Source: Mucilaginibacter mali (GTDB taxonomy: Bacteria > Bacteroidota > Bacteroidia > Sphingobacteriales > Sphingobacteriaceae). From it: a stretch of DNA of 64,000 nucleotides. The notes beneath the pieces are model-generated. The model searched no databases. It was not told where the DNA came from and saw only the letters and a program-made list of their open reading frames with translations. Both the position numbers and the translations under genes were made by a program. Location: positions 1,550,001 through 1,614,000 of the forward strand of contig NZ_CP054139.1 in assembly GCF_013283875.1 (NCBI RefSeq), read 5' to 3'. Positions 1 to 64,000 of the stretch are shown here, one piece after another (position 1 is the first letter of the stretch; every line of letters starts with the position of its first letter).

Positions 1-853
1 CAACAGCATGACCTTTGCGCGCGTGCTGGAAGATGTGGTGTTTAACGAGTATGAAGATTTTGTTTACAATCGCGATATCAAGATAAAAATAAGCGGCTGT
101 ATGAATAGCTGCGGTCAGCACGGGCTGGCGCATATCGGCTTCCACGGTAGTTCGCTAAAGGCAGGCACCCGGGTGTTGCCATCAATGCAGGTATTGCTGG
201 GTGGTGGTACGGTGGGCGATGGCATTGGCCGTGCAGCTGATAAAGTGATCAAAGTTCCCGCGAAGCGTGCTGCTAATGTGCTGCGCTGGGTGCTGAATGA
301 CTATAAGGCTAATTCGGTAGAGAGCGAGGTTTTTCATGATTATTATGACCGTAATGGCAAGGATTATTTCTACCAGTTACTGAAGCCACTGGCCGATCTG
401 ACCAATTTGACTGACGAGGAATTTGTAGATTGGGGCCACGAGGAAACTTTTAAAACCGCTATTGGCGTGGGCGAGTGCGCCGGTGTAATGATTGACCTGG
501 TTGCCACCCTGATATATGAAAGCGATGAGAAATTTGGCTGGGCCGAAGCCGCGTTTAACGAACAGCGCTGGGCCGATAGCATTTATCATAGTTACAGCGT
601 TTTCATCAGTTCGGCAAAAGCTTTATTGCTTGATAAGGGTGTGAACAGCAGTACGCAGACAGGCATCATCAAATCGTTTGATGAGAAGTATGTGGAGACT
701 GGCGAAGTGTCGCTGAATACAACTTTTGATGAACTGGTACTGCAGATCAACAAAAACGAACCAACAGAGGCGTTTGCCGCTGCTTACCTGCGCGACGCGG
801 AATTATTTTTAACACAGGTAAAAGAAAAAAGAGAGGAAGCGGTGCAGGCATGA
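1..853 (+). CDS. Sulfite/nitrite reductase (siroheme, 4Fe-4S), C-terminal part
   Basis: Partial: the frame is open to the left edge, so the true start lies outside the window. The visible part contains CMNSCGQHG around positions 101-127, the C-x3-C half of the cysteine motif that binds the coupled siroheme and 4Fe-4S cluster in ferredoxin-type sulfite and nitrite reductases. It is followed by the GGG-containing C-terminal part of that fold. Roughly the last 150 residues form a helical extension without cysteines whose role I do not recognise. The enzyme would reduce sulfite to sulfide by six electrons in the cytoplasm. Siroheme genes and cysH, cysD and cysN follow on the same strand, which favours sulfite over nitrite as substrate. 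The stop overlaps the next start by four bases (ATGA), so translation is probably coupled. Confidence 0.85.
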   Translation, partial: NSMTFARVLEDVVFNEYEDFVYNRDIKIKISGCMNSCGQHGLAHIGFHGSSLKAGTRVLPSMQVLLGGGTVGDGIGRAADKVIKVPAKRAANVLRWVLNDYKANSVESEVFHDYYDRNGKDYFYQLLKPLADLTNLTDEEFVDWGHEETFKTAIGVGECAGVMIDLVATLIYESDEKFGWAEAAFNEQRWADSIYHSYSVFISSAKALLLDKGVNSSTQTGIIKSFDEKYVETGEVSLNTTFDELVLQINKNEPTEAFAAAYLRDAELFLTQVKEKREEAVQA

Positions 854-1629
854 TAACACAAAACACAAAAGAACCACGCATTACTTTGGTAGGCGCAGGC
901 CCGGGCGATACCGACCTGATCACCATAAAAGGCCTCATCGCCCTGCAAAGCGCCGATGTGGTTTTGTATGATGCATTGGTGAACGATGAGATGCTGCAGT
1001 TTGCTCCGGCCAACGCCGTAAAGGTTTATGTAGGCAAACGCAACGGCGATCATAGCTATTCGCAGGAGGCGGTTAACAAGTTAATGGTTGATTACGCTTT
1101 GAACTACGGGCACGTGGTGCGCCTTAAAGGCGGCGATCCGTTTGTGTTTGGCCGTGGTTACGAAGAACTGGATCACGCGGCAGCTTATAGCATCCCTACA
1201 CAGGTAATCCCCGGCATTTCAAGCTCAATTGGTGTGCCCGGCTTGCAAGGTATCCCGGTAACCCACCGTGGCTTGGCCGAAAGCTTTTGGGTGGTAACCG
1301 GTACTACAGCAAGCGGAATGCTGTCTAACGACCTGTACGATGCGGCTCGCAGCCGTGCTACAGTGGTTGTATTGATGGGATTGCATAAACTGAAGGAAAT
1401 AGTTAAATTGTATCAAAACGAAGGCCGCGGTAAACTGCCCGTAGCGATAGTGCAAAGCGGATCTACCGCCGATGAGCAAATTGCCATTGGCGTGGTTGAT
1501 ACCATTGTTGAGGTAGTTGAAGAAAATAAAATAAAAGCGCCGGCGCTGATTGTTTTGGGCGAAGTAGTATCGCTGCACCCGAAGTTCCAGCCGATAAAAG
1601 ATTTTTATGCCATTGCTGACAAAGAATAA
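850..1629 (+). CDS. cobA: Uroporphyrinogen-III C-methyltransferase
   Basis: SUMT transfers two methyl groups from S-adenosylmethionine to uroporphyrinogen III, giving precorrin-2, the first step toward siroheme. The 259-residue length fits the single-domain enzyme. Family motifs are clear: LVGAGPGDTDLITIKG near the N-terminus and RLKGGDPFVFGRGYEE around residue 90-110, plus the PGISS segment. The start overlaps the reductase stop by 4 bp, and its end overlaps the next gene by 23 bp, so the three are almost certainly one transcript. In enterobacteria this activity is one half of CysG; here the other half is carried by the next gene. Its product feeds the sulfite reductase just upstream. Confidence 0.93.
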   Translation: MITQNTKEPRITLVGAGPGDTDLITIKGLIALQSADVVLYDALVNDEMLQFAPANAVKVYVGKRNGDHSYSQEAVNKLMVDYALNYGHVVRLKGGDPFVFGRGYEELDHAAAYSIPTQVIPGISSSIGVPGLQGIPVTHRGLAESFWVVTGTTASGMLSNDLYDAARSRATVVVLMGLHKLKEIVKLYQNEGRGKLPVAIVQSGSTADEQIAIGVVDTIVEVVEENKIKAPALIVLGEVVSLHPKFQPIKDFYAIADKE

Positions 1630-3124
1630 CGAGTTACCTGGTGATGCAGTGAAAGCGCCGGACAAGAACGAGTTGTTCCCGGTGTTTTTAAAGCTGAACG
1701 AATTGCATACGGTGCTGATTGGCGCGGGCAATATCGGTTTGGAAAAACTGACGGCCCTGCTTGGTAACAGTCCGCAGGCAAGGGTAACGGTTATTGCCAA
1801 CAGTTTTGTACCTGAAGTGCATCATTTGGCATCAGCTTATCAGCAGGTTACCATTCTGCAAAAAACTTTTGCCGATACCGATCTGGATAATGCCGACCTG
1901 GTGGTAGCCGCTACCGGCAACCCCGAGTTGAATGATTATATCCGCCAGTCGGCCCGCGACAGGAAGTTGCTGGTTAATATTGCCGATAAGCCTGACCTGT
2001 GCGATTTTTATTTGGGTTCTATTGTGCAAAAGGGCAATCTGAAGATAGCCATCTCCACCAACGGCAAATCGCCAACAGTGGCCAAGCGCATCAAGGAGGT
2101 CTTGAACGATGGCATCCCCGATGAAATAGATACCACTCTTACCCAGGTAAACCAGCTACGCAACGCTCTGCATGGCGATTTCAGCGAAAAAGTGCGCCAG
2201 TTGAATAAGCTGACCGCCGTACTGGTTGAGCAAAAGAAACCGGTTGAAGAGAAAAAGAATTTTAAATGGCTGATATGGGGTACCATTGTGCTGTCGGTAC
2301 TAATTATTGTTACTACGCTTTGGTTTAAAGATCCATCGGCCCAGGCTTTTATACGCGATATCGACCCGGTATTCTATTATTTTTTAGGTGCGGGGTTTTT
2401 ATTTGCCATGATAGACGGGGCCATCGGCATGTCGTATGGTGTTACTTCAACCAGTTTTTCGCTAAGCATGGGCATCCCGCCGGCTTCGGCCAGTATGGCG
2501 GTGCACTTGAGCGAGATCATGAGCAACGGGATTGCCGGCTGGATGCATTACCGCCTGAATAATATCAACTGGAAATTGTTTTGGTTGTTGTTGATACCTG
2601 GTGCGGTCGGTGCGGGGATCGGCGCTTTCCTGTTATCATCTTTAGAACATTATAGTGCTTACACCAAACCGGTCGTATCGGTATATACATTGATATTAGG
2701 CTGGGTGATATTGAATAAAGCATTTAAATCGGCTAAGAAGCGCTCGGCCGATAAGATCAAGAAAATATCCCTGCTGGGTTTTGGCGGTGGTTTTATTGAT
2801 GCTGTTGGCGGCGGTGGCTGGGGATCTATCGTGCTGTCGAGTTTAATTGCCGGCGGTCGTAACCCTCGCTTTTCGCTGGGCACAGTTAAACTGTCGCGAT
2901 TTTTTATCGCAATGGTAAGCTCAACTATGTTCATTACCATGCTCAGTCATGAAAGCCGTTGGGATGCCGTGGCCGGGCTGATCATCGGCAGCGCGTTGGC
3001 AGCGCCTATCGCGGTTAGGGTATCCAACAAAATATCTGTTAAAACCATTATGGTGGCGGTGGGCATTATTGTAATGCTCATCAGCCTGCGCAGTATCGTA
3101 TTATTTTTAATGAAGGTGATTTAA
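1607..3124 (+). CDS. Fusion: precorrin-2 dehydrogenase/sirohydrochlorin ferrochelatase + TauE/SafE (TSUP) transporter
   Basis: A 505-residue two-part protein. Residues about 20-215 resemble the CysG N-terminal/Met8 domain that oxidises precorrin-2 with NAD and inserts iron to make siroheme. They contain an NAD loop (LIGAGNIGLEK), an acidic ADKPDLCDF segment where the family has its catalytic aspartate, and the SPTVAKRIKE helix. After a short charged linker (KKPVEEKKNFKW) a hydrophobic segment starts near residue 223, and residues about 250-505 form a multi-span TSUP-type carrier with repeated Gly-rich motifs (GAIGMSYG, DAVGGGGWGS). TSUP proteins export sulfite or related anions. The start at 1607 overlaps cobA; no other ATG precedes the Rossmann domain. 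The stop overlaps the cysH start by one base (TAATG). The domain calls are firm; the substrate is inferred from context. Confidence 0.85.
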   Translation: MPLLTKNNELPGDAVKAPDKNELFPVFLKLNELHTVLIGAGNIGLEKLTALLGNSPQARVTVIANSFVPEVHHLASAYQQVTILQKTFADTDLDNADLVVAATGNPELNDYIRQSARDRKLLVNIADKPDLCDFYLGSIVQKGNLKIAISTNGKSPTVAKRIKEVLNDGIPDEIDTTLTQVNQLRNALHGDFSEKVRQLNKLTAVLVEQKKPVEEKKNFKWLIWGTIVLSVLIIVTTLWFKDPSAQAFIRDIDPVFYYFLGAGFLFAMIDGAIGMSYGVTSTSFSLSMGIPPASASMAVHLSEIMSNGIAGWMHYRLNNINWKLFWLLLIPGAVGAGIGAFLLSSLEHYSAYTKPVVSVYTLILGWVILNKAFKSAKKRSADKIKKISLLGFGGGFIDAVGGGGWGSIVLSSLIAGGRNPRFSLGTVKLSRFFIAMVSSTMFITMLSHESRWDAVAGLIIGSALAAPIAVRVSNKISVKTIMVAVGIIVMLISLRSIVLFLMKVI

Positions 3125-3867
3125 TGAATGCCCTTGTAGAACATATCAAACAACAAACAGCCGGGCTATCACCCGTGCAAGCCCTGCAGCATCTGGCCGA
3201 TACTTATCCCGGTGGCGTGGTATTCTCCACCAGTTTTGGCTGGGAAGATCAGGTGATCACGCACATGATCTTCGCCAATAATATCCCCATCAAGGTATTT
3301 ACGCTGGAGACCGGCCGCCTGTTCCCCGAAACTTATTATGTATGGAACCGCACACTGGAAATGTACGGCAAACAGATAGAGGCTTATTTCCCTGACGCGG
3401 AAAAAGTGCAGCAGATGGTAAGCCGTAAGGGCCCGAATAGTTTTTACGAATCGGTTGATAACCGGAAGGAGTGCTGCAACATCCGTAAGATAGAACCACT
3501 GAAGCGTGCCCTTGCAGGCAACCAGTGCTGGATAACCGGTATCCGCGCAGAGCAATCGGCCAACCGCCAGCACATGGCGGATGTGGAGTGGGACGAGGGT
3601 AACAAGCTGGTGAAATTTCACCCGGTATACGATTGGGACCTGGGCGATGTGAAGCAATACATCCGCGATAATAATGTGCCCTACAATACCCTGCACGACA
3701 GGGGCTTCCCCAGTATTGGCTGCGCGCCCTGTACCCGTGCGGTACAACCCGGCGAGGATTTCCGTGCGGGCAGATGGTGGTGGGAAGATCAATCGAAAAA
3801 GGAATGCGGGTTGCACAGCGTGGATGCAACTATCGATGAAGAGACTAAGGAGTTGAGGCCGTTGTAA
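3124..3867 (+). CDS. cysH: Adenylylsulfate (APS) reductase, thioredoxin-dependent, 4Fe-4S type
   Basis: A 247-residue member of the PAPS/APS reductase family, reducing activated sulfate to sulfite. It has the PP-loop-like STSFGWEDQ segment near the N-terminus, the CC pair at residues 117-118 (KECCNIRK), a CxxC at 200-203 (GCAPCTR) and the catalytic ECGLH cysteine at about 228. The CC plus CxxC set binds a 4Fe-4S cluster in assimilatory reductases that use APS directly; E. coli-type PAPS reductases lack it. CysN in this window has no APS kinase domain and no cysC is seen, which agrees. It is translationally linked to the preceding fusion gene. A 459-bp repeat-rich gap separates it from cysD. 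Confidence 0.93.
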   Translation: MNALVEHIKQQTAGLSPVQALQHLADTYPGGVVFSTSFGWEDQVITHMIFANNIPIKVFTLETGRLFPETYYVWNRTLEMYGKQIEAYFPDAEKVQQMVSRKGPNSFYESVDNRKECCNIRKIEPLKRALAGNQCWITGIRAEQSANRQHMADVEWDEGNKLVKFHPVYDWDLGDVKQYIRDNNVPYNTLHDRGFPSIGCAPCTRAVQPGEDFRAGRWWWEDQSKKECGLHSVDATIDEETKELRPL

Positions 3868-3886
3868 AGCCGGTTGGTGGCGAAGA

Positions 3887-4054
3887 CTCACCCGGTCGTG
3901 GCTTCGCCCGACCACCCTCTCTCCGCTGCGCGGAAAGAGGGGAGATACAACAGTAGCGATGGGTTTCAAACCCATCGCTATATCGATAAAAGCAATCCTG
4001 CCGGCTACCCGCGCAGCGAAGAGAGGCCGACCAGCGAAGCGTTGTCGGGGTGAG
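3887..4054. repeat. Palindromic repeat family C, copy 1 (with family D nested inside)
   Basis: Starts with CTCACCCGGTCGTGGCTTCG and ends in the roughly complementary CGAAGCGTTGTCGGGGTGAG, so the unit folds on itself. Similar units lie at 18951-19086, 35899-35954 and 37950-38005. A second palindrome (family D, 3954-3980) sits in the loop. It fills the first part of the cysH-cysD gap. Confidence 0.8.
3954..3980. repeat. Palindromic repeat family D, copy 1
   Basis: A 27-bp palindrome with arms TAGCGATGGGTTT and AAACCCATCGCTA around a single central base. An identical copy lies at 12763-12789 and a diverged one at 38069-38094. This copy lies within the family C unit, so one element may have landed in the other. 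Confidence 0.8.
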
Positions 4055-4070
4055 TAAGGCGGTAAGCAGA

Positions 4071-4178
4071 GCCGCAACCCCGCGATAGGGATAGCAGTGG
4101 AAAGCCCGGAGCGCGGGCGGGAATGAGTGAAAGAAAAGCGAGGACTTGGAACGGATAGCCCGGGCCACAGGCATCGCC
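4071..4178. repeat. Structured intergenic element, family R, copy 1
   Basis: A GC-rich non-coding block containing CGCGATAGGGATAGCAGTGG near its start and GGATAGCCCGGGCC near its end, followed by AGGCATCGCC. A related block lies at 27817-27893 with the same order of motifs (CGCG-TA-GGAT near the start, GCCCGGGCC then AGGCAACGCC at the end). From memory it recalls dispersed GATAG-containing elements of Flavobacteriia; that link is not proven here. Confidence 0.5.
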
Positions 4179-4197
4179 AAAAAAAGAAAGACTAAGG

Positions 4198-4293
4198 TGT
4201 CATGCCGAACTTGTTTCGGCATCTCACTTGCAAAGTAATAAATGTGTATGAATGACCTGTTTGATGGGGTGCCGAAATAAGTTCGGCATGACA
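4198..4293. repeat. Palindromic repeat, TGTCATGCCGAACTTG family (N)
   Basis: The left arm TGTCATGCCGAACTTG is mirrored by CAAGTTCGGCATGACA-like sequence at the right end (4279-4293), with an inner pair CGGCATCTCAC / GGGGTGCCG. A long imperfect hairpin directly upstream of cysD. This is the only copy I see in the window. Confidence 0.7.
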
Positions 4294-4326
4294 TGAAGGT
4301 TAGAGAGCAAAAGAGATAAAATAGTA

Positions 4327-5226
4327 ATGACAAAACCGGATTATTTAGACGAGTTGGAGGCCGAGGCTATCCATATTTTACGGGAGGTTGCCGGGCAGTT
4401 TGAAAAGCCGGCGTTGCTGTTCTCGGGTGGTAAGGATTCTATTACGCTGGTGCGCCTGGCCGAGAAGGCTTTCCGACCGGGTAAGTTCCCGTTCCCGCTG
4501 GTGCACATAGATACCGGTCATAACTTTGAGGAAACCATCCGCTACCGCGATGAGATGGTAGCCCGCATTGGCGAGAAACTGATCGTCGGCCATGTGCAGG
4601 ATGATATTGATGCCGGCAGGGTGGTGGAGCAAAAAGGCAAAAACGCCAGCCGTAACCAGTTGCAAACGGTTACCCTGCTAAACACCATTGCCAGGCATCA
4701 GTTTGATGCCTGTATAGGTGGTGCCCGTCGCGATGAAGAAAAGGCCCGTGCTAAAGAGCGCGTTTTCAGTGTGCGCGATGAGTTTGGCCAATGGAACCCC
4801 AAAAGCCAGCGCCCTGAACTTTGGGACCTGTATAATGGCAAGATACATAAGGGCGAGAACGTACGCGTGTTCCCCATCAGTAATTGGACCGAACTGGATG
4901 TGTGGAACTATATCCGCCGCGAAAATATCCCGCTGCCAAGTATCTACTTCGCGCATGAGCGTGATGTGATAACCCGTAACGGGCAACTGATGGCCGCATC
5001 ACCTTTCCTGAATATGGATGACGAGGATGTGGTACAACGCAAGAACGTTCGCTTCCGCACCGTGGGTGATATGAGTTGCACGGCGGCGGTAGAATCGTAC
5101 GCGTTTGAGATAGATGATATTATAGCCGAGATAAGCGCCAGCAATATCAGCGAGCGCGGCGCACGTATGGACGATAAAGTGAGCGAAGCCGCCATGGAAG
5201 ACCGCAAGAAAGGGGGATACTTTTAA
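4327..5226 (+). CDS. cysD: Sulfate adenylyltransferase subunit 2
   Basis: The catalytic, adenylate-transferring subunit of ATP sulfurylase, which joins sulfate and ATP to give APS with energy from GTP hydrolysis by CysN. At 299 residues it is the usual family length. The PP-loop SGGKDS is at residues 33-38, followed by the family segments HIDTGHNFEE, GGARRDEEKARAKER and FPISNWTELDVWNYI. It ends with the conserved RGARMDDK ... MEDRKKGGYF tail. cysN begins one base after the stop. The promoter is not obvious: the upstream gap is filled with repeats, so cysD-cysN may be read through from cysH or have its own start. Confidence 0.96.
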   Translation: MTKPDYLDELEAEAIHILREVAGQFEKPALLFSGGKDSITLVRLAEKAFRPGKFPFPLVHIDTGHNFEETIRYRDEMVARIGEKLIVGHVQDDIDAGRVVEQKGKNASRNQLQTVTLLNTIARHQFDACIGGARRDEEKARAKERVFSVRDEFGQWNPKSQRPELWDLYNGKIHKGENVRVFPISNWTELDVWNYIRRENIPLPSIYFAHERDVITRNGQLMAASPFLNMDDEDVVQRKNVRFRTVGDMSCTAAVESYAFEIDDIIAEISASNISERGARMDDKVSEAAMEDRKKGGYF

Positions 5227-5227
5227 T

Positions 5228-6481
5228 ATGAATATGCTTAAATTTTTAACCGCCGGTAGTGTGGATGACGGAAAAAGTACCCTCATCGGCAGGTTATTGT
5301 ACGATACGGATTCTATTCTTGATGACCAGCTGGAAGCGCTGCAACGCAGCAACCGCAAGAATGATGATGGCACCATCGACCTGGCCATCCTTACCGACGG
5401 TCTGAAAGCCGAGCGCGAGCAGGGGATTACCATTGATGTGGCCTACAAATACTTCCAGACCGAGAAACGCAAATTCATTATTGCCGATACTCCGGGGCAT
5501 ATCCAGTATACCCGCAACATGGTTACAGGTGCATCTAACGCCGGGCTGGCTATTATTTTGATAGATGCCCGTAAAGGTGTTATCGAGCAAACCATCCGCC
5601 ACTCGTTCCTGGTATCGCTGCTGGAAATCCCGCATGTGATCGTTTGCGTTAACAAGATGGATATGGTGGATTACAGCGAGGAAGTATTTGACCAGATCGT
5701 TGCCGACTACCGCGCCAAAATAGCCGTTAAACTGAACCTTAAAGATGTGCAGTACATACCGGTTAGCGCCTTGAAGGGTGATAACGTTTGCTATCCGTCT
5801 GACAGGATGTTTTGGTATAAAGGCACCCACCTGTTGGAGCATCTGGAGACCGTAGAAACTCATACCGGCGAAGAAATCAATGTTACCCGCATGCCGGTAC
5901 AATGGGTGGTACGCCCTCAAACTGACGAACTGCACGACTACCGCGGTTATGCCGGTAAGGTACTTAGCGGCAGTTTTAAACTGAACGATAGCGTTACCGT
6001 ATTGCCATCGGGCTTTACGACCACGCTGGACAGGATAGAGCTATTTGATAAACGCCCGGAAGAAGCGGTAGCCGGTATGTCGGTTACCCTGCATTTAAAG
6101 GACGAGATAGATATCAGCAGAGGCGATATATTAGTGAAGAGCAATCAGCCGCCTATCGTATCGCAACTGATAGAAGCCGACCTGTGCTGGATGGATACTA
6201 AACCGCTTGACCCTACATTAACCTACCTGCTACAACACAACAGCAAGGTAACGCGCTGCCGCATAAGCGAGGTGCTGTATAAAATGCAGATAAACACGCT
6301 GGAAAAACTGTATGACGAAGAGTTTAAACTGAACGACATTGGCCGCATTGTGATCAAAACCGCCGATCCGCTGGCCTTTGATGTTTACCAGCAGAACAAA
6401 GCGAATGGCCGTGCCATTTTAATTGATAGCCGTACGAATTTAACCGTTGGAGCGCTGATGTTCAGGGCCGCGGCGGAGTAG
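5228..6481 (+). CDS. cysN: Sulfate adenylyltransferase subunit 1 (GTPase)
   Basis: An EF-Tu-like GTPase that drives APS synthesis by CysD. GTP-binding motifs are present: P-loop GSVDDGKST at residues 10-18, the switch segment EREQGITIDVAYKYF, DTPGH, and NKMD. The 417-residue length covers the G domain and two beta-barrel domains only. The C-terminal APS kinase (CysC) domain found in some NodQ/CysNC fusions is absent, which fits direct APS reduction by CysH in this cluster. It is the last gene of the sulfur cluster; a strong terminator lies about 125 bp downstream. Confidence 0.96.
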   Translation: MNMLKFLTAGSVDDGKSTLIGRLLYDTDSILDDQLEALQRSNRKNDDGTIDLAILTDGLKAEREQGITIDVAYKYFQTEKRKFIIADTPGHIQYTRNMVTGASNAGLAIILIDARKGVIEQTIRHSFLVSLLEIPHVIVCVNKMDMVDYSEEVFDQIVADYRAKIAVKLNLKDVQYIPVSALKGDNVCYPSDRMFWYKGTHLLEHLETVETHTGEEINVTRMPVQWVVRPQTDELHDYRGYAGKVLSGSFKLNDSVTVLPSGFTTTLDRIELFDKRPEEAVAGMSVTLHLKDEIDISRGDILVKSNQPPIVSQLIEADLCWMDTKPLDPTLTYLLQHNSKVTRCRISEVLYKMQINTLEKLYDEEFKLNDIGRIVIKTADPLAFDVYQQNKANGRAILIDSRTNLTVGALMFRAAAE

Positions 6482-6484
6482 AAG

Positions 6485-6520
6485 CCTCACCCCAAACCCC
6501 TCTCCAGTGGAGAGGGGCTT
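6485..6520. repeat. Palindromic repeat family F, copy 1
   Basis: CTCACCCC-AAACCCC then a hairpin CCCCTCTCC-AGT-GGAGAGGGG (6497-6517). Another copy follows the S10 peptidase at 22195-22229, and related CCCCCT/AGGGGG segments lie at 55246-55270 and 55340-55362. It sits just after cysN and may also act as an mRNA 3' hairpin. Confidence 0.7.
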
Positions 6521-6605
6521 AAAAAAAGAGGCATAAAGAGTGTTGTGGGCAGAGAGGCAATAGGCCTGCGTCTTTGCTAATAGTTAATTCCTAAATTTGA
6601 GAGAG

Positions 6606-6637
6606 AGGACGCGCCCGCACAGGCGCGTTCCTTTTTT
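6606..6637 (+). terminator. Intrinsic terminator of the sulfur cluster
   Basis: Stem AGGA-CGCGCC / GGCGCG-TTCCT with one bulged base and a six-base loop, followed by TTTTTT. It is oriented for transcription coming from cysN. Confidence 0.85.
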
Positions 6638-6652
6638 GTGGGCAGTTTCCAT

Positions 6653-6784
6653 GTCATTGCTGTAAGGAACGACAGCGACGAAGCAATCTCATAGGAAGGT
6701 CCTCGTTGCATGTCCTATGAGATTATTATAAGTTATTAATGAGCTCCCGTTGGTCGGTTGTCCACGCTATCGCTCGCAATGACA
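6653..6784. repeat. Palindromic repeat family A, copy 1 (diverged)
   Basis: Starts GTCATTGC and ends in CGCTATCGCTCGCAATGACA. Inside are GCAATCTCATAGGA and its partner TCCTATGAGATT. The unit type, an outer TCATTGCGAG arm plus an inner GCAATCTC arm, recurs at 17040, 20319, 25873, 47786, 48493, 50055 and 53825. Confidence 0.75.
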
Positions 6785-6801
6785 TAGTTGTACAAAACAA
6801 T

Positions 6802-6835
6802 AAACCCGCTTACAGCCATCGCCATAAACGGGTTT
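6802..6835 (-). terminator. Hairpin downstream of the 71-residue gene
   Basis: AAACCCG at 6802-6808 pairs with CGGGTTT at 6829-6835. Read on the - strand it follows the small gene's stop by 26 bp and ends in a weak T-run (TTTATTG), so it is a plausible terminator for that gene. Confidence 0.6.
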
Positions 6836-6861
6836 AAAGTATTAAGTAAAAAGATTATTGC

Positions 6862-7077
6862 TTACCAGCCTGAACCTTTTTTAGCGTTACCTGCTGCGAT
6901 ATGCGCTTCGGCAGTAGCTTTGCCTAATATAGCGGCCATTTTGTTGCCTTGTCCGTCTGTACCGGTTGCAATGTACCTGCCTGATTTTACATCGATAACA
7001 GGATCTACCATTGGAACATTTTTAGTTTTGGTTTTTACTGAATAAGCGGTAATGCCGCCTGATGCTGCTGTTGCCAT
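6862..7077 (-). CDS. Small hypothetical protein (71 aa)
   Basis: I do not recognise a named family. The protein is soluble-looking and rich in Ala, Gly, Thr and Lys, with no transmembrane stretch, cysteines or signal peptide. It contains the segments KSGRYIATGTDGQGNKMAA and ATAEAHIAAGNAKKG. Its composition reads as a genuine protein, and a hairpin terminator follows it at 6802-6835. The opposite-strand frame over the same DNA is hydrophobic and irregular and is probably a shadow. It is transcribed away from the small zinc-ribbon gene 360 bp to the right. No functional clue comes from the neighbours. Confidence 0.55.
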   Translation of the reverse strand: MATAASGGITAYSVKTKTKNVPMVDPVIDVKSGRYIATGTDGQGNKMAAILGKATAEAHIAAGNAKKGSGW

Positions 7078-7437
7078 TGAATAAATTGTTTAGTTTTTAA
7101 GTGTTAACCGATTTATTGGTATTTTGTTTATAAGTGATTTTGGAAAATTCAGCTTTAAACACCCACAATATTAACATATTGAAAAGAAATTACTGATTAG
7201 TTAAGTATAATACTTATCCACATTTTGGACTTATTGAACACTTTAATCTGTAACTAACATAAAATCAATATTATGCATTTGTGTTGTAGGTGGTTTATAG
7301 TGGTTTTTTATTTGATTTTATAGCTTAAATAAAACTTTTGGGAGTGTAACAGTTAGCTGTAGCCTTAGTCTTATTGTTGTAAACGCTGCCCGGCAGCGTA
7401 AAATATTAATTTAACATTCATTTTAAGCAATACAATT
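7078..7437. other. AT-rich divergent intergenic region
   Basis: 360 bp between two small genes transcribed away from each other, so it should hold both promoters. It is strongly AT-rich. A short GC hairpin (GCTGCC-C-GGCAGC, near 7385-7399) precedes the + strand gene by about 40 bp. I see no good TAnnTTTG box and no coding frame. Confidence 0.5.
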
Positions 7438-7647
7438 ATGGGCTTTTTCAGTGCCGACGAACCTAAAAGTTATGAAATTGACGGCAAACGACTGTTGTGC
7501 CAGTTTTGTGATAACAACACCTTTTATACCCGCCACGAGCAATTGCATACGCCAACCACCACTTTTTTAAACCTGGAGTGGACCGATAAAACTGCAACAT
7601 GTTTTGTTTGCAGCAGTTGCGGCTACATCCACTGGTTTATGCGGTAG
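7438..7647 (+). CDS. Small zinc-ribbon protein (69 aa)
   Basis: A compact 69-residue protein with two cysteine pairs: LLCQFCDNN near residue 20 and TCFVCSSCGY near residue 55, giving C-x2-C ... C-x2-C(-x2-C). This spacing is typical of a zinc ribbon, here with the second knuckle followed by IHWF. Such small ribbons occur widely in Bacteroidota, usually annotated as hypothetical or DNA-binding; nothing here shows a DNA-binding role. No signal peptide or membrane span. It is a single gene with AT-rich DNA upstream and a possible small opposite-strand gene 20 bp downstream. Confidence 0.75.
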   Translation: MGFFSADEPKSYEIDGKRLLCQFCDNNTFYTRHEQLHTPTTTFLNLEWTDKTATCFVCSSCGYIHWFMR

Positions 7648-7667
7648 CGGTGTAATTGTTCATTGTA

Positions 7668-7736
7668 TCAGGCGTAGTTGGCCAGTACTAACAAAAACAA
7701 GCTAACAAGGCAAAAGGCGATGAATAATTTAACCAT
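7668..7736 (-). CDS. Possible 22-residue membrane peptide
   Basis: A 22-codon frame on the - strand encodes MVKLFIAFCLVSLFLLVLAN followed by Tyr-Ala and TGA. That is one positive residue followed by a near-perfect single membrane span. Upstream on the same strand a TACCTTTG box matches TAnnTTTG (7776-7783), and GGAG occurs about 15 bases before the ATG. Size, composition and promoter match known bacterial small membrane peptides, but the frame is short enough to arise by chance. It converges on the zinc-ribbon gene. Confidence 0.4.
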   Translation of the reverse strand: MVKLFIAFCLVSLFLLVLANYA

Positions 7737-7775
7737 GATATTTAATTTGATCTCCATAGTAGCAGATTGATGTTT

Positions 7776-7783
7776 CAAAGGTA
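7776..7783 (-). promoter_or_regulatory. Bacteroidota -7 box upstream of the 22-aa ORF
   Basis: TACCTTTG on the - strand fits TAnnTTTG and would start transcription about 35 bases before the small ORF. No clear TTG element is seen at the expected -33 position. Confidence 0.4.
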
Positions 7784-7869
7784 GCATAACAAAAGGGGCT
7801 GGTGTATCCGTGCTACCACGTATTTTACCCCGTGAAAACACCCTATTTTAATATAGTATAAACACGAGC

Positions 7870-7934
7870 GGCGAAAGAGGAGGTCGCCTTTTAACCCGAT
7901 TTGTTGCTATTATGAAATCAAGGTCGGGTTTTTT
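7870..7934 (+). terminator. Two consecutive terminator-like hairpins (possible small RNA end)
   Basis: Hairpin 1: GGCGA (7870-7874) with TCGCC (7884-7888), then TTTT. Hairpin 2: AACCCGA (7893-7899) with TCGGGTT (7924-7930), then TTTT. Both are oriented for + strand transcription, yet the nearest upstream + strand gene ends 220 bp earlier. They could end a small RNA transcribed from about 7800-7860, or terminate late read-through from the zinc-ribbon gene. Confidence 0.45.
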
Positions 7935-8034
7935 GTATTAAAACTATAATGTAAGTTTTTATATAATATCAATTCAATAATTTCTTAATAATGTAAATTG
8001 TGTTTCAGATGACTGTATTCAGCAGGTACAAAAC

Positions 8035-8042
8035 TATCTTTG
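8035..8042 (+). promoter_or_regulatory. Promoter -7 box of the Bcr/CflA exporter gene
   Basis: TATCTTTG fits TAnnTTTG and ends 16 bases before the ATG at 8059, giving a short 5' leader. Confidence 0.65.
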
Positions 8043-8058
8043 CGGCATCATCGCAATT

Positions 8059-9282
8059 ATGACAAAGCAACGTTACTTCTTCCTTGTCCTTATCCTCGGC
8101 TCGCTTACTGCGTTGAGCCCGTTCAGTATAGATATGTATCTGCCTTCCTTCGCGCAGATAGCTGCTACCATGCATACTACTGTAGAGCAGGTGGGGCTGT
8201 CACTGTCCAGCTATTTTATTGGTTTGGCTGCCGGGCAGTTGCTGTATGGCCCGCTGTTAGATAAGTTCGGGCGTAAAAAGCCGCTTTACATTGGCTTATC
8301 GGTTTATATCCTGGCTTCGTTCGGGTGCCTGGCATCGCAAAGTATAGATATGCTGATCATCCTGCGCTTTATACAGGCTGTAGGCGGCTGCGCGGCCGGT
8401 GTGGCCTCAGTAGCTATGGTGCGCGATCTGTTCCCCCTGAACGAGAACGCCAAGGTATTTGCCCTGCTGATGCTGGTATTAGGCGCTTCACCGATGCTGG
8501 CCCCAACCATCGGCGGCTTTGTAACAGACGCTTTTAGCTGGCGGGTGATCTTCCTGATACTGGCTATTATAGCGGCAGTGATCTTCGCGGCGGTGGTATT
8601 TACGCTACCTAACAGTTACGTGCCCGATAAAAGCATATCGCTTAAACCGGTGCCCATCATCACCGGCTTTTGGGAAGTGCTGAAGGTGCCGCAGTTTTAT
8701 ACTTACGCTTTCTCAGGTGCCTTATCATTTGCCGGGCTATTTACGTACGTATCGGGTGCACCGGTGGTGTTTATGAAGATCTATCATTTAGATGCCAAAG
8801 CCTTCGGGTTGATCTTCGCCGGGCTTTCTGTTGGCTTTATCGGGTTTAGCCAGTTCAATACCCTGTTTCTGCGCAGGTTCCGCAGCGAGCAGATCGTACC
8901 GGTGGTATTTATAAGTCAGTTGATATTTGCAACGCTGTTTTTAATACTGGCAATTACCGGCTGGATAACCCTGCCGCTGATCATTATAATGGTATTTCTG
9001 CAATTGTGTTGCGTCGGGTTGATCAGTCCTAACGCTTCGGCCTTATCTATCGCCCCGTTCGAGAAGAACGCCGGAACAGCTTCGTCCTTATTGGGTGCCC
9101 TGCAACTGGGCATTGGCTCGGCGGCTACAGTGGGCATCAGTTCGTTTCATGTGGTGAATATTATTCCGCTGGCAGCCGTAATGTGCGGGGCAGGATTGTT
9201 AGCCTGCTCTGTTTATTTTATTGCCCGCAGAGGAATAAAGGAGCATGTGAAGATGGGTGAGGGGGCTGTTGTGGCGCATTAA
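8059..9282 (+). CDS. Bcr/CflA family multidrug efflux MFS transporter
   Basis: A 407-residue inner membrane protein with about 12 hydrophobic spans, exporting small toxic compounds by proton antiport. The first loop carries SPFSIDMYLPSF and the between-helix motif GPLLDKFGRKKPL, the MFS motif A form typical of Bcr/CflA (DHA1) exporters. The later VRDLFP and GASPMLAPTIGG segments fit the antiporter motif C region. The start at 8059 is supported by a TAnnTTTG promoter 16 bp upstream. Monocistronic; the next gene is on the other strand. The substrate cannot be read from sequence; bicyclomycin and chloramphenicol-like drugs are known for the family. Confidence 0.88.
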   Translation: MTKQRYFFLVLILGSLTALSPFSIDMYLPSFAQIAATMHTTVEQVGLSLSSYFIGLAAGQLLYGPLLDKFGRKKPLYIGLSVYILASFGCLASQSIDMLIILRFIQAVGGCAAGVASVAMVRDLFPLNENAKVFALLMLVLGASPMLAPTIGGFVTDAFSWRVIFLILAIIAAVIFAAVVFTLPNSYVPDKSISLKPVPIITGFWEVLKVPQFYTYAFSGALSFAGLFTYVSGAPVVFMKIYHLDAKAFGLIFAGLSVGFIGFSQFNTLFLRRFRSEQIVPVVFISQLIFATLFLILAITGWITLPLIIIMVFLQLCCVGLISPNASALSIAPFEKNAGTASSLLGALQLGIGSAATVGISSFHVVNIIPLAAVMCGAGLLACSVYFIARRGIKEHVKMGEGAVVAH

Positions 9283-9630
9283 CGCTTACTTTCTTTTTGG
9301 AACAGTTTACTATAATTGATACCGCGTGCGACATTACCTTCAATGGTTGTTTCGCTTGTACTATTAATGAACGTCAGTCTAGCTCAATCGCCGCACGGAG
9401 GGGCTGTTACTTTTTTCGTGGTGTTTTTTTAAAGCCACTCATGAAAACGGCGTAGCCTTCTTTAGTGCTTTAAAAAAATAAACACACCACGGAAAAAGTA
9501 ATAGGTTACTGCGGCTATGAGCAGGCTAACAATAATAAAGCACTAACTGAACTAAAAAGCACTAACCTAAAAGCGTAGAGAGTGCTTCGTACCTCGAAAT
9601 GACGTGGTGGTTAGATTTGGCGCTGCGCCA
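9283..9630. other. Intergenic region holding repeat remnants
   Basis: 348 bp between convergent genes. It holds the family O palindrome at 9407-9502 and a fragment of a family A arm near 9577-9604 (GTGCTTCGTACCTCG then AATGACG). The remainder shows no coding frame. Confidence 0.6.
9407..9502. repeat. Large stem-loop, family O
   Basis: TTACTTTTTTCGTGGTG followed by TTTTTTTAAAG is mirrored by CTTTAAAAAAATAAACACACCACGGAAAAAGTAA-like sequence at 9467-9502. This gives an imperfect stem of roughly 35 bp. Only one copy is seen here; it could also terminate the convergent genes. Confidence 0.65.
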
Positions 9631-9912
9631 TCAATCGCAATTCTGCAACAAATCGTAATACTTACGTATCAGTTCGGTATCGTAGTTAACCAGCGAATTA
9701 TAGGCTTCGGTAACCAGTTCGGTGAGGATGGAGGCGCCTAAGGCCCCGGCACCGTTGGGGATATCTTCGTAATATTTTATTAATTCTTTCACACGGATGA
9801 TCTCGTACAACAGTGCCTGTATCAAATCAGTTTGCGCACTGCCGCCACGGCTTCCCTGCTTGTGGGTTAGGAAGTCTAAAGGATCATCAGTATTGGCAGA
9901 AGTCATCGGCAA
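9631..9912 (-). CDS. Hypothetical helical protein (93 aa)
   Basis: I recognise no named domain. The first 28 residues are polar and disordered-looking (DDPLDFLTHKQGSRGGSAQ). The rest is predicted helical, with a regular pattern of leucines and charged residues (LIQALLYEIIRVKELIKYYEDIP, then a Gly/Ala turn, then ILTELVTEAYNSLVNYDTELI). It looks like a small two-helix cytoplasmic protein. An alternative start at the fourth codon (Met) is possible. It is on the same strand as rpsO-pnp but lies beyond the pnp terminator, so it is probably a separate transcript. Confidence 0.6.
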   Translation of the reverse strand: MPMTSANTDDPLDFLTHKQGSRGGSAQTDLIQALLYEIIRVKELIKYYEDIPNGAGALGASILTELVTEAYNSLVNYDTELIRKYYDLLQNCD

Positions 9913-10020
9913 AGTAAGCGCGCGTTTAATTAATTAGAAAAATACGGTTCTCGTCATTAATTAAGGGAATATAAAAAAAGTGTTTTTGTTTTAAATTTTT
10001 CACTTTTTTTTCATAAAAAC

Positions 10021-10050
10021 AAAAAAGTCCCTGAAAATAGGGACTTTTTT
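10021..10050 (-). terminator. Intrinsic terminator of pnp
   Basis: AAAAAAGTCCCT-GAAAAT-AGGGACTTTTTT is a perfect hairpin flanked by A- and T-runs. It lies about 20 bp after the pnp stop on the - strand and could work in both directions. Confidence 0.9.
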
Positions 10051-10068
10051 AACTTTTTGGCAATTATA

Positions 10069-12207
10069 TTAATTGGCAGATGGTGCCGGCTTCTCCGGGC
10101 GTGGCAATAATACCTTGCGCGAAAGCTTCAGCTTACCTTGCTTGTCAACTTCTAATAGTTTTACTTTAACAATTTCGCCAATCTCGAACACGCCGTCCAT
10201 TGTTTCAATGCGTTTGTGATCGATCTCTGAAATGTGCAGTAAACCATCTTTACCCGGCATGATCTCGATGAATGCACCGAAAGGCATGATCGAACGAACT
10301 TTACCTTCGTAAATTTCGCCAACCTCTGGTTTCATGGCGATAGCTTTGATACGGCCAACAGCGGCGTCGATAGCGGCTTTGTTATCGGCAAATACCTGCA
10401 CTACACCAAAGTTACCAACCTCTTCAATGTTGATGGTAGCACCGGTTTCGCGTTGCATCTCCTGGATGATCTTGCCACCGGGGCCAATAACAGCACCGAT
10501 GAACTCTTTATCTATCTTAAGGGTAATAATACGCGGAGCGTGTGGTTTGTAGTCTTCACGTGGTGCTTCGATGGTTTTCTTCATCTCGCCCAGTATGTGT
10601 AAACGGCCGGCTTTAGCTTGTTCTAAGGCCTGGGCTAAAACTTCGTACGATAGGCCGTTGATCTTCAGGTCCATTTGGCAGGCTACGATACCGTTCTCGG
10701 TACCGGTAACTTTAAAGTCCATATCACCTAAGTGGTCCTCGTCGCCAAGGATGTCTGAAAGGATAGCGTATTTGGTGCCCATTTCGTTGGTGATCAAACC
10801 CATGGCTATACCTGATACAGGCGCTTTCAGTTTTACACCGGCATCCATCAGCGCTAAAGTACCAGCGCAAACAGTAGCCATTGATGATGAACCATTAGAT
10901 TCTAAGATATCAGATACCACACGGATAGTGTATGGATTCTCGTCGTCGGCAGGTAATACTTGCTTTAACGAACGCATGGCCAGGTTACCGTGGCCAATTT
11001 CGCGACGGCCGGCACCACGGTTAGGACGAACCTCACCAGTTGAAAAGCCAGGGAAGTTATAGTGCAGCAGGAATTTCTGGTAGCCATTGATGAAGGCACC
11101 GTCTATCATTTGCTCATCATCTTTAGCACCCAGGGTAACGGTGGTTAACGATTGGGTTTCGCCACGGGTAAACACAGCCGAACCGTGAGCAGCAGGCAGG
11201 TAGCCAACTTCGCTCCAGATAGGGCGTATCTGTGTAGTAGTACGGCCGTCTAAACGTTTGCCTTCGTCAAGCACAAGGTTACGGATAGCATCATACTCAA
11301 CATCGTGGTAGTATTTTTTAGCTAATGATTTGGTGATATCGTCGATCTCGCCTAAAGTAGCGATATAGGTATCGCGCACTTCTTTAAATTTAGCGGCACG
11401 CTCGTCTTTGCCCGATGCAGATGATGCAACAGCATAAACCTGATCGTAAGTAGCGGCGTAGATGGCCTTCTTCAGGTCTTCGTTACTGTGCTCGTGGCAG
11501 TAAACACGTTTTACAGTTTTGCCGGTCTCTTCGGTCAGTTCACGCTGAATTAAGCAATGGTGCTTAATGGCGGCGTGGGCAAACTTAATGGCTTCCACCA
11601 TTTCGCTTTCCTGTATCTCGTTACATTCACCTTCAACCATGTTCACGTCAAACTCCGAACCGGCAACGATAAACTCTAAAGTAGCGCGCTCAAGGTCGCT
11701 CAGGGTAGGGTTGATCACCAGCTGACCGTCGATCTTAGCTACACGTACTTCAGAGATAGGGCCGTTGAAAGGGATATCAGAAACAGCCAGTGCTGCCGAT
11801 GCTGCTAAACCAGCAAGGCAATCAGGCATGATATTTTTATCAGCAGAGATCAACGAGATCATCACCTGGGTATCAGCGTGGTAATCTTCAGGGAATAAAG
11901 GGCGCAGGGCGCGGTCAACCAGGCGTGAAATTAATACTTCATAGTCTGATAAGCGTGCCTCGCGGCGTAAGAAACCACCGGGGATACGGCCTGTAGCGGC
12001 GTATTTTTCCTGGTAGTCGACAGAAAGCGGAAGGAAATCTACGCCTTCTTTAGCTTCAAACGATGATACTACGGTAGCCAGTAACATGGTGTCGCCCATT
12101 TTTACTACTACGCTGCCATGCGCTTGTTTAGCCAGTTTACCGGTCTCGATCTCGATGGTGCGTCCGTCGCCCAGGTCGATAACCTTTTTAATTACATTTA
12201 AACTCAT
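10069..12207 (-). CDS. pnp: Polyribonucleotide nucleotidyltransferase (PNPase)
   Basis: A phosphorolytic 3'-to-5' exoribonuclease of mRNA decay. The order is the standard one: two RNase PH domains (residues about 1-230 and 310-560) separated by a helical segment, then a KH domain ([21 protein letters not shown]) and an S1 domain ([19 protein letters not shown] ... GLLHISEI). Conserved PH signatures include [17 protein letters not shown]-like sequence ([17 protein letters not shown]) and SNGSSSMA. I chose [16 protein letters not shown] as the start (12207); seven further in-frame codons extend upstream to 12228 but lie outside family homology. It follows rpsO, the conserved order in many bacteria, with a terminator between them. 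Confidence 0.96.
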
Positions 12208-12284
12208 TTGTTTGTTGTTGTGGTGCACCTTTCATCTTCGGGGGCGCACCGGTTTTATGTTGTGTAAATTGTTTCAAACAAAGT

Positions 12285-12319
12285 AAAAAAGCCATTCGAC
12301 TAACGAACGGCTTTTTTTT
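12285..12319 (-). terminator. Terminator between rpsO and pnp
   Basis: AAAAAAGCC-TTCG pairs with CGAA-GGCTTTTTT (arms 12285-12298 and 12304-12319) with one internal mismatch. It follows rpsO directly on the - strand, so pnp expression needs read-through or its own promoter. Confidence 0.85.
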
Positions 12320-12335
12320 GAAAAACTTGGAAAGC

Positions 12336-12614
12336 TTATTTAATGATATCCCTTAGCTCTAAAGCTTTGATGATAGCACGATACCTTGCAATGTCTTTTT
12401 TGTACAGGTAAGCCAATAAACCACGGCGTTTACCTACTAATTTTTGCAGCGATAACTGGGTTGAAAAATCCTTACGGTTTTTTTTCAGGTGGCCGGTTAA
12501 ATGCGCGATGCGGGTGGTGAATAAAGCAACTTGTGCTTCGGTTGAACCAGTGTTGGTAGCAACGCCACCGTGTTTTGCAAAGATCTCTGCCTTTGCTTCT
12601 TTACTTAAATACAT
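12336..12614 (-). CDS. rpsO: 30S ribosomal protein S15
   Basis: A primary 16S rRNA-binding protein of the small subunit platform. At 92 residues it is close to the usual 88-91. Recognisable family segments are TGSTEAQVALFTTRIAHLTGHLK, KDFSTQLSLQKLVGKRRGLLAYL and RYRAIIKALELR. It is preceded by a well-formed Bacteroidota promoter at 12661-12691 and followed by an intrinsic terminator. In E. coli S15 represses its own translation through its leader; I cannot tell from sequence whether this leader does the same. Confidence 0.97.
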   Translation of the reverse strand: MYLSKEAKAEIFAKHGGVATNTGSTEAQVALFTTRIAHLTGHLKKNRKDFSTQLSLQKLVGKRRGLLAYLYKKDIARYRAIIKALELRDIIK

Positions 12615-12660
12615 TACTTGAATAATATTAAAGCGTTAAATATTTTTGTTAATTGTGGCG

Positions 12661-12691
12661 CAAAGATACGTTTAGTGTTTTAGATATGCAA
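12661..12691 (-). promoter_or_regulatory. rpsO promoter
   Basis: On the - strand, TTG (12689-12691), 20 bases, then TATCTTTG (12661-12668). This matches the Bacteroidota -33/-7 consensus (TTG, TAnnTTTG). Transcription would start about 45 bases before the rpsO ATG. Confidence 0.8.
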
Positions 12692-12762
12692 GGGGAGGAG
12701 CAGAGATTAGTTAATTAGTGATTAGAGATTAGGGGGCGTATAAAATGGCATTTGTCAATCCA

Positions 12763-12789
12763 TAGCGATGGGTTTCAAACCCATCGCTA
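12763..12789. repeat. Palindromic repeat family D, copy 2
   Basis: Identical in both arms to the copy at 3954-3980. It lies just beyond the 3' end of the cyclase gene, after a short patch of ATTAGAGATTAG repeats at 12704-12735, and may serve as that gene's 3' hairpin. Confidence 0.8.
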
Positions 12790-12808
12790 TATGAGAGGAT
12801 TATTAGGC

Positions 12809-13852
12809 TTACTCCACCACCTGGTATATCACCACAGGCTTGACCTTATTCTTCAGCACCACCTCGCCAATCAATTCGCATTTAAACGATTCTTTGGCTT
12901 TTTGATATACCTCTTCAGATATTACGATCTGTCCCGGCTTGGCGGCTGATTGCAGCCTTTGCGCGGTATTTACCACATCGCCTATCACGGTAAAATCCAG
13001 GCGCTTTAACGATGCCGAACCGATATTGCCCGATACCATTTCGCCAGTGTTTATACCTACCGAGATCTCTGGTTTATAGATTTTATCGCCCATTTGTTCG
13101 GCCGGTACGCCGCTCAGGTTGTGTTTTACGGCAAGCGCCGCGTCGATAGCGCGATCGAGGTGGTAATCGCCTTTAAACACAGCCATTACGGCATCGCCCA
13201 TAAATTTATCTATAACGCCGCCCTGTTTGATGATCTCCTGCACTACCTTATCAAACAGGCTGTTCAGCAGGTTTACCACAGTGTTAGCAGGCACCTGTTC
13301 GGTTATGGCGGTAAAGCCTACCACATCAAAAAACACAACGGTGGCTTCCAGTATTTCGTTTTTGAGAAGGCTGCTTTCAAACTCTTTGTGTGTCATAAAG
13401 TTTAGCACGTTCTCATCTACATACATTTTAAGGATATCGTTCTCCTTAATGGCTTTAATGGTTTGCTGCAATTGCCTTACATGCTGTATGGTTTTCTCCA
13501 TGGTTAGGTCAAGGTCGTCAAAGTCTACAGGCTTGCATACAAAATCAAAGGCGCCGCGGTTCATGGCCGTGCGGATGTTTTGCATATCGCCATAGGCCGA
13601 TACTACCACTGCTTTCAGCATGGGGTTGGCATCGGGCAGGCGACTGAGCAGGGTAAGGCCATCCATCACCGGCATATTGATATCGCTCAGGATGATATCC
13701 AGGTCGGGATGTTCGGCAACCTTTTGCAGTGCCTCCTCGCCATTCTGCGCGAAAACAAACTCGTATACGTTCTCCCTTATCTTGCGGCGAAACTTCTGCT
13801 TCACCAGCAGTTCCAGGTCGGCCTCGTCATCAACAACTAATATTTTTGCCAT
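12809..13852 (-). CDS. Response regulator fused to class III adenylate/guanylate cyclase
   Basis: 347 residues. Residues about 1-125 form a receiver domain (ILVVDDEAD at 4-12, phospho-acceptor in ILSDINMP near 57, then a conserved Lys in FVCKPVDF). A helical linker leads into a class III nucleotidyl cyclase catalytic domain (about 165-347). Both metal-binding aspartates are there (VVFFDVVGF and FMGDAVMAVF), as are the base-specifying Lys (IDKFMGD) and Thr (DFTVIGD) and the transition-state Asn and Arg (VVNTAQRL). The Lys/Thr pair favours ATP, so cAMP is the likelier product. Phosphorylation of the receiver by the upstream kinase would control the cyclase. It is last of a three-gene - strand operon. 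Confidence 0.92.
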   Translation of the reverse strand: MAKILVVDDEADLELLVKQKFRRKIRENVYEFVFAQNGEEALQKVAEHPDLDIILSDINMPVMDGLTLLSRLPDANPMLKAVVVSAYGDMQNIRTAMNRGAFDFVCKPVDFDDLDLTMEKTIQHVRQLQQTIKAIKENDILKMYVDENVLNFMTHKEFESSLLKNEILEATVVFFDVVGFTAITEQVPANTVVNLLNSLFDKVVQEIIKQGGVIDKFMGDAVMAVFKGDYHLDRAIDAALAVKHNLSGVPAEQMGDKIYKPEISVGINTGEMVSGNIGSASLKRLDFTVIGDVVNTAQRLQSAAKPGQIVISEEVYQKAKESFKCELIGEVVLKNKVKPVVIYQVVE

Positions 13853-13856
13853 TAGG

Positions 13857-14234
13857 TTAGATAGTAATGTGTTTCAGTTTTTCCTTCAGTAAGCCAAAAT
13901 CAAGCGGCTTGGTTAAAAAGTCGTTAGCCCCTTTTTCCATTGCCTGGCGGTGGTTTTCTTCATCGCCGTAAGCGGTGATCATCATCACAACGGGCGGCGG
14001 CGCATCGTAATCGTGCCGAATTTTCGATAGTAGTTCTATCCCGCTCATGCCCGGCATGTTGATATCCGACAGGATGAGCACCACTTCGCTATGCTTCTCT
14101 TCTAAATAGGCCAGCGCCTCCTCGCCCGAAAGCGCGAAGTCGAAATCGATCTCGTGGTTTTTTATCTCCTTGCGAAAGCGTTGCAAAAATAAGGGTTGTA
14201 CGTCTGCTTCGTCGTCTACAACTAAAATTTTCAT
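13857..14234 (-). CDS. Single-domain response regulator
   Basis: A stand-alone 125-residue receiver domain with no output module. It has the acidic pocket (VVDDEAD at about 4-10), the phospho-accepting Asp in ILSDINMPGMSG, the signature Thr/Ser in MMITAYG and the Lys in FLTKPLDF. It lies 4 bp upstream of the receiver-cyclase gene and about 20 bp downstream of the kinase gene. It may therefore shuttle phosphate, act as a phosphate sink, or bind another partner. The close likeness of its receiver to that of the next protein suggests duplication. All key residues are intact. Confidence 0.92.
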   Translation of the reverse strand: MKILVVDDEADVQPLFLQRFRKEIKNHEIDFDFALSGEEALAYLEEKHSEVVLILSDINMPGMSGIELLSKIRHDYDAPPPVVMMITAYGDEENHRQAMEKGANDFLTKPLDFGLLKEKLKHITI

Positions 14235-14253
14235 ATATATGTTTATGTTATGC

Positions 14254-15561
14254 TCAGGCTTTTAAAGGGAGTTGAATGGTGAATTCAGAACCCTCGCCCT
14301 CTTTACTATCTATATTTATTTTGCCGCCGTGGCCTTTAACTATAATGTCGTAACTTAAGGACAGGCCCAGTCCGGTACCCTCGCCGGTTGGCTTGGTAGT
14401 GAAAAAGGGCTGCATAATTTTATCCTTAATAGCGTCTGGTATGCCGGTGCCGTTATCTTTTACAACAACAATCACATTGTTATCGGCCTGGCTGGTGGTT
14501 AAGGATACGGTTGGCTTGTAATCGGGGCCAGCCGCCGCCTTCTTTTTGTGGATGGCATAAAAGGCATTGGTGAACAGGTTAAGCAGCACGCGGCCCACAT
14601 CCTGTGGTACAATGTTGATCAGTGGCAGATCAGGGGCATAATGCGTATCCAGGTCGGCGTTGAACGACTTATCCTTGGCCCGCAAGCCATGATAGGCCAG
14701 GCGCAGGTACTCATCCGCCAGGGTGTTGATATTGGTGTCTTCTTTTACATCGCTGCTTGCGCGGCTATGCTGCAGCATACCTTTCACAATACCGTCGGCA
14801 CGATTGCCATGGTGAATGATCTTCTCCAGGTTCTGCTTCAGGTCGCCGGCAATAGCAATGGCTTCTTCCTTGTCGCCATTGTTCAGTTCTTCCTCCATCT
14901 CGTCAATCAGCTCCATACTCACCTCGCTAAAGTTCTTCACAAAGTTCAGTGGGTTTTGAATCTCGTGGGCTATGCCGGCGGTAAGTTCACCCAGCGATGC
15001 CAGCTTTTCCTGCTGGATCAGTTGGGCCTGGGTGGCTTGCAGTAGTTTTACGGTTTCCTGTAGTTCGTTCTTTTGTTTGGTGAGTTCGGCTGTGCGTTCG
15101 CCTACCAGCCGGTCCAGCTCGTTATTGCGCATGGCAGCCATTTGCAGTTCCTGCTGCTGCTTTTTTGAATTTACCCAGCGGGCGTAGATCCAGGCAAAGG
15201 CCGCCAGGATGGCGAACATGAAGTAAGTATCGTACTTATCGTAAAAATTGGGCGCAATCAGTTCGGTTAAGCTGGTGAGGATACCGACGCCAACCAAAGG
15301 GTAATGCGCCTGCACATAAAACCCAAAAGATTTAAAGTCGGGTTCTTTACTGATATAGTATAAGATCCCCAGCAATATCAGGCTACCCAGCAGACCGGTT
15401 ACATCATCGGGCAGTCTTTGGGTGAGTATAAAGATCCCCATCACTATCCAGGGCGAGTAGCTGAGCTGCTGCCGCCATTTAGGATATTGCGGCGAGAACT
15501 TCAGTACTTTTCTTAGGCGAAAGATGAGCAGAAAAGACGCTAAAAAGTAAAAAAACTGCAT
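14254..15561 (-). CDS. Membrane sensor histidine kinase
   Basis: 435 residues. About five hydrophobic segments occupy residues 1-128 without a large extracytoplasmic loop, suggesting sensing in or at the membrane. A coiled coil (about 135-185, rich in Gln/Glu/Leu) leads to the dimerisation/phospho-acceptor helix with His199 in GIAHEIQNPLNF. An HATPase domain follows with N box (VLLNLFTNAFYAI), G1 (VKDNGTGIPD) and G2 (GTGLGLSLSYDI). It is the first gene of the operon with two response regulators, one bearing a cyclase, and is preceded by a clear promoter. The signal is unknown. Confidence 0.93.
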   Translation of the reverse strand: MQFFYFLASFLLIFRLRKVLKFSPQYPKWRQQLSYSPWIVMGIFILTQRLPDDVTGLLGSLILLGILYYISKEPDFKSFGFYVQAHYPLVGVGILTSLTELIAPNFYDKYDTYFMFAILAAFAWIYARWVNSKKQQQELQMAAMRNNELDRLVGERTAELTKQKNELQETVKLLQATQAQLIQQEKLASLGELTAGIAHEIQNPLNFVKNFSEVSMELIDEMEEELNNGDKEEAIAIAGDLKQNLEKIIHHGNRADGIVKGMLQHSRASSDVKEDTNINTLADEYLRLAYHGLRAKDKSFNADLDTHYAPDLPLINIVPQDVGRVLLNLFTNAFYAIHKKKAAAGPDYKPTVSLTTSQADNNVIVVVKDNGTGIPDAIKDKIMQPFFTTKPTGEGTGLGLSLSYDIIVKGHGGKINIDSKEGEGSEFTIQLPLKA

Positions 15562-15584
15562 GCTTTATGTTTTTTGTGATTGAG

Positions 15585-15614
15585 TAAAGATAGTTATTGC
15601 CGCCGTTATCGCAA
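15585..15614 (-). promoter_or_regulatory. Promoter of the kinase/regulator/cyclase operon
   Basis: TTG (15612-15614), 19 bases, TATCTTTA (15585-15592) on the - strand. This is the Bacteroidota consensus with one mismatch in the -7 box. It lies about 24 bp before the kinase ATG. Confidence 0.6.
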
Positions 15615-15752
15615 AGGTGGCACTAAACCACCTGCAAATTTATAGCTGTAATATTTAGCGTTGGCAAGAAATATTTAATCAATAAAATCAATTCTTAATC
15701 GGTGCGATCAAATTAATATCTTAGCCCAACCACAAAATAAACCGTCCCGAGT

Positions 15753-17027
15753 ATGATCCGTCAGCAAACCCCACAGCATCGTATATGGTCTATCATTGCC
15801 GGTTCGCTGGGCAATTTGGTGGAGTGGTACGATTGGTATGCCTACTCGGCTTTTACCCTCTACTTTGCCGACGCGTTTTTTCCGTCGGATAACCAGGTAG
15901 TACAATTGCTGAATACTGCCGGCGTGTTCGCAATCGGCTTCCTGATGCGCCCGATAGGCGGCTGGCTGATGGGTACTTATGCCGACCGTAAGGGCCGCAA
16001 GGCTGCCTTAACCCTATCGGTTTTACTGATGAGCTTGGGCTCGCTGATGATCACCGTTGTGCCGGGCTACGCGCAGATCGGTATCGCCGCCCCTATAGTA
16101 TTGGTGATAGCCCGCATTATCCAGGGCCTGAGCGTTGGCGGCGAATACGGCACCAGCGCCACCTACCTTAGTGAAATGGCCGATAAAAAGCATCGTGGCT
16201 TTTATTCCAGCTTTCAGTACGTTACCTTAATTATGGGGCAGTTGCTGGCGTTGGGTGTCCTGGTGCTATTGCAGCGCGTGTTTTTAACCCAGCAGCAATT
16301 GCAGGATTGGGGCTGGCGCATCCCCTTCGGTATCGGCGCATTTCTGGCTATTACGGTGATGTACCTGCGCCGGAACTTGCAAGAATCGGTAGAGATGAGC
16401 AAGCCGAAGCAGGAGCGGGGTACCATCAGCGCGCTGCGCAAGCACCCACGGGCGGTGATGGCGGTTATCGGCCTTACGCTTGGTGGTACAGTGGCCTTTT
16501 ATACGTATACCACTTATATGCAAAAGTTTTTGGTGGTAACATCGGGCTTTAGCAAAAATACCGCAACGCTCATCTCATCGTTCACGCTGTTTGTATTTAT
16601 GTTGTCGCAGCCGCTATTCGGGGCGCTTTCGGATAAAATAGGCCGCAAGCCTTTATTAATAGGCTTCGGTATTTTAGGTACGCTGACTACCATGCCCATT
16701 ATGCTGGCCCTGGGCAAAACCAACGATTTCTGGACCGCCTTCGCCTTGCTGATGGCAGCCCTGGTGGTAGTGAGCGGCTATACCAGTATCAACGCCATTG
16801 TAAAAGCCGAGCTTTTCCCCGCGCATATCCGCGCGCTGGGCGTAGGGTTCCCGTATGCCATAGCCGTTTCCATGTTTGGCGGCACGGCCGAATACATCGC
16901 CTTGCTGTTTAAAAATCACCATCACCAGGAGTGGTTTTACTGGTATGTAACGGTGTGTATCGCTATATCGCTGTTTGTGTATTGCTTTATGAATGATACG
17001 CGCCGGCATTCGAAAATGGAGGATTAG
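15753..17027 (+). CDS. MFS transporter, metabolite:H+ symporter family (KgtP-like)
   Basis: A 424-residue inner membrane protein with 12 predicted spans. The N-terminal GNLVEWYDWYAY motif and the loop MGTYADRKGRKAAL mark the MHS subgroup of MFS symporters. The long RIIQGLSVGGEYGTSATYLSEMA segment is highly similar to alpha-ketoglutarate permease and its relatives. It likely imports an organic acid with protons; the exact substrate is not readable. A TATCTTAG box (15717-15724, one mismatch to TAnnTTTG) lies about 30 bp before the ATG. It is divergent from the kinase operon and ends in a family A repeat. Confidence 0.88.
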   Translation: MIRQQTPQHRIWSIIAGSLGNLVEWYDWYAYSAFTLYFADAFFPSDNQVVQLLNTAGVFAIGFLMRPIGGWLMGTYADRKGRKAALTLSVLLMSLGSLMITVVPGYAQIGIAAPIVLVIARIIQGLSVGGEYGTSATYLSEMADKKHRGFYSSFQYVTLIMGQLLALGVLVLLQRVFLTQQQLQDWGWRIPFGIGAFLAITVMYLRRNLQESVEMSKPKQERGTISALRKHPRAVMAVIGLTLGGTVAFYTYTTYMQKFLVVTSGFSKNTATLISSFTLFVFMLSQPLFGALSDKIGRKPLLIGFGILGTLTTMPIMLALGKTNDFWTAFALLMAALVVVSGYTSINAIVKAELFPAHIRALGVGFPYAIAVSMFGGTAEYIALLFKNHHHQEWFYWYVTVCIAISLFVYCFMNDTRRHSKMED

Positions 17028-17039
17028 CGTAATAAGAAT

Positions 17040-17142
17040 GTCATTGCGAGGAGCAGCCGAGGGAATGCGTGTTGGGGCGACGCGGCAATCTCGTAGTTTG
17101 ATCTGGGTGCTACGAGATTGCTTCGCTATCGCTCGCAATGAC
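17040..17142. repeat. Palindromic repeat family A, copy 2
   Basis: Outer arms GTCATTGCGAG and CTCGCAATGAC; inner arms GGCAATCTCGTAG and CTACGAGATTGC. It lies between the convergent KgtP-like gene and the GH28 gene and could terminate both. Confidence 0.85.
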
Positions 17143-17154
17143 AAGTTGTTGATG

Positions 17155-18798
17155 TTACTTCACCGCCACTACACCAATCGAACTTCCCGCCCCGGCCTTC
17201 ACCGCTTCCTTCACACTTTTTAAATTGCTGCCAGTAATATTGATGGCCTTGCTTTTCTCGCCGCTTACATTAATAAAGGTGCTCACCTTATCGGTAAAGC
17301 CAATGTTATCCAGGCTGATATTCCAGGCGTTGTTAGCTGTAAATAAGTTTTTTTGTGGCGACAAGATCTTTACATTCTTCAGGTCGATGTCGCTGGCTTC
17401 GGTTATATCCACACCTTTATCAGCAGATAACACTATATCGCTGAAGTGCAGCTTACTCACCGGCATTTCGGGCAAACCGGTTATAGATATGGCCGATTTG
17501 GCCCCGCTGCCGTAAATATGGCTAAGGTAAAAATCCTTAAATATCGGCGTCTTAGCATTCACCTCAAATTTCTGACCGGGTTCGCCCGGTTTTTCATCCT
17601 CATAATAGGTGCTGAACAGCACGGCTTCGTTCAGGATATCGTGCATGTAGATGTTATCGACATAAATATCATGTACTGGTCCGCCGCGGCCGCGGCTGCT
17701 TTTTACACGGATACCGATATCGGTATTCACAAAGTTGCAGTTGGTTACATAAACATTCTGCATGCCGCCATCGGTATTACTGCCGATCACGAAGCCACCG
17801 TGGGCGTGGTACACAATGCAATCGGCAATAATAATGTTCTTCAGGGCCGGATCGTTCAGTGCGTCGCCTTTGCCACCGCTCGATTTCATGCAGATGCCGT
17901 CATCGCCGGCGTGAACAGTGCAATGGTATACCACCGCGTTTTTGCAGGACGACAGGTCTATTGCGTCGCCGTTTTGGGCATGATACTCATTAAATATGGT
18001 CACGTTGCGGATGATCATATTGGTGCAGCCTTTGGGGTTCAGCGCAAACTGGGGCGAGTTTTTAAAGGTAGGCCCATCGAACAGCACATTTTTGCTATTG
18101 GTGATAGAGGCCAGCGCCGGGCGCAGGAAATCGCGGGCGGGCAGGTAATCCTTTTCGGTAAGGTTGGTTTTGCCTTTCAGGGTTTTCAGATATTCTTCGC
18201 CGTTCATTCCTTCTTTGGTGGGCCAAAGCATGCTGCCGTCTTTACTTACCACGCCTCCGGCCTTCAGCATATCGGCCCAGAGGGTGGGCGAGGCCTTGCT
18301 TTTCTTTAGCGGCCGCCAGGTATCGCCGCCACCATCGAAGATGCCCTCGCCGGTAATGGCCACGTTCTCCAGTTTATTACCCGACAGCAGCACTTTGGTT
18401 TTGCCATCGATAACAGGATATTGGGTATGATCGGTAGTGAAGGTAACCAGCGTGCCGCGTTCGGTATGCAGGTTTACGTTGCTTTTCATCTCGATGGGGC
18501 CGGTAAGCCACAGGCCGGGCGGCACCAGCACAGTACCGCCTCCGGCAGCATTGCAGGCGGTGATAGCTTTATCAATAGCCGTGGTATTGAGGGTTTGCCC
18601 ATCGCCAATGGCTCCGTAATCTTTTATATTGAAGATCTTACCGGCAAACTTCGGTTCGGTAACAGCCGGCATTTTGAATGGAGCGTGTGCTATGTAATAA
18701 TCCATATCGTGCGCGGCAGTTTGCTGGGCGGCGGCATAATATGTAGGGAACAACAGAGATAACGCGGCAATGGCCGGCCATTTCAGGATATTCTTCAT
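17155..18798 (-). CDS. Secreted glycoside hydrolase family 28 (polygalacturonase-like)
   Basis: 547 residues with an N-terminal signal peptide (Lys-rich start, hydrophobic run, A-A-A cleavage region near residue 24). A right-handed beta-helix follows, with the start FNIKDYGAIGDG typical of pectinases. Three GH28 catalytic aspartates are visible: NGDAIDLSS, then AGDDGICMKS near residue 295. The AHGGFVIGS and IGIRVKS segments correspond to the family's GHG and RIK motifs. It would cleave galacturonan or rhamnogalacturonan outside the cytoplasm or in the periplasm. No SusCD pair or other pectin genes sit nearby. Exact specificity (exo/endo, GalA/Rha) is uncertain. Confidence 0.9.
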   Translation of the reverse strand: MKNILKWPAIAALSLLFPTYYAAAQQTAAHDMDYYIAHAPFKMPAVTEPKFAGKIFNIKDYGAIGDGQTLNTTAIDKAITACNAAGGGTVLVPPGLWLTGPIEMKSNVNLHTERGTLVTFTTDHTQYPVIDGKTKVLLSGNKLENVAITGEGIFDGGGDTWRPLKKSKASPTLWADMLKAGGVVSKDGSMLWPTKEGMNGEEYLKTLKGKTNLTEKDYLPARDFLRPALASITNSKNVLFDGPTFKNSPQFALNPKGCTNMIIRNVTIFNEYHAQNGDAIDLSSCKNAVVYHCTVHAGDDGICMKSSGGKGDALNDPALKNIIIADCIVYHAHGGFVIGSNTDGGMQNVYVTNCNFVNTDIGIRVKSSRGRGGPVHDIYVDNIYMHDILNEAVLFSTYYEDEKPGEPGQKFEVNAKTPIFKDFYLSHIYGSGAKSAISITGLPEMPVSKLHFSDIVLSADKGVDITEASDIDLKNVKILSPQKNLFTANNAWNISLDNIGFTDKVSTFINVSGEKSKAINITGSNLKSVKEAVKAGAGSSIGVVAVK

Positions 18799-19163
18799 GA
18801 TGGTATAATTGGTTATTGTGTAGCCAAATAACGCTAAAAATAAAGCAGGCTGATATGCTATTGGCCTAAAAAACTACGCAAACGATACCGGGAACGATAG
18901 GCGGAAGTGGATGGTGAATATATTAGTCGAATAGCATGCTGGTTATTTAACTCACCCGGTCGTTGCTTCGCCCGACCACCCTCTCTTCGCTGCGCGAAAA
19001 GAGGGAACAGGAATTATCCCGTACTACTTTTGCCCTCTTTCCGCACAGCGGAGAGAGGGCCGACCAGCGTAGCGTAGTCGGGGTGAGTTTAAGCATTAAG
19101 GATAATGCTTGATGCCCATCAACAAAAAATAATCCCTAAATTTCCGCCCTAAAACCAAACGAT
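18799..19163. other. Divergent intergenic region with family C repeat
   Basis: 365 bp between the divergent GH28 and DUF72 genes. Most of it is the family C unit at 18951-19086. A TAAATTTC box (19137-19144), one base from TAnnTTTG, may be the DUF72 promoter. No coding frame. Confidence 0.55.
18951..19086. repeat. Palindromic repeat family C, copy 2 (most complete)
   Basis: Outer arms CTCACCCGGTCGTTGCTTCG and CGTAGCGTAGTCGGGGTGAG. Inner arms CCCTCTCTTCGCTGCGCG and CCGCACAGCGGAGAGAGGG, each itself a small palindrome. Confidence 0.85.
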
Positions 19164-20081
19164 ATGGAATTTGGCCGCGTAGCTCCCGAACAACTGCCCC
19201 TGATAGATTTTACCCTGCCGGCTGATCCGGCATTAACCACCGCCACCTTAGCCGAAGCTAAAGGCAAAGGCTCTACACAGGTTTATGTAGGCTGCGCCAA
19301 ATGGGGCCGTAAAGAGTGGGTAGGTAAAATTTATCCGCCCAAAACCAAGGACGCTAATTTTTTGGATGAATACGTGAAACACTTCGATAGCATTGAGCTG
19401 AACGCCACCTTTTATCAAACCTACGGACCGGAGACGATCACCAAGTGGAAGGAAAAGGCCGATACTAACCCCAACTTCAAGTTTTGCCCCAAATTTTCGC
19501 AAAGCATCAGCCATATCCGCCGCCTGAAGAACGCCGAAGATATTACCACCCAGTTTTACGAAGGGATTATGGCCTTTGGCGATAAATTAGGTCCGCTGTT
19601 TTTGCAACTGGGTGATAATTATACGCCCAAAAGCTTTCCTGAACTGAAAGCCTATTTACAACATTTGCCCAAAGATGTACCGGTGTTTGTAGAAGTGCGC
19701 CATAAGGATTGGTTCGCTGTCCCCGCTGTGCGCGATGAATTGTTCGGTGCTTTGCACGAGTTAGGCATTGGTGCGGTAATAACCGATGCTTCGGGCAGGA
19801 GGGATTGCGTGCATATGCAATTGCCAACACCACATGCCTTTATACGTTTTGTGGGTAACAGTCTGGACAGAACCGACTACAAACGTGTGGATGATTGGGT
19901 GGCGCGTATTAAAGATTGGTCGGGGCAAGGCCTGCAATCAGTTTGGTTTTTTATGCACCAGCACGATGAGCGATATTCGCCCGAGTTGGCTGATTATGTG
20001 AGTGATGAGTTGAATAAGGCCTTGGGGTTGAATTTACACCGCCCCGCGTTTATTGGCAGGGATAAGGGGTTGTTTGATTAG
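19164..20081 (+). CDS. DUF72 domain protein (YecE-like)
   Basis: A 305-residue cytoplasmic protein of the DUF72/YecE family, predicted to adopt a TIM-barrel fold; its biochemical function is not established. Family segments seen are YVGCAKWGRKEWVGKIYPP near residue 45, FDSIELNATFY, KFCPKFSQSISH, LGPLFLQLGDNYTPK, VFVEVRHKDWF and the C-terminal WFFMHQHDER. Length is slightly above the usual 240-280 because of an N-terminal extension of about 40 residues. A monocistronic gene divergent from the GH28 pectinase. The start ATG at 19164 is the only one upstream of the conserved region. Confidence 0.85.
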   Translation: MEFGRVAPEQLPLIDFTLPADPALTTATLAEAKGKGSTQVYVGCAKWGRKEWVGKIYPPKTKDANFLDEYVKHFDSIELNATFYQTYGPETITKWKEKADTNPNFKFCPKFSQSISHIRRLKNAEDITTQFYEGIMAFGDKLGPLFLQLGDNYTPKSFPELKAYLQHLPKDVPVFVEVRHKDWFAVPAVRDELFGALHELGIGAVITDASGRRDCVHMQLPTPHAFIRFVGNSLDRTDYKRVDDWVARIKDWSGQGLQSVWFFMHQHDERYSPELADYVSDELNKALGLNLHRPAFIGRDKGLFD

Positions 20082-20094
20082 TACTCCTTTTAAC

Positions 20095-20156
20095 TGTAGA
20101 GACACGATACTTCGTGTCTCTATCATGAGGGAGACGCAAAGTATTGCGTCTCTACA
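20095..20156. repeat. Double hairpin element GAGACACGATACTTCGTGTCTC (family M)
   Basis: Two successive near-perfect palindromes: GAGACACGA-TAC-TTCGTGTCTC, then GAGACGCAA-AGTA-TTGCGTCTC. The outer ends TGTAGAGAC / GTCTCTACA also pair. Located just after the DUF72 stop. Only one copy is seen here. Confidence 0.75.
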
Positions 20157-20318
20157 ATAAATTGCACATCCGTTCAACATAAACCCGGGCGTAATGGAAA
20201 CCCCGCAGCGAAGGAATAGCTGGCGCGGCAGGGGCGAGGAGTTGTAATGAAGCACGGGAGCAAACGTTAATAGCACTGGCAGGGGTATTGCTTTTCAAAA
20301 TAGTTCTTAAAGCAACTT

Positions 20319-20429
20319 GTCATTGCGAGCGATAGCGCGGCAATCTCATCGGACAAGCAACGAGGACCTGCTTATGAGATTGCCGCGTCGCCCCATTTCA
20401 CATGCCGGCCCGTTGCTCCTCGCAATGAC
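20319..20429. repeat. Palindromic repeat family A, copy 3
   Basis: GTCATTGCGAGCGATAGCG at the left, GCTCCTCGCAATGAC at the right, with inner GGCAATCTCATCGGACAAG and a TTATGAGATTGCCGCGTCGC partner. Confidence 0.85.
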
Positions 20430-20555
20430 AATTTGGTAATGTATCTCGCCCTTTTGTATCAATAATATTATAAAACTAAACGTTTGTAATACATAGCTTA
20501 GCATTTATCATTTGGGCCTGCAGGCCTGCTTTTAATTATTTAAGCTATCACAATT

Positions 20556-22190
20556 ATGAAAAAAACTTACTTACTGTTATTAACGGCCATTTGCGCTATC
20601 TCGTTAACTGCCCAAGCCCAGCGTGGCACAGGAGGCGGTGGCGGCGGACAAGGTACAGGTGCCGGCGGCGGCGGATTTGCCGGCCGGCAGGGCGCTGGCG
20701 GCGCTACAACGGCTGCTCCGTCGGGCGGTTCGTCAACAACTACATCAAACCCCTTGCAAATCAGCAAAAGCCGCATCCTGTTGTTAGATTCGGCCATTAC
20801 CACCAAACACACGGTTACCATTAAAGGTAAAGCGGTGCCTTATACCGCCGCAGCCGGTACCCAGCCGGTGTGGGACGAGGATGGCCACGCTATTGCCGGT
20901 ATATTTTATACTTATTACGAGCGTACCGATATAACCGACGAGCAGCGCGCCACACGCCCGCTGGTGATATCGTTTAACGGTGGCCCGGGTACTGGTTCGC
21001 TGTGGATGGAACTGGGCTATACCGGTCCGCGTAAGTTGAAGATAGATGATGAGGGTTACCCCATCCAGCCTTACGGTTTGGAAGATAACAGCAATTCGAT
21101 ACTGGATGTGGCCGATATTGTGTACATCGACCCGGTGAATACCGGCTATTCGCGCACCGCTAACAGCGAAGTGAATAAAGCGCAATTCTTCGGCGTGAAC
21201 GAGGATATCCGCTACCTGGCTACCTGGATCAGTACTTTTGTATCGCGCAAAAACAGGTGGGCATCGCCTAAGTTCCTGATCGGCGAAAGTTATGGTACCA
21301 CCCGTGCATCGGGCCTGGCGCTTGAACTGCAGGATAGCCACTGGATGTACCTGAACGGCGTGATCCTGGTATCGCCAACAGATCTGGGCATCGAACGCAG
21401 CGGCCCGGCTGCCGCGGCTTTATATACGCCTTACGAAGCAGCTACAGCCTGGTACCATAAAGCGCTGCCAGCTGAATATCAGAACCGTTCGTTGCCTAAA
21501 TACCTGGCCGAGGTAGAAAAGTTCACGCTTGATGAGTTAACCCCGGCAATGACCAAAGGCGGCATGCTGTCAAACTCCGAACGCAAATCGGTAGCGGCTA
21601 AGCTGGCACGATACATCGGCATTAAGGAAAGCGTGGTGCTGGATAATAACCTGGCCATCAGCGCCGGCTTTTTCTGGAAAGAGTTGCTGCGCAGCAAGGG
21701 TTACACCATTGGTCGTTTAGATTCGCGCTATAAAGGTATCGACCGTGATAACGGCGGTACGCGTACCGACTACAATCCCGAGCAGCAGTCGTGGAGCCAC
21801 TCGTTCACCCCGGCTATCCACATTTACCTGAAAGACGAGTTAAAATACAAAACCGATTTGGAATACCTGGTTTACGGCCCGGTACAACCGTGGAATAATA
21901 CTGTTAACCGCACCGGCTATAACCTGCGCCAGGCTATGGCCGAAAACCCTTACCTGCACCTGCTGGTTCAGTCTGGTTATTTCGATGGCGCCTGCGATTA
22001 CTTCAACGCTAAATACAGCATGTGGCAAATGGACCCCAGCGGTCGTTTAAAAGACCGCATGAAGTGGGAAGGCTACGAAAGTGGGCACATGCTTTACCTG
22101 CGCAAACCAGATGCGGCTGAAGCCTGTGATAACCTGCGTAAATTTTTAAAGGAATCTGTTGCTAAGGCGGGTACACCGGCTAAGTATTGA
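20556..22190 (+). CDS. Secreted S10 family serine carboxypeptidase
   Basis: 544 residues: a signal peptide (about 1-21, ending AQAQ), a Gly-rich low-complexity linker to about residue 65, then an alpha/beta hydrolase domain of peptidase family S10. The oxyanion-hole segment SFNGGPGTGSLWMELGYTGP and the nucleophile in GESYGT (Ser245) are clear. The family order then places the catalytic Asp at about 477 (SGYFDGACDY) and His at about 511 (YESGHMLYL). It would remove C-terminal residues from peptides outside the cytoplasm. S10 enzymes are best known in eukaryotes but occur in Bacteroidota. The Gly linker is unusually long (about 45 residues with many GGGG runs). Monocistronic, followed by a terminator-like hairpin. 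Confidence 0.9.
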   Translation: MKKTYLLLLTAICAISLTAQAQRGTGGGGGGQGTGAGGGGFAGRQGAGGATTAAPSGGSSTTTSNPLQISKSRILLLDSAITTKHTVTIKGKAVPYTAAAGTQPVWDEDGHAIAGIFYTYYERTDITDEQRATRPLVISFNGGPGTGSLWMELGYTGPRKLKIDDEGYPIQPYGLEDNSNSILDVADIVYIDPVNTGYSRTANSEVNKAQFFGVNEDIRYLATWISTFVSRKNRWASPKFLIGESYGTTRASGLALELQDSHWMYLNGVILVSPTDLGIERSGPAAAALYTPYEAATAWYHKALPAEYQNRSLPKYLAEVEKFTLDELTPAMTKGGMLSNSERKSVAAKLARYIGIKESVVLDNNLAISAGFFWKELLRSKGYTIGRLDSRYKGIDRDNGGTRTDYNPEQQSWSHSFTPAIHIYLKDELKYKTDLEYLVYGPVQPWNNTVNRTGYNLRQAMAENPYLHLLVQSGYFDGACDYFNAKYSMWQMDPSGRLKDRMKWEGYESGHMLYLRKPDAAEACDNLRKFLKESVAKAGTPAKY

Positions 22191-22203
22191 TACCTCTCCC
22201 CAA

Positions 22204-22229
22204 CCCCTCTCTGAAGGAGAGGGGTTTTT
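22204..22229 (+). terminator. Terminator after the S10 peptidase (family F hairpin)
   Basis: CCCCTCT-CTGAAGG-AGAGGGG followed by TTTTTA. It belongs to the same repeat family as 6485-6520, here with a T-run, so the repeat also serves as a terminator. Confidence 0.75.
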
Positions 22230-22245
22230 AAAATAAACACAATTT

Positions 22246-22385
22246 GTCATTTCGAACCCTTTGAGCGTTGGAAATGGCAGGGCAAGGGTGAGAAATCTTA
22301 TACGATATGTATATGTCAAACAATCCGTATAAGATTTCTCCTCATCCCCCTCGCTCAATGGCTCCGCTTATTCGTTCGAAATGAC
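22246..22385. repeat. Palindromic repeat family B, copy 1
   Basis: Outer arms GTCATTTCGAAC / GTTCGAAATGAC, inner arms GAGAAATCTTATACG / CGTATAAGATTTCTC. Same architecture as family A but with different arm sequences. Other copies: 46779-46858 and the left half of 49126-49269. Confidence 0.85.
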
Positions 22386-22402
22386 AAACTGTTATAGGGG
22401 GG

Positions 22403-23284
22403 CTACCTAAAAAACTGCCTGTACTGCAAAGGCGTTTTCCCTACCAGTAACTTAAAATGCCGGTTAAAGTTAGACAGGTTGCTAAACCCCGATTCGTAAC
22501 AAACCACCACAATGCTGTAATCGTGCTCTTTAAGCAGTTTGCAGGCATGCCTTATTCTTACCTCCATTAAAAACGTGAAGTAGCTTTTATGCGTGCGCTG
22601 TTTGAAATAACGGCAAAAGGCGTTGGGTACCATATAAACCAGTTTGGCCACATCCTTTAGCGCTATGGTTTTGGTGAAGTTATTCAGCGTGTAAAGGTAT
22701 ACCTTGGTGAGACGGTTCTCATCGCTTTCGTTATACGCCGATTGGTCGGGCGCGGATGTGATGTATTGGCGATCCTGATTTTCGCCAAGGGTGTTCAGTA
22801 ATTGCATTAATAACCACAGGCGCTGGTGGATAGTAGCCCCGGCGAGTTTTTCCATCAAATCCAGTATGGGGGCTATCGCGTCGCCCTGGAATATCATTCC
22901 CTTAGAAGCGTCTTTCAATAAGCCAGCTATCAGCTCGTTTTCGGGCAGGGATAAAAAGCGTTCGCCTAAAATATCTGGGTTTACGTGCAGGGTGAGCAGC
23001 TTCAGTGGCAGATCTATCTTGCCCTGCTTCATTAATTCGTTAAAGTAGCGATGTGTTTCGAACTTAAACATATGCGGCACATCAGGGCCGATGACGATCA
23101 GCATGCCGCTGCTCACCTCTTCCAACTGTTCGCCGATTAGTAAAGTGCCGGCACCCTCGGCTATGTAAACGATCTCCAGTTCCCGATGATAGTGCAACTC
23201 GCTAAGCGCATGGTAATAATCCGACCATCTAATACTGAACGATCGGTCATCACTATTTAAAAAAGTATTTAAATGCGCTTTCAT
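22403..23284 (-). CDS. AraC family transcriptional regulator
   Basis: 293 residues with an N-terminal cupin-like sensor domain (HYHRELEIVYIAEGAGTLLIG and IGPDVPHMF) and a C-terminal double helix-turn-helix (about 195-293). The second HTH carries YSIVVVCYESGFSNLSNFNRHFKLLVGKTPLQYR, the standard AraC signature pattern. It likely senses a small metabolite, often a sugar, and activates transcription. It is divergent from the PEP synthase gene with about 130 bp between the starts, so that gene is a candidate target. No sugar-utilisation operon is adjacent. Effector unknown. Confidence 0.9.
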   Translation of the reverse strand: MKAHLNTFLNSDDRSFSIRWSDYYHALSELHYHRELEIVYIAEGAGTLLIGEQLEEVSSGMLIVIGPDVPHMFKFETHRYFNELMKQGKIDLPLKLLTLHVNPDILGERFLSLPENELIAGLLKDASKGMIFQGDAIAPILDLMEKLAGATIHQRLWLLMQLLNTLGENQDRQYITSAPDQSAYNESDENRLTKVYLYTLNNFTKTIALKDVAKLVYMVPNAFCRYFKQRTHKSYFTFLMEVRIRHACKLLKEHDYSIVVVCYESGFSNLSNFNRHFKLLVGKTPLQYRQFFR

Positions 23285-23384
23285 TTATATCATAATAACC
23301 TAATTTTTATTATGTGATACAAATATGGTTAATATAGTATCATTTTTAATGAATTTTTACAAATTCTTATATAATGGCCCAATC

Positions 23385-23392
23385 TACTTTTG
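23385..23392 (+). promoter_or_regulatory. Promoter -7 box of ppsA
   Basis: TACTTTTG fits TAnnTTTG. It lies 4 bases before an ATG at 23397 and 22 bases before the ATG at 23415, so transcription should start at or next to the first ATG. Confidence 0.6.
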
Positions 23393-23414
23393 TATTATGA
23401 AAACAATCAACTCT

Positions 23415-25862
23415 ATGAGCACCGAAAAATATACCATGAAACTGGTAGAAGCTTCTATCAACGACATTGACAAGGTTGGCGGCAAGAACGCCTCACTTGG
23501 CGAAATGCTACAGCACTTAAGCGCACAGGGTATCCGCATCCCCGATGGATTTATTATCACAGCCAGCGCTTACTACCGTTTCATCGATCATAACCAGTTA
23601 GATAAGCAGATCAGGGCTATTGTTAACGCCGCTGATATTGACGACCTGAAGCAACTAAGCGCCTGCGGTGCCGAAGTTAGGACACTGATACAAAACGGTA
23701 CCTTCCCGGCCGAGATGCAGCAGCAGATCGAACAATCATATAAAGCGCTTTGCGCCCAATACGCCCAGGACAATGTTGACGTAGCGGTACGTTCATCAGC
23801 CACTGCCGAGGACCTGCCCGACGCTTCCTTTGCCGGTCAGCAGGATACTTATCTTAACGTGAGCGGCGAAGCGGAACTGCTTACCTCCATTAAAAATTGC
23901 TTTGCCTCTTTGTTTACAGACAGGGCTATTAGCTACCGCCAAAACTTTGGGTACGATCACTTCCTGATCGGTCTTTCTGTTTGTGTGCAGAAGATGGTGC
24001 GTTCGGATATGGGCGTATCAGGTGTGGCCTTTTCGCTGGATACCGAAAGTGGGTTTAAAGATGTGGTGATCATCAATGCATCGTACGGCTTGGGCGAGAT
24101 GGTTGTGCAGGGCGCGGTTAGTCCGGATGAGTTTATTGTTTTTAAACCTATGCTGAATAAGGGTTTTGAAAGCATCATCGAAAAAAAGTTGGGCAAAAAG
24201 CACCAGAAAATGGTATATGGTTCAGCAGGCGAGGAGCGTGTTGAGATTGTAAAAACGCTTACGCACGAACAAAACCGTTTTTGCCTGAATAACAAGCAGA
24301 TCATCCAGCTAAGCCAGTGGATCGTCGCTATTGAAGATTACTACTCGAAACTTAAAAATAAATGGTGCCCCATGGATGTGGAATGGGCGCTTGACGGTCG
24401 CAGCAACGAGCTGTTTATTGTGCAGGCCCGCCCGGAAACCATCCACTCGCGCAAGGTAGTGGGTAGCATTACCGAATTTAAGATCCACGATGCGCAGCGC
24501 CACAACCACCTGCTGCTAAAAGGTATTGCCGTTGGCGATAAGATAGCATCAGGCAAGGTGCATTTGCTGAATGGCCTGGATAAGGAAGGCATCCACCATA
24601 TCGACTTTAAAAAGGGCGATATCATGGTAACCGATATGACCGACCCGGATTGGGAACCCGTAATGAAAAAGGCCGCGGCCATTATCACCAACAAAGGTGG
24701 CCGTACCTGCCATGCCGCCATTGTAGCCCGCGAACTGGGTGTGCCAGCCATTGTAGGTTGCGATAACGCGACCGAAATATTAAAGACCGGTCAGCTGATC
24801 ACCGCTTCATGCGCTGAAGGCGAAACCGGGTTGATCTATGCGGGTGAGATCTTGTACGAAAAACACGAGCATAACCTGAGCGACCTGCCCGAAGTGGATA
24901 CCAATGTGATGATGAACATTGCGTCGCCGGATATGGCTTTCCAGTATGCGCACTATCCTAATAAGGGTGTTGGCCTGGCGCGCGAGGAGTTTATCATTAA
25001 TAACTATATCAAGATACACCCGATGGCCTTGCTGAAGCACGAGGAATTGCGCGACGCGGAATTGACCCAGCTCATCAACCAAACCATTAAGGGTTATGCC
25101 AGCGGTGCCGATTTCTTTGTGGAGAAGCTATCGTACGGCATCGCCAAGATCGCCGCGGCTTCGCATCCGCATAAGGTGATCGTACGTTTCTCGGACTTTA
25201 AGACCAACGAGTATTATAATATGCCGGGCGGCAAGCATTTTGAGCCTACCGAAGAAAACCCGATGATAGGTTGGAGGGGCGCTTCACGCTACTACTCTAA
25301 AAATTACCAGGAGGCTTTCGGCTTAGAGTGCATTGCGATTAAGAAGGTGCGCGAAACCATGGGCCTGAAGAATGTGGTGGTGATGATCCCGTTCTGCCGC
25401 ACAGTAACCGAGTTATTAAAGGTTTATGACGTGATGGCCCAATACGGCCTGAAACGTGGCGAAGATGGCCTGGAAGTTTACCTGATGGCCGAGATCCCAT
25501 CGAACGTGATACTGGCCGAACGCTTCGGGCAATATATTGATGGCTTCTCTATCGGTTCTAACGATTTAACGCAGTTGGTTTTAGGCTTAGACCGGGATTC
25601 ATCGCTGGTGGCCGATCTGTACAGCGAGCGTAACGAAGCGGTAAAAACTATGATCTCATCGCTGATACAAACCGCCAAAAAGCTGCGCATTAAAGTAGGT
25701 ATCTGTGGCCAGGGCCCGTCTGATTTTCCGGATTTCGCCCAGTTTTTGGTAGAAGAGGGGATAGATTCGCTATCGGTAACACCCGATTCGTTTATGAAGA
25801 CGGTGAAGGCGATCAAGCAGATTGAGGATGAAATAAGAGAAGGCGCGAGGTTGACGGCGTAA
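23415..25862 (+). CDS. ppsA: Phosphoenolpyruvate synthase
   Basis: Converts pyruvate and ATP to PEP, AMP and phosphate, the entry step of gluconeogenesis. Domains in order: ATP-grasp-like PEP/pyruvate-binding domain (VGGKNASLGEMLQ start, VAVRSSATAEDLPDASFAGQQ), the mobile phosphohistidine domain (GGRTCHAAIVARELGVPAIVG, His about 433), and the TIM-barrel PEP domain (GSNDLTQLVLGLDRDS, CGQGPSD). I start at MSTEKYTMKL (815 residues). Earlier in-frame starts exist, notably ATG at 23397, which lies at the expected transcription start and would give a leaderless message. Starts before the promoter box are unlikely. Divergent from an AraC regulator. Confidence 0.93.
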   Translation: MSTEKYTMKLVEASINDIDKVGGKNASLGEMLQHLSAQGIRIPDGFIITASAYYRFIDHNQLDKQIRAIVNAADIDDLKQLSACGAEVRTLIQNGTFPAEMQQQIEQSYKALCAQYAQDNVDVAVRSSATAEDLPDASFAGQQDTYLNVSGEAELLTSIKNCFASLFTDRAISYRQNFGYDHFLIGLSVCVQKMVRSDMGVSGVAFSLDTESGFKDVVIINASYGLGEMVVQGAVSPDEFIVFKPMLNKGFESIIEKKLGKKHQKMVYGSAGEERVEIVKTLTHEQNRFCLNNKQIIQLSQWIVAIEDYYSKLKNKWCPMDVEWALDGRSNELFIVQARPETIHSRKVVGSITEFKIHDAQRHNHLLLKGIAVGDKIASGKVHLLNGLDKEGIHHIDFKKGDIMVTDMTDPDWEPVMKKAAAIITNKGGRTCHAAIVARELGVPAIVGCDNATEILKTGQLITASCAEGETGLIYAGEILYEKHEHNLSDLPEVDTNVMMNIASPDMAFQYAHYPNKGVGLAREEFIINNYIKIHPMALLKHEELRDAELTQLINQTIKGYASGADFFVEKLSYGIAKIAAASHPHKVIVRFSDFKTNEYYNMPGGKHFEPTEENPMIGWRGASRYYSKNYQEAFGLECIAIKKVRETMGLKNVVVMIPFCRTVTELLKVYDVMAQYGLKRGEDGLEVYLMAEIPSNVILAERFGQYIDGFSIGSNDLTQLVLGLDRDSSLVADLYSERNEAVKTMISSLIQTAKKLRIKVGICGQGPSDFPDFAQFLVEEGIDSLSVTPDSFMKTVKAIKQIEDEIREGARLTA

Positions 25863-25872
25863 AACATAAATT

Positions 25873-25975
25873 GTCATTGCGAGCGATAGCGCGGCAATCT
25901 CGTAGTATACCTATCAAACTACGAGATTGCCGCGTCGCTCCGTTTCACAGGCCTTCGCTTGCTCCTCGCAATAAC
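25873..25975. repeat. Palindromic repeat family A, copy 4
   Basis: GTCATTGCGAGCGATAGCG ... GCTCCTCGCAATAAC, inner GGCAATCTCGTAG / CTACGAGATTGCC. It separates the convergent ppsA and recN genes. Confidence 0.85.
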
Positions 25976-25985
25976 AATATTTTTA

Positions 25986-27641
25986 CTACACCCCCAGCAA
26001 CTCCTTAGCATTCTGCAAGGCGCTTTCCCCCGGTTTTTCGCCGCTTAGCATTTTGGCTATTTCGGTAATGCGTTCGGTTTGCTCCAGGCGGCGGATGCGG
26101 GTGTAGGTGGTGGCCGCTTCATCATCCTTATAAACAAAGTAATGGCTTTTGCCCTTGCTGGCAATTTGCGGCAGGTGGGTAATGGTAATTACCTGCAGGT
26201 TTTGCGCCAACTGCTCCATGATTTGGCCAACCTTGTGCGCCACCTCGCCGGATACGCCTGTATCTATCTCATCAAAAATAATGGTAGGCAGGGCGGTATG
26301 ACGGGCAATCAGCGACTTAATGCTCAGCATCAGCCGTGAAAGTTCACCTCCGGATGCTACCTTGCTCATTTCGGCCAGGGCGTGGCCCTTGTTAGCGTTG
26401 AACAGGAAGCGTACCTGGTCGGTACCGTTATCGCCTAAACCGTCAATGCGATTCAGCTCGATCTTCATGGCCGAGTTACCCATGCCCATTTCGGCCAGGG
26501 TTTGCAATACCTGCTGCTCGATACCGGGGATGGCATTGGCGCGGTTAGCCGATAGTTCAAGGGCCATGTTTTCCAGTTCCTGTTTTTCGGTGGCTATCTG
26601 CTTTTGCAACTGTGCGATGGCCTCATCGCCAAATATAGCCTGGTTAATTTTGTCCGACAGGTCGGCCTGGATAGCCAGCAGTTCGGCGTTGGTGCTTACG
26701 CGGTGCTTTTTTTGCAGGTTGTAGATAATGCTTAAACGTGCGCCCACTTCATCGGCGCGGGCCGGGTTGGTTTGTGTTTGTTGTTCTAAGGCCTCTATTT
26801 CGGCAGCTATATCTTTTAGTTCGATAATGGAACTGTTCAAGCGTTGGTAAAGTTCGCCAATTGCCGGGTTAAATTTTTCGGTAGACGACAACTGGTGGCC
26901 AGCCTCGCGCAATTGGATCAGGGCCGATGTTTCGCCCTCCTGCATCAGGTAGTGGGCGCCAAGCAGGTTGCGCTTGATCTCGTCGGCATTATTCAGCGTA
27001 TATAGTTCCTGTTCCAATTGCTCCTGCTCTTCATCGGCCAGCGTTGCTTTTTCCAGTTCATCAAACTGAAATTGATAGTAGTCAAGATCAGCCTTGGCTT
27101 TATCGCTTTCCTCTGTCAGTTGCTTCAGCCGGCTGTTCAGCTTTTTGTAGGCTTTGTATTTAGTTTGATAATTGCCCAATAGTTCGCCATGCTTTGCCGC
27201 TGCATCAACTACCAAAAGCTGGAACAGCGGGTTATTGATCTCCAGTGTGGCATGCTGCGAGTGGATCTCGATCAGCTGTTCGCCAAGTGCTTTCAGCGTA
27301 TTCAGGTTTACCGGCGTATCATTCACAAAGGCACGAGATTTACCATCGGCGCTGATCTCGCGGCGCAATACGGTCTCGGTTTCGTAATCCAGATCGTTCT
27401 CTTCAAAAAACGAGCGCAGGTGGAAGCCGTCGATGGTGAAGTTACCCTCGATCACGCACTTCTTCTGTTGATTGAAAAAGTACCGGCTCTCCGCCCGCTG
27501 ACCTAATATCAGCGACAGGGCGCCCAGAATGATGGATTTACCCGCACCGGTTTCGCCGGTGAGGATATTAAGTCCCGCCCCGAAGCGGATCTGCAGGTTA
27601 TCAATTAAAGCGTAATTGGTGATGCTAAGCTGTTGCAGCAT
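25986..27641 (-). CDS. recN: DNA repair protein RecN
   Basis: An SMC-like ATPase acting early in double-strand break repair. The 551-residue length is standard. The Walker A motif GETGAGKS is at about residues 29-36, and the N-terminal LSITNYALIDNLQIRFGAGLNILTG is diagnostic. A long coiled coil spans the middle (about 160-370). The C-terminal half has the ABC signature VASGGELSRLMLSIK and Walker B PTIIFDEIDTGVSG. In many Bacteroidota recN follows coaBC and the DUF4835 gene. Here the same three genes are on the same strand, but a BlaI/M56 pair and an IS982 copy lie between. Confidence 0.96.
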   Translation of the reverse strand: MLQQLSITNYALIDNLQIRFGAGLNILTGETGAGKSIILGALSLILGQRAESRYFFNQQKKCVIEGNFTIDGFHLRSFFEENDLDYETETVLRREISADGKSRAFVNDTPVNLNTLKALGEQLIEIHSQHATLEINNPLFQLLVVDAAAKHGELLGNYQTKYKAYKKLNSRLKQLTEESDKAKADLDYYQFQFDELEKATLADEEQEQLEQELYTLNNADEIKRNLLGAHYLMQEGETSALIQLREAGHQLSSTEKFNPAIGELYQRLNSSIIELKDIAAEIEALEQQTQTNPARADEVGARLSIIYNLQKKHRVSTNAELLAIQADLSDKINQAIFGDEAIAQLQKQIATEKQELENMALELSANRANAIPGIEQQVLQTLAEMGMGNSAMKIELNRIDGLGDNGTDQVRFLFNANKGHALAEMSKVASGGELSRLMLSIKSLIARHTALPTIIFDEIDTGVSGEVAHKVGQIMEQLAQNLQVITITHLPQIASKGKSHYFVYKDDEAATTYTRIRRLEQTERITEIAKMLSGEKPGESALQNAKELLGV

Positions 27642-27816
27642 AAATTAGTTCCCTTTTTTAGCGGAGACTAAATTACTAAATGTGGACCGCTGATTTTGTC
27701 TGAACCGCTGATTTTTTTGATTTCGTTGACTTCATTGATACGGTGCCAGGGATGGGTGATGTTTTAGACTTAAGAAGTTAAAAAACTTCGTAAGTCTGAT
27801 CTGACCAGAATACTTT

Positions 27817-27893
27817 TCCGCGTTATGGATGGGAGCGGATACCGGCCTGTGGCTAAGGCCCGTGCAGTATGAGCGTACAGCCCGGGCCGTAGG
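27817..27893. repeat. Structured intergenic element, family R, copy 2
   Basis: CCGCGTTATGGATGGGAGCG at the left and AGCCCGGGCCGTAGGCAACG at the right, matching the motif order of the block at 4071-4178. The middle CCGGCCTGTGGCTAAGGCCC can form a local hairpin. Confidence 0.5.
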
Positions 27894-27907
27894 CAACGCC
27901 AAGATTA

Positions 27908-27983
27908 TCTGAATCAGAATTTTCAGAATTAGACAATTTACAGAATTTTGAAAATCCTTAAATTCTGTAAATTCTGATTCAGA
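27908..27983. repeat. Inverted repeat TCTGAATCAGAATTT (family L)
   Basis: 23-bp arms (27908-27930 and 27961-27983) differ at one position, with AATTT/GAATT sub-repeats in the loop. A long AT-rich hairpin. One copy in the window. Confidence 0.8.
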
Positions 27984-27984
27984 C

Positions 27985-28016
27985 AAAAAGCCGGCTACAC
28001 AATTAATGCAGCCGGC
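27985..28016 (-). terminator. Terminator of the blaI-M56 operon
   Basis: On the - strand GCCGGCT, a 13-base loop, AGCCGGC, then TTTTTG. About 36 bp after the M56 stop. Confidence 0.85.
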
Positions 28017-28051
28017 ACAATTTAACTGATCGATGCTAAATTAAAAAGGTA

Positions 28052-30433
28052 TTATTTGCCCGGTTTGCTTTTTGCAGGTTCGGGTGCTTTAACTTCTTCA
28101 ACAACAGGCTTAGGGCTTTTTACAATTACTGTGCTGGGTTTCACTATGGGGGCAACCTCAATAGCTTTGCCTGGCGCGTTACCTGGTTTTTCAACAACGG
28201 CAGCTACGCTTTCGGTTGCAGGGAGTACTTTAGCTTCTATTATCGCGGCTGTTGCCGGTTTGGTTGGCCTTGTGGCACGTTCGCGAACACGACTGGTATC
28301 AGCAGCACGGGTTTTTGTCGGGCGTTCGGCCCTTGCAGGGGCAACGCGGCGTTCGCGAATACGGCCAGTATCGGTTGAACGGGCTTTAGTTGAACGCTCA
28401 ACAACTCTCGATGGCATTACACGGCGTTCGCGGATGCGGCCGGTATCTCCCGAAGCGCGCTCAGCCCTTGCGCGGGTTTCGGCAATTTCCGCACGCACAC
28501 GCTCCTTAACATCGCGGTTAGTATTTTCAATCTCAGCTTCTATTTTTCTGCGGTAATCGGGGCTGTTGCGGTATTCGCGCATTTCTTTTTCCAGCTTTTT
28601 CATTTCCTCTTTTTCACGCATAATGTCCGGATTTTTTTGGTACTCGCGCATCGTTTCACCCATTTTGCGCATGGCTTCCTGCTGCTCTTTCATCATCGGG
28701 TTTTGATAGTAGTGGCGCATGCTGTCGCCATAGGCCCGCATCTCGTCCTGCATCTTTTTAAATTCAGGGCCCTGGTAGTAACCGCGCATTTGTTCCGATA
28801 TTTTTCTGGCCAGTTCGGCTTGCTCCTTCACTACCGAACTATTGGTATAATCCTTGAATTTTCCGGCAAGGGCTTTAAATTCGGCCTCTTGTTTTTTGTA
28901 TTCGGCTGTTCCGGGTTTTGCGGTAGCAAACAGTTGGGCCTGCTTCTCGTATTGCTTTTGTATTTTGGCGTATTCAGGGCTGCTGTAATAGGCTTCCATC
29001 TTTTTACTGGTAGCCTCTAATTGCTCGTGCAGCTTTTTCATTTCGGGGCTGTCGTTCATTTTTTCAAACTCAAGGCCCTTCTTTTCCATTTGCTCCTGTA
29101 GTTCCTTCATTTTGGGGCTATTAAAATAGGCTTCCATTTCGGCACCCTTCTTCTCCATATCCTCCTGCATTTTTTTAAACTCGGGGCTATTGTAGTATTG
29201 TTCTAACTTTTGCGCGTGTTTTTCCATTTCGGCGCTTAAAGCTTCCATTTTGGCATCGTTTACATACTCTCCATCTTTAGCTATTTTCATAGCCTGTTTT
29301 TTGGATGATGGTTTTGATTTAGCAACCGGCTTTGTAGTTTTTGCCTTTTGTTTGATGACTGTATCTGCCCCAAAGTTGATGGTGTTTAAGGCGTTGGGGA
29401 TACTTTTTACGGTTATCTTACCATCTTTTATTTTAGGGTTAAACCAGGCGATGCTCGTTAAGCTGCAGGTTAAAAGGGCCAGGGCAATCAGCGCCGGGCG
29501 TATATTTACGGTGGATTTTTTAGTTTTCATAATGCGTTCAATACGGTTTAATAAGTGATATTGCTTGCCGGTGGCAGCCAGCGCTAACTGCCAGTCGGCT
29601 TGTTTATTCTGTTCTAATTTTAGCAGCGCCTGGGCATAAATAAGCGGACTGCCGGTAGTTTGCACCACCACATCGTCGCAGCAATTTTCGCGTTCGCGGT
29701 TGATGATGCGGTTGATAAGGATGCTGAATGGATTAAAGAAAAGTAGTATCCCGATAGCCTGTTGCAACAGGTTTAGCAGGTAATCGTTACGGCGGATGTG
29801 GGCCAGTTCGTGCAGCAGGATGGCCTGTATCTCATCGGCGCTTAAATAAGTGCTGATGGTGCAGGGTAGCAGGATAATGGGTTTGATGAAGCCGGTGATG
29901 CAAGGCACATCGATATACTGGCTGAACGCCACTTTTACAAAGCGGCTGATATTCATTTTTTTAGCCAGGCTATCAACCTGCTGCTGAAATTCTGAGGCGA
30001 TGGTTTGCTGTTTGATGCGGTAGATATTATTCCAGGCCAGGCCCATTTTAAGGGTGTTGAACACCAGGCCGGCTATATAAAGCATGGTAAGGTAGGGCAT
30101 ATAACCCGCTATCAGGAACGTGTAATGATCTGCAGGCGGGGCAACCCAACGCTGTGCGGCTTGCGGAAGCAGTACGCTTAATGGCAATGGCGACTGGTAA
30201 GTTGTAACTGCCGACCAGGTGTAGTTATTCACCTCGGTAGCCAGCGTATAGATAAACCAGCCCAGCATCAGCGTAAGCGCGCCGAACGCCAGTTTGTACT
30301 TAGCGTTTGCCGATAAATTAGGAGCAAACTGCATAATGGCGTGCAGTACCATAAAAATGGTTAAGCCCTGCCACAACGAGTGGATGATGGTGATGCCCAG
30401 CACCTGGCTGATATTATAAAACAGGTTTTCCAT
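28052..30433 (-). CDS. M56 (BlaR1-like) membrane metallopeptidase with repetitive C-terminal region
   Basis: 793 residues. The N-terminal part (about 1-330) is the BlaR1/MecR1 peptidase domain: membrane spans, zinc motif HELAH at about 208-212 followed by IRRNDYL, and a later ENCCDDVV segment. A hydrophobic span near 310-330 leads outward. Residues about 390-635 are a highly charged helical array of about 28-residue repeats with the pattern Y-x-[NS]-P-[ED]-[FMY]-K-K-M...M-x-x-[KR]-G/M. After that come three copies of a DTGRIRERR-like unit (about 667, 690, 716) and a Pro/Lys/Val-rich tail. No penicillin-binding sensor domain is present, so the signal is not shown to be a beta-lactam. It lies 12 bp downstream of blaI. 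Confidence 0.85.
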   Translation of the reverse strand: MENLFYNISQVLGITIIHSLWQGLTIFMVLHAIMQFAPNLSANAKYKLAFGALTLMLGWFIYTLATEVNNYTWSAVTTYQSPLPLSVLLPQAAQRWVAPPADHYTFLIAGYMPYLTMLYIAGLVFNTLKMGLAWNNIYRIKQQTIASEFQQQVDSLAKKMNISRFVKVAFSQYIDVPCITGFIKPIILLPCTISTYLSADEIQAILLHELAHIRRNDYLLNLLQQAIGILLFFNPFSILINRIINRERENCCDDVVVQTTGSPLIYAQALLKLEQNKQADWQLALAATGKQYHLLNRIERIMKTKKSTVNIRPALIALALLTCSLTSIAWFNPKIKDGKITVKSIPNALNTINFGADTVIKQKAKTTKPVAKSKPSSKKQAMKIAKDGEYVNDAKMEALSAEMEKHAQKLEQYYNSPEFKKMQEDMEKKGAEMEAYFNSPKMKELQEQMEKKGLEFEKMNDSPEMKKLHEQLEATSKKMEAYYSSPEYAKIQKQYEKQAQLFATAKPGTAEYKKQEAEFKALAGKFKDYTNSSVVKEQAELARKISEQMRGYYQGPEFKKMQDEMRAYGDSMRHYYQNPMMKEQQEAMRKMGETMREYQKNPDIMREKEEMKKLEKEMREYRNSPDYRRKIEAEIENTNRDVKERVRAEIAETRARAERASGDTGRIRERRVMPSRVVERSTKARSTDTGRIRERRVAPARAERPTKTRAADTSRVRERATRPTKPATAAIIEAKVLPATESVAAVVEKPGNAPGKAIEVAPIVKPSTVIVKSPKPVVEEVKAPEPAKSKPGK

Positions 30434-30445
30434 AACTGTTATATT

Positions 30446-30823
30446 TTATTTTTTATCCTGATCAAACTGTTGCAGATATTTTTTGATAGCGTCTATCTCC
30501 TCGTTACTGGCGCGATGGTTGCCCAGTGCCTGGATCACCAGGTCGGCGGTTGAACCTTCGAACACGGTTGAGATGATCTTATCCAGCGCGTTTTGCTGGG
30601 CCTGGCCCTGTGTAACGATAGCTTTGTAGATGTGTGTTTTGGCGGTCGCGTCCCTGTCTACCAAACCCTTGTCATACATAATTTGCATTAGCTTTAGGGT
30701 AGTGGTATAGCCGGCATCTTTGGTTTTAGCTAGTTCTTCGTGTACTTCCCTAACGGTGGCTGTGCCCTGTTTCCACAGTACGTTTAAGATCTCCAGTTCG
30801 CTATCGGTTGCTTTAATGTTCAT
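30446..30823 (-). CDS. BlaI/MecI/CopY family repressor
   Basis: A 125-residue winged-helix repressor. The N-terminal ATDSELEILNVLWKQGTATVREVHEEL is the family signature, followed by the recognition region GYTTTLKLMQIMYDKGLVDRD. The C-terminal dimerisation half holds the usual proteolysis region (around VTQGQAQQNAL). In the Bla/Mec systems a partner M56 protease inactivates this repressor; here that partner is the next gene, 12 bp downstream. The operator is probably in the 100 bp upstream, where dyad sequence ACGAAACTTGTCGTACAAAT lies next to the start. Target genes beyond its own operon are unknown. Confidence 0.93.
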   Translation of the reverse strand: MNIKATDSELEILNVLWKQGTATVREVHEELAKTKDAGYTTTLKLMQIMYDKGLVDRDATAKTHIYKAIVTQGQAQQNALDKIISTVFEGSTADLVIQALGNHRASNEEIDAIKKYLQQFDQDKK

Positions 30824-30954
30824 GTCGCTTATTTACTATTCTACGAAACTTGTCGTACAAATATCTACGATGATTTTCGTAAATCAAAATAAATTTGAAA
30901 TTATTTTTACTGATAAGACGCGGCGGGATCAGTTATGTTGCAGGGATGTAGGAA

Positions 30955-31209
30955 ATATTACATGCCACCCCTCGGGGGGGCCTATTATACTTCGGTGTAT
31001 GATTCTATTAACATGTCGTCCCTCCGGGCAATGTCATTATTTAAGAGATTTCGATACTCCGTAGGAGTAAAATATTGGTAGAAAAATGCCCCAATAGATT
31101 TCTGAGTGCCGTAGGTACTCTATATTTTTTATATTCAACACCTACGGCGTTGCTTTATTTTCCGATCCGTTTTCTACCAATATTTAACCTCTACGAGGTT
31201 GTTAGGCCC
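30955..31209. repeat. Palindromic element J, left part (interrupted by IS982)
   Basis: Contains GGGCAATGTCATT (31027-31039), CTCCGTAGGAG then AAAATATTGGTAGAAAA (31049-31085), an inner GCCGTAGGT / ACCTACGGC hairpin, and TTTTCTACCAATATTTAACC plus CTACGAGG. The partner of GGGCAATGTCATT is AATGACATTGCCC at 32281-32293, on the far side of the IS. Confidence 0.7.
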
Positions 31210-31213
31210 TTAA

Positions 31214-32278
31214 GTTAACGTGAGTTCGATATAAGCATTAGAGCGAAAGTTGCAGTGATTTTGAATGATCAAATTCAAAATGAGTTTTGATGGATGGTTT
31301 CTTAGGGAGGAAACTGTAAGCGGCAATTCCGCTGTATAGGTTAATAATAAAGCCTGATATAGACCGGTGCCTGGAATGTTCTATCTGACAAATATTTTTC
31401 AAAGCATCATTTACGCATTCGACCACGCTCCGTTTTCTAAGCATGATTTTATCAGAGATGCTCATCAATTTGTTTTTCATATTGCGTTTGATCTTAGTAA
31501 TGAGTTGCACACCACTATGAAAAAGATGCTCGAAAACAGACTGTTTTACCAAATATCCCTTATCACCATATAACTTGCCAAATAGTTTCTTGCAAAGTGT
31601 AAGCAGCAGGTCGGTATTATTGTCGGATACGCTGCCCTGGGTGAGTTGGAATGCAATTATTTCACCCATGTCATTGATTACTAAGTGTAATTTAAATCCA
31701 TAAAACCAGCCCATCGTAGAGTAGCCGCGTGAAGCGGCCCCGCTGAAAACTTTATTCTGATGTATCCGCTCTTTCGCACAAACCTCTAATCTTGTAGAAT
31801 CTATAAAAGAAATACCTGTGCAGTTGCCAAGGCTATGGGCGCTGACAAACATCAACATGGGCAAGGCGTATTTCTGCTGTAATTCCACAAAACGGTTATA
31901 AGAAACCAGGTGTGGGAACTCCCGGCATAGATGAACGCAGACATAGTCCAAATAGAAGTGTTTTAACGTTCTGTAATCGGATAGATGGAAACAGATCAGG
32001 ATGGTTATTACTTCACTCTGAGAAAGTCCGCAAGGTTTGTTACGGGTCTTTAATGTTGTATCGCTATCAAGCTTAATCATACAATCATCAATGTGTTGAT
32101 TAAAATAATGGCAATATTCATCGGCCAGAAAGAAAATTTCGGTAATTTTATCAAGAGTAAGCATAGATTGTTTCTTTAAATTCGACACTTAAATATAACA
32201 AAATATGCTTACTTATTTGATTATCAGATAGATATATCATTAAATAAATCCCGCCTCTTATATCGAACTCACGTTAAC
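31214..32278 (-). mobile_element. IS982 family insertion sequence (intact)
   Basis: About 1065 bp. Perfect terminal inverted repeats of at least 21 bp: GTTAACGTGAGTTCGATATA at the left (31214 on) and its complement ending at 32278. Both ends are flanked by TTAA, consistent with a 4-bp target duplication. It carries one intact transposase. It has split palindromic element J, whose two halves lie on either side. Confidence 0.88.
31238..32188 (-). CDS. IS982 family transposase
   Basis: 316 residues, uninterrupted. The DDE-type catalytic region begins at FIDSTRLEVCAKERI and continues through RGYSTMGWFYGFKLHLVIND. It then runs through the second Asp in LYGDKGYL and the Glu in RSVVECVNDALKNI, the order seen in IS982 transposases. 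An alternative start eight codons in (MLTLDKI) is possible. The gene occupies nearly the whole element and shows no frameshift, so the copy may be active. Confidence 0.92.
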   Translation of the reverse strand: MSNLKKQSMLTLDKITEIFFLADEYCHYFNQHIDDCMIKLDSDTTLKTRNKPCGLSQSEVITILICFHLSDYRTLKHFYLDYVCVHLCREFPHLVSYNRFVELQQKYALPMLMFVSAHSLGNCTGISFIDSTRLEVCAKERIHQNKVFSGAASRGYSTMGWFYGFKLHLVINDMGEIIAFQLTQGSVSDNNTDLLLTLCKKLFGKLYGDKGYLVKQSVFEHLFHSGVQLITKIKRNMKNKLMSISDKIMLRKRSVVECVNDALKNICQIEHSRHRSISGFIINLYSGIAAYSFLPKKPSIKTHFEFDHSKSLQLSL

Positions 32279-32400
32279 TTAATGACATTGCCCATGGGGA
32301 CTTGTTTGGAGTTGAGCGCCAGGGGCGCGATATGTTAATAGCATAACGCTAACACTCAATTAAGAGCTTCGGCGGAGCGAAATGTTTTACAAGAGATATT
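32279..32400. repeat. Palindromic element J, right part
   Basis: Resumes after the IS with AATGACATTGCCC, which pairs with the left part, then a GCGCCAGGGGCGCG hairpin and an AGCTTCGGCGGAGCG palindrome-like segment. No coding frame. Confidence 0.6.
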
Positions 32401-32421
32401 TATGCTTGATTTCGAGCAAAA

Positions 32422-33318
32422 TCAGTTATGTTGCAGCACGGCGTATTTATTTCCGTTGGCCGGGTCGGCCTTGGTGAGGATATTCATGGCCTGGTTCTTC
32501 TGCTGCAGGTCGGCCCGGGTGAAGATGCCCACCAACTCATCGCTTTTGGCGGTGAAGAATACGGTAGGTAGCATGGCGCCAACACGCTGACGATCTAACT
32601 GGGTAAGTACAGGGAGTATGCCGGCAATAACTTTGCGGCCTTTGGCGGCGTTATCGGCCATCAGGTCAAGGCCGTTGCGGTGGTAATCGTACACAAAGCC
32701 GCGCAGGTTGCTGTAAACCCGGTTATTCAAGTTTTCGGCCAGCCAGTAGCGGTTCAGGTTGCTGTCGAATGCCTTCCAGCCCTTATAGCTGCTGGCCTGG
32801 GCGTTGTTAACGATATTTTGCGCGGCTGCGAAGTAGGGGGTACCTCCAAGTTTCGAAAAGCTGTCGTAATCCATCCCTACTATCATGTAGGCATAAAAAG
32901 CCATCACGGCACTCAGGTTGTTTTGAAAACTTTGGTCGGTATAGTCGATGGTTTGGCCCTCGGTATAGGTAAAATCAAAATCGCGGTCGTTAACATTCAG
33001 TAGGGTAGTGGTGTACGACGCGTTGTAAACCGGCCGCTGTGATTGCACCTGCAATTCGGCACTAAAGGCGCTGTTGCCATCCCACGATATGATATTAAAG
33101 GTAAAGCTGCAATCAATGCGTTCCTGCGACAGGATATCGTCGGCAGCCCATTTGCGCCCGTTCAGGAAATCCTTCATGGCCGTTTCAAGCGATTGGAATA
33201 CACGCTTGTTACTGGTTTGTATTTTAGGGGTAAGCACCTGCACGCGGGCGTTAAGGTCCTGCGCGTTCACGGTAAATCCGCAACAAAATAAAATAATGTA
33301 CAGTGCCAGTTTTTTCAT
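32422..33318 (-). CDS. porD: DUF4835 protein, type IX secretion system PorD-like
   Basis: 298 residues with a signal peptide (hydrophobic segment then VNAQ, cleavage near residue 20). The whole mature part matches the DUF4835 pattern: DLNARVQVLTPKIQTSNKRVF, FNIISWDGNSAFSAELQVQSQRPVYNASY, the ND-rich DFTYTEGQTIDYTDQSFQNNLSAVMAFYAY, and YDSFSKLGGTPYFAAAQ. PorD is needed for type IX secretion in Porphyromonas, though its exact role in the machine is unclear. It overlaps coaBC by four bases (ATGA), the usual Bacteroidota arrangement. Substrates of this system probably include the large CHU_C protein at the right end of the window. Confidence 0.88.
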   Translation of the reverse strand: MKKLALYIILFCCGFTVNAQDLNARVQVLTPKIQTSNKRVFQSLETAMKDFLNGRKWAADDILSQERIDCSFTFNIISWDGNSAFSAELQVQSQRPVYNASYTTTLLNVNDRDFDFTYTEGQTIDYTDQSFQNNLSAVMAFYAYMIVGMDYDSFSKLGGTPYFAAAQNIVNNAQASSYKGWKAFDSNLNRYWLAENLNNRVYSNLRGFVYDYHRNGLDLMADNAAKGRKVIAGILPVLTQLDRQRVGAMLPTVFFTAKSDELVGIFTRADLQQKNQAMNILTKADPANGNKYAVLQHN

Positions 33319-34514
33319 GCAGTTAACAGTGCGGTTACTTTATTACAAATATCAATGGCCGCGTCGTCCTTGCTTTTTAAATCGTATACGGTTTTTTGCA
33401 GGTCGCGGTCTATAATGGTGATCTTATTGGTATCGGTACGGAAACCCGCGCCCTTATCGTTAAGCGAATTTAATACAATAAAATCAAGATTTTTGCTTTG
33501 CAGCTTACCGATGGCGTTTTGCTCCTCGTCGTTAGTCTCCAGCGCGAAGCCGGCCAATACCTGCCCGGGTTGTTTCATGCCGCCCAGTGTTTTTAAAATA
33601 TCTGTGGTTTTCTTTAGTTCGATATTGAAGCCGGCATCTTGCTTCTTTATTTTTTGCGATGCCACGGTTACCGGGGTGTAATCGGCTACAGCTGCGCTCA
33701 TTACACAGGCATTGGTATTTGGGAAATTTGCTGTACAGGCCTCCAGCATCTCGGCGGCCGAGGTAACATCGATGCGTTTAATGCCCATTCCGCTTTTTAA
33801 AGCCGTTGGGCCGGTAACCAATGTAACATCAGCCCCCAACTTAACCAATTGGGCGGCAATGGCAAACCCCATTTTACCCGATGAATGGTTGCCGATGAAG
33901 CGTACCGGATCGATAGCCTCGTAAGTGGGGCCGGCGGTAACCAGTACTTTCTTATGATTTAGTGGCAGTTTTTTTTTTATTTCGGTGGACAGGAAGTCGA
34001 CAATCTCCTCCGGCTCTGACATGCGGCCTTCGCCGCTTAAGCCGCTGGCCAGTTCGCCGCTGCCGGGAGGGATGAGGGTATTGCCATATTTTACCAGTTT
34101 AGCTACGTTGGTCTGTGTAGATTCATGCTTCCACATGTCCAGATCCATTGCGGGCGCAAAGTAAACCGGGCATTTGGCCGATAGGTAAACGGCCATTAGC
34201 AAATTATCGCACAAACCGGTAGCCATTTTTGCCATGGTATTGGCGCTGGCGGGGGCTATCAGCATCAGGTCGCCCCAAAGCCCTAACTCCACATGGTTGT
34301 TCCATTCGCCGGTGTCATTCTTGTAATAATCGACCAGAACGGGCTTTTTTGAAAGTGTGGAAAGTGTAAGCGGAGTGATAAAGCCGGTAGCATCCTTAGT
34401 CATTACCACCTGCACCTGCGCGCCGGCCTTTACCAGCAGGCGCACCAGCGTAGCCGATTTATACCCTGCTATACTGCCACAAACCCCAAGAATAATCTTT
34501 TTACCTTCCAGCAT
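33315..34514 (-). CDS. coaBC: Phosphopantothenoylcysteine decarboxylase / phosphopantothenate-cysteine ligase
   Basis: A bifunctional coenzyme A biosynthesis enzyme joining cysteine to 4'-phosphopantothenate and then decarboxylating the product. The N-terminal flavoprotein half (CoaC) has ILGVCGSIAGYKSATLVR, the active-site region with NHVELGLWGDLMLIAPASANT, and PAMDLDMW. The C-terminal CoaB half has VLVTAGPTYEAIDPVRFIGNHSSGKMG, SAAVADYTP and the KKTTDIL lysine loop. I start at MLEGKKIILG (about 400 residues, standard); 15 further upstream codons to 34559 lie outside the conserved region. It overlaps the DUF4835 gene. Confidence 0.95.
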   Translation of the reverse strand: MLEGKKIILGVCGSIAGYKSATLVRLLVKAGAQVQVVMTKDATGFITPLTLSTLSKKPVLVDYYKNDTGEWNNHVELGLWGDLMLIAPASANTMAKMATGLCDNLLMAVYLSAKCPVYFAPAMDLDMWKHESTQTNVAKLVKYGNTLIPPGSGELASGLSGEGRMSEPEEIVDFLSTEIKKKLPLNHKKVLVTAGPTYEAIDPVRFIGNHSSGKMGFAIAAQLVKLGADVTLVTGPTALKSGMGIKRIDVTSAAEMLEACTANFPNTNACVMSAAVADYTPVTVASQKIKKQDAGFNIELKKTTDILKTLGGMKQPGQVLAGFALETNDEEQNAIGKLQSKNLDFIVLNSLNDKGAGFRTDTNKITIIDRDLQKTVYDLKSKDDAAIDICNKVTALLTA

Positions 34515-35027
34515 ATGGCAAAAGTATGTTTTTATTAGTAAAGATGGAGTGGTCTGCAATAGTCATCATGATAAATTGAATCTAACGTGTTTGGGCTAAA
34601 GCCCTGCTTGTGTTTGCACTTAACCGTTGGCTAAAGCCAACGGCAATGAACCGGGCATTTGAAATTCATTGCCGTGTTTGGGCTAAAGCCCTGCTTGTGT
34701 TTGCACTTAACCGTTGGCTAAAGCCAACGGCAATGAACCGGGCATGTGAAATTCATTGCCGTGTTTGGGCTAAAGCCCTGCTTATGTTTGCGCTTAACCA
34801 TTGGCTAAAGCCAACGGTAATGAACCGTGCAATGTGAAATTCATTGCCGTGTTTGGGCTAAAGCCCTGTTTGTGTTTGCGCTTAACCGTTGGCTAAAGCC
34901 AACGGCAATGAACCGGGCATGTAAAATTCATTGCCGTCCCATTTATGGGACGGAATATGAGACGATAAAAGTGGCTTTAGCCAAACCAATGACCAATGAC
35001 CAATGACCAATGACCAATGACCAATGA
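34515..35027. other. Intergenic region dominated by tandem repeats
   Basis: 513 bp between coaBC and the next gene on the same strand. About 70 bp of ordinary sequence after the coaBC start are followed by the 87-bp repeat array (34587-34937), a GTCCCATTTATGGGAC hairpin, a short GGCTTTAGCCA palindrome and a 7-bp tandem array (34987-35028). Apparent short frames inside come from the repeat. Confidence 0.75.
34587..34937. repeat. Four tandem copies of an 87-bp palindromic unit (family E)
   Basis: Units start at 34587, 34674, 34761 and 34849 (spacing 87, 87, 88). Each holds TTTGGGCTAAAGCCC, the 20-bp palindrome CCGTTGGCTAAAGCCAACGG, and AAATTCATTGCC. Unit 3 has ATTGGCTAAAGCCAACGGTA, a few changes. 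The array ends with CCGTCCCATTTATGGGACGG. A single diverged unit with the same ending lies at 44288-44440. Confidence 0.92.
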
Positions 35028-35028
35028 C
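34987..35028. repeat. Six tandem copies of CAATGAC
   Basis: A perfect 7-bp tandem array that runs into the stop codon of the following gene (its last base is the first base of the stop triplet on the + strand). Confidence 0.95.
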
Positions 35029-35747
35029 TATTTCCCCGGCGCTGCCAACTTCACAGGCACCCTTTTCTCAGGCGGTAGCTTCATATACTCCTTGTAGCAC
35101 TTATCTAAATAGGCCAGCAGGTTAAAATCATTAGCTGTATACACTTTTGCACCTGGCGTATATCGCGTAATAAAACCTTCTATTTCAACCGGGGGCAGGG
35201 GTAGGTATTTGGCCAGGTTCTTCGCGGTGAATACTTTGAGGATCTGCTGGTTCACTTCCTCCTCCGCCTGTTTTTGCGCCAGCTTTTGGCGTTTGTGTTC
35301 AGCCCCTTTAGATGACCATATCCTGAATGCCACACCGCCTTTATAAGATCCATCAGCATTGCGCTGGTAGATGGTGGTTTGATTATGAAAAGCAGGGTCA
35401 GACCAACCGCTCCCGGTATTTACTTCGGGCGTAGAGATATCCACCTGGTTCAGCATATTGGTTTTAGGTTCAAGAAATACCTCTTCCATTTTTAGGTTGG
35501 TCACCAGCAATGTATCGTTAAGATAGCCATAGCCGGTGAACACCAGCAGGTCGTTAAGCTTCGCCTTCAGGCTGAATTTGCCTTTTACATCGGTAATGGC
35601 GCTTTCCTTATTACTAAGGTTGCGTATAAAAATGCCCTGTAGGGTAACGCGGGTATGATTTTCGAACACGGTAGCCTTAATAGTTTGCGCGCGGGTATCC
35701 ACGAAAAACATGCAGCACAGCAGTGATAGAATGGTATAACGGAGCAT
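35028..35747 (-). CDS. Secreted CarboxypepD_reg-like domain protein
   Basis: 239 residues: signal peptide (about 1-20, ending TRAQ), then a carboxypeptidase regulatory-like beta-sandwich (about 22-95; IKATVFENHTRVTLQGIFIRN, DVKGKFSLKAKLNDLLVFTGYGYLNDTL). This is the domain that precedes many TonB-dependent receptors and stands alone in small Bacteroidota envelope proteins. The C-terminal half is helical and charged (EHKRQKLAQKQAEEEVNQQIL) with no clear family. It is likely exported to the periplasm or outer membrane. Function unknown. The stop codon touches a 7-bp tandem repeat, so copy-number change there could alter the C-terminus. Confidence 0.8.
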   Translation of the reverse strand: MLRYTILSLLCCMFFVDTRAQTIKATVFENHTRVTLQGIFIRNLSNKESAITDVKGKFSLKAKLNDLLVFTGYGYLNDTLLVTNLKMEEVFLEPKTNMLNQVDISTPEVNTGSGWSDPAFHNQTTIYQRNADGSYKGGVAFRIWSSKGAEHKRQKLAQKQAEEEVNQQILKVFTAKNLAKYLPLPPVEIEGFITRYTPGAKVYTANDFNLLAYLDKCYKEYMKLPPEKRVPVKLAAPGK

Positions 35748-35794
35748 GTTTAAAGATAAGATGAAAAAAGCCGGGTTGAAAACTGATAAACGTG

Positions 35795-35830
35795 AAAGAG
35801 GCCATAATGGGTATATTATGGCCTCTTTTT
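35795..35830 (-). terminator. Bidirectional terminator downstream of dnaJ
   Basis: AAAGAGGCCATAAT / ATTATGGCCTCTTT with a 6-base loop, flanked by A- and T-runs. A perfect 14-bp stem. It lies between the dnaJ 3' end and the next gene on the same strand. Confidence 0.85.
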
Positions 35831-35898
35831 AACAATTATTAACAGATTGGCCACCTCGCAATGGCGTGGTGGATATGTTTAGTTTTAAGACTTCTATA

Positions 35899-35954
35899 CC
35901 CCTGTTTCCGCAAAGCCGAGAGAGGGTGCCCGGGCGAAGCCACGGGCGGGTGAG
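35899..35954. repeat. Palindromic repeat family C, copy 3 (half unit)
   Basis: CCCCTGTTTCCGCAAAGCCG, AGAGAGGG, then CGGGCGAAGCCACGGGCGGGTGAG. Only one half of the full unit at 18951-19086 is present. Confidence 0.7.
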
Positions 35955-35969
35955 CCTACAGATTATATC

Positions 35970-37127
35970 TTAATCAAAATACTCCTTCATCCGTTCAAAG
36001 AAACTCTTCTCGTTCTTACCCGGGTTGGGTTTAAAGTTTGGCGAATCCTGTAGTTTTTCCAGTATTTCACGCTCTTCGCGGTTAAGGGCCTTTGGTGTCC
36101 AGATGTTGATATGCACCAACTGGTCGCCGCGGTGGTACGAGTTTACTTCGGGTACACCTTTACTCTTCAGGCGCAGGATGCGGCCGCCTTGCGTGCCTGC
36201 CTCTATCTTTATCTTCGCTTTTCCCTCGATGGTTGGTACTTCAACGCTGGTGCCTAAGGCGGCATCAATAAAGCTGATGTGCATATCATAGATCACGTTA
36301 TTGCCATCGCGCTTCAGCGTCTCGTGCGGAACTTCCTCCACCAGAATGATCAGGTCGCCCGGAACACCGCCGCGTGGGGCAGCGTTACCTTTGCCGCTCA
36401 TGCTTAGCTGCATGCCTTCGCTTACGCCGGCAGGGATGTTGATGGTGATGGTCTCTTCGCCGCGTACTACGCCATCGCCATGGCAAACGTTACATTTTGA
36501 TGTGATTTGCGTGCCTTCGCCGTTACAGGTAGGGCAGGTGCTGGTGGTTTGCATCTGGCCCAAAATGGTATTGGTTACCCTGCGCACCGCGCCGCTGCCG
36601 CCGCAGGTTTTACAGGTTTGGAACGATGATTTATCTTTAGCGCCGCTGCCGTCGCAGGTTTTACAGATGATCTGCTTGTTTACTTTGATCTTCTTTTCGG
36701 CACCGTTGGCAATCTCTTCAAGGGTTAGGCGCACCTTAATACGCAGGTTGCTGCCACGGGCTACCCTGCGGCCACCGCCTTGTCGACCGCCGCCACCGAA
36801 GAATCCCTCGAACGGACTACCGCCGCCAAAAATATCGCCAAACTGGCTGAATATGTCGTTCATATCCATACCGCCGCCGTAACCGCCGCCACTGGCCGAG
36901 CCGGCATTGGCCGCGTGGCCAAACTGATCGTACCGCTGGCGTTTTTCGGGGTTGCTTAATACCTCGTAGGCTTCGGCCGCTTCCTTAAAGCTTTCCTCGG
37001 CCTGTTTATCGCCCGGGTTTTTATCGGGGTGATATTTAATGGCCATTTTGCGATATGCCTTTTTAATATCATCGGCCGAGGCGCCTTTTGCTACGCCCAA
37101 TACATCATAATAATCTCTTTTTGACAT
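35970..37127 (-). CDS. dnaJ: Chaperone DnaJ
   Basis: The Hsp40 partner that delivers clients to DnaK and stimulates its ATPase. 385 residues with all four regions: J domain with the HPD motif ([13 protein letters not shown], about residue 33), Gly/Phe-rich linker (about 75-125, many GGG and FGG), four zinc-finger repeats ([32 protein letters not shown]) and the C-terminal substrate-binding domains ending in [12 protein letters not shown]. It is about 100 bp downstream of grpE on the same strand, the usual pairing; dnaK is not in the window. Confidence 0.97.
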
Positions 37128-37225
37128 CTTATTCTATATGTTCTAAGTTAATTAAGTTAGATTGAGTTGATCGGGTTTAAGCAATGCAACTAATCTCTAA
37201 TCAACTAATCTCTAATTAACTAACC

Positions 37226-37807
37226 TCACGCCCCTACTACCACTTTTGCAAAACGTACTACCTTGTCGTTAAGGTAATAACCTTTTTCCAGTTCATCAAC
37301 CACCTTGCCCTTCAAATCATCGGTTGGGGCTGGGATGCTGGTGATAGCCTCATGAATATCAGCATCAAAAGTGGTACCTTTGGCTTCCATTTCTTTCAGG
37401 CCTTTTTGCGTCAGTATATTTTTAAGTTTGTTTTGAATTAAAGCTACGCCTTCTTTTACAGCGTTAACATCGGTAGCATTTTGCATGGCCTTTTCAGCAC
37501 GTTCAAAATCGTCCAGAACAGGCAGCAGGGCAACAATGGCTTCCTTGCCGGCTTCCTTGCGCTCGTCGGCACGTTCTTGTCGCGTGCGGCGGCGGAAGTT
37601 ATCAAACTCGGCATAAAGGCGCAGGTATTTATCGTTAGCCTGGGCAACTTCTTCCTTTAGTTTATCTTCGGCGGTAGGGCCATCTTTTACTTCGTGTGTG
37701 GCAGCCGTTTCTTCTGCCGTTTCTTCATTATTTAAAGTTTCTTCTGCTGACAGTTCGTCGTGCAGTTCTGTATGCTCCATATCTTCCTTCTTCTTTTTCT
37801 TCAACAT
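37226..37807 (-). CDS. grpE: Nucleotide exchange factor GrpE
   Basis: Releases ADP from DnaK. About 194 residues from the chosen start (MLKKKKKEDMEH). Ten more in-frame codons reach 37837, and a later Met (MEHTEL, 37780) is also possible. The first 60 residues are acidic and disordered, followed by the long dimerisation coiled coil (KLKEEVAQANDKYLRLYAEFDNFRRRT) and the C-terminal beta domain with KGLKEMEAKGTTFDADIHEAI and GYYLNDKVVRFAKVVV. The signature region is complete. It forms a unit with dnaJ downstream. Confidence 0.95.
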   Translation of the reverse strand: MLKKKKKEDMEHTELHDELSAEETLNNEETAEETAATHEVKDGPTAEDKLKEEVAQANDKYLRLYAEFDNFRRRTRQERADERKEAGKEAIVALLPVLDDFERAEKAMQNATDVNAVKEGVALIQNKLKNILTQKGLKEMEAKGTTFDADIHEAITSIPAPTDDLKGKVVDELEKGYYLNDKVVRFAKVVVGA

Positions 37808-37949
37808 GTGTTTAAATATCATTTGCAGGTAGTGCAAAACAAGTATCCTGCCATTTAGCGCTTTCCGACAAGCTGTCAGTGCATTTTTATTTTATTGGGG
37901 CGATGGCAGGCTTGGGTGTCAGCATTTTTTAGATGGGTTACCGAGTAGT

Positions 37950-38005
37950 CCCCTCTTTCCGCACAGCGGAGAGAGGGTGGTCGGGCGAAGCCATGACCGG
38001 GTGAG
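37950..38005. repeat. Palindromic repeat family C, copy 4 (half unit)
   Basis: CCCCTCTTTCCGCACAGCGG, AGAGAGGGTGG, CGGGCGAAGCCATGACCGGG, TGAG. The same half of the unit as at 35899-35954. Confidence 0.75.
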
Positions 38006-38068
38006 TCTTCACAACTGCGGCATTATCAAACTGCATTTTATTAAACTTCATTCAATGTCAGTCTATAC

Positions 38069-38094
38069 AGCTATGGATTTGAAACCCATGGCTA
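38069..38094. repeat. Palindromic repeat family D, copy 3 (diverged)
   Basis: AGCTATGGATTTGAAACCCA followed by TGGCTAT. The same palindrome as at 3954 and 12763, with several changes. Confidence 0.6.
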
Positions 38095-38246
38095 TTATTT
38101 CAAAATTTTCGATTCTGTCCCGAGCAATTTATTTATCCCAATTAAGGATAACCCGCGGAAAACTTCCTGGCACATAAAGCGCACGGTTATAGCTATTTGA
38201 CAACTTTTGGTTGTATTAACGTAATAATTAGTTTTAATTTGAACGA

Positions 38247-38254
38247 TAATTTTG
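38247..38254 (+). promoter_or_regulatory. Candidate promoter -7 box of the PAS kinase
   Basis: TAATTTTG fits TAnnTTTG. It lies about 20 bases before the GTG at 38275; no TTG is seen at the expected -33 position. Confidence 0.4.
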
Positions 38255-38274
38255 TTTGTAAATAGTAGCAAAAG

Positions 38275-40626
38275 GTGCTAACTTGTGATGTAAGAGATTT
38301 TGTATACCTAATTTGTACTGTTTTGTTGTTTGCTAACTCACCTAAACCAGACTTGTATAATCGATTTGACAATACGCTTTTTAAAATGCTGATCGATCAG
38401 ATTGAAGACTACGCTATTTTTATGCTCGACCCTAACGGCTACATCCAAAGCTGGAACAAAGGGGCCGAAAATATAAAAGGCTACACTGCCGACGAGATCA
38501 TCGGCCAGCATATCTCTGTTTTTTATACCGAAAAGGATAGACGGGAAAACATGCCCGGCAAAATACTGAGCGAAGCCCTGCGCAATAATATTTATAAAAC
38601 CGAGGGCTGGCGCGTGAAAAAGGATGGCTCGGTATTTTGGGCCCATGTAGTTTTAACCACTGTTTACGACGATCATGGCCGCCTGGCAGGTTTTGCCAAA
38701 GTTACACGCGACATTACCGAACTTAAGAAAAGCGAAGACCAGAAAATACTGATAAATGCCGAGCTGGAACGCCTGGTGAAGATAAACACCGACGAGATCA
38801 TCAGCAAAGAACGCCGTTTCAGGAAACTGATAGAGAACAGTTACGATGGCATATCGCTGCTCGATCGCAACCTGCAGGTGTTTTACCGCAGCCGCTCGGC
38901 CGAACGGATAAACGGGTGGAACGATGTAGAACGGGCTGTACAGCCTTACGAATCGCTGGTACATCCTGATGACCTACCACAGGTGGTTGCCACATTGAAT
39001 GATGTACTTGAGCATCCAAATAAACCCATGCTCAGCACTTATCGCACGCAACATAAAAAGGGGCATTATATATGGATAGAGTGCCTGCTGAATAACCGGC
39101 TGGACGATCCGGATATTGGTGCCGTGGTATGTAATTTTAAGGATGTAACCGACCGTGTAGTAGCCGAGGAGCAGTTGCGGGAGAAGAATAAACAAATAGA
39201 AAACATACTGGACAGCATAACCGATGGCTTTATAACATTAGACAAAAACTTTAACTATACCTATGCCAACCGGCGTTTAGGCGAGATGCTTGGGCTCGAT
39301 TCGCAATGGCTTATCGGCCGTAACGTATGGGAAACATTCCCCGATGTAGTTGGATCAAGCACTTATAAAGCATTTTATAAAGCAATGGAAACCGGACAAT
39401 ACGTTTGGAACGAGGATTATTACGCACCCTTAAATTTTTGGGAGGAAAGCCACATTTATCCTACCCCACAGGGGCTGTCGGTTTTTATACGTGATATTAC
39501 CGAACGCAAGCTGGCCGAAGCTTCTTTGCTGCAATCGGAATCGAACCTGCGGTCGGTGTTCGAGAATAGCGAGCATGCTATTATTTTGTTTGATATACAG
39601 GGTATTGTAGTTTCGTTTAACCATAATGCCAGCGAGTTGGCGGCATTGCATTTTCATAAAGAGTTGAAGGCCGGCCTGTCGGCTTTTTATTACAGCTCGC
39701 CCGAAAGGAAAGACGATGTGCTGAAAATGATAGAAAGTTTGAAGGAAAAATCGTCTATCACATACGAAGTATCCTATCCGTTGCCCCATAACCAAACGGT
39801 TTGGTACGAGGTGAGGTGGGTAAGCGTGCTAAATAACGAGAAGCAGCCGTCGGGCATTATCCTTACCCTTAAAAATATCACCGAGAAAAAAATGGCCGAC
39901 CTTGAGCGCGACCGCATGACCGCCGACCTGATACAGCGTAATAAAGATCTGGAACAGTTTACCTATATCATATCGCACAACCTGCGCGCACCGGTGGCCA
40001 ATATTATGGGCCTGGCGGATATTATGCAGTTGAACGGTGTTGATGGCGACAGCGAGAACGGGCAGGCATTGGACGCGCTTACTGAATCGGTTGGTAATTT
40101 AGATAAGGTGATCATCGATCTGAACAATATCCTGCAGGTAAATAATGCCGCTAACGAAACGCTGGAAATGGTTTCGCTGCCGCGATTGGTAGACGAGGTG
40201 AAAACGGCTATTGCCGACCTGGTGGTAAAGAACCGGGCAAAGATCAGCTGCGATTTTAGCGGGATAAGCGAAATGATGAGCTTAAAGGGTTATATGTATA
40301 GCATCTTCCAAAACCTTATTGTAAACAGCATTAAGTATAAACGGGCAGGGGCCGATCCGCTTATCGGCATCAGTACCAGGCTTGATGGCAGCAAGGCCTG
40401 CATTTGTTTTAAAGACAATGGCCGCGGTATCGACCTTTTGCGGTATGGCCGGCACCTGTTTGGCCTGTACAAACGCTTTGATGTAAGTGTGGAGGGGAAA
40501 GGTATGGGCTTGTTTATGGTTAAAATGCAGGTAGAACGCTTAGGCGGCAAAATAAAAGTAAAAAGCAACCTTGATGAGGGCACCGAATTTATTCTCGAGT
40601 TTCCGCTGAAGCCGGTGCAGGGGTAG
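38275..40626 (+). CDS. Multi-PAS sensor histidine kinase
   Basis: Up to 783 residues, no obvious membrane anchor apart from a short hydrophobic stretch near the N-terminus. Four PAS-type domains in series: about 38-165 (YAIFMLDPNGYIQSWNKGAENIKGY, a hallmark PAS start), about 185-300, about 310-420 and about 425-540. They are followed by a phospho-acceptor helix (FTYIISHNLRAPVANIMGLA, His about 567) and an HATPase domain (N box FQNLIVNSIKYKRAG; G1 FKDNGRGIDL; G2 KGMGLFMVKMQVE). The start is unsure: the first in-frame start is GTG 38275; ATG 38386 gives 746 residues beginning just before PAS1. No response regulator is adjacent, and an IS1182 lies 11 bp past the stop. Confidence 0.88.
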   Translation: MLTCDVRDFVYLICTVLLFANSPKPDLYNRFDNTLFKMLIDQIEDYAIFMLDPNGYIQSWNKGAENIKGYTADEIIGQHISVFYTEKDRRENMPGKILSEALRNNIYKTEGWRVKKDGSVFWAHVVLTTVYDDHGRLAGFAKVTRDITELKKSEDQKILINAELERLVKINTDEIISKERRFRKLIENSYDGISLLDRNLQVFYRSRSAERINGWNDVERAVQPYESLVHPDDLPQVVATLNDVLEHPNKPMLSTYRTQHKKGHYIWIECLLNNRLDDPDIGAVVCNFKDVTDRVVAEEQLREKNKQIENILDSITDGFITLDKNFNYTYANRRLGEMLGLDSQWLIGRNVWETFPDVVGSSTYKAFYKAMETGQYVWNEDYYAPLNFWEESHIYPTPQGLSVFIRDITERKLAEASLLQSESNLRSVFENSEHAIILFDIQGIVVSFNHNASELAALHFHKELKAGLSAFYYSSPERKDDVLKMIESLKEKSSITYEVSYPLPHNQTVWYEVRWVSVLNNEKQPSGIILTLKNITEKKMADLERDRMTADLIQRNKDLEQFTYIISHNLRAPVANIMGLADIMQLNGVDGDSENGQALDALTESVGNLDKVIIDLNNILQVNNAANETLEMVSLPRLVDEVKTAIADLVVKNRAKISCDFSGISEMMSLKGYMYSIFQNLIVNSIKYKRAGADPLIGISTRLDGSKACICFKDNGRGIDLLRYGRHLFGLYKRFDVSVEGKGMGLFMVKMQVERLGGKIKVKSNLDEGTEFILEFPLKPVQG

Positions 40627-40637
40627 AGTAAACCGGT

Positions 40638-42440
40638 AGAGGCTGTATCATAAATCATGGTATGGCCTCTTTTTTATTTGTGCATAATTTATTGGAATAA
40701 AGAGGGGTATTTATTTGATATAATAATCTGATTTTCATATATTTATGTATCGAAAGTAGCGTAGTATGTCCTCTAAAAGACCTGTATTCAAGCCCTACCA
40801 GCAACGGCAGTTGATGGCTATTCCTCCGACACTTGACGAATTAGTTCCGGCATCGCACCCGGTGCGTGTAGTTAACGATGTGATCGACAGGCTCTATCTG
40901 GAACCATTGCTGAAAGCTTATCATATCCGCGGGAGTTCAAGCTATCACCCGCAAATGTTGTTAAAGGTGCTGGTATATGGGTATGTAACCAACACCTACT
41001 CCAGCCGAAAGCTGGCAGCAGCCTGCCGGGAAAGCGTTTACCTGATGTGGCTGAGTTCGATGAACTATCCTGATCATAATACGATCAACCGTTTCCGGGG
41101 CGTACGTTTGAAGCATGCGCTGCGTGATGTGTTCGAAGATGTGGTGAAACTTTTGGCAGAGGAAGGCCTGCTCAGTATTGAAGAAGTGAATACGGACGGG
41201 ACAAAGATAGAGGCGAATGCAAACCGGTATACCTTTGTCTGGAAGAAAGCGATTCAGACCAATAAGGAAAAGATGAAAAAGCAGCTGTCAGAGATATGGG
41301 ACTATGCCCAAAGCGTAGCAAAAGAAGAAGACAGGCTGCCTGATCCGCCTGACTTTACTGTTATTGACAGTGAAAAGGTCAATGCCGCAGTAGATAAACT
41401 CAATGAGAAGCTTTCCTCGCGTGAGGATGTTTCCAAACAGGTCAAAAGCAAGCTGCGGTATATCAGCAAACATTACCCGCAGGCCATTGCCCGCTATGAG
41501 CAGCAGGAAGCTCTGCTGGGTGAACGCAACAGCTATTCCAAGACCGATACGGATGCCACATTCATGCGGATGAAGGAAGACCACATGAAAAACGGCCAGT
41601 TAAAACCGGGGTATAATGTTCAGATATCCACATCCAACCAGTTCATTGTCAATTACACCATTCACTCCAACACCACAGACACCAATACATTAAGTGCTCA
41701 TTTAGCGCAGCATGAAGTCAGCTTTGGCAAAGCACCGCAAGTGCTTACAGCCGATGCCGGATATGGCTCCGAGGAGAACTACACGCGGTTGGAACAAAAA
41801 GGAACAATCGCCTTTGTAAAGTATGGGATGTTCGATAAGGAACAAAATGAGAATCACAACAACAAGCACCCTTTTGCAGCAAATAAGCTTTTTTACAACC
41901 AGGAGAAAGATTGTTACATCTGCCCGATGGGCCAGCAAATGAATTTCATCGGAACAAGTAAAAGAAAAACAAGCACGGAGTTTGAACAAACGGTAAAAAG
42001 ATACCAGGCAGTTAACTGCGCTAACTGTCCGCTGAACGGTATTTGCCATAAATCAAAAGGGAATCGGATCATTGAAATCAATGAAAACCTGAACCGCCTG
42101 AAACAAAAGGCGCACGAGCTGTTAAACAGTGAAGAAGGCATACAACGGCGAAAGAAACGCTGCTTTGATGTAGAACCTGTATTTGGTAATATTAAGCAGA
42201 ACCATGGCTTTAAACGGTTTATGCTCCGCGGCAAGGAAAAAGTAGAAATAGAATGGGGTTTAGTTGCAATCGCACAAAATCTAAGGAAAAAAGCGGCTTA
42301 AATGAGTCGTTTTACCACTCAGGTTCGCCCAAGAAAGCTACCCCCTCCCCCTCAAAAAATTCCATAGAAACTCAATACCAAATTCAGCTATTAGGCTAAA
42401 AAAATAAAGACCGCATCATTTGATTTATGATACGGCCTCT
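40638..42440 (+). mobile_element. IS1182 family insertion sequence (intact)
   Basis: About 1.8 kb. The left end AGAGGCTGTATCATAAATCA (40638-40657) and the complement of the right end (42421-42440) match at 19 of 20 positions. It carries one intact transposase. I could not see a clear target duplication. It sits 11 bp past the kinase stop codon, and its right end is about 65 bp before argS. Confidence 0.85.
40766..42301 (+). CDS. IS1182 family transposase
   Basis: 511 residues. The N-terminal domain (DELVPASHPVRVVNDVIDRL, HPQMLLKVLVYGYVTNTYSSRKL, MNYPDHNTINRFRG) is typical of IS1182/IS5-group transposases. The DDE residues follow: Asp in VNTDGTKIEAN, Asp in VLTADAGYGSEENY, and Glu in FDVEPVFGNIKQNHGF. 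Between the last two lies a cysteine cluster (CYICPMGQQM ... NCANCPLNGICHK) of the family's zinc-binding type. No frameshift is seen. Confidence 0.93.
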   Translation: MSSKRPVFKPYQQRQLMAIPPTLDELVPASHPVRVVNDVIDRLYLEPLLKAYHIRGSSSYHPQMLLKVLVYGYVTNTYSSRKLAAACRESVYLMWLSSMNYPDHNTINRFRGVRLKHALRDVFEDVVKLLAEEGLLSIEEVNTDGTKIEANANRYTFVWKKAIQTNKEKMKKQLSEIWDYAQSVAKEEDRLPDPPDFTVIDSEKVNAAVDKLNEKLSSREDVSKQVKSKLRYISKHYPQAIARYEQQEALLGERNSYSKTDTDATFMRMKEDHMKNGQLKPGYNVQISTSNQFIVNYTIHSNTTDTNTLSAHLAQHEVSFGKAPQVLTADAGYGSEENYTRLEQKGTIAFVKYGMFDKEQNENHNNKHPFAANKLFYNQEKDCYICPMGQQMNFIGTSKRKTSTEFEQTVKRYQAVNCANCPLNGICHKSKGNRIIEINENLNRLKQKAHELLNSEEGIQRRKKRCFDVEPVFGNIKQNHGFKRFMLRGKEKVEIEWGLVAIAQNLRKKAA

Positions 42441-42495
42441 TTCTAATCATGAGCTACAACGCTATCGGCAACTCGGCAGGGACGAAAAAAAATGT

Positions 42496-42503
42496 TAATT
42501 TTG
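42496..42503 (+). promoter_or_regulatory. Promoter -7 box of argS
   Basis: TAATTTTG fits TAnnTTTG and ends 4 bases before the ATG at 42508. The transcript would start at, or next to, the start codon. It lies outside the IS1182 right end (42440). Confidence 0.55.
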
Positions 42504-42507
42504 CCCC

Positions 42508-44274
42508 ATGGATTTTATAATCGACGCTACCCTTAAAGCAGTAAAACATTTATACCAGGCCAACCTTAACCCTGCCGACGTGAGTTTGCAGCAAACCCGC
42601 AAAGAGTTTGAAGGGCAGGTTACTATAGTTACCTTTCCATATACCAAACTCTCGCGTAAATCGCCCGAGCAAACCGGCACCGAGATAGGCGAATACCTGC
42701 AAAGCAACCTGGCCGAAGTATCGGGCTTTAATGTGATCAAGGGTTTCCTTAATTTATCCATAAGCGATGCCTACTGGTTAAACCTGTTTTATAACCACAT
42801 CCTCCCCGGCGATGGCATCGCCGCCGAACCTAACGGTAAAAAGGTGATGGTAGAATATTCATCGCCAAATACCAATAAACCGCTGCATTTGGGCCACGTG
42901 CGTAATAACCTGCTCGGGTATTCGGTAGCATCTATACTGGCTGCCGCCGGTTACGAAGTGGTAAAAACCAACCTGGTGAACGACAGGGGTATCCATATCT
43001 GTAAATCGATGCTGGCCTGGCAACTATTCGGTAACGGCGAAACGCCGGAGTCGGCCGGAATGAAAGGCGACCATTTGGTGGGTAAGTACTACGTGGTTTT
43101 TGATAAGGAATACAAAAAGCAAATAGACGAGTTAAAGGCGGCAGGACAAACCGAGGAAGAAGCTAAAAAGAACGCTCCACTGATTAAAGAGGCCCAGCAA
43201 ATGCTGCAAAAGTGGGAAGCTGGCGATAAAGAGGTTATCAGCCTGTGGCAAACCATGAACGGCTGGGTATACGCTGGTTTTGATAAAACCTACAAAGCCC
43301 TTGGCGTTGATTTTGATAAATTTTACTACGAAAGCAATACCTACCTGTTAGGTAAAGATATTATAGACGAAGGCCTGGCTGCCGGTGTTTTCTTTAAAAA
43401 AGAAGACGGTTCGGTTTGGATAGATCTTACCGCTGATGGCCTTGACCAGAAACTGGTATTGCGGGCCGATGGCACATCGGTATACATTACCCAGGATTTG
43501 GGTACCGCCCAATTGAAGTATAACGATTTCCATATGGACGAATCGATATACGTGGTGGGCAACGAGCAGGATTACCATTTCAAGGTACTGTTCCTGATAC
43601 TGGAAAAACTGGGGAAAAGCTGGGCTAAGGGTTTGTACCACCTGTCGTACGGCATGGTCGACCTGCCATCGGGCAAAATGAAATCGCGCGAGGGCACGGT
43701 AGTTGATGCCGACGACCTGATCCGCGAGATGGAGGAAACTGCTAAAGAACATACCGAAGCCTTAGGTAAGGTGGATGGTTTTGAAGATACTGAAAAACTG
43801 GAGCTATACCATACTATTGGCATGGGCGCGTTGAAATACTTCCTGCTAAAGGTAGATCCGAAGAAACGCCTGTTGTTTGACCCTAATGAATCAGTAGATT
43901 TTCAGGGACATACCGGGCCGTTCATTCAATATACCCACGCGCGTATCCGCTCGGTGATCAGCCGTGCGCCGTTACAATTAGACGATATTGTTCCGCTGAC
44001 AGGGTTAGACCCGATAGAGCGTGACCTGATCATCACCCTGGGCCAATATCCCGAAACGTTACAGGCCGCTGCCGCGGGGCATAATCCTGCTGTTGTTGCG
44101 AATTATGTTTACGAACTGGCCAAAGCGTTCAATAAGTTTTACCACGAGAAATCTATCCTGCAAGCCGAAAGCGATGATTTGAAGCGCTTCCGTTTGCAAC
44201 TGGCATCGGCATCGGCTAATATCATTAAGGCAGGTATGGGCCTGCTGGGTATAGCTGTGCCGGAGCGGATGTAA
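42508..44274 (+). CDS. argS: Arginyl-tRNA synthetase
   Basis: Charges tRNA-Arg; class I synthetase of 588 residues, the usual length. The N-terminal additional domain (about 1-105) precedes the catalytic core with SSPNTNKPLHLGHVRNNLLG, the HIGH motif appearing as HLGH. The KMSKS loop position is MKSREGT, a normal variation for ArgS. The C-terminal DALR anticodon domain includes GPFIQYTHARIRSV and ends GLLGIAVPERM. An IS1182 copy ends 67 bp upstream, but the presumed -7 box lies between the IS and the gene, so expression is probably intact. Expected to be essential. Confidence 0.97.
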   Translation: MDFIIDATLKAVKHLYQANLNPADVSLQQTRKEFEGQVTIVTFPYTKLSRKSPEQTGTEIGEYLQSNLAEVSGFNVIKGFLNLSISDAYWLNLFYNHILPGDGIAAEPNGKKVMVEYSSPNTNKPLHLGHVRNNLLGYSVASILAAAGYEVVKTNLVNDRGIHICKSMLAWQLFGNGETPESAGMKGDHLVGKYYVVFDKEYKKQIDELKAAGQTEEEAKKNAPLIKEAQQMLQKWEAGDKEVISLWQTMNGWVYAGFDKTYKALGVDFDKFYYESNTYLLGKDIIDEGLAAGVFFKKEDGSVWIDLTADGLDQKLVLRADGTSVYITQDLGTAQLKYNDFHMDESIYVVGNEQDYHFKVLFLILEKLGKSWAKGLYHLSYGMVDLPSGKMKSREGTVVDADDLIREMEETAKEHTEALGKVDGFEDTEKLELYHTIGMGALKYFLLKVDPKKRLLFDPNESVDFQGHTGPFIQYTHARIRSVISRAPLQLDDIVPLTGLDPIERDLIITLGQYPETLQAAAAGHNPAVVANYVYELAKAFNKFYHEKSILQAESDDLKRFRLQLASASANIIKAGMGLLGIAVPERM

Positions 44275-44287
44275 GGGCATTGTCTTT

Positions 44288-44440
44288 TTGGTTTGGGCTA
44301 AAGCCTCCTCCCGCTTGCTTTTTACCCGTTGGTTAAAACCAACGGCAATAAATGTTAATCGGGTATGTATGGCCATTCATTGCCGTCCCACTTTATGGGA
44401 CGGATTTATATGGTAAGTAAAAGGACTTTAGCCACATTTG
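44288..44440. repeat. Single diverged unit of family E
   Basis: GTTTGGGCTAAAGCC, then CCGTTGGTTAAAACCAACGG, ATTCATTGCCG, and CCGTCCCACTTTATGGGACGG-like hairpin. It corresponds to one unit plus the end piece of the array at 34587-34937. Lies between the convergent argS and PAP2 genes. Confidence 0.8.
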
Positions 44441-44462
44441 CTGTGCACAGAAACTTTGTATA

Positions 44463-45302
44463 TTAAAACTGCATCGCAAACTGCAACCCCACAGCTCCAT
44501 TTTGATATGACGGCAACAAAATACTGCTATTGCCATCCTTCTTTTTCAGATCAGCAGGCACATCGCGGTTCTTTTCTTTTTCGCGCCCGGCTTTAAACAG
44601 GCGGTTACGGATATATGGGTAAAGCAGGTAAGCCGCTTTAGTGCTTAAAATACCGAAGCCGGCCCCGGCTATCACATCGCTAAGCCAATGATCCTGGTGA
44701 TAAATGCGTAGTATACCTGTTGTAGTGCCCAGGCCGTAACCAATAACGCTGTAGGCAATGGATTTATCGCCCAATTCCTGCGCCATAAACTCAGCGCCCA
44801 CAAAGGCGTTGCTGGTATGACCCGATGGGAACGAAAGAAAATCGGAATTATCGGGCCGTAAACGGTGGGTAAGGTGTTTTAATGAAAATACTGATGCACC
44901 CATCATACCTTGCGCCAATACGTAAATGAGCGTCCGGTCTATAAAAGTGTTTTTCCCATGCACACCCACCAAATTTAGCCCATACACCAGGGCCACCGGC
45001 GAATACTGTATCACGTTCTCCATTTTGGTTGACGGCGTAGGGTTATGCTCGATAGCTTCGCGGTAGATCCATTTATCAAACCGGCGCAAGGGGTGTATGG
45101 CAAAAGTACCGGCACCATAACTGATCATGGCGATGGGCGGTATCATGGAGGCAGTCCGGCTGTGCAGGTGCTTTACGGTATCCGGCGCGGTGAACAGGTC
45201 TTTTTTCAGCGTATCGGCAATATTAACTTTTTTGGTAGTGTCGGTTTGTGCCTTTGCACCGAGTGTTATAAATGTCAGCAGTATAAAAATGTAACTTTTC
45301 AA
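44463..45302 (-). CDS. PAP2 superfamily phosphatase, exported or membrane-bound
   Basis: 279 residues with an N-terminal signal peptide (ending GAKAQ) and several hydrophobic segments. The three phosphatase motifs are visible: KHLTHRLRP, then SFPSGHTSNAF, then RIYHQDHWLSDVIAGAG (Arg, His and Asp of the third motif). Family members dephosphorylate lipid phosphates such as phosphatidic acid or undecaprenyl diphosphate on the outer face of the membrane. The C-terminus ends ...GLQFAMQF, with a final aromatic residue like outer-membrane proteins, which could suggest an outer membrane location, though this is weak. Monocistronic. Confidence 0.88.
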   Translation of the reverse strand: MKSYIFILLTFITLGAKAQTDTTKKVNIADTLKKDLFTAPDTVKHLHSRTASMIPPIAMISYGAGTFAIHPLRRFDKWIYREAIEHNPTPSTKMENVIQYSPVALVYGLNLVGVHGKNTFIDRTLIYVLAQGMMGASVFSLKHLTHRLRPDNSDFLSFPSGHTSNAFVGAEFMAQELGDKSIAYSVIGYGLGTTTGILRIYHQDHWLSDVIAGAGFGILSTKAAYLLYPYIRNRLFKAGREKEKNRDVPADLKKKDGNSSILLPSYQNGAVGLQFAMQF

Positions 45303-45451
45303 AGAAGGTAGAATTAATTTGATAACAATAGTTTAACATACGTTGCGCAAGCAAAATAGTTTGCATTTGGCTGCGGATATGGTAAAAATTACAAGTTACT
45401 GTTTAATTCTGTAGTAATTTTGGAGAATAAGATAAGTAATAACGCATGACC

Positions 45452-45865
45452 TTATTGCACAGGCTGACTTGTTTTAAGTGCTTCCGCTATATCGGCACTA
45501 AAACAACTGGCATCCATTTCCACCACGGTACCATCAGGATTATTAACGGTCATAAAATGGCTGCCCCATTTTTCGAGGGCGTAAAATATGCCGGTCAGTT
45601 CTTTGCCTAATTCAGTATAAGCGTATTCTACCTTTGGGGGCACTACCGGGTAAACGGTGCGGAATATAATACCGTCTTCTTCCAGTTCGCGCAGTTGTTG
45701 GGTAAGTACTTTTTCGGTGATGCCTTTGGCGCCGCGTTTAATATCGGTATATCGTGCCGGGCCGGCCAGCAGTTGATTCAGTATCTTTAATTTCCATTTA
45801 CCCTCTATCACGGTTAGCGCCGCTTCCATGGCGCAGGTATAATCAGCTTGTCGTTTTTTTGTCAT
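45452..45865 (-). CDS. HxlR family transcriptional regulator
   Basis: A 137-residue winged-helix regulator with the HxlR pattern: an N-terminal Cys in YTCAMEAAL, then VIEGKWKLKILNQLLAGPARYTDIKRGAKGITEKVLTQQLRELEEDGII and the YPVVPPKVEYAYTELG wing. The Cys just before the first helix senses redox or electrophile stress in characterised members such as YodB. It is divergent from the short-chain dehydrogenase gene 130 bp away, an arrangement typical of HxlR regulators and the oxidoreductase they control. Confidence 0.92.
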   Translation of the reverse strand: MTKKRQADYTCAMEAALTVIEGKWKLKILNQLLAGPARYTDIKRGAKGITEKVLTQQLRELEEDGIIFRTVYPVVPPKVEYAYTELGKELTGIFYALEKWGSHFMTVNNPDGTVVEMDASCFSADIAEALKTSQPVQ

Positions 45866-45996
45866 ATAAAATTTGGCCGATGCCTTTTAAATAAAATGGG
45901 GCCATAACCTACCAAAAAGTGCGTCCCTTACAAAATTGTGCCTTCTTGACGGGCGTTCAAATAAAGCGTCCCTTTGATGTATTAAAACATAAAAAT

Positions 45997-46752
45997 ATGA
46001 AAAAGTTAGCAGGTAAAACAGCAATAATAACAGGTGGTAACAGCGGTATTGGTTTAGCTACCGCCCACGAATTTATAGCACAGGGCGCAAAAGTGATCAT
46101 CACAGGGCGCAACCAAAGCGCAATTAACGCGGCCCTGACCGAACTGGGCGAAAACGCCTACGGTATCGTATTCGACAGCGGCGATATGCAGCAGATCAAA
46201 AAACTGGCCGATCAAGTAAAAGCCTTTACTCCGAACATCGATATTATCTTTATCAACGCTGGTGTAGGTAAATTCAACTCGGTAGAGGGGATGGAAGAAG
46301 CCATGTTCGACGAGATCATGAACATTAACTTTAAAGGTGCTTATTTCACCTTGCAGCAGTTGTTGCCGCTGGTGAACGATGGCGGTTCGATCATCTTTAA
46401 TACCTCTATCAATGCCCACATTGGTATGGCTGGTGCCAGCGTTTATGCAGCCAGCAAGGCCGCTTTATTGTCGTTGATCAAAAACCTTTCGGCCGAGTTA
46501 TTGCCACGCCGCATCAGGGTAAACGCGGTAAGTCCGGGCCCGGTTGTTACCCCATTGCATAGTACAACTAAATTAGGTATCAGCGATGAGCAGTTACAGC
46601 AAATGGGCGAGGGGATAGTGAAACAAGTGCCGGTAGGTCGCTTTGGTACTTCGGAAGAAATAGCTAAAGTAGTATCCTTCTTCGCTTCGGATGATTCGAC
46701 CTTTGTGCTGGGGGCCGAGTTGATAGCCGATGGTGGGATGTATACGCTATAA
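45997..46752 (+). CDS. Short-chain dehydrogenase/reductase
   Basis: About 251 residues from the chosen start MKKLAGKTAIITGG; the frame stays open to 45919 but the extra 26 residues are unlike the family. It is a classical SDR: cofactor motif TGGNSGIG (about 12-19), NAG equivalent INAG, catalytic Ser in NTSINAH, and the YAASKAAL active-site Tyr and Lys. It has PG and SPGPV after the active site and a C-terminal ADGGMYTL. An Arg after the second beta strand (ITGRNQ) suggests NADPH. The divergent hxlR gene probably regulates it. Substrate unknown. Confidence 0.92.
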   Translation: MKKLAGKTAIITGGNSGIGLATAHEFIAQGAKVIITGRNQSAINAALTELGENAYGIVFDSGDMQQIKKLADQVKAFTPNIDIIFINAGVGKFNSVEGMEEAMFDEIMNINFKGAYFTLQQLLPLVNDGGSIIFNTSINAHIGMAGASVYAASKAALLSLIKNLSAELLPRRIRVNAVSPGPVVTPLHSTTKLGISDEQLQQMGEGIVKQVPVGRFGTSEEIAKVVSFFASDDSTFVLGAELIADGGMYTL

Positions 46753-46778
46753 GCAGATTGATTCGCCCTATACAACTT

Positions 46779-46858
46779 GTCATTTCGAACGATAGTGAGA
46801 AATCTTATACGGCTATACTTATCGCCCGTATAAGATTTCTCCCGTTGGTCGAAATGAC
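46779..46858. repeat. Palindromic repeat family B, copy 2
   Basis: GTCATTTCGAACGATAGTGA at the left and GGTCGAAATGAC at the right; inner GAGAAATCTTATACGG / CCGTATAAGATTTCTC. Separates the convergent SDR and WD40 genes. Confidence 0.85.
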
Positions 46859-46869
46859 ATTTTGCTTTA

Positions 46870-47769
46870 TTAGAAGATACCCCAAACCTTAATCACCTTA
46901 TCATCACCTGCGCTCAGTAACCGGTCGCCGTCCCAGGCCAGTTTGTTGATGGACAGGACGTGCGCCGGGTAGCCCTTCTCGCGGCTGATGGTCTTGATTA
47001 ACCGGAAGTCTTCGGCATCCCATAGTTTGATGGTCTTATCCATACTGCCAGTAGCGAATATAGGCCGGGTAGGGTGGTAGCAGATATGATTGATGGCGAA
47101 CAGATGCGCGGGCACATTCTTCACCAGCGTGAATGTTTGGGCATCCCAAACCTTCAACTGCGCATCGCGCGCGCCGGATAGGATATACCGGCCATCGGGC
47201 GAGTATTGCGTAGTGAACACTGCCATGGTGTGGCCCTGCATTGCGGTGATAGGTGTATAATCATCCAGATTAAAAACGCTTACCGAGTTATCGCGGCAGC
47301 CTAAAGCCATTTGCTTTTCATCGGGCGATACGGCTATGCTGCGGATGGTATCGTGCGATACCTTTACTGTATGCAGTAACTCCAAAGTATCCAGGTGCCA
47401 TACTGATACGGTACCATCTTCAGATGCGACCAGCAATTCCTTTTTACCGGCTACCGACTTGATATCGAATACCGGTTTAAGGTGATGGTTCAGCCCTTTA
47501 ATGAGTTTCTGCTGCAAAAAATCGAACACCAGTACCTGCCCGCTGCGTAACCCGGCGAATTGCAGCGGGTACCCCGCCGGGCAATGGATAGCATAAATAG
47601 AAGCATTGACAGGGAACATCACCTTGATAAAAGCAAATTCCTTCAGGCTCCATTCTACCAAACCCTTATCGTTACCCCCGCTGAATAGTATCCCCGGTTT
47701 TTGGGATAGTTCCAGCGTGTAGATAGGGTTGGAGTGGCCGCTTAGTTCGGTTATTTTTTCTATGGTCAT
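46870..47769 (-). CDS. WD40 repeat protein
   Basis: About 299 residues forming a beta-propeller of probably seven WD40 blades, recognised by repeated GH...[WV]S-type units: SGHSNPIYTLELS, GHTMAVFTTQYSPDGRYILSGARDAQLKVWD, and PIFATGSMDKTIKLWDAEDF. The final blade is DGDRLLSAGDDKVIKVWGIF. No catalytic domain is fused, so it is presumably a binding scaffold. I start at MTIEKITELSGHS; codons further upstream to 47823 are translated from the family A repeat. It follows hisIE on the same strand about 115 bp away and could be the tail of the his transcript, with no known link to histidine synthesis. Confidence 0.88.
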   Translation of the reverse strand: MTIEKITELSGHSNPIYTLELSQKPGILFSGGNDKGLVEWSLKEFAFIKVMFPVNASIYAIHCPAGYPLQFAGLRSGQVLVFDFLQQKLIKGLNHHLKPVFDIKSVAGKKELLVASEDGTVSVWHLDTLELLHTVKVSHDTIRSIAVSPDEKQMALGCRDNSVSVFNLDDYTPITAMQGHTMAVFTTQYSPDGRYILSGARDAQLKVWDAQTFTLVKNVPAHLFAINHICYHPTRPIFATGSMDKTIKLWDAEDFRLIKTISREKGYPAHVLSINKLAWDGDRLLSAGDDKVIKVWGIF

Positions 47770-47785
47770 TGTGCTTTTATAAGCT

Positions 47786-47876
47786 GTCATTGCGAGCGAT
47801 AGCGTGGCAATCCCATAGGACAAGCAATGTGGACCTGCCTATGGGATCGCCGCGTCGCTGCGCTCCTCGCAATGAC
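47786..47876. repeat. Palindromic repeat family A, copy 5
   Basis: GTCATTGCGAGCGATAGCG ... GCTCCTCGCAATGAC; inner GGCAATCCCATAGGACAAG / CTATGGGATCGCC. It lies between hisIE and the WD40 gene. Confidence 0.85.
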
Positions 47877-47883
47877 AAGTTGG

Positions 47884-48474
47884 TTATTTGTGCCGACTCT
47901 CCAAATTCTTCGCGATGGTCTCCAAACTCAATCCCTTCTCCCGCAACAGCACCAGCAGGTGAAACACCAGATCCGATGCTTCGTTGATCAGGTCGGTCTC
48001 GGTTTCGGCCAGTGCGGCTATCACGGTCTCTACACCTTCTTCGCCAACTTTTTGGGCTATCTTATTTAAACCTTTATTGCGCAGCTTGTTCACGTACGAC
48101 CCTTCTACCGGGTTAGCGTACCTGTCGGCAATAATGTTCTCCAACTCGCTGATGAAGTTGTGGTTATACTCTGTATTAAAACAGCTGCGCGAACCGGTAT
48201 GACAGGTAGGCCCATCGGCCTTTACCTTGATCAGGATGGTATCGTTATCGCAATCAACAAAGCTTTCCTTTACATGCAGAAAGTTGTTGCTGGTCTCACC
48301 TTTGGTCCACAAGCGTTTTTTAGAGCGCGAGTAGAATGTTACTATCTTTTCGGCCTGCGTTTTGTCCCAGGCTTCCTGGTCCATGTAGCCCAGCATCAGT
48401 ACTTCCAGTGTCTGGGAATCCTGAATTACTACGGGTACTAAACCGTCGGCGCTTTTATTGAAGTCTATTTTCAT
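47884..48474 (-). CDS. hisIE: Phosphoribosyl-AMP cyclohydrolase / phosphoribosyl-ATP pyrophosphatase
   Basis: Bifunctional enzyme for steps two and three of histidine synthesis. Residues about 1-105 are HisI with the zinc/active-site segments SFVDCDNDTILIKV and DGPTCHTGSRSCF. Residues about 108-196 are the HisE helical pyrophosphohydrolase with GSYVNKLRNKGLNKIAQKVGEEGVETVIAAL and EASDLVFHLLVLL. 196 residues is normal for the fusion. It is the last his gene of the operon, separated from hisF by a GNAT gene and two palindromic repeats. Confidence 0.97.
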   Translation of the reverse strand: MKIDFNKSADGLVPVVIQDSQTLEVLMLGYMDQEAWDKTQAEKIVTFYSRSKKRLWTKGETSNNFLHVKESFVDCDNDTILIKVKADGPTCHTGSRSCFNTEYNHNFISELENIIADRYANPVEGSYVNKLRNKGLNKIAQKVGEEGVETVIAALAETETDLINEASDLVFHLLVLLREKGLSLETIAKNLESRHK

Positions 48475-48492
48475 TTTATCTTATTCTCTCAT

Positions 48493-48576
48493 GTCATTGC
48501 GAGCGATAGCGCGGCAATCTCGTAGGTTGCTCTGCTTGCGACGAGATTGCCGCGTCGCTACGCTCCTCGCAATGAC
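48493..48576. repeat. Palindromic repeat family A, copy 6
   Basis: GTCATTGCGAGCGATAGCG ... GCTCCTCGCAATGAC; inner GGCAATCTCGTAG and CGACGAGATTGCC. Fills the gap between the GNAT gene and hisIE. Confidence 0.85.
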
Positions 48577-49097
48577 AAGTTGTTATTTATCCAATCTTCC
48601 TTTGTTATCACATAGACAACGCCCGGGTGGCAACCGCAATCGTCGTTTTGCGAATATGTTAAACCTAACTTTTTAAACACATTGATAGATGGCGCATTAT
48701 CCACCATGGCCTTGCCAATTATCTTTTCCAACCCTAAAACCTTGAAGCCGTAATCTAAACTTGCTTTCGCGGCCTCGGTGGTATAGCCATATCCCCGATA
48801 ACGTTTGATCAGGCGGTAACCAAGATCAACTTCGCCGCTATCCACCAAATACTTTAAGCCACACCAGCCAATGTACTCGCCGGTGGACTTAAGGAATACA
48901 CTCAGTCGCCCCATTTGGTATCGCTCGTACTGATCATACCCTTTGATGAACGCTTCCGCATCTTCAATACTCTTGAAAGCTATATCGCCGGTGAAGCGCT
49001 GCACATCGGCATCCTGGTATAATTCAAACATACCAGGCGCGTCCTGCACTTCAAATGGGCGCATGGTCAGTCTTTCGGTTTCCAGGTTTAGTGACAT
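48558..49097 (-). CDS. GNAT family N-acetyltransferase (RimJ/RimL-like)
   Basis: About 179 residues from MSLNLETERLTMRPFE, the typical opening of RimJ/RimL-type GNATs; eleven upstream codons to 49130 are less likely. The acetyl-CoA loop region is IKRYRGYGYTTEAAKASLDYGF, and the C-terminal half has GKAMVDNAPSINVFKKLGL, both family hallmarks. The substrate (a protein N-terminus, an amino group on a small molecule) cannot be told. It lies inside the his operon between hisF and hisIE, flanked by palindromic repeats on both sides. Its 3' end overlaps the family A repeat by a few codons, so the last residues are repeat-derived. Confidence 0.88.
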   Translation of the reverse strand: MSLNLETERLTMRPFEVQDAPGMFELYQDADVQRFTGDIAFKSIEDAEAFIKGYDQYERYQMGRLSVFLKSTGEYIGWCGLKYLVDSGEVDLGYRLIKRYRGYGYTTEAAKASLDYGFKVLGLEKIIGKAMVDNAPSINVFKKLGLTYSQNDDCGCHPGVVYVITKEDWINNNLSLRGA

Positions 49098-49125
49098 GGT
49101 TGTTTGTTTTGCTTTCTTATATAAT

Positions 49126-49269
49126 GTCATTTCGAACGATAGTGAGAAATCTTATACAGATGGCTTATCCCGCGTATAAGATTTCTCTTTCGCTCCCTCG
49201 CTCATCCTCGCCCTTGCTCTATCGTATGACAAGAGGTGAGGCTTTCGTCGCTACGCTCCTCGCAATGAC
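49126..49269. repeat. Chimeric repeat: family B left half, family A right half
   Basis: Starts with GTCATTTCGAACGATAGTGA and GAGAAATCTTATAC / GTATAAGATTTCTC (family B). It ends with CGTCGCTACGCTCCTCGCAA and TGAC (family A). The outer arms therefore match less well than in pure copies. Confidence 0.75.
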
Positions 49270-49279
49270 AGATGCCGGT

Positions 49280-50032
49280 CTATCTAACCTCTATATTTCT
49301 ACCTCTCAACTCCTGCTTCAGGTCGGGTATCAATATCTCGCCATAGTGAAATACCGATGCCGCCAATGCCGCATCTACATTGGTCTTTTCAAAAACATCC
49401 ACAAAATGCGCTACCGAACCGGCCCCGCCCGAGGCGATGACCGGGACATGCACCGCATCGTTAACGGTTTTCAGCAGGCCGTTATCAAAACCAGCCTTGG
49501 TGCCATCATGATCCATAGATGTGAGCAATATCTCCCCCGCGCCACGGCTTTCGGCTTCCAGTATCCAGTTCAGTGTTTCTTTTTCAGTGGGGATGCGGCC
49601 GCCGTTAAGGTGTACGATGTTATTCGTGCCATCAAAACGGGTATCTACTGCCACCACTACGAACTGCACACCAAAAGCACGGGCTAATTCATTAATTAAA
49701 GCCGGTGTACGCACCGCGGCCGAGTTAATGGATATCTTATCTGCCCCGGCATTTAAAAGCGCTTCAGCGTCGGCTATTTCATTTATACCGCCACCTATAG
49801 TGAATGGGATATTGATCTGCCTTGCTACGGCTTTAACCAGGTCTATCATGGTCTTGCGGCGCTCGTGCGTGGCGGTAATATCAAGGAACACCAGTTCGTC
49901 GGCACCCTGCTGCGAGTAGTTCCATGCCAGTTCTACCGGGTCGCCGGCATCGCGCAGGTCAACAAAGTTTACGCCTTTTACCGTGCGGCCGTCTTTAACG
50001 TCGAGGCAGGGGATGATTCTTTTTGCAAGCAT
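49280..50032 (-). CDS. hisF: Imidazole glycerol phosphate synthase, cyclase subunit
   Basis: With HisH it makes imidazole glycerol phosphate and AICAR from PRFAR and glutamine-derived ammonia. A TIM barrel of 250 residues with the catalytic Asp residues in [17 protein letters not shown] (near residue 11) and in [19 protein letters not shown] (near 130). IPFTIGGGI and VIASGGAGS are the phosphate-binding loops. Separated from hisA by a family A repeat. Confidence 0.98.
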
Positions 50033-50054
50033 CTTTCGATTAGTTCTTCAATTC

Positions 50055-50149
50055 GTCATTGCGAGGTACGAAGCAATCTCTATGTTAGCAGGTCGGACTT
50101 GCTTATCCGCGCTGTATAGCTTAGAGATTGCTTCGTACCTCGCAATGAC
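50055..50149. repeat. Palindromic repeat family A, copy 7
   Basis: GTCATTGCGAGGTACGAAGC and GCTTCGTACCTCGCAATGAC are perfect complements, with inner AATCTCTA... / ...TTAGAGATT. The most symmetrical copy. Located between hisA and hisF. Confidence 0.9.
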
Positions 50150-50179
50150 GTTGGGGGTAATGGTCGGCTCTGCGGGCCT

Positions 50180-50929
50180 TTATATACTTATCAACGATTT
50201 CAAATTCCAGTTCTGTATCTCTTCGATACTGATGCGCCCTTCGTAAATGGCTTTACCTACCACGCACGATTCTACCTTGATCTGGCTCAGTTGTTCGATG
50301 TCTTCCAGCGACGATACACCGCCTGATGCGATCAACTTGATGAAAGGGGAGTGGTCCAGTAGTTTTTTGTACAGATCTACACCCGCGCCGCCCAGTTTGC
50401 CGTCTTTATTGATATCGGTACACAGGAAGCGGAAGAAACCCAGTGAAAGGCACTTGTCAACATAATCCATCAGTTTAATGGGCGAGCTTTCCATCCAGCC
50501 CGAGTATTTGATCACTTCGTCCAGCACGTCGATAGCGATCACTACCTGGTCCGAACATTTGTCTTTACCGCAGATGGCCTTGCTCAGGTCGGTTAAAAAA
50601 GATGGGTTGGTGATGGCCTGGGTACCCACAATAACGCGGTGAATGCCGGCCTCTATCAGCTCTTTCACTTTATCGATACTGCGGATGCCGCCGCCGTATT
50701 GCACCTTCATATCGGTTTTGCGGATCACATTGAACAGGTATTCCTGATTGCTGAAATCGTTCTTTGCGCCGTTAAGGTCTATCACGTGGATGAAGTTGGT
50801 ACCATTGCTCTGGTACTTCTCTATCATTTCTTCCAGGCTTACATCGTAATTGGTTACCTGGCTATAGTCGCCTTCGCGCAGGCGCACTACCTTTTTATCT
50901 AAAATATCTATAGCGGGAATAATGTACAT
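50180..50929 (-). CDS. hisA: ProFAR isomerase
   Basis: Isomerises ProFAR to PRFAR, step four of the pathway. A TIM barrel of 249 residues related to HisF. The N-terminal IIPAIDILDKKVVRLREGDY holds the catalytic Asp, and the family's second Asp falls in LCTDINKDGKLGGAGVDL. VQYGGGIRS and LIASGGVSS bind the phosphates. hisH ends 5 bp upstream, so the two genes are closely linked in the message. Confidence 0.97.
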   Translation of the reverse strand: MYIIPAIDILDKKVVRLREGDYSQVTNYDVSLEEMIEKYQSNGTNFIHVIDLNGAKNDFSNQEYLFNVIRKTDMKVQYGGGIRSIDKVKELIEAGIHRVIVGTQAITNPSFLTDLSKAICGKDKCSDQVVIAIDVLDEVIKYSGWMESSPIKLMDYVDKCLSLGFFRFLCTDINKDGKLGGAGVDLYKKLLDHSPFIKLIASGGVSSLEDIEQLSQIKVESCVVGKAIYEGRISIEEIQNWNLKSLISI

Positions 50930-50934
50930 AGTCG

Positions 50935-51525
50935 TCAGATCTTTGAAAAGTTAGTTAAGAGGGTCTCCCCGTATATGCCCGATTTCTCGGGATGAAATTG
51001 TACCCCATAAAAATTATCCCGCCAAATTGATGCCGAAAATTTTAAACTGTATTCAGTTGAGGCTAAAGTGTATGCTTCGTTGTACTCAATAAAGTATGAA
51101 TGTACAAAGTAAAAGTGGGTATCGGCCGGAATATTTTGGAAAAGCGGGTTATCACGCTCGCTGTGAACCCGGTTCCAGCCCGTGTGCGGAACCTTATATT
51201 CGGCACTATCGGCAAAACGCATGGTCTTCACCGGGATAATATTCAGCAGGCTGGCATCGCCCTCTTCGGAGTGCGCAGTTAGCAATTGCATGCCCACGCA
51301 GATACCCAGTGTGGGTTTCTGCAACTTTTGTATGTATGCCACCAGCCCCGTCTGTTCTAATTTAGCCATGGCCGCACCTGCATGACCCACACCCGGGATG
51401 ATGTAACGGTCATAAAGGTCAAAATCGGCAGGTTTTTCTATCATTCCATAACTGATGCCCAGCCTATCTAAAGCTGAACATAAAGAGAAAATATTACCTG
51501 CGCCGTATTGGACTATACCTATCAT
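50935..51525 (-). CDS. hisH: Imidazole glycerol phosphate synthase, glutamine amidotransferase subunit
   Basis: Class I glutaminase that supplies ammonia to HisF. 196 residues; the triad is visible as Cys in LGICVGMQLL (about residue 76), His in YGVQFHPEKSG and the following Glu. The opening IGIVQYGAGNIFSL and the PGVGHAGAAM oxyanion region are family hallmarks. It lies 5 bp upstream of hisA. Confidence 0.97.
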   Translation of the reverse strand: MIGIVQYGAGNIFSLCSALDRLGISYGMIEKPADFDLYDRYIIPGVGHAGAAMAKLEQTGLVAYIQKLQKPTLGICVGMQLLTAHSEEGDASLLNIIPVKTMRFADSAEYKVPHTGWNRVHSERDNPLFQNIPADTHFYFVHSYFIEYNEAYTLASTEYSLKFSASIWRDNFYGVQFHPEKSGIYGETLLTNFSKI

Positions 51526-51541
51526 TTTGTTTTTAGATTCA

Positions 51542-51608
51542 AGAGCAGAGAGTCAAGAATCAAGATAACGCAGAGGTCTTAATTCTTGACTCTCTGCTCT
51601 TGACTCTC
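51542..51608. repeat. Inverted repeat GAGCAGAGAGTCAAGAATCA (family H)
   Basis: The left arm (51543 on) pairs with TCTTGACTCTC/TTCTTGACTCTCTGCTC at the right, with a loop ACGCAGAGG. A strong hairpin between hisB and hisH. One copy in the window. Confidence 0.8.
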
Positions 51609-52760
51609 TTATAAAACCCCTTTAGTACTCGGTAAAACCATATTGTTCACATCGCGCTTTACGGCCATTTTAATGGCTTTGGCAAAGGCTTTAAATATCG
51701 CTTCTATCTTGTGGTGCTCGTTCTGCCCCTCGGCTTTGATATTGAGGTTGCACTTAGCGGCATCGCTGAACGATTTAAAGAAATGGTAGAACATCTCCGT
51801 TGGCATTTCGCCTACCTTTTCGCGTTTAAATTCGGCATCCCAGACTATCCAGTTGCGGCCGCCAAAGTCGATAGCTACCTGCGCCAGGCAATCGTCCATA
51901 GGCAGGCAGAAGCCATAGCGTTCTATGCCGCGTTTATCGCCCAGTGCTTTGGCAAATAATTCGCCCAGGGCAATGCCAGTATCTTCAATGGTGTGGTGCT
52001 CGTCGATATGCAGGTCGCCTTTGGCGGTAATGTCCAAATCGATGCTACCATGGCGGGCGATCTGATCAAGCATATGATCAAAGAAATGCAGACCGGTACT
52101 GATCTTCGCCTCGCCTTTGCCATCAAGGTTAACGCGGATATCAATGTCTGTTTCCTTAGTAGTACGGCGATGGGCGGCCACGCGTTCGCCCACTTTTAAA
52201 AACTCGTATATCTGCTGCCAATCGGTAGTTTGCAGGGCAATAGTGCCGCTTACTTCTTCGGCAAAGGCCTTATCGTCAAACTCCTGCCCGCCTAAATTAC
52301 TGTTATTATTTAGCCAAATGGCCTTAGCGCCTAAATTCCTGCCCAGTAACACATCGTTTTTGCGGTCGCCAATAGTGTACGAGTTCTTCAAGTCGTACTT
52401 TTCGGTATCGAAGTATTGGGTCAATAGGGCAGTCCCCGGCTTGCGGGTAGGGGCGTTGTCTTTAGCAAAAGTGCGGTCGACAATCACATTGCTGAAATGC
52501 ACCCCCTCGTTAGCAAAAGTCTTTAGTACAAAGTTCTGTACCGGCCAGAAAGTATCCTCGGGGTACACGGCCGTGCCCAGGCCATCCTGGTTGGTCACCA
52601 TCACCAGTTCAAAGTCCAGTTCGGCGGCTATCTTGGGGAGGTATTGCAGTGCCTTAGGGTAAAACTCCAGCTTGGCGAACGAGTCGATCTGTTCATCGGC
52701 AGGCTCGGTGATCAAGGTGCCATCACGGTCGATGAAAAGGATGCGTTTTAAATTATTCAT
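51609..52760 (-). CDS. hisB: Histidinol-phosphatase / imidazoleglycerol-phosphate dehydratase
   Basis: A 383-residue bifunctional enzyme as in enterobacteria. Residues about 1-180 are the HAD phosphatase ([12 protein letters not shown] nucleophile motif, [31 protein letters not shown]). Residues about 190-383 are the dehydratase with metal-binding His clusters ([44 protein letters not shown]). The C-terminus overlaps no other gene; its start overlaps the 3' end of hisC by 8 bp, implying coupled translation. Confidence 0.97.
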
Positions 52761-53799
52761 ATTTTGATAAAGTCTCTATCAGTTTAACATTCTCATCCGG
52801 TGTACCCACAGTAATGCGAAGCGCGCCCTCGCAAAGTTCTACCTTGGTGCGGTTGCGTACAATAATGCCGTTTTGCACCAGGTAGTTGTAAATTCCATTG
52901 GCATCGGTTGTTTTTACCAGGATAAAATTAGCGTCGGATGGGTAGATATCCAGCACAAAATTAAATTTGGCCAGTTGTAATACTAACTTGTCCCGCTCAG
53001 TTAAAGTCTCTTTTATCCAATCGTTTACCTGTGTTACATTTTGCAATGCTTCAAGTGCTAATGCCTGCGATGCCTCGTTCATATTGTAAGGTGGCTTTAC
53101 CTTGTTCATCACTTCTATGATCTCTTCGCTGGCGAAAGCCATGCCTACACGCAAGCCCGCCAGGCCCCATGCTTTCGACAAGGTTTGCATCACCACCAGG
53201 TTGCTGTATTCGGTCAGTTCCTGTATAAAGCTTTTCTGGCGGCTGAAGTTAATATAGGCCTCATCTACCACTACCAGTCCGCTGAAATTGGCCAGCAGGG
53301 TCTCCACATCGGCACGTTCCATCGAGTTGCCGGTAGGGTTATTGGGAGAGCATATCCAGATGATCTTGGTATGTTCATCAATGTTACCTGCAATGGCATC
53401 CACATCCAGCTGGTAGTCTTCAGTAAGCGGCACGCGGCGCAGGGCCACATCGTTGATATTGGCCGATACCTCGTACATGCCATAAGTAGGCGGAACGATG
53501 ATCACGTTATCTACCCCCGGGTTGCAGAAGCTGCGGTACAGGATATCAATGGCCTCGTCGCTGCCGTTGCCTAAAAAGATATTGCGGGGTGGCACGCCTT
53601 TTATCTCGCTGAGGCGCTTTTTAACGGCGTACTGCAGCGGATCGGGGTAGCGGTTATAGTTGGTGCCCAACGGCGAACCGTAAGCATTCTCATTGGCATC
53701 TAAATAAACGCTGGCCTCGCCCTTAAACTCGTCCCGTGCGGAAGAGTAGGGGGTAAGGTTTTTGATATTGGGTCTTAGTATTTTGTTAATGTCGAACAT
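52753..53799 (-). CDS. hisC: Histidinol-phosphate aminotransferase
   Basis: A PLP-dependent class I/II aminotransferase converting imidazole acetol phosphate to histidinol phosphate. 348 residues. Key segments: [13 protein letters not shown] near the N-terminus, [30 protein letters not shown] and the PLP lysine in [14 protein letters not shown] (about residue 210). The C-terminal arginine that binds substrate is in GALRITVGT. Overlaps hisB by 8 bp; a family A repeat separates it from hisD. Confidence 0.97.
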
Positions 53800-53824
53800 T
53801 TCTTTTCTTTAAATTTTAAAACCT

Positions 53825-53925
53825 GTCATTGCGAGCGATAGCGTGGCAATCTCGTAGTGGGTTTACATGCGACGAGATTGCCGCGTCGCCCTCCCGCTCA
53901 TGGCCGGTCAGCTCCTCGCAATGAC
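53825..53925. repeat. Palindromic repeat family A, copy 8
   Basis: GTCATTGCGAGCGATAGCG ... GCTCCTCGCAATGAC; inner GGCAATCTCGTAGTGG and CGACGAGATTGCC. It lies in the hisD-hisC gap and ends a few bases before the hisD stop codon on the - strand. Confidence 0.85.
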
Positions 53926-53928
53926 AAA

Positions 53929-55230
53929 CTATTGATTATCATTCAACCGCACACTCACCGCATTTTTATGCGCATGCAAACCCTCCATCTCCGCCAGTAT
54001 CTCTACCGCCGGGCCGATGTTCTGTATGCCCTCGGGCGTGATATGCTGGAAGGTGATCTTTTTCACAAACGAATCAACCGATACCCCCGAATAGGCCCGC
54101 GCATAGGCGCTGGTGGGCAGGGTATGGTTGGTGCCCGATGCATAGTCGCCCGCGCTTTCGGGCGTAAGGTTACCCAGGAATACCGAGCCTGCGTTAATAA
54201 TGCTTCCGGTGATCTGTTGCCAGTACTCGGTAGCCAGTATGAGGTGCTCCGGAGCGTAGGTATTACTAAAAGTTATGGCCTCGTTTAGGTCATTTACCAG
54301 TACGGCGTACGAGTTATCGATGGCCTGCCGTGCTATCTCGGCACGTGGCAGTACACCCAGTTGTAGTTCTACTTCAGCTATCGCATCAGTTAAAATTTTA
54401 CTTGATGTAGAAACCAAAATTGATTGAGAATCAATACCATGTTCTGCCTGCGCTAAAAGGTCGGCGGCAATGTATGCCGAATTGGCAGTCTCATCGGCGA
54501 TTACTAAAACCTCCGACGGACCCGCCGGCATGTCGATGGCGGTGGTAGTTGTCGACTGGATGATGGTCTTGGCCTTGGTGACAAATTGGTTGCCCGGGCC
54601 GAAGATCTTGTCGACCTTAGAAATGCTTTTTGTGCCATACGCCATGGCCGCAATGGCCTGCGCGCCGCCCGCTAAATAGATGCGTTCCACCCCCAGCAGA
54701 CCGGCCACGTAGGCGATGAAAGCGTTCACTTTTCCGTTCTTCTGCGGTGGCGAACAAACAACAATTTCGTGGCAGCCGGCAATGCGGGCGGGGATGCCCA
54801 ACATTAAGAAAGTGCTCGGCAAAACCGCCGAACCGCCCGGGATGTACAGCCCCACTTTTTCTATCGGCCGCGCCTCGCGCCAGCAGCTAACGCCGGGCAT
54901 GGTCTCTACCCTGTCCTCGGCCTTAACCTGCGTTTGGTGAAATTTGTAAATGTTGTTATAGGCCGTTTGCAGTGCCGACTTTTGGTCGTCGGATAGCGTA
55001 GTGGCCAGCTCGGCCAGTTCGTCTTTATCCAGGTACAACTTGTCCAGGTCTACCTTGTCAAATTTTTTGGCGTAGCCTATTAAAGCATCATCGCCATACT
55101 CGCGTACGTTGGCTATCACTTCTTCCACCACGGCACGTATCTCGTTCGCCGGGTCAACATTGCGCTGCACTAACCGCTCGATGTCTTGCTTATTTAGATC
55201 GGAATAATTATAAACTTTCATAAAATTCAT
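53929..55230 (-). CDS. hisD: Histidinol dehydrogenase
   Basis: Catalyses the last two oxidations, histidinol to histidine, with NAD and zinc. 433 residues. Segments: GLYIPGGSAVLPSTFLMLGIPA, the family signature region LAGGAQAIAAMAYGT and DKIFGPGNQFVTKAK, DMPAGPSEVLVIAD, and AEHGIDSQSILV. The catalytic APEHL and GDYASGTNHTLPTS come near the end. The start is at 55230 or three codons later (MKVYNYSD). It is second in the operon after hisG, across a 140-bp gap with family F fragments. Confidence 0.97.
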   Translation of the reverse strand: MNFMKVYNYSDLNKQDIERLVQRNVDPANEIRAVVEEVIANVREYGDDALIGYAKKFDKVDLDKLYLDKDELAELATTLSDDQKSALQTAYNNIYKFHQTQVKAEDRVETMPGVSCWREARPIEKVGLYIPGGSAVLPSTFLMLGIPARIAGCHEIVVCSPPQKNGKVNAFIAYVAGLLGVERIYLAGGAQAIAAMAYGTKSISKVDKIFGPGNQFVTKAKTIIQSTTTTAIDMPAGPSEVLVIADETANSAYIAADLLAQAEHGIDSQSILVSTSSKILTDAIAEVELQLGVLPRAEIARQAIDNSYAVLVNDLNEAITFSNTYAPEHLILATEYWQQITGSIINAGSVFLGNLTPESAGDYASGTNHTLPTSAYARAYSGVSVDSFVKKITFQHITPEGIQNIGPAVEILAEMEGLHAHKNAVSVRLNDNQ

Positions 55231-55237
55231 TCTAAAT

Positions 55238-55366
55238 CCTTAAACCCCCTAACCCCCTAAAGGGGGAATAGAAGGTAGCTCCCCATAATTGTTATTCTAT
55301 CATTTGCATATCTGCACATTCGCACATCTGCACATTCACTCCCCCTCTAGGGGGCTGGGGGGCTGT
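55238..55366. repeat. Family F-like fragments in the hisG-hisD gap
   Basis: Two G/C palindromes, CCCCCTAACCCCCTAAAGGG (around 55246-55267) and CCCCCTCTAGGGGGCTGGGG (55340 on). They flank a CATTTGCATATCTGCACATTCGC-type short-period stretch (TCTGCACATTCGCACA). The gap contains no gene. Confidence 0.6.
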
Positions 55367-55370
55367 GTAT

Positions 55371-56228
55371 TTACGGCCTGCCACATATTTTCTCTATCGG
55401 CATCACCAGTATGCCCTGCGCACCAAGTTTCCTTAATTGGCTTATCTTGGTCCAAAAGTCGCGTTCCTCTATTACCGTGTGCACGGCCACCCAGCCCTCT
55501 TCGGCCAGCGGCACTACCGACGGGCTTTTTATCCCCGGCAGCAGTTCCAGTATGCCCGGCAGGCTATCCTTCGGCGCGTTCATCACCACGTATTTTTTGT
55601 CCTTAGCGTCTAATACCGATTGGATGCGTTGGATCAGTTCCTGCACCAGGTCGTCTTGCTCTATGCCTTCCCGGCCAATCAGGATAGCCTGGCTCGACAT
55701 TACATCGGCAAAAGGTTTAAGGCCGTTGCTTTTCAGCGTGCCACCGGTAGATACGATATCACATATCGCATCGCTTAAACCCAGGCCCGGCGCAATCTCT
55801 ACCGAACCAGATATGGTGCGGATATCTGATGAAATCCCGTTCTTTTGTAAAAATTTACCCAAAATTACGGGATACGAGGTAGCAATTGATTTGCCATTAA
55901 GGCCAGACAGGTCGGTGATCTCGGAGTTATTGGTGATGGCTAATTTCAGCGAGCATTTGCCAAAACCAAGTTCTTGCAGGTATTTTACCTGTACTTCGGT
56001 TTCCTCTATTACATTCTCGCCAACTATACCCAGGTCGGCAATACCATCCTGAACATATTCGGGGATATCATCATCGCGCAGAAAAAGAATTTCCAGCGGG
56101 AAATTAGAAACTGGTGCTATCAGCGAGCTTTTGTAGTTTTCGAAATTTAAGCCGCAATTTTTTAGCAGTTCAACAGACTTTTCGTTGAGCCGACCCGATT
56201 TTTGGATCGCTATTTTAAGTGTTTTCAA
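55371..56228 (-). CDS. hisG: ATP phosphoribosyltransferase (long form)
   Basis: First, committed and feedback-inhibited step: condenses ATP with PRPP. 285 residues is the long, self-sufficient form with a C-terminal ACT-like regulatory domain (about 210-285), so no HisZ is needed. Opening LKIAIQKSGRL, the family signature GLSDAICDIVSTGGTLKSNGL and the tail VHTVIEERDFWTKISQLRKLGAQGILVMPIEK are clear. The start codon is TTG: the upstream frame meets a stop (TAG, 56250-56252) with no ATG between. It is preceded by a histidine-rich leader ORF at 56298-56357 and a Bacteroidota promoter. Confidence 0.96.
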   Translation of the reverse strand: MKTLKIAIQKSGRLNEKSVELLKNCGLNFENYKSSLIAPVSNFPLEILFLRDDDIPEYVQDGIADLGIVGENVIEETEVQVKYLQELGFGKCSLKLAITNNSEITDLSGLNGKSIATSYPVILGKFLQKNGISSDIRTISGSVEIAPGLGLSDAICDIVSTGGTLKSNGLKPFADVMSSQAILIGREGIEQDDLVQELIQRIQSVLDAKDKKYVVMNAPKDSLPGILELLPGIKSPSVVPLAEEGWVAVHTVIEERDFWTKISQLRKLGAQGILVMPIEKICGRP

Positions 56229-56249
56229 AAGGGATTGATTTTGTGTAAA

Positions 56250-56297
56250 CTATAATGAATAAAAACGAGGGTTGTTATTTCGCGTAGAAACATACAT
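56250..56297 (-). CDS. Possible second short leader ORF
   Basis: An ATG directly after the leader peptide's TAA opens a 15-codon frame (MYVSTRNNNPRFYSL) that ends in TAG 21 bases before the hisG TTG. It is in the same frame as hisG. It could couple ribosomes from the leader to hisG, or be chance. It has no histidine codons. Confidence 0.25.
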   Translation of the reverse strand: MYVSTRNNNPRFYSL

Positions 56298-56357
56298 TTA
56301 TCTGATCACCACAACGTGGTGATGGTGCAGATGGAAATGTAGTGCGTAACCGTTCAT
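56298..56357 (-). CDS. hisL: Candidate his leader peptide (19 aa, six His)
   Basis: On the - strand, between the promoter at 56387-56416 and hisG, a short frame encodes MNGYALHFHLHHHHVVVIR then TAA. Six of 19 residues are His, with codons at positions 7, 9 and 11-14, located directly upstream of histidine biosynthesis genes. This is the defining layout of ribosome-mediated attenuation leaders. The last three His codons overlap the left arm of a hairpin (ATCACCAC-GTT-GTGGTGAT, 56305-56323), so a stalled ribosome would keep it from folding. I found no classical GC hairpin with a T-run before hisG, so the read-out step differs or is hidden. Confidence 0.75.
   Translation of the reverse strand: MNGYALHFHLHHHHVVVIR
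56305..56323 (-). promoter_or_regulatory. Hairpin within the his leader
   Basis: ATCACCAC, loop GTT, GTGGTGAT: a perfect 8-bp stem overlapping the clustered His codons and the Val-Val-Val-Ile part of the leader ORF. Probably part of the attenuator switch. Confidence 0.6.
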
Positions 56358-56386
56358 TTTTTTATAGCCTTACTGAGAAGGTGCCG

Positions 56387-56416
56387 CAAATATATACAGA
56401 TATTTATAAAATCAAA
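56387..56416 (-). promoter_or_regulatory. Promoter of the his operon
   Basis: On the - strand TTTG (56413-56416), 18 bases, TATATTTG (56387-56394). This fits the Bacteroidota consensus. Expected start near 56382, about 25 bases before the leader ATG. Confidence 0.75.
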
Positions 56417-56470
56417 AAATAATATACTGTTTTGGTAGACATTTGGTGTTAATGGTTTGCGTTCTGGCAA

Positions 56471-56602
56471 TTTAACCACAAAGTGCACTAAGGTTTGCAC
56501 AAAGTACACAAAGGCATTGTGTATCTTAATTTCTCTTCTTAATAGATAATAAAAGCTTTGTGACCTTTGTGTTTCCTCTTCTTAGTGCCCTTTGTGGTTA
56601 AA
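56471..56602. repeat. Palindromic repeat TTTAACCACAAAG (family K)
   Basis: Left TTTAACCACAAAGTGCACTA and right CTTAGTGCCCTTTGTGGTTA plus AA pair, with inner CACAAAGTACACAAAGGC / GACCTTTGTGT arms. It lies between the divergent his operon and mutS. One copy here. Confidence 0.8.
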
Positions 56603-56680
56603 TCGCCACTCCAACCGCCACCCATGCTTTCCACATAATACCAACTTTTCCACAAATCCCTATATCGCCCGCTAATGCAT

Positions 56681-56715
56681 TAACTTTACCCGTTTAACAA
56701 AAAGGAGCACATTTG
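56681..56715 (+). promoter_or_regulatory. mutS promoter box, Shine-Dalgarno and TTG start
   Basis: TAACTTTA (56681-56688, one mismatch to TAnnTTTG), then AAAGGAG (56701-56707) five bases before TTG at 56713. The strong Shine-Dalgarno decides for the TTG start over the ATG eleven codons later. Confidence 0.6.
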
Positions 56716-59322
56716 GCTAAGAGCGATACCAAGGAAACGCCGTTAATGCAGCAGTATAACCAGATCAAGGTGAAGTACCCCGGTGCTTTGCTGCTGTTTC
56801 GCGTGGGCGATTTTTACGAGACCTTTGGCGAGGATGCCGTTAAGGCATCGGGTATTTTGGGTATCGTACTAACCAAAAGGGCCAATGGCGCGGCTACGCA
56901 CATCGAGTTGGCCGGTTTCCCTCACCATTCGCTGGAAACGTATTTGCCCAAACTGGTACGCGCGGGACAAAGGGTAGCCATCTGCGATCAGCTGGAAGAC
57001 CCAAAGACCACCAAGACCATCGTTAAGCGTGGTGTTACCGAACTGGTTACCCCCGGTGTGGCCATCAGCGATAATATCCTGCAACAAAAAAGCAATAACT
57101 ACCTTGCATCGCTGTATTTCGAGAAGAATACCATCGGCATTGCCTTTATAGATATCTCTACCGGCGAGTTCCTGACCGCACAAGGCAATAGCGATTATAT
57201 CGATAAGCTGCTGCAGGGCTTCAACCCCAGCGAGATCATTTATCCCAAAACCCGTAACAAGGATTTTAAAGACCTTTACGGCGACCGCTTTTATACCTAC
57301 ATGCTGGATGAATGGCCTTACAGCGGCGATTATCCGCAGGAGACGCTGTTGAAGCATTTCGGGGTAAAATCGCTTAAAGGTTTCGGTATCGATAAACTGA
57401 ATTTGGGCATTGTGGCCGCCGGTGTGGCGCTGCACTACCTCAACGAGACCGAACACCGCAACCTGCAGCATATCTCGTCCATCAGCAGGCTGGAAGAAGA
57501 CCGTTACCTGTGGCTGGATAGGTTCAGCATCCGCAACCTTGAACTGGTAGGTTCGCACAACGAGAATGCCATGACACTGGTAGATGTGCTGGATAATACC
57601 TGCTCGCCCATGGGTGCCCGTATGCTGCGCCGCTGGATAGTGATGCCGCTAAAGGAAATTAAGCCAATAAACGACCGCCTTGGTGTGGTAGAATACCTGA
57701 TCGCTTATGATGAACTGCGCGAAGAATTGCAGCAACACATCCGCCAGATAGGCGACCTGGAAAGACTGATCAGTAAGATAGGCCTGCAACGCGCCAACCC
57801 GCGCGAGGTTTGTCAGCTGAAAAAAGCCCTGAAAGCCATTGAGCAGATAAAGATAATCGCCGAGGGGACGGAAAGCGCACCGCTAAAGTCGATAGGCAGC
57901 CAGTTGAACCCTTGCAGCTTTATCAGCGAACGCATAGAAAAAGAACTTCACCCCGAGCCGCCAATTATGCTGGCCAAAGGCGGGGTAATGGCCGAGGGTA
58001 TTAACGAGGAGTTAGACCGCCTGCGCAAGATCGCTTTTGGCGGTAAGGGTTATTTACTGGAGATACAAAAGCGCGAGGCCGAAGCTACGGGAATCCCATC
58101 GCTTAAAGTGGCTTTTAATAACGTGTTCGGGTATTATTTGGAAGTGACGCATAGTCACCGCGACAAAGTGCCTGCCGAATGGATACGCAAGCAAACGCTG
58201 GTGAACGCTGAACGCTACATCACCCCCGAACTGAAGGAATACGAAGACCAGATATTGGGTGCCGAAGAAAAGATCCTGGCGCTGGAGACCAAGTTGTATA
58301 ACGACCTGCTTTACTCGCTGGCCGAATATATTAAACCTATACAACTTAACGCCAATTTGGTGGCTCGATTGGATGTGCTGCTCAACTTCGCGCATATCGC
58401 TATAAAAAATTATTACGTTAAGCCCCAACTGAACGAGGGCCGCGTGATCGATATTAAAGGCGGCCGCCACCCGGTTATAGAGAAGAACCTGCCGCTAGGC
58501 GAATCGTACATTACCAATGATGTTTTCCTTGATTCGGAAGGACAGCAGATCATTATCATTACCGGTCCTAACATGGCGGGTAAATCGGCACTATTAAGGC
58601 AAACAGGCCTCATTGTGCTGATGGCGCAGATGGGCTGTTTTGTGCCAGCTAAAGAAACATCGATAGGTTTGGTGGATAAGATATTTACCAGGGTAGGGGC
58701 ATCGGATAACCTGTCATCAGGCGAATCGACCTTTATGGTGGAGATGAACGAGACGGCCAGCATCCTCAATAACCTGTCCGACCGCAGCCTGATCCTGCTG
58801 GACGAGATCGGTCGCGGTACATCAACTTACGATGGTATCTCTATAGCCTGGGCCATTGCCGAGTACCTGCACAACCACCCTAACTATAAGGCTAAAACGC
58901 TGTTCGCTACGCACTACCACGAATTGAACGAATTGAGCAATACCTTCCCGCGTATTAAGAACTTTAATGTGACGGTGAAAGAGGTAGGCCACCAGATCAT
59001 CTTCCTGCGCAAGCTGGTACCCGGCGGTAGCGAACACAGTTTTGGTATCCACGTGGCCAAACTGGCCGGTATGCCGGGTAAAGTGCTTAGTCGCGCCAAC
59101 GAGATACTAAAGAAACTGGAGAATGAACGCACCGGCGGCGAAAGCATTAAAGAAAGCATGAAGAAAGTGCAGAAGCAAGCCCTGCAACTGCAAATGTTCT
59201 CGATAGATGACCCGATCCTGGTAAAGATCCGCGATACGCTCAACAATCTCGATGTAAATACCCTCACCCCGGTAGAAGCCATGATGAAGCTGGATGAAAT
59301 ACAGCGGATGATAAAAAGCTAA
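56713..59322 (+). CDS. mutS: DNA mismatch repair protein MutS
   Basis: Recognises mismatches and starts repair with MutL. 869 residues, the usual length. The N-terminal mismatch-recognition motif is [21 protein letters not shown] (Phe-x-Glu: FYE). A connector, lever and clamp follow. The C-terminal ABC ATPase has Walker [15 protein letters not shown], the [14 protein letters not shown] signature, Walker [17 protein letters not shown] and the His switch FATHYHEL. The start is TTG with a strong AAAGGAG upstream. It is divergent from the his operon and convergent with the next gene, with a hairpin between. Confidence 0.97.
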
Positions 59323-59330
59323 AAGCCGAA

Positions 59331-59368
59331 GGCTGAAAGCAGAAAGCTTTTTGCTTTGGTCTTTCAGC
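59331..59368. terminator. Hairpin between convergent mutS and the YVTN gene
   Basis: GCTGAAAG-CAGAAAGC-TTTT-TGCTTT-GGT-CTTTCAGC-like pairing (outer arms 59332-59339 and 59361-59368). The same words (AAAGCAGAAAGC, GGTCTTTC) recur at 63366-63492, so it is also a repeat (family G). Confidence 0.6.
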
Positions 59369-59375
59369 TTTTCGC

Positions 59376-62300
59376 TTAACGAATCACCGCCACATACCCG
59401 CTTAGCGGGCTGCTGCCATTATTGAGGTTGATGACATAATAATAAACCCCGGTGGGCAGGTCGGCGCCTTTGTATTTGGCATCCCAGGGACTGGTATAAT
59501 TTACCGAGTGATAAACCTGCTGTCCGCCGCGGGTAAAGATATCTACTGTGCAATTGGGGAAAGTTTCAATGTTTTTGATGATCCAGGTATCGTTCACCCC
59601 ATCGCCGTTGGGGCTAAAAGTATTGGGGATAATGGCCTGTATGCCTTTAACATCAAGCACCGTGAGTGATCCGGGTTTGGTGTCGATGGCGTAATTATCG
59701 GCCGCGCCGCCGCTAACGGTAATAGGGTAAGTGCCCGGGGCCGATGTTTTGATGGCCGTGGTGCTGATGCTGGGCAGGGCGGTTAAAACAGTTTCGTCCT
59801 CGCCATTTACAAAGCCGGCATAGGTGGCGGTCAGCACCGGGTTATCTGTTCCGTATTTGCGCTGCTGATCGTCGGCGGTAATGGTGAGCGGGGCTTTGTC
59901 TACCGTGCTTTTGGCGGTGGCGATGAAGGCATCGGGCACGTTGGTGCTGGTGAGCAGCACATCGCCCGCGTAATTATTGCCCACGGGCGTGGTAGCCGCC
60001 AGCCTGATGTAAATCGTGGTAGATGGGATTGCACCTGGCCCGCCTATCTGCGCGGTACTGCCATAAGTGTTTCTGTCGGTACTGACCTCGAAACCGGTGG
60101 GCGGGATCACTTTTATGGCCTCGGTCATATCGGTAGCCGATACGCTGAAACTAATCTCCGCCGAAGGTGTACCATAAGTAGTGCGGAGCGCGGTGAGCGT
60201 ACCCGTTGGGAAAATATGCTGCACGGCCGGTTTTACGGTGATAGTAAACTGTGCGCTGTTACCCACGCAACCTGTGCCGGCCACAATAAAATCGCCAAAG
60301 GAAACGGGTGAACCAAGTAATGGAATAGTAGTATTCAGGCTGTTATCGGCTGTGTTAATTACCATTACGCTGTTCGAACCATAATTGGCTACATAAACCA
60401 GCTTACCATCGGGACTAACGGAAATACCCTCGGGTTTGCTGCCGGCACCGGTAGGCACTGTTTTGATAATGCTCCTGTCGGATGTACGGATAATAGATAC
60501 ACTGTTGGAGCCAAAGTTGGTTACATAAAGTATACTGCCATCCTTGTTAATAGCTATGCCTGTAGGATTAGTTCCAATCTGTATATCGTCTATTTTTCTC
60601 TGCTCAACGGTACTGATCACCGAAACCGACGCGCTGTTATAATTGGTTACATAAACATAGTTACCATCGGGGCTAACCGCAATATACTGGGGGCTGCTGC
60701 CTACCGTTACAGAATATATTACTTGTTTTGAAGCCGCGCTGGCCACAGATACGGTATTATTTTTGTTAGCCACATAAACCCAACTACCATCGGGGCTTAC
60801 CGCTACGCCAAGTGGGTTTTGCTGTACTATAATACTACCCAATATACCGTGACTGTTGGCATCTATTACCAAAACAGTGTTAGAGTTGCCGTTTGTTACG
60901 TATAAAGTGCTTCCATCGGGACTTAAGGCTAAACCAGAGGGGTTGCTGCCGACAGGGATACCGCCAGTTGCTTTATTAGCCGCCGTATTTATAATGGATA
61001 CTGTGCCGGAATTTTGATTAGCAACAAAAACGGTAGTGCCATCGGGGCTTACTACCGTAGCGTAGGGCTTTTGCCCTACACGTATGGTATTTACTTTTTT
61101 CCCGGTAAGCGTATTAATAACCGCTACGCTGTCCAGATTCCACATAGCTACATAGGCCAGCGGGTCGTTATGCGGCGTTACGGTAATGGTGGCTACGGCA
61201 TCTGTGCTGCCTTTGTTAATGGTTTTAAAGGCGGCGATATTGCCGTCGCCGCTGGCGGGCAGACCGATTGAGGGATCGCTATTGGTCCAGCTATATGATG
61301 TACCTGTCCCGGTAAAATTAACGGCGGCAGTATTTTGCCCTGCAAAACGACTTTGCGGGGCAACATCATCTACCTTAGGCGGGGCGGCAACCACACCGTT
61401 TACAGCTACCTGCAATGGAGTAGCTCCGGCCGACTGTACATCTACCTGGCCCGAGATTAGTCCTTTGGCCGATGCTGCGGAACGCACAAAAATGGTGGTG
61501 CTGGTCACCGTTTCGCCGGTGGGGCTTAGGCTGATGGCGTTGCTGAAACCGCTGTTCGCGTCGCGCGATATTTCAAAACTTGCCGGGGCGGTGAGGTTGA
61601 TATTGCCGGTAAGCAAAGTGCCAGATACCGTAAACTGCTGCAATTTGGGATTGGCCGAGGCGTTACCCTCGCAGGCTGTAATAGTGCCGCCTGCCACACT
61701 GGCAATAACATAGGGGATAGCTGGGGTAACCGTGCCGGTAATTTTTATTTCCTGATTAGCTGCGCCAGCGCTTTTTAAGGTGATGGTGCCGCTCAGCGGG
61801 CCTACGGGGTTACCAGCTGCTATGCGGATATAAAGGTGCACAGGTGGTGGTGTCCCGCCATTGCCGATGACGATAGGCACCGATGTGTAAGTGATATCAT
61901 CCAAACTCATTTCGAAACCCGATGGCGGTGTAAAGGTAGCCGCTATACCCTCGGTCAAATTAACGCCCGAAATATCAACATAAGTTGATTTGGAGGGGAT
62001 ATTTGCCGGTGTGCTTAACACATCGGGAGTGCCATCAACCACAATAGTTGGCGGGGTAGGGTTAATGGTGAAGGTGTAGGTGATAGGCGTACTGCTGGTG
62101 CAGGTGTTGCCGGTAATGAAGTTGCCGAAGGCGATTGGGGCGGTATCAGTAAACGGGATCTTTTTTAAAACTGTGTTGCTTATCGGTTCTATCGCCCACA
62201 CATCATTCGAATCGTAATTAACAACAAAAAGTATCCCCTTTTGCGTCATCGCGATACCATTGGGGTTTTGCCCTACATTGATCACGCCGACAGGTAGGTT

Positions 62301-63314
62301 GCTAAGTGTGTTTACAACAGATACCGCATTATTTCCGGGGTACGTCATATAAAGGCGGCTGCCATCAGGGTTTAAAGTCCCGCCAAAATTAAGGTCGGCA
62401 ATGCCAGCGTTTACGCGTTTTAACTCGTGGGTTTGGGTATTAACAGTTGCAAAGGTTTGTTCATAAATAAGCCTGTTATTATCAAGCGCATCGCGGGATA
62501 TAGCATAGTTAATAAGGTAAGCCGTTGCCCCATCAGGGCTGAACAATATTTGATGCGCATCGGCGCCCCCTGAGTCGGTAATGACACTAAGTTTGTTTGT
62601 AAATGGTGTATATTCGTGAAGATGGTCATCGCCTGCTATATAGACCGAACTGCCATCGTTGTTCACCGTTACAGCAGTTGGATGTCCCGGAAATGGTACT
62701 AACCTGTAAAGGCCATATGCGGGGTCGGTAGTATCAATAACGTAAATACTTTGATCGTCGGAGTTGGCCACATAAAGCCTTGTGCCATCAGGGCTGACAT
62801 CTAAACCCATTGGTTTTTGACCAACTGGGATATCGGTTATCCATTTATTGTTTACACCATCAATCACCGAAACGGTATTACTATTTAAATTACTTACATA
62901 CACCCGTGTACCATCCTTGCTTACCGCTACGCCATAAGGGTTGTTACCTACACGTATTTGGGTTACTATGCTGTAGTCGTCGGTATTTATTACGGTAACC
63001 CTGTTAGCAACCCGGCTGGGGATATAGGCATAAATAGGCCGCGGTGTGGGTGTAGCGGTGATGGTAACCATAATAGGCGTACTGGTATTATTAATAGCTT
63101 TAAACGGCGCAATATCCCCCGTGCCATTTGCAGTCAAGCCGATGCCGGTGGTGGGATTAAACCAGTTATACACACAGCCCGATGGCCCGCCCCAAATAAT
63201 GGGTGCGGTCATTTGCCCGTTGGTAACAGCCGGGCCGGTAATTTGGGCAATAGCCGACCGGGGCAGTAAAAAAACCACCAGCAGGGTATATACAATAAGC
63301 CAAAATCGCTTCAT
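59376..63314 (-). CDS. Large secreted YVTN beta-propeller protein with T9SS type B (CHU_C) C-terminal domain
   Basis: 1312 residues with a signal peptide (cleavage near 24, AIAQ). It has two seven-blade-like YVTN propellers, about residues 95-390 and 715-1005, built of 40-residue units with SPDG..[VL]YV[AT]N and VIDT-type strands. Between and after them are beta-sandwich modules (FTPPSGFEMSLDDITYTSV, PASFEISRDANSGFSN and PPTGFEVSTDRNTYGS are three copies of one type). Then comes an MBG-like domain (LTITADDQQRKYGTDNPV, about 1140-1220), and the C-terminal gliding-motility domain starting IPNTFSPNGDGVNDTW and ending YYYVINL...GYVAVIR. The last domain is the export and anchoring signal of type IX secretion. 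Likely cell surface; ligand unknown. Confidence 0.9.
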   Translation of the reverse strand: MKRFWLIVYTLLVVFLLPRSAIAQITGPAVTNGQMTAPIIWGGPSGCVYNWFNPTTGIGLTANGTGDIAPFKAINNTSTPIMVTITATPTPRPIYAYIPSRVANRVTVINTDDYSIVTQIRVGNNPYGVAVSKDGTRVYVSNLNSNTVSVIDGVNNKWITDIPVGQKPMGLDVSPDGTRLYVANSDDQSIYVIDTTDPAYGLYRLVPFPGHPTAVTVNNDGSSVYIAGDDHLHEYTPFTNKLSVITDSGGADAHQILFSPDGATAYLINYAISRDALDNNRLIYEQTFATVNTQTHELKRVNAGIADLNFGGTLNPDGSRLYMTYPGNNAVSVVNTLSNLPVGVINVGQNPNGIAMTQKGILFVVNYDSNDVWAIEPISNTVLKKIPFTDTAPIAFGNFITGNTCTSSTPITYTFTINPTPPTIVVDGTPDVLSTPANIPSKSTYVDISGVNLTEGIAATFTPPSGFEMSLDDITYTSVPIVIGNGGTPPPVHLYIRIAAGNPVGPLSGTITLKSAGAANQEIKITGTVTPAIPYVIASVAGGTITACEGNASANPKLQQFTVSGTLLTGNINLTAPASFEISRDANSGFSNAISLSPTGETVTSTTIFVRSAASAKGLISGQVDVQSAGATPLQVAVNGVVAAPPKVDDVAPQSRFAGQNTAAVNFTGTGTSYSWTNSDPSIGLPASGDGNIAAFKTINKGSTDAVATITVTPHNDPLAYVAMWNLDSVAVINTLTGKKVNTIRVGQKPYATVVSPDGTTVFVANQNSGTVSIINTAANKATGGIPVGSNPSGLALSPDGSTLYVTNGNSNTVLVIDANSHGILGSIIVQQNPLGVAVSPDGSWVYVANKNNTVSVASAASKQVIYSVTVGSSPQYIAVSPDGNYVYVTNYNSASVSVISTVEQRKIDDIQIGTNPTGIAINKDGSILYVTNFGSNSVSIIRTSDRSIIKTVPTGAGSKPEGISVSPDGKLVYVANYGSNSVMVINTADNSLNTTIPLLGSPVSFGDFIVAGTGCVGNSAQFTITVKPAVQHIFPTGTLTALRTTYGTPSAEISFSVSATDMTEAIKVIPPTGFEVSTDRNTYGSTAQIGGPGAIPSTTIYIRLAATTPVGNNYAGDVLLTSTNVPDAFIATAKSTVDKAPLTITADDQQRKYGTDNPVLTATYAGFVNGEDETVLTALPSISTTAIKTSAPGTYPITVSGGAADNYAIDTKPGSLTVLDVKGIQAIIPNTFSPNGDGVNDTWIIKNIETFPNCTVDIFTRGGQQVYHSVNYTSPWDAKYKGADLPTGVYYYVINLNNGSSPLSGYVAVIR

Positions 63315-63365
63315 GCAGGTTTATTTACATGGCAGGCATTAATGTATAAATATATTAAATGCAGG

Positions 63366-63492
63366 TGAAAGCTTAAAGGCGAAAGGTGAAAGCAGGATGG
63401 TTAGCGGGATGCTTTTAGTTTAAAGCCGAAAGACCAAAGCAGAAAGCAGGATTCGTGTCCCCTGTAGCTTTCCGCTTTGGTCTTTCGGCCTT
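63366..63492. repeat. Family G repeat cluster
   Basis: Repeated short words GAAAGC, AAAGGCGAAAGG, CCGAAAGACCAAAGCAGAAA and their complement TTTCCGCTTTGGTCTTTCGG. The right half forms a hairpin of about 20 bp. It separates the YVTN gene from the DUF418 gene on the same strand and resembles 59323-59368. Confidence 0.65.
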
Positions 63493-63520
63493 ATGTGCTC
63501 TGTTTTTCTGCTTTAGACTT

Positions 63521-64000
63521 TTAATTTTTGACTTTCCTCAACGGCAGGTGTTTGTTGTAGCTCAACTGTCGCCATATCCACTCAACCAAACCATAGTTAT
63601 ACCGCGCCAGCCACCATTTGCTAAAGTATATTTGCGCAATGTAAATGCTTAGCGGCAGCGCCCAGTAAAACCAAAACGGCATGGTTGATCCCAGCGCTAA
63701 ACCCACCCCGCCAAAAACAAAGAACGAGATGATGTTTTGCACCATATAATTGGTCAGCGTCATTTTACCAATGGCTTCCAGCGCGCGGAAAAAGGCTTTC
63801 AGTTTACCGTTAACATACAGGCAGCACAGGGCCGATACGGTGCACAGCATGGTAACGATGATATACGGATAGCGGACATTATAGTACTTGAAAAACTCCC
63901 ATTTCATTTTTTGAGAGAGCGGGAAGAAGATGGTCAGTAACATAAAACCAACCAGGGTACACCAAAAAATGCGCTTCACCTGCTTTTTGTTATCGGCCAG
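63521..64000 (-). CDS. DUF418 (YeiB-like) membrane protein, C-terminal part
   Basis: Partial: the frame stays open to the right edge, so the N-terminal part is outside. The visible 160 residues hold three to four membrane spans and the DUF418 signature region: LEAIGKMTLTNYMVQNIISFFVFGGVGLAL, then YWALPLSIYIAQIYFSKWWLARYNYGLVEWIWRQLSY. Family members are inner-membrane proteins, probably transporters or acyltransferase relatives, with no settled function. No operon partner is visible. Confidence 0.8.
   Translation of the reverse strand: MADNKKQVKRIFWCTLVGFMLLTIFFPLSQKMKWEFFKYYNVRYPYIIVTMLCTVSALCCLYVNGKLKAFFRALEAIGKMTLTNYMVQNIISFFVFGGVGLALGSTMPFWFYWALPLSIYIAQIYFSKWWLARYNYGLVEWIWRQLSYNKHLPLRKVKN

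Follow-up and report, generated by a model that had tools for sequence, protein, structure and literature searches.

The window, by which we mean the whole analysed stretch of 64,000 nucleotides, comes from a Mucilaginibacter-type soil bacterium and carries a his operon on its minus strand. The first gene is hisG (55371–56228; TIGR00070, 190 bits), which is present as a single copy in the genome and starts, according to the start-codon tables, with TTG. It is followed by hisD (53929–55230; TIGR00069), hisC (52753–53799; TIGR01141), and a bifunctional hisB (51609–52760; NF003937). All features of the operon and its leader described here lie on the minus strand. Upstream of hisG, the sequence predicts a Bacteroidota-type promoter (56387–56416), composed of TTTG (56416–56413), a spacer of 18 nt, and TATATTTG (56394–56387); the block TATATTTG recurs across the Mucilaginibacter alignment. 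Between promoter and hisG lies a short ORF (56298–56357), kept in relatives, which encodes MNGYALHFHLHHHHVVVIR in 19 codons and ends with TAA. Six of its codons are for His, and four of these are consecutive. An earlier note, made from the sequence alone, had described this promoter, the ORF with its six His codons, and a hairpin over the codons, and all of them are confirmed. The order of promoter, ORF, and hisG also stands. The ATG of the leader at 56357 is 29 nt past the -7 box, for which the earlier note gave about 25, and the TTG of hisG at 56228 is 69 nt past the leader stop. The 161-nt leader stretch has a predicted fold of −34.1 kcal/mol (z = −3.5), which is equalled by one of 200 shuffles.

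Two repeats are found outside the leader. On the upstream side of the promoter (56464–56609), there is an imperfect palindrome of a dispersed repeat (CTTTGTGNNCTTTGTG) with 344 matches in the genome at no more than one mismatch; the reversed pattern, used as a control, has 3. The strand of the exact copies, among the matches listed, seems tied to the chromosome region. At 63421–63493, close to the beginning of a 1312-aa ORF, lies a strong inverted repeat (AAGCCGAAAGACCAAAGC...GCTTTGGTCTTTCGGC) that may be an intergenic terminator; Rfam matches to miRNA families at this repeat are far under the gathering score.

His-rich leaders are common upstream of hisG in other genomes. Under a strict rule (an ATG-started ORF with at least four His in eight codons), 69 of 71 regions from the family of the window (f1) are positive, as are 70 of 98 that represent 24 further families of its phylum. 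Overall, 139 of 169 regions of other genomes contain such a leader, against 1/845 dinucleotide shuffles and 0/169 reverse complements. The His leader upstream of hisG is not a product of chance, and this conservation supports in kind the proposal of the earlier note that the leader reports charged tRNA-His. The family sample of 71 regions covers 18 genera, with 60 regions of 17 genera plus 11 from a phylum sample. The latter consists of 109 regions (29 automatic and 80 hand-picked, mostly one per genus and with a preference for listed matches of higher score) out of 325 hisG-bearing genomes, and leaves out distant hisG, for example f18 with many genomes. Loci L192–L219 and L280–L300 are outside all counts. 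The strict rule is negative in f15 (0/3), f56 (0/2), f10 (0/3; 1/3 with a looser rule), and single regions of f9, f19, f26, f39, and f48, among which f39 becomes positive with the looser rule.

Inside the family, the leader is seen in 70 of 71 regions. The exception is L257 of genome G446, where a covariance model places the element 262 nt before hisG, outside the stretch first searched. Thus, no relative in the family sample keeps the his genes and loses the ORF or its His codons, a pattern that the earlier note had considered fatal to its proposal. A closer set (mostly Mucilaginibacter, also Pedobacter, Daejeonella, and one labelled Flavihumibacter) gives the same picture: 80 of 81 sequences (79 loci and the window) have a His-rich short ORF ending 52–88 nt before hisG, and the sole miss, L054, has only 20 nt of upstream sequence. 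The His positions were compared across 45 different Mucilaginibacter-type leaders, all exactly 20 codons long, a set that does not include the 19-codon leader of the window. Positions 10 and 13 are His in 43 of them and position 7 in 39; positions 14 and 16 are less constant, with 31 and 29. Because synonymous changes are few in these leaders, the constraint on amino acids is not cleanly separated from that on RNA.

The covariance model, built on the leader and two hairpins described below (P1 and P2), matches 93 of 121 genomes of the family. Across the phylum it matches 19 of 247 genomes: seven from the window's family and 12 from f4 (genus g8), the latter with weaker scores. Of 95 listed matches, 76 were compared with hisG, the other 19 having no hisG place among the matches listed; 75 of the 76 share contig and strand with hisG and precede it by 34–262 nt, and the remaining one is on a second contig of G472. 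A weak second match is observed in G494. Twenty of the 28 family genomes without a match are listed. Ten of these have no hisG among the matches listed, and seven belong to g180 or g182, both of which have variant leaders. In G398 (g185) hisG is present, but the genome is outside the sample, and G631 and G633 are outside the hisG listing. The variant His leaders of g182 (L249, L250, L265, and L272) and g180 (L223, L224, and L236) are without the P2 consensus; in g182 the leader is longer and hisG starts with ATG.

The window fold and covariation place the hairpin P1, ATCACCAC-GTT-GTGGTGAT (56305–56323), over the last His codons, and the window fold also gives it an extended form (56293–56341). 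The second hairpin, P2 (TGTTTC-TACGC-GAAATA; 56276–56292), is located directly past the leader stop and comes from alignment and covariation. In most members of the family P2 is a hairpin of 5–6 bp; in 52 of 66 sequences the distance from the leader stop is 2–10 nt. Of the 66 loops, 48 are UACGU or UACGC, seven are UACUU, and 11 have another sequence, for example GAAU in L231 and L234. The exact block TTTCTACGNGAAA occurs once in the whole genome, at hisG, so that copies of P2 at other operons, at least in this exact form, can be rejected. The alignment (A1) does not include g180 and g194, and g182 and L257 are left out of the alignment, P2, and swap sets. Among 51 aligned rows, the loop-closing pair of P2 is CG in 42 and GC in nine, and one pair of P1 is GC in 41, AU in nine, and GU in one. 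Taken together, P1 and P2 have 97.0% paired cells and 20 double-change cells, against 3.9 in shuffles. The 3′ arm of P2 can alternatively pair with leader codons 3–6. Here 69.2% of cells are paired, and the number of double-change cells is 61, compared with 39 in shuffles. For P1 with P2 and likewise for the alternative pairing, the covariation score and the double-change count are above all 500 shuffles and all six slides; in the alternative pairing, two of five covariation measures are not above the shuffles (172 and 290 of 500).

A third helix, P0, is long-range. Its 5′ strand (56348–56373) comprises the end of the 5′ UTR and the leader start codon, and its 3′ strand (56245–56273) ends 16 nt before the hisG start. 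P0 is predicted by the window fold and by a cross-genus swap test. Swap tests and constrained folding used 54 representatives, which are 65 rows less the redundant ones, with L244 left out of the swap tests. The cognate strands of P0 reach −10.8 kcal/mol, against −7.5 kcal/mol with strands of other genera, and none of 4000 permutations, which like the shuffles ignore phylogeny, is as good. The same is true of the P2 arms (0/4000) and of leader codons 2–9 with the P2 3′ arm (−7.2 for cognate and −4.8 for swapped pairs; 0/4000). The support for P1 is from covariation, not from the swap test. Two control pairings give 186/4000 and 198/4000; both are near the 5% tail, so a small share of the signal may be composition. 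At least six paired nucleotides of P0 are present in 48 of the 54 representatives. The six below this number are L224 and all five representatives of g189, a genus in which no clear P0 is seen. The 3′ end of P0 is at a median of 13 nt before hisG. P0 also tends to close the leader's own start, the predicted openness of the leader AUG being 0.26.

The predicted folding depends on the position of the ribosome, which was modelled as a 31-nt unpaired stretch in a loop without energy cost. In the two stall states, the A site is placed where the His run begins or two codons later. For the 54 representatives, the probability of P2 is 0.06 in free RNA, 0.78 and 0.71 in the stall states, and 0.03 with the ribosome at the stop. 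The competing pairing behaves in the opposite way, with 0.69, 0.01 and 0.03, and 0.61, respectively. In 77 sequences of the close set (without L051, L054, L077, and L081), P2 has 0.43 in free RNA, 0.80 and 0.85 under stall, and 0.03 at the stop. In this mostly Mucilaginibacter set P2 has a different competing partner and already forms in part on the free RNA. In the window itself P2 has 0.71 without a ribosome, 0.78–0.97 under stall, and 0.00 at the stop; because P2 is already formed in the free RNA, the contrast there is mainly between stall and stop. The earlier note had suggested folding the leader with and without a ribosome on the His codons. Computation favours P2 under stall over the stop state, but in the window P2 forms without a ribosome too. 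Mutually exclusive RNA structures chosen by ribosome position are supported by covariation and computed folding, more weakly in the window. In g180, P2 barely forms even under stall (0.10).

The effect of the stall on the region before hisG is small in the same models. P0 is largely still paired, with summed pairs going from 17.5 to 11.4. In 45 representatives with proximal hisG, the openness of the hisG start (−6 to +9) is 0.66 in free RNA and 0.65 under stall, and that of the stretch −35 to −8 goes from 0.47 to 0.51. In the close set the latter stretch opens from 0.47 to 0.60 on stall; with the ribosome treated as a full barrier, the values are 0.63 and 0.65. That the start codon of hisG itself is occluded is rejected, its predicted openness being equal between the states. 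Stems of at least 6 bp at the start codon are also rejected as a signal, since they are common by chance (323 of 1090 shuffles).

The start codon of hisG differs between groups. Starts were taken from the alignment to hisG of the window or from an in-frame ATG rule, which was the same for all sets, and hisG was considered proximal at no more than 95 nt from the leader. No in-frame ATG is found near the start in 56 of 57 proximal regions of the window's family (by alignment 49 TTG and seven GTG), nor in any of 80 sequences of the close set (60 GTG, 18 TTG, and two matching only from inside the gene). An in-frame ATG is present in all 14 regions of the family with a farther hisG (13 displaced, four of them g182, plus L257) and in 90 of 98 regions of other families; these counts track lineages and are not independent events. 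P0 is kept at the displaced loci L264, L273, and L279, where it ends 81–112 nt from hisG. This fits a transcriptional output better. At L262, L264, L273, and L279, where the displaced hisG starts with ATG, the stretches between P0 and hisG have a common GCATG motif. The hairpin P2, the P0 helix, and the family-wide non-ATG start of hisG are additions to what the earlier note had described.

Intrinsic terminators were sought by a rule limited to hairpins of up to 40 nt. Outside the family it flags 72 of 98 regions, against 3 of 169 in shuffles. In the window's family it flags 6 of 71 regions and finds no terminator distinct from P1 between the leader and the first gene: L223 is flagged in the promoter or 5′ UTR, and L256 and the four g3 regions (L258, L276, L091, and L092) are flagged at P1 itself. 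In the four g3 regions, P1 has a T-rich stretch behind it, and its 3′ arm is past the leader stop. For the window, the earlier note was correct: there is no GC-rich terminator followed by a T-run ahead of hisG. With the looser rule, the 98 regions outside the family are divided into 68 with leader and intrinsic terminator, 13 with leader and no terminator, and 17 with no leader. In f4, the terminator is present in 22 of 22 regions. The 3′ part of the leader in the other families pairs better with the 5′ arm of its own terminator (−15.2 kcal/mol) than with the arms of other families (−10.0 kcal/mol), and none of 4000 permutations is as good; the control with the terminator 3′ arm gives 229/4000. 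Such family-specific pairing is expected of an antiterminator. Judged by sequence, the 68 regions look like classical attenuators.

In six loci of f3, f4, and f35 (L177, L184, L162, L139, L146, and L172), the hisG start ATGAGTA can pair with a TACTCA located about 23–50 nt before it. This TACTCA stretch resembles the complement of the terminator 5′ arm (GTTTGAGTA) and could be a second, translational layer, although generic start-codon stems are frequent by chance.

The leader by itself is very probably a cis-acting sensor, and charged tRNA-His is the signal that we infer. Regarding what the sensor controls in the window's family, we lean, at slightly less than even confidence, toward a terminator-less version of his attenuation at the level of translation. 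Its dependence on ribosome position is a computed one, and translation as the output is our inference. The 19-codon leader ORF would be read during transcription. When charged tRNA-His is scarce, the ribosome would stall on the His run and cover roughly leader codons 1–11. The covered codons could then not pair with the arms of P2, and P2 would form. When histidine is ample, the ribosome would reach the stop and cover the 5′ arm of P2. After its release, the leader would fold into the extended P1 and the long-range P0, which joins the leader start region to the stretch ending about 13 nt (16 nt in the window) before hisG. This closed form would lower initiation at hisG with its weak start codon, and the stalled ribosome would keep the region open. 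That starvation should favour P2 is concluded from the folding, which gives P2 on stall and not at the stop; that P2 is the "on" state is presumed from the physiology of biosynthetic operons.

The same sensor might instead act on termination without a canonical terminator, which we consider possible but rather doubtful. Termination would then occur at P1 or the extended P1 beside a pyrimidine tract in some genera, or through Rho at a C/U-rich tract after P2, with P2 as the antiterminator. The ribosome logic of P2 suits this role, relatives outside the family use real terminators and antiterminators, and the openness of the hisG start, being constant between the states, points the same way. Besides, the P1 of the four g3 regions with its T-rich stretch is flagged as a terminator, and the extended P1 would evade the rule, because the rule takes hairpins of up to 40 nt. 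In the 10 nt past P2, at least six T are seen in 20 of 54 representatives and at least four C in 21 of 54. The T-tract is, however, not conserved, with only 0–3 T of 10 in five Mucilaginibacter representatives, and termination gives no account of P0 or of the non-ATG start of hisG. A classical attenuator of the enterobacterial type, whose separate intrinsic terminator was missed by the tools, would explain the leader, the His run, and the mutually exclusive pairings, and it is the type seen in the 68 regions of other families; it is very unlikely here, as none of the six flags in the family is a separate hairpin under a rule that rarely flags shuffles. The attenuation-type control proposed by the earlier note is supported in part: sensing by a His-codon leader is, and classical transcription attenuation is supported for the other families but not for the window's. 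The note was justified in doubting the output and in naming another hairpin, a Rho-type step, and control of the TTG of hisG as candidates, no terminator distinct from P1 being found in the family.

Two other explanations concern the block past the leader. P2 might be a binding site for a protein or RNA, with the His leader merely controlling access to it. The recurrent UACGY and UACUU loops are in favour of this, since the loop of a plain antiterminator could vary, and the 11 sequences with other loops are against it; from sequence comparison we judge such a site improbable. The block might also be a second short ORF (MFLRE..., MFLREI) rather than a hairpin. In Mucilaginibacter it is mostly ATG TTT CTA CGY GAA with one synonymous change. 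The start codon or the frame is not kept elsewhere (ACG in g4, CTG in L061, and an altered frame in g3 and g191), and the pairing is preserved through double changes. A second ORF is rejected as the reason for the block, with hardly any chance left to it. The anatomy, conservation, and covariation of the element are established, and its output may be translational or termination-like.

It can be speculated, with somewhat more doubt than belief, that Mucilaginibacter, Pedobacter, and their kin have swapped the terminator of an ancestral Bacteroidota his attenuator for a self-locking RNA. In such an RNA, P0 would let the leader start region and the stretch before hisG sequester one another, a stall on the His codons would trade the long leader helix for the hairpin with its largely constant UACGY loop, and the non-ATG start of hisG would make the lock effective. 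If true, an amino-acid operon would be under translational attenuation in a phylum largely without Shine-Dalgarno-led initiation, while the terminator form persists in other families. The regions with and without a terminator could be considered as a natural series for asking how an attenuator changes its output while its sensor stays, and the non-ATG start of hisG across the family might be linked to the leader RNA. His-leader control of hisG appears widespread in the sampled families of Bacteroidota, and only hints of it were found in print. In the open-licence PMC literature searched, no description of the form seen in the window's family was found.

The enterobacterial his attenuator, which we take to be Rfam His_leader (RF00514), is similar in that a short ORF with a His run is directly upstream of hisG, and the position of the ribosome picks exclusive foldings. 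The window has this ORF between promoter and hisG. The difference is that no separate intrinsic terminator is found in the family of the window; to our knowledge, P0 and P2 are not part of the enterobacterial element. Rfam, which also includes the T-box family, has no match over the leader in a scan of 52000–64000 at E up to 5. Its only matches there, seven in number and away from the leader, are to five miRNA families, tfoR, and AsdA, and all are far under the gathering score. In 20 his leader loci at gathering score, Rfam gives only a tRNA, and no His_leader, T-box, or Bacteroid-trp. The Bacteroid-trp RNA (RF01692) presumably belongs to trp genes with Trp codons. It resembles the present element in being listed as a probable cis-regulatory RNA of Bacteroidetes (PMC2864571), and differs from it by the lack of matches over the leader and in the 20 loci. 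Short ORFs reminiscent of leader peptides are mentioned for Bacteroides in PMC7366714, and the word "leader" is absent from the main text of a his-gene survey of the superphylum (PMC8305728). Translational attenuation of erm genes is similar in that a leader-stalled ribosome remodels the RNA and enables downstream translation (for example PMC8274638). There the signal is an antibiotic, and here the hisG start itself is not predicted to be occluded. P0 does end at a median of 13 nt before it, but the stall leaves its predicted openness unchanged. From the same phylum, a transcriptome study of Flavobacterium psychrophilum (PMC9723704) reports strong indications that amino-acid operons are preceded by leader-peptide attenuators. 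It also names a 5′ element before hisG that has no Rfam hits and is shared by further genera of Flavobacteriaceae. If f4 corresponds to Flavobacteriaceae, as we presume, that family is of the terminator type in all its 22 regions, unlike the form in the family of the window.
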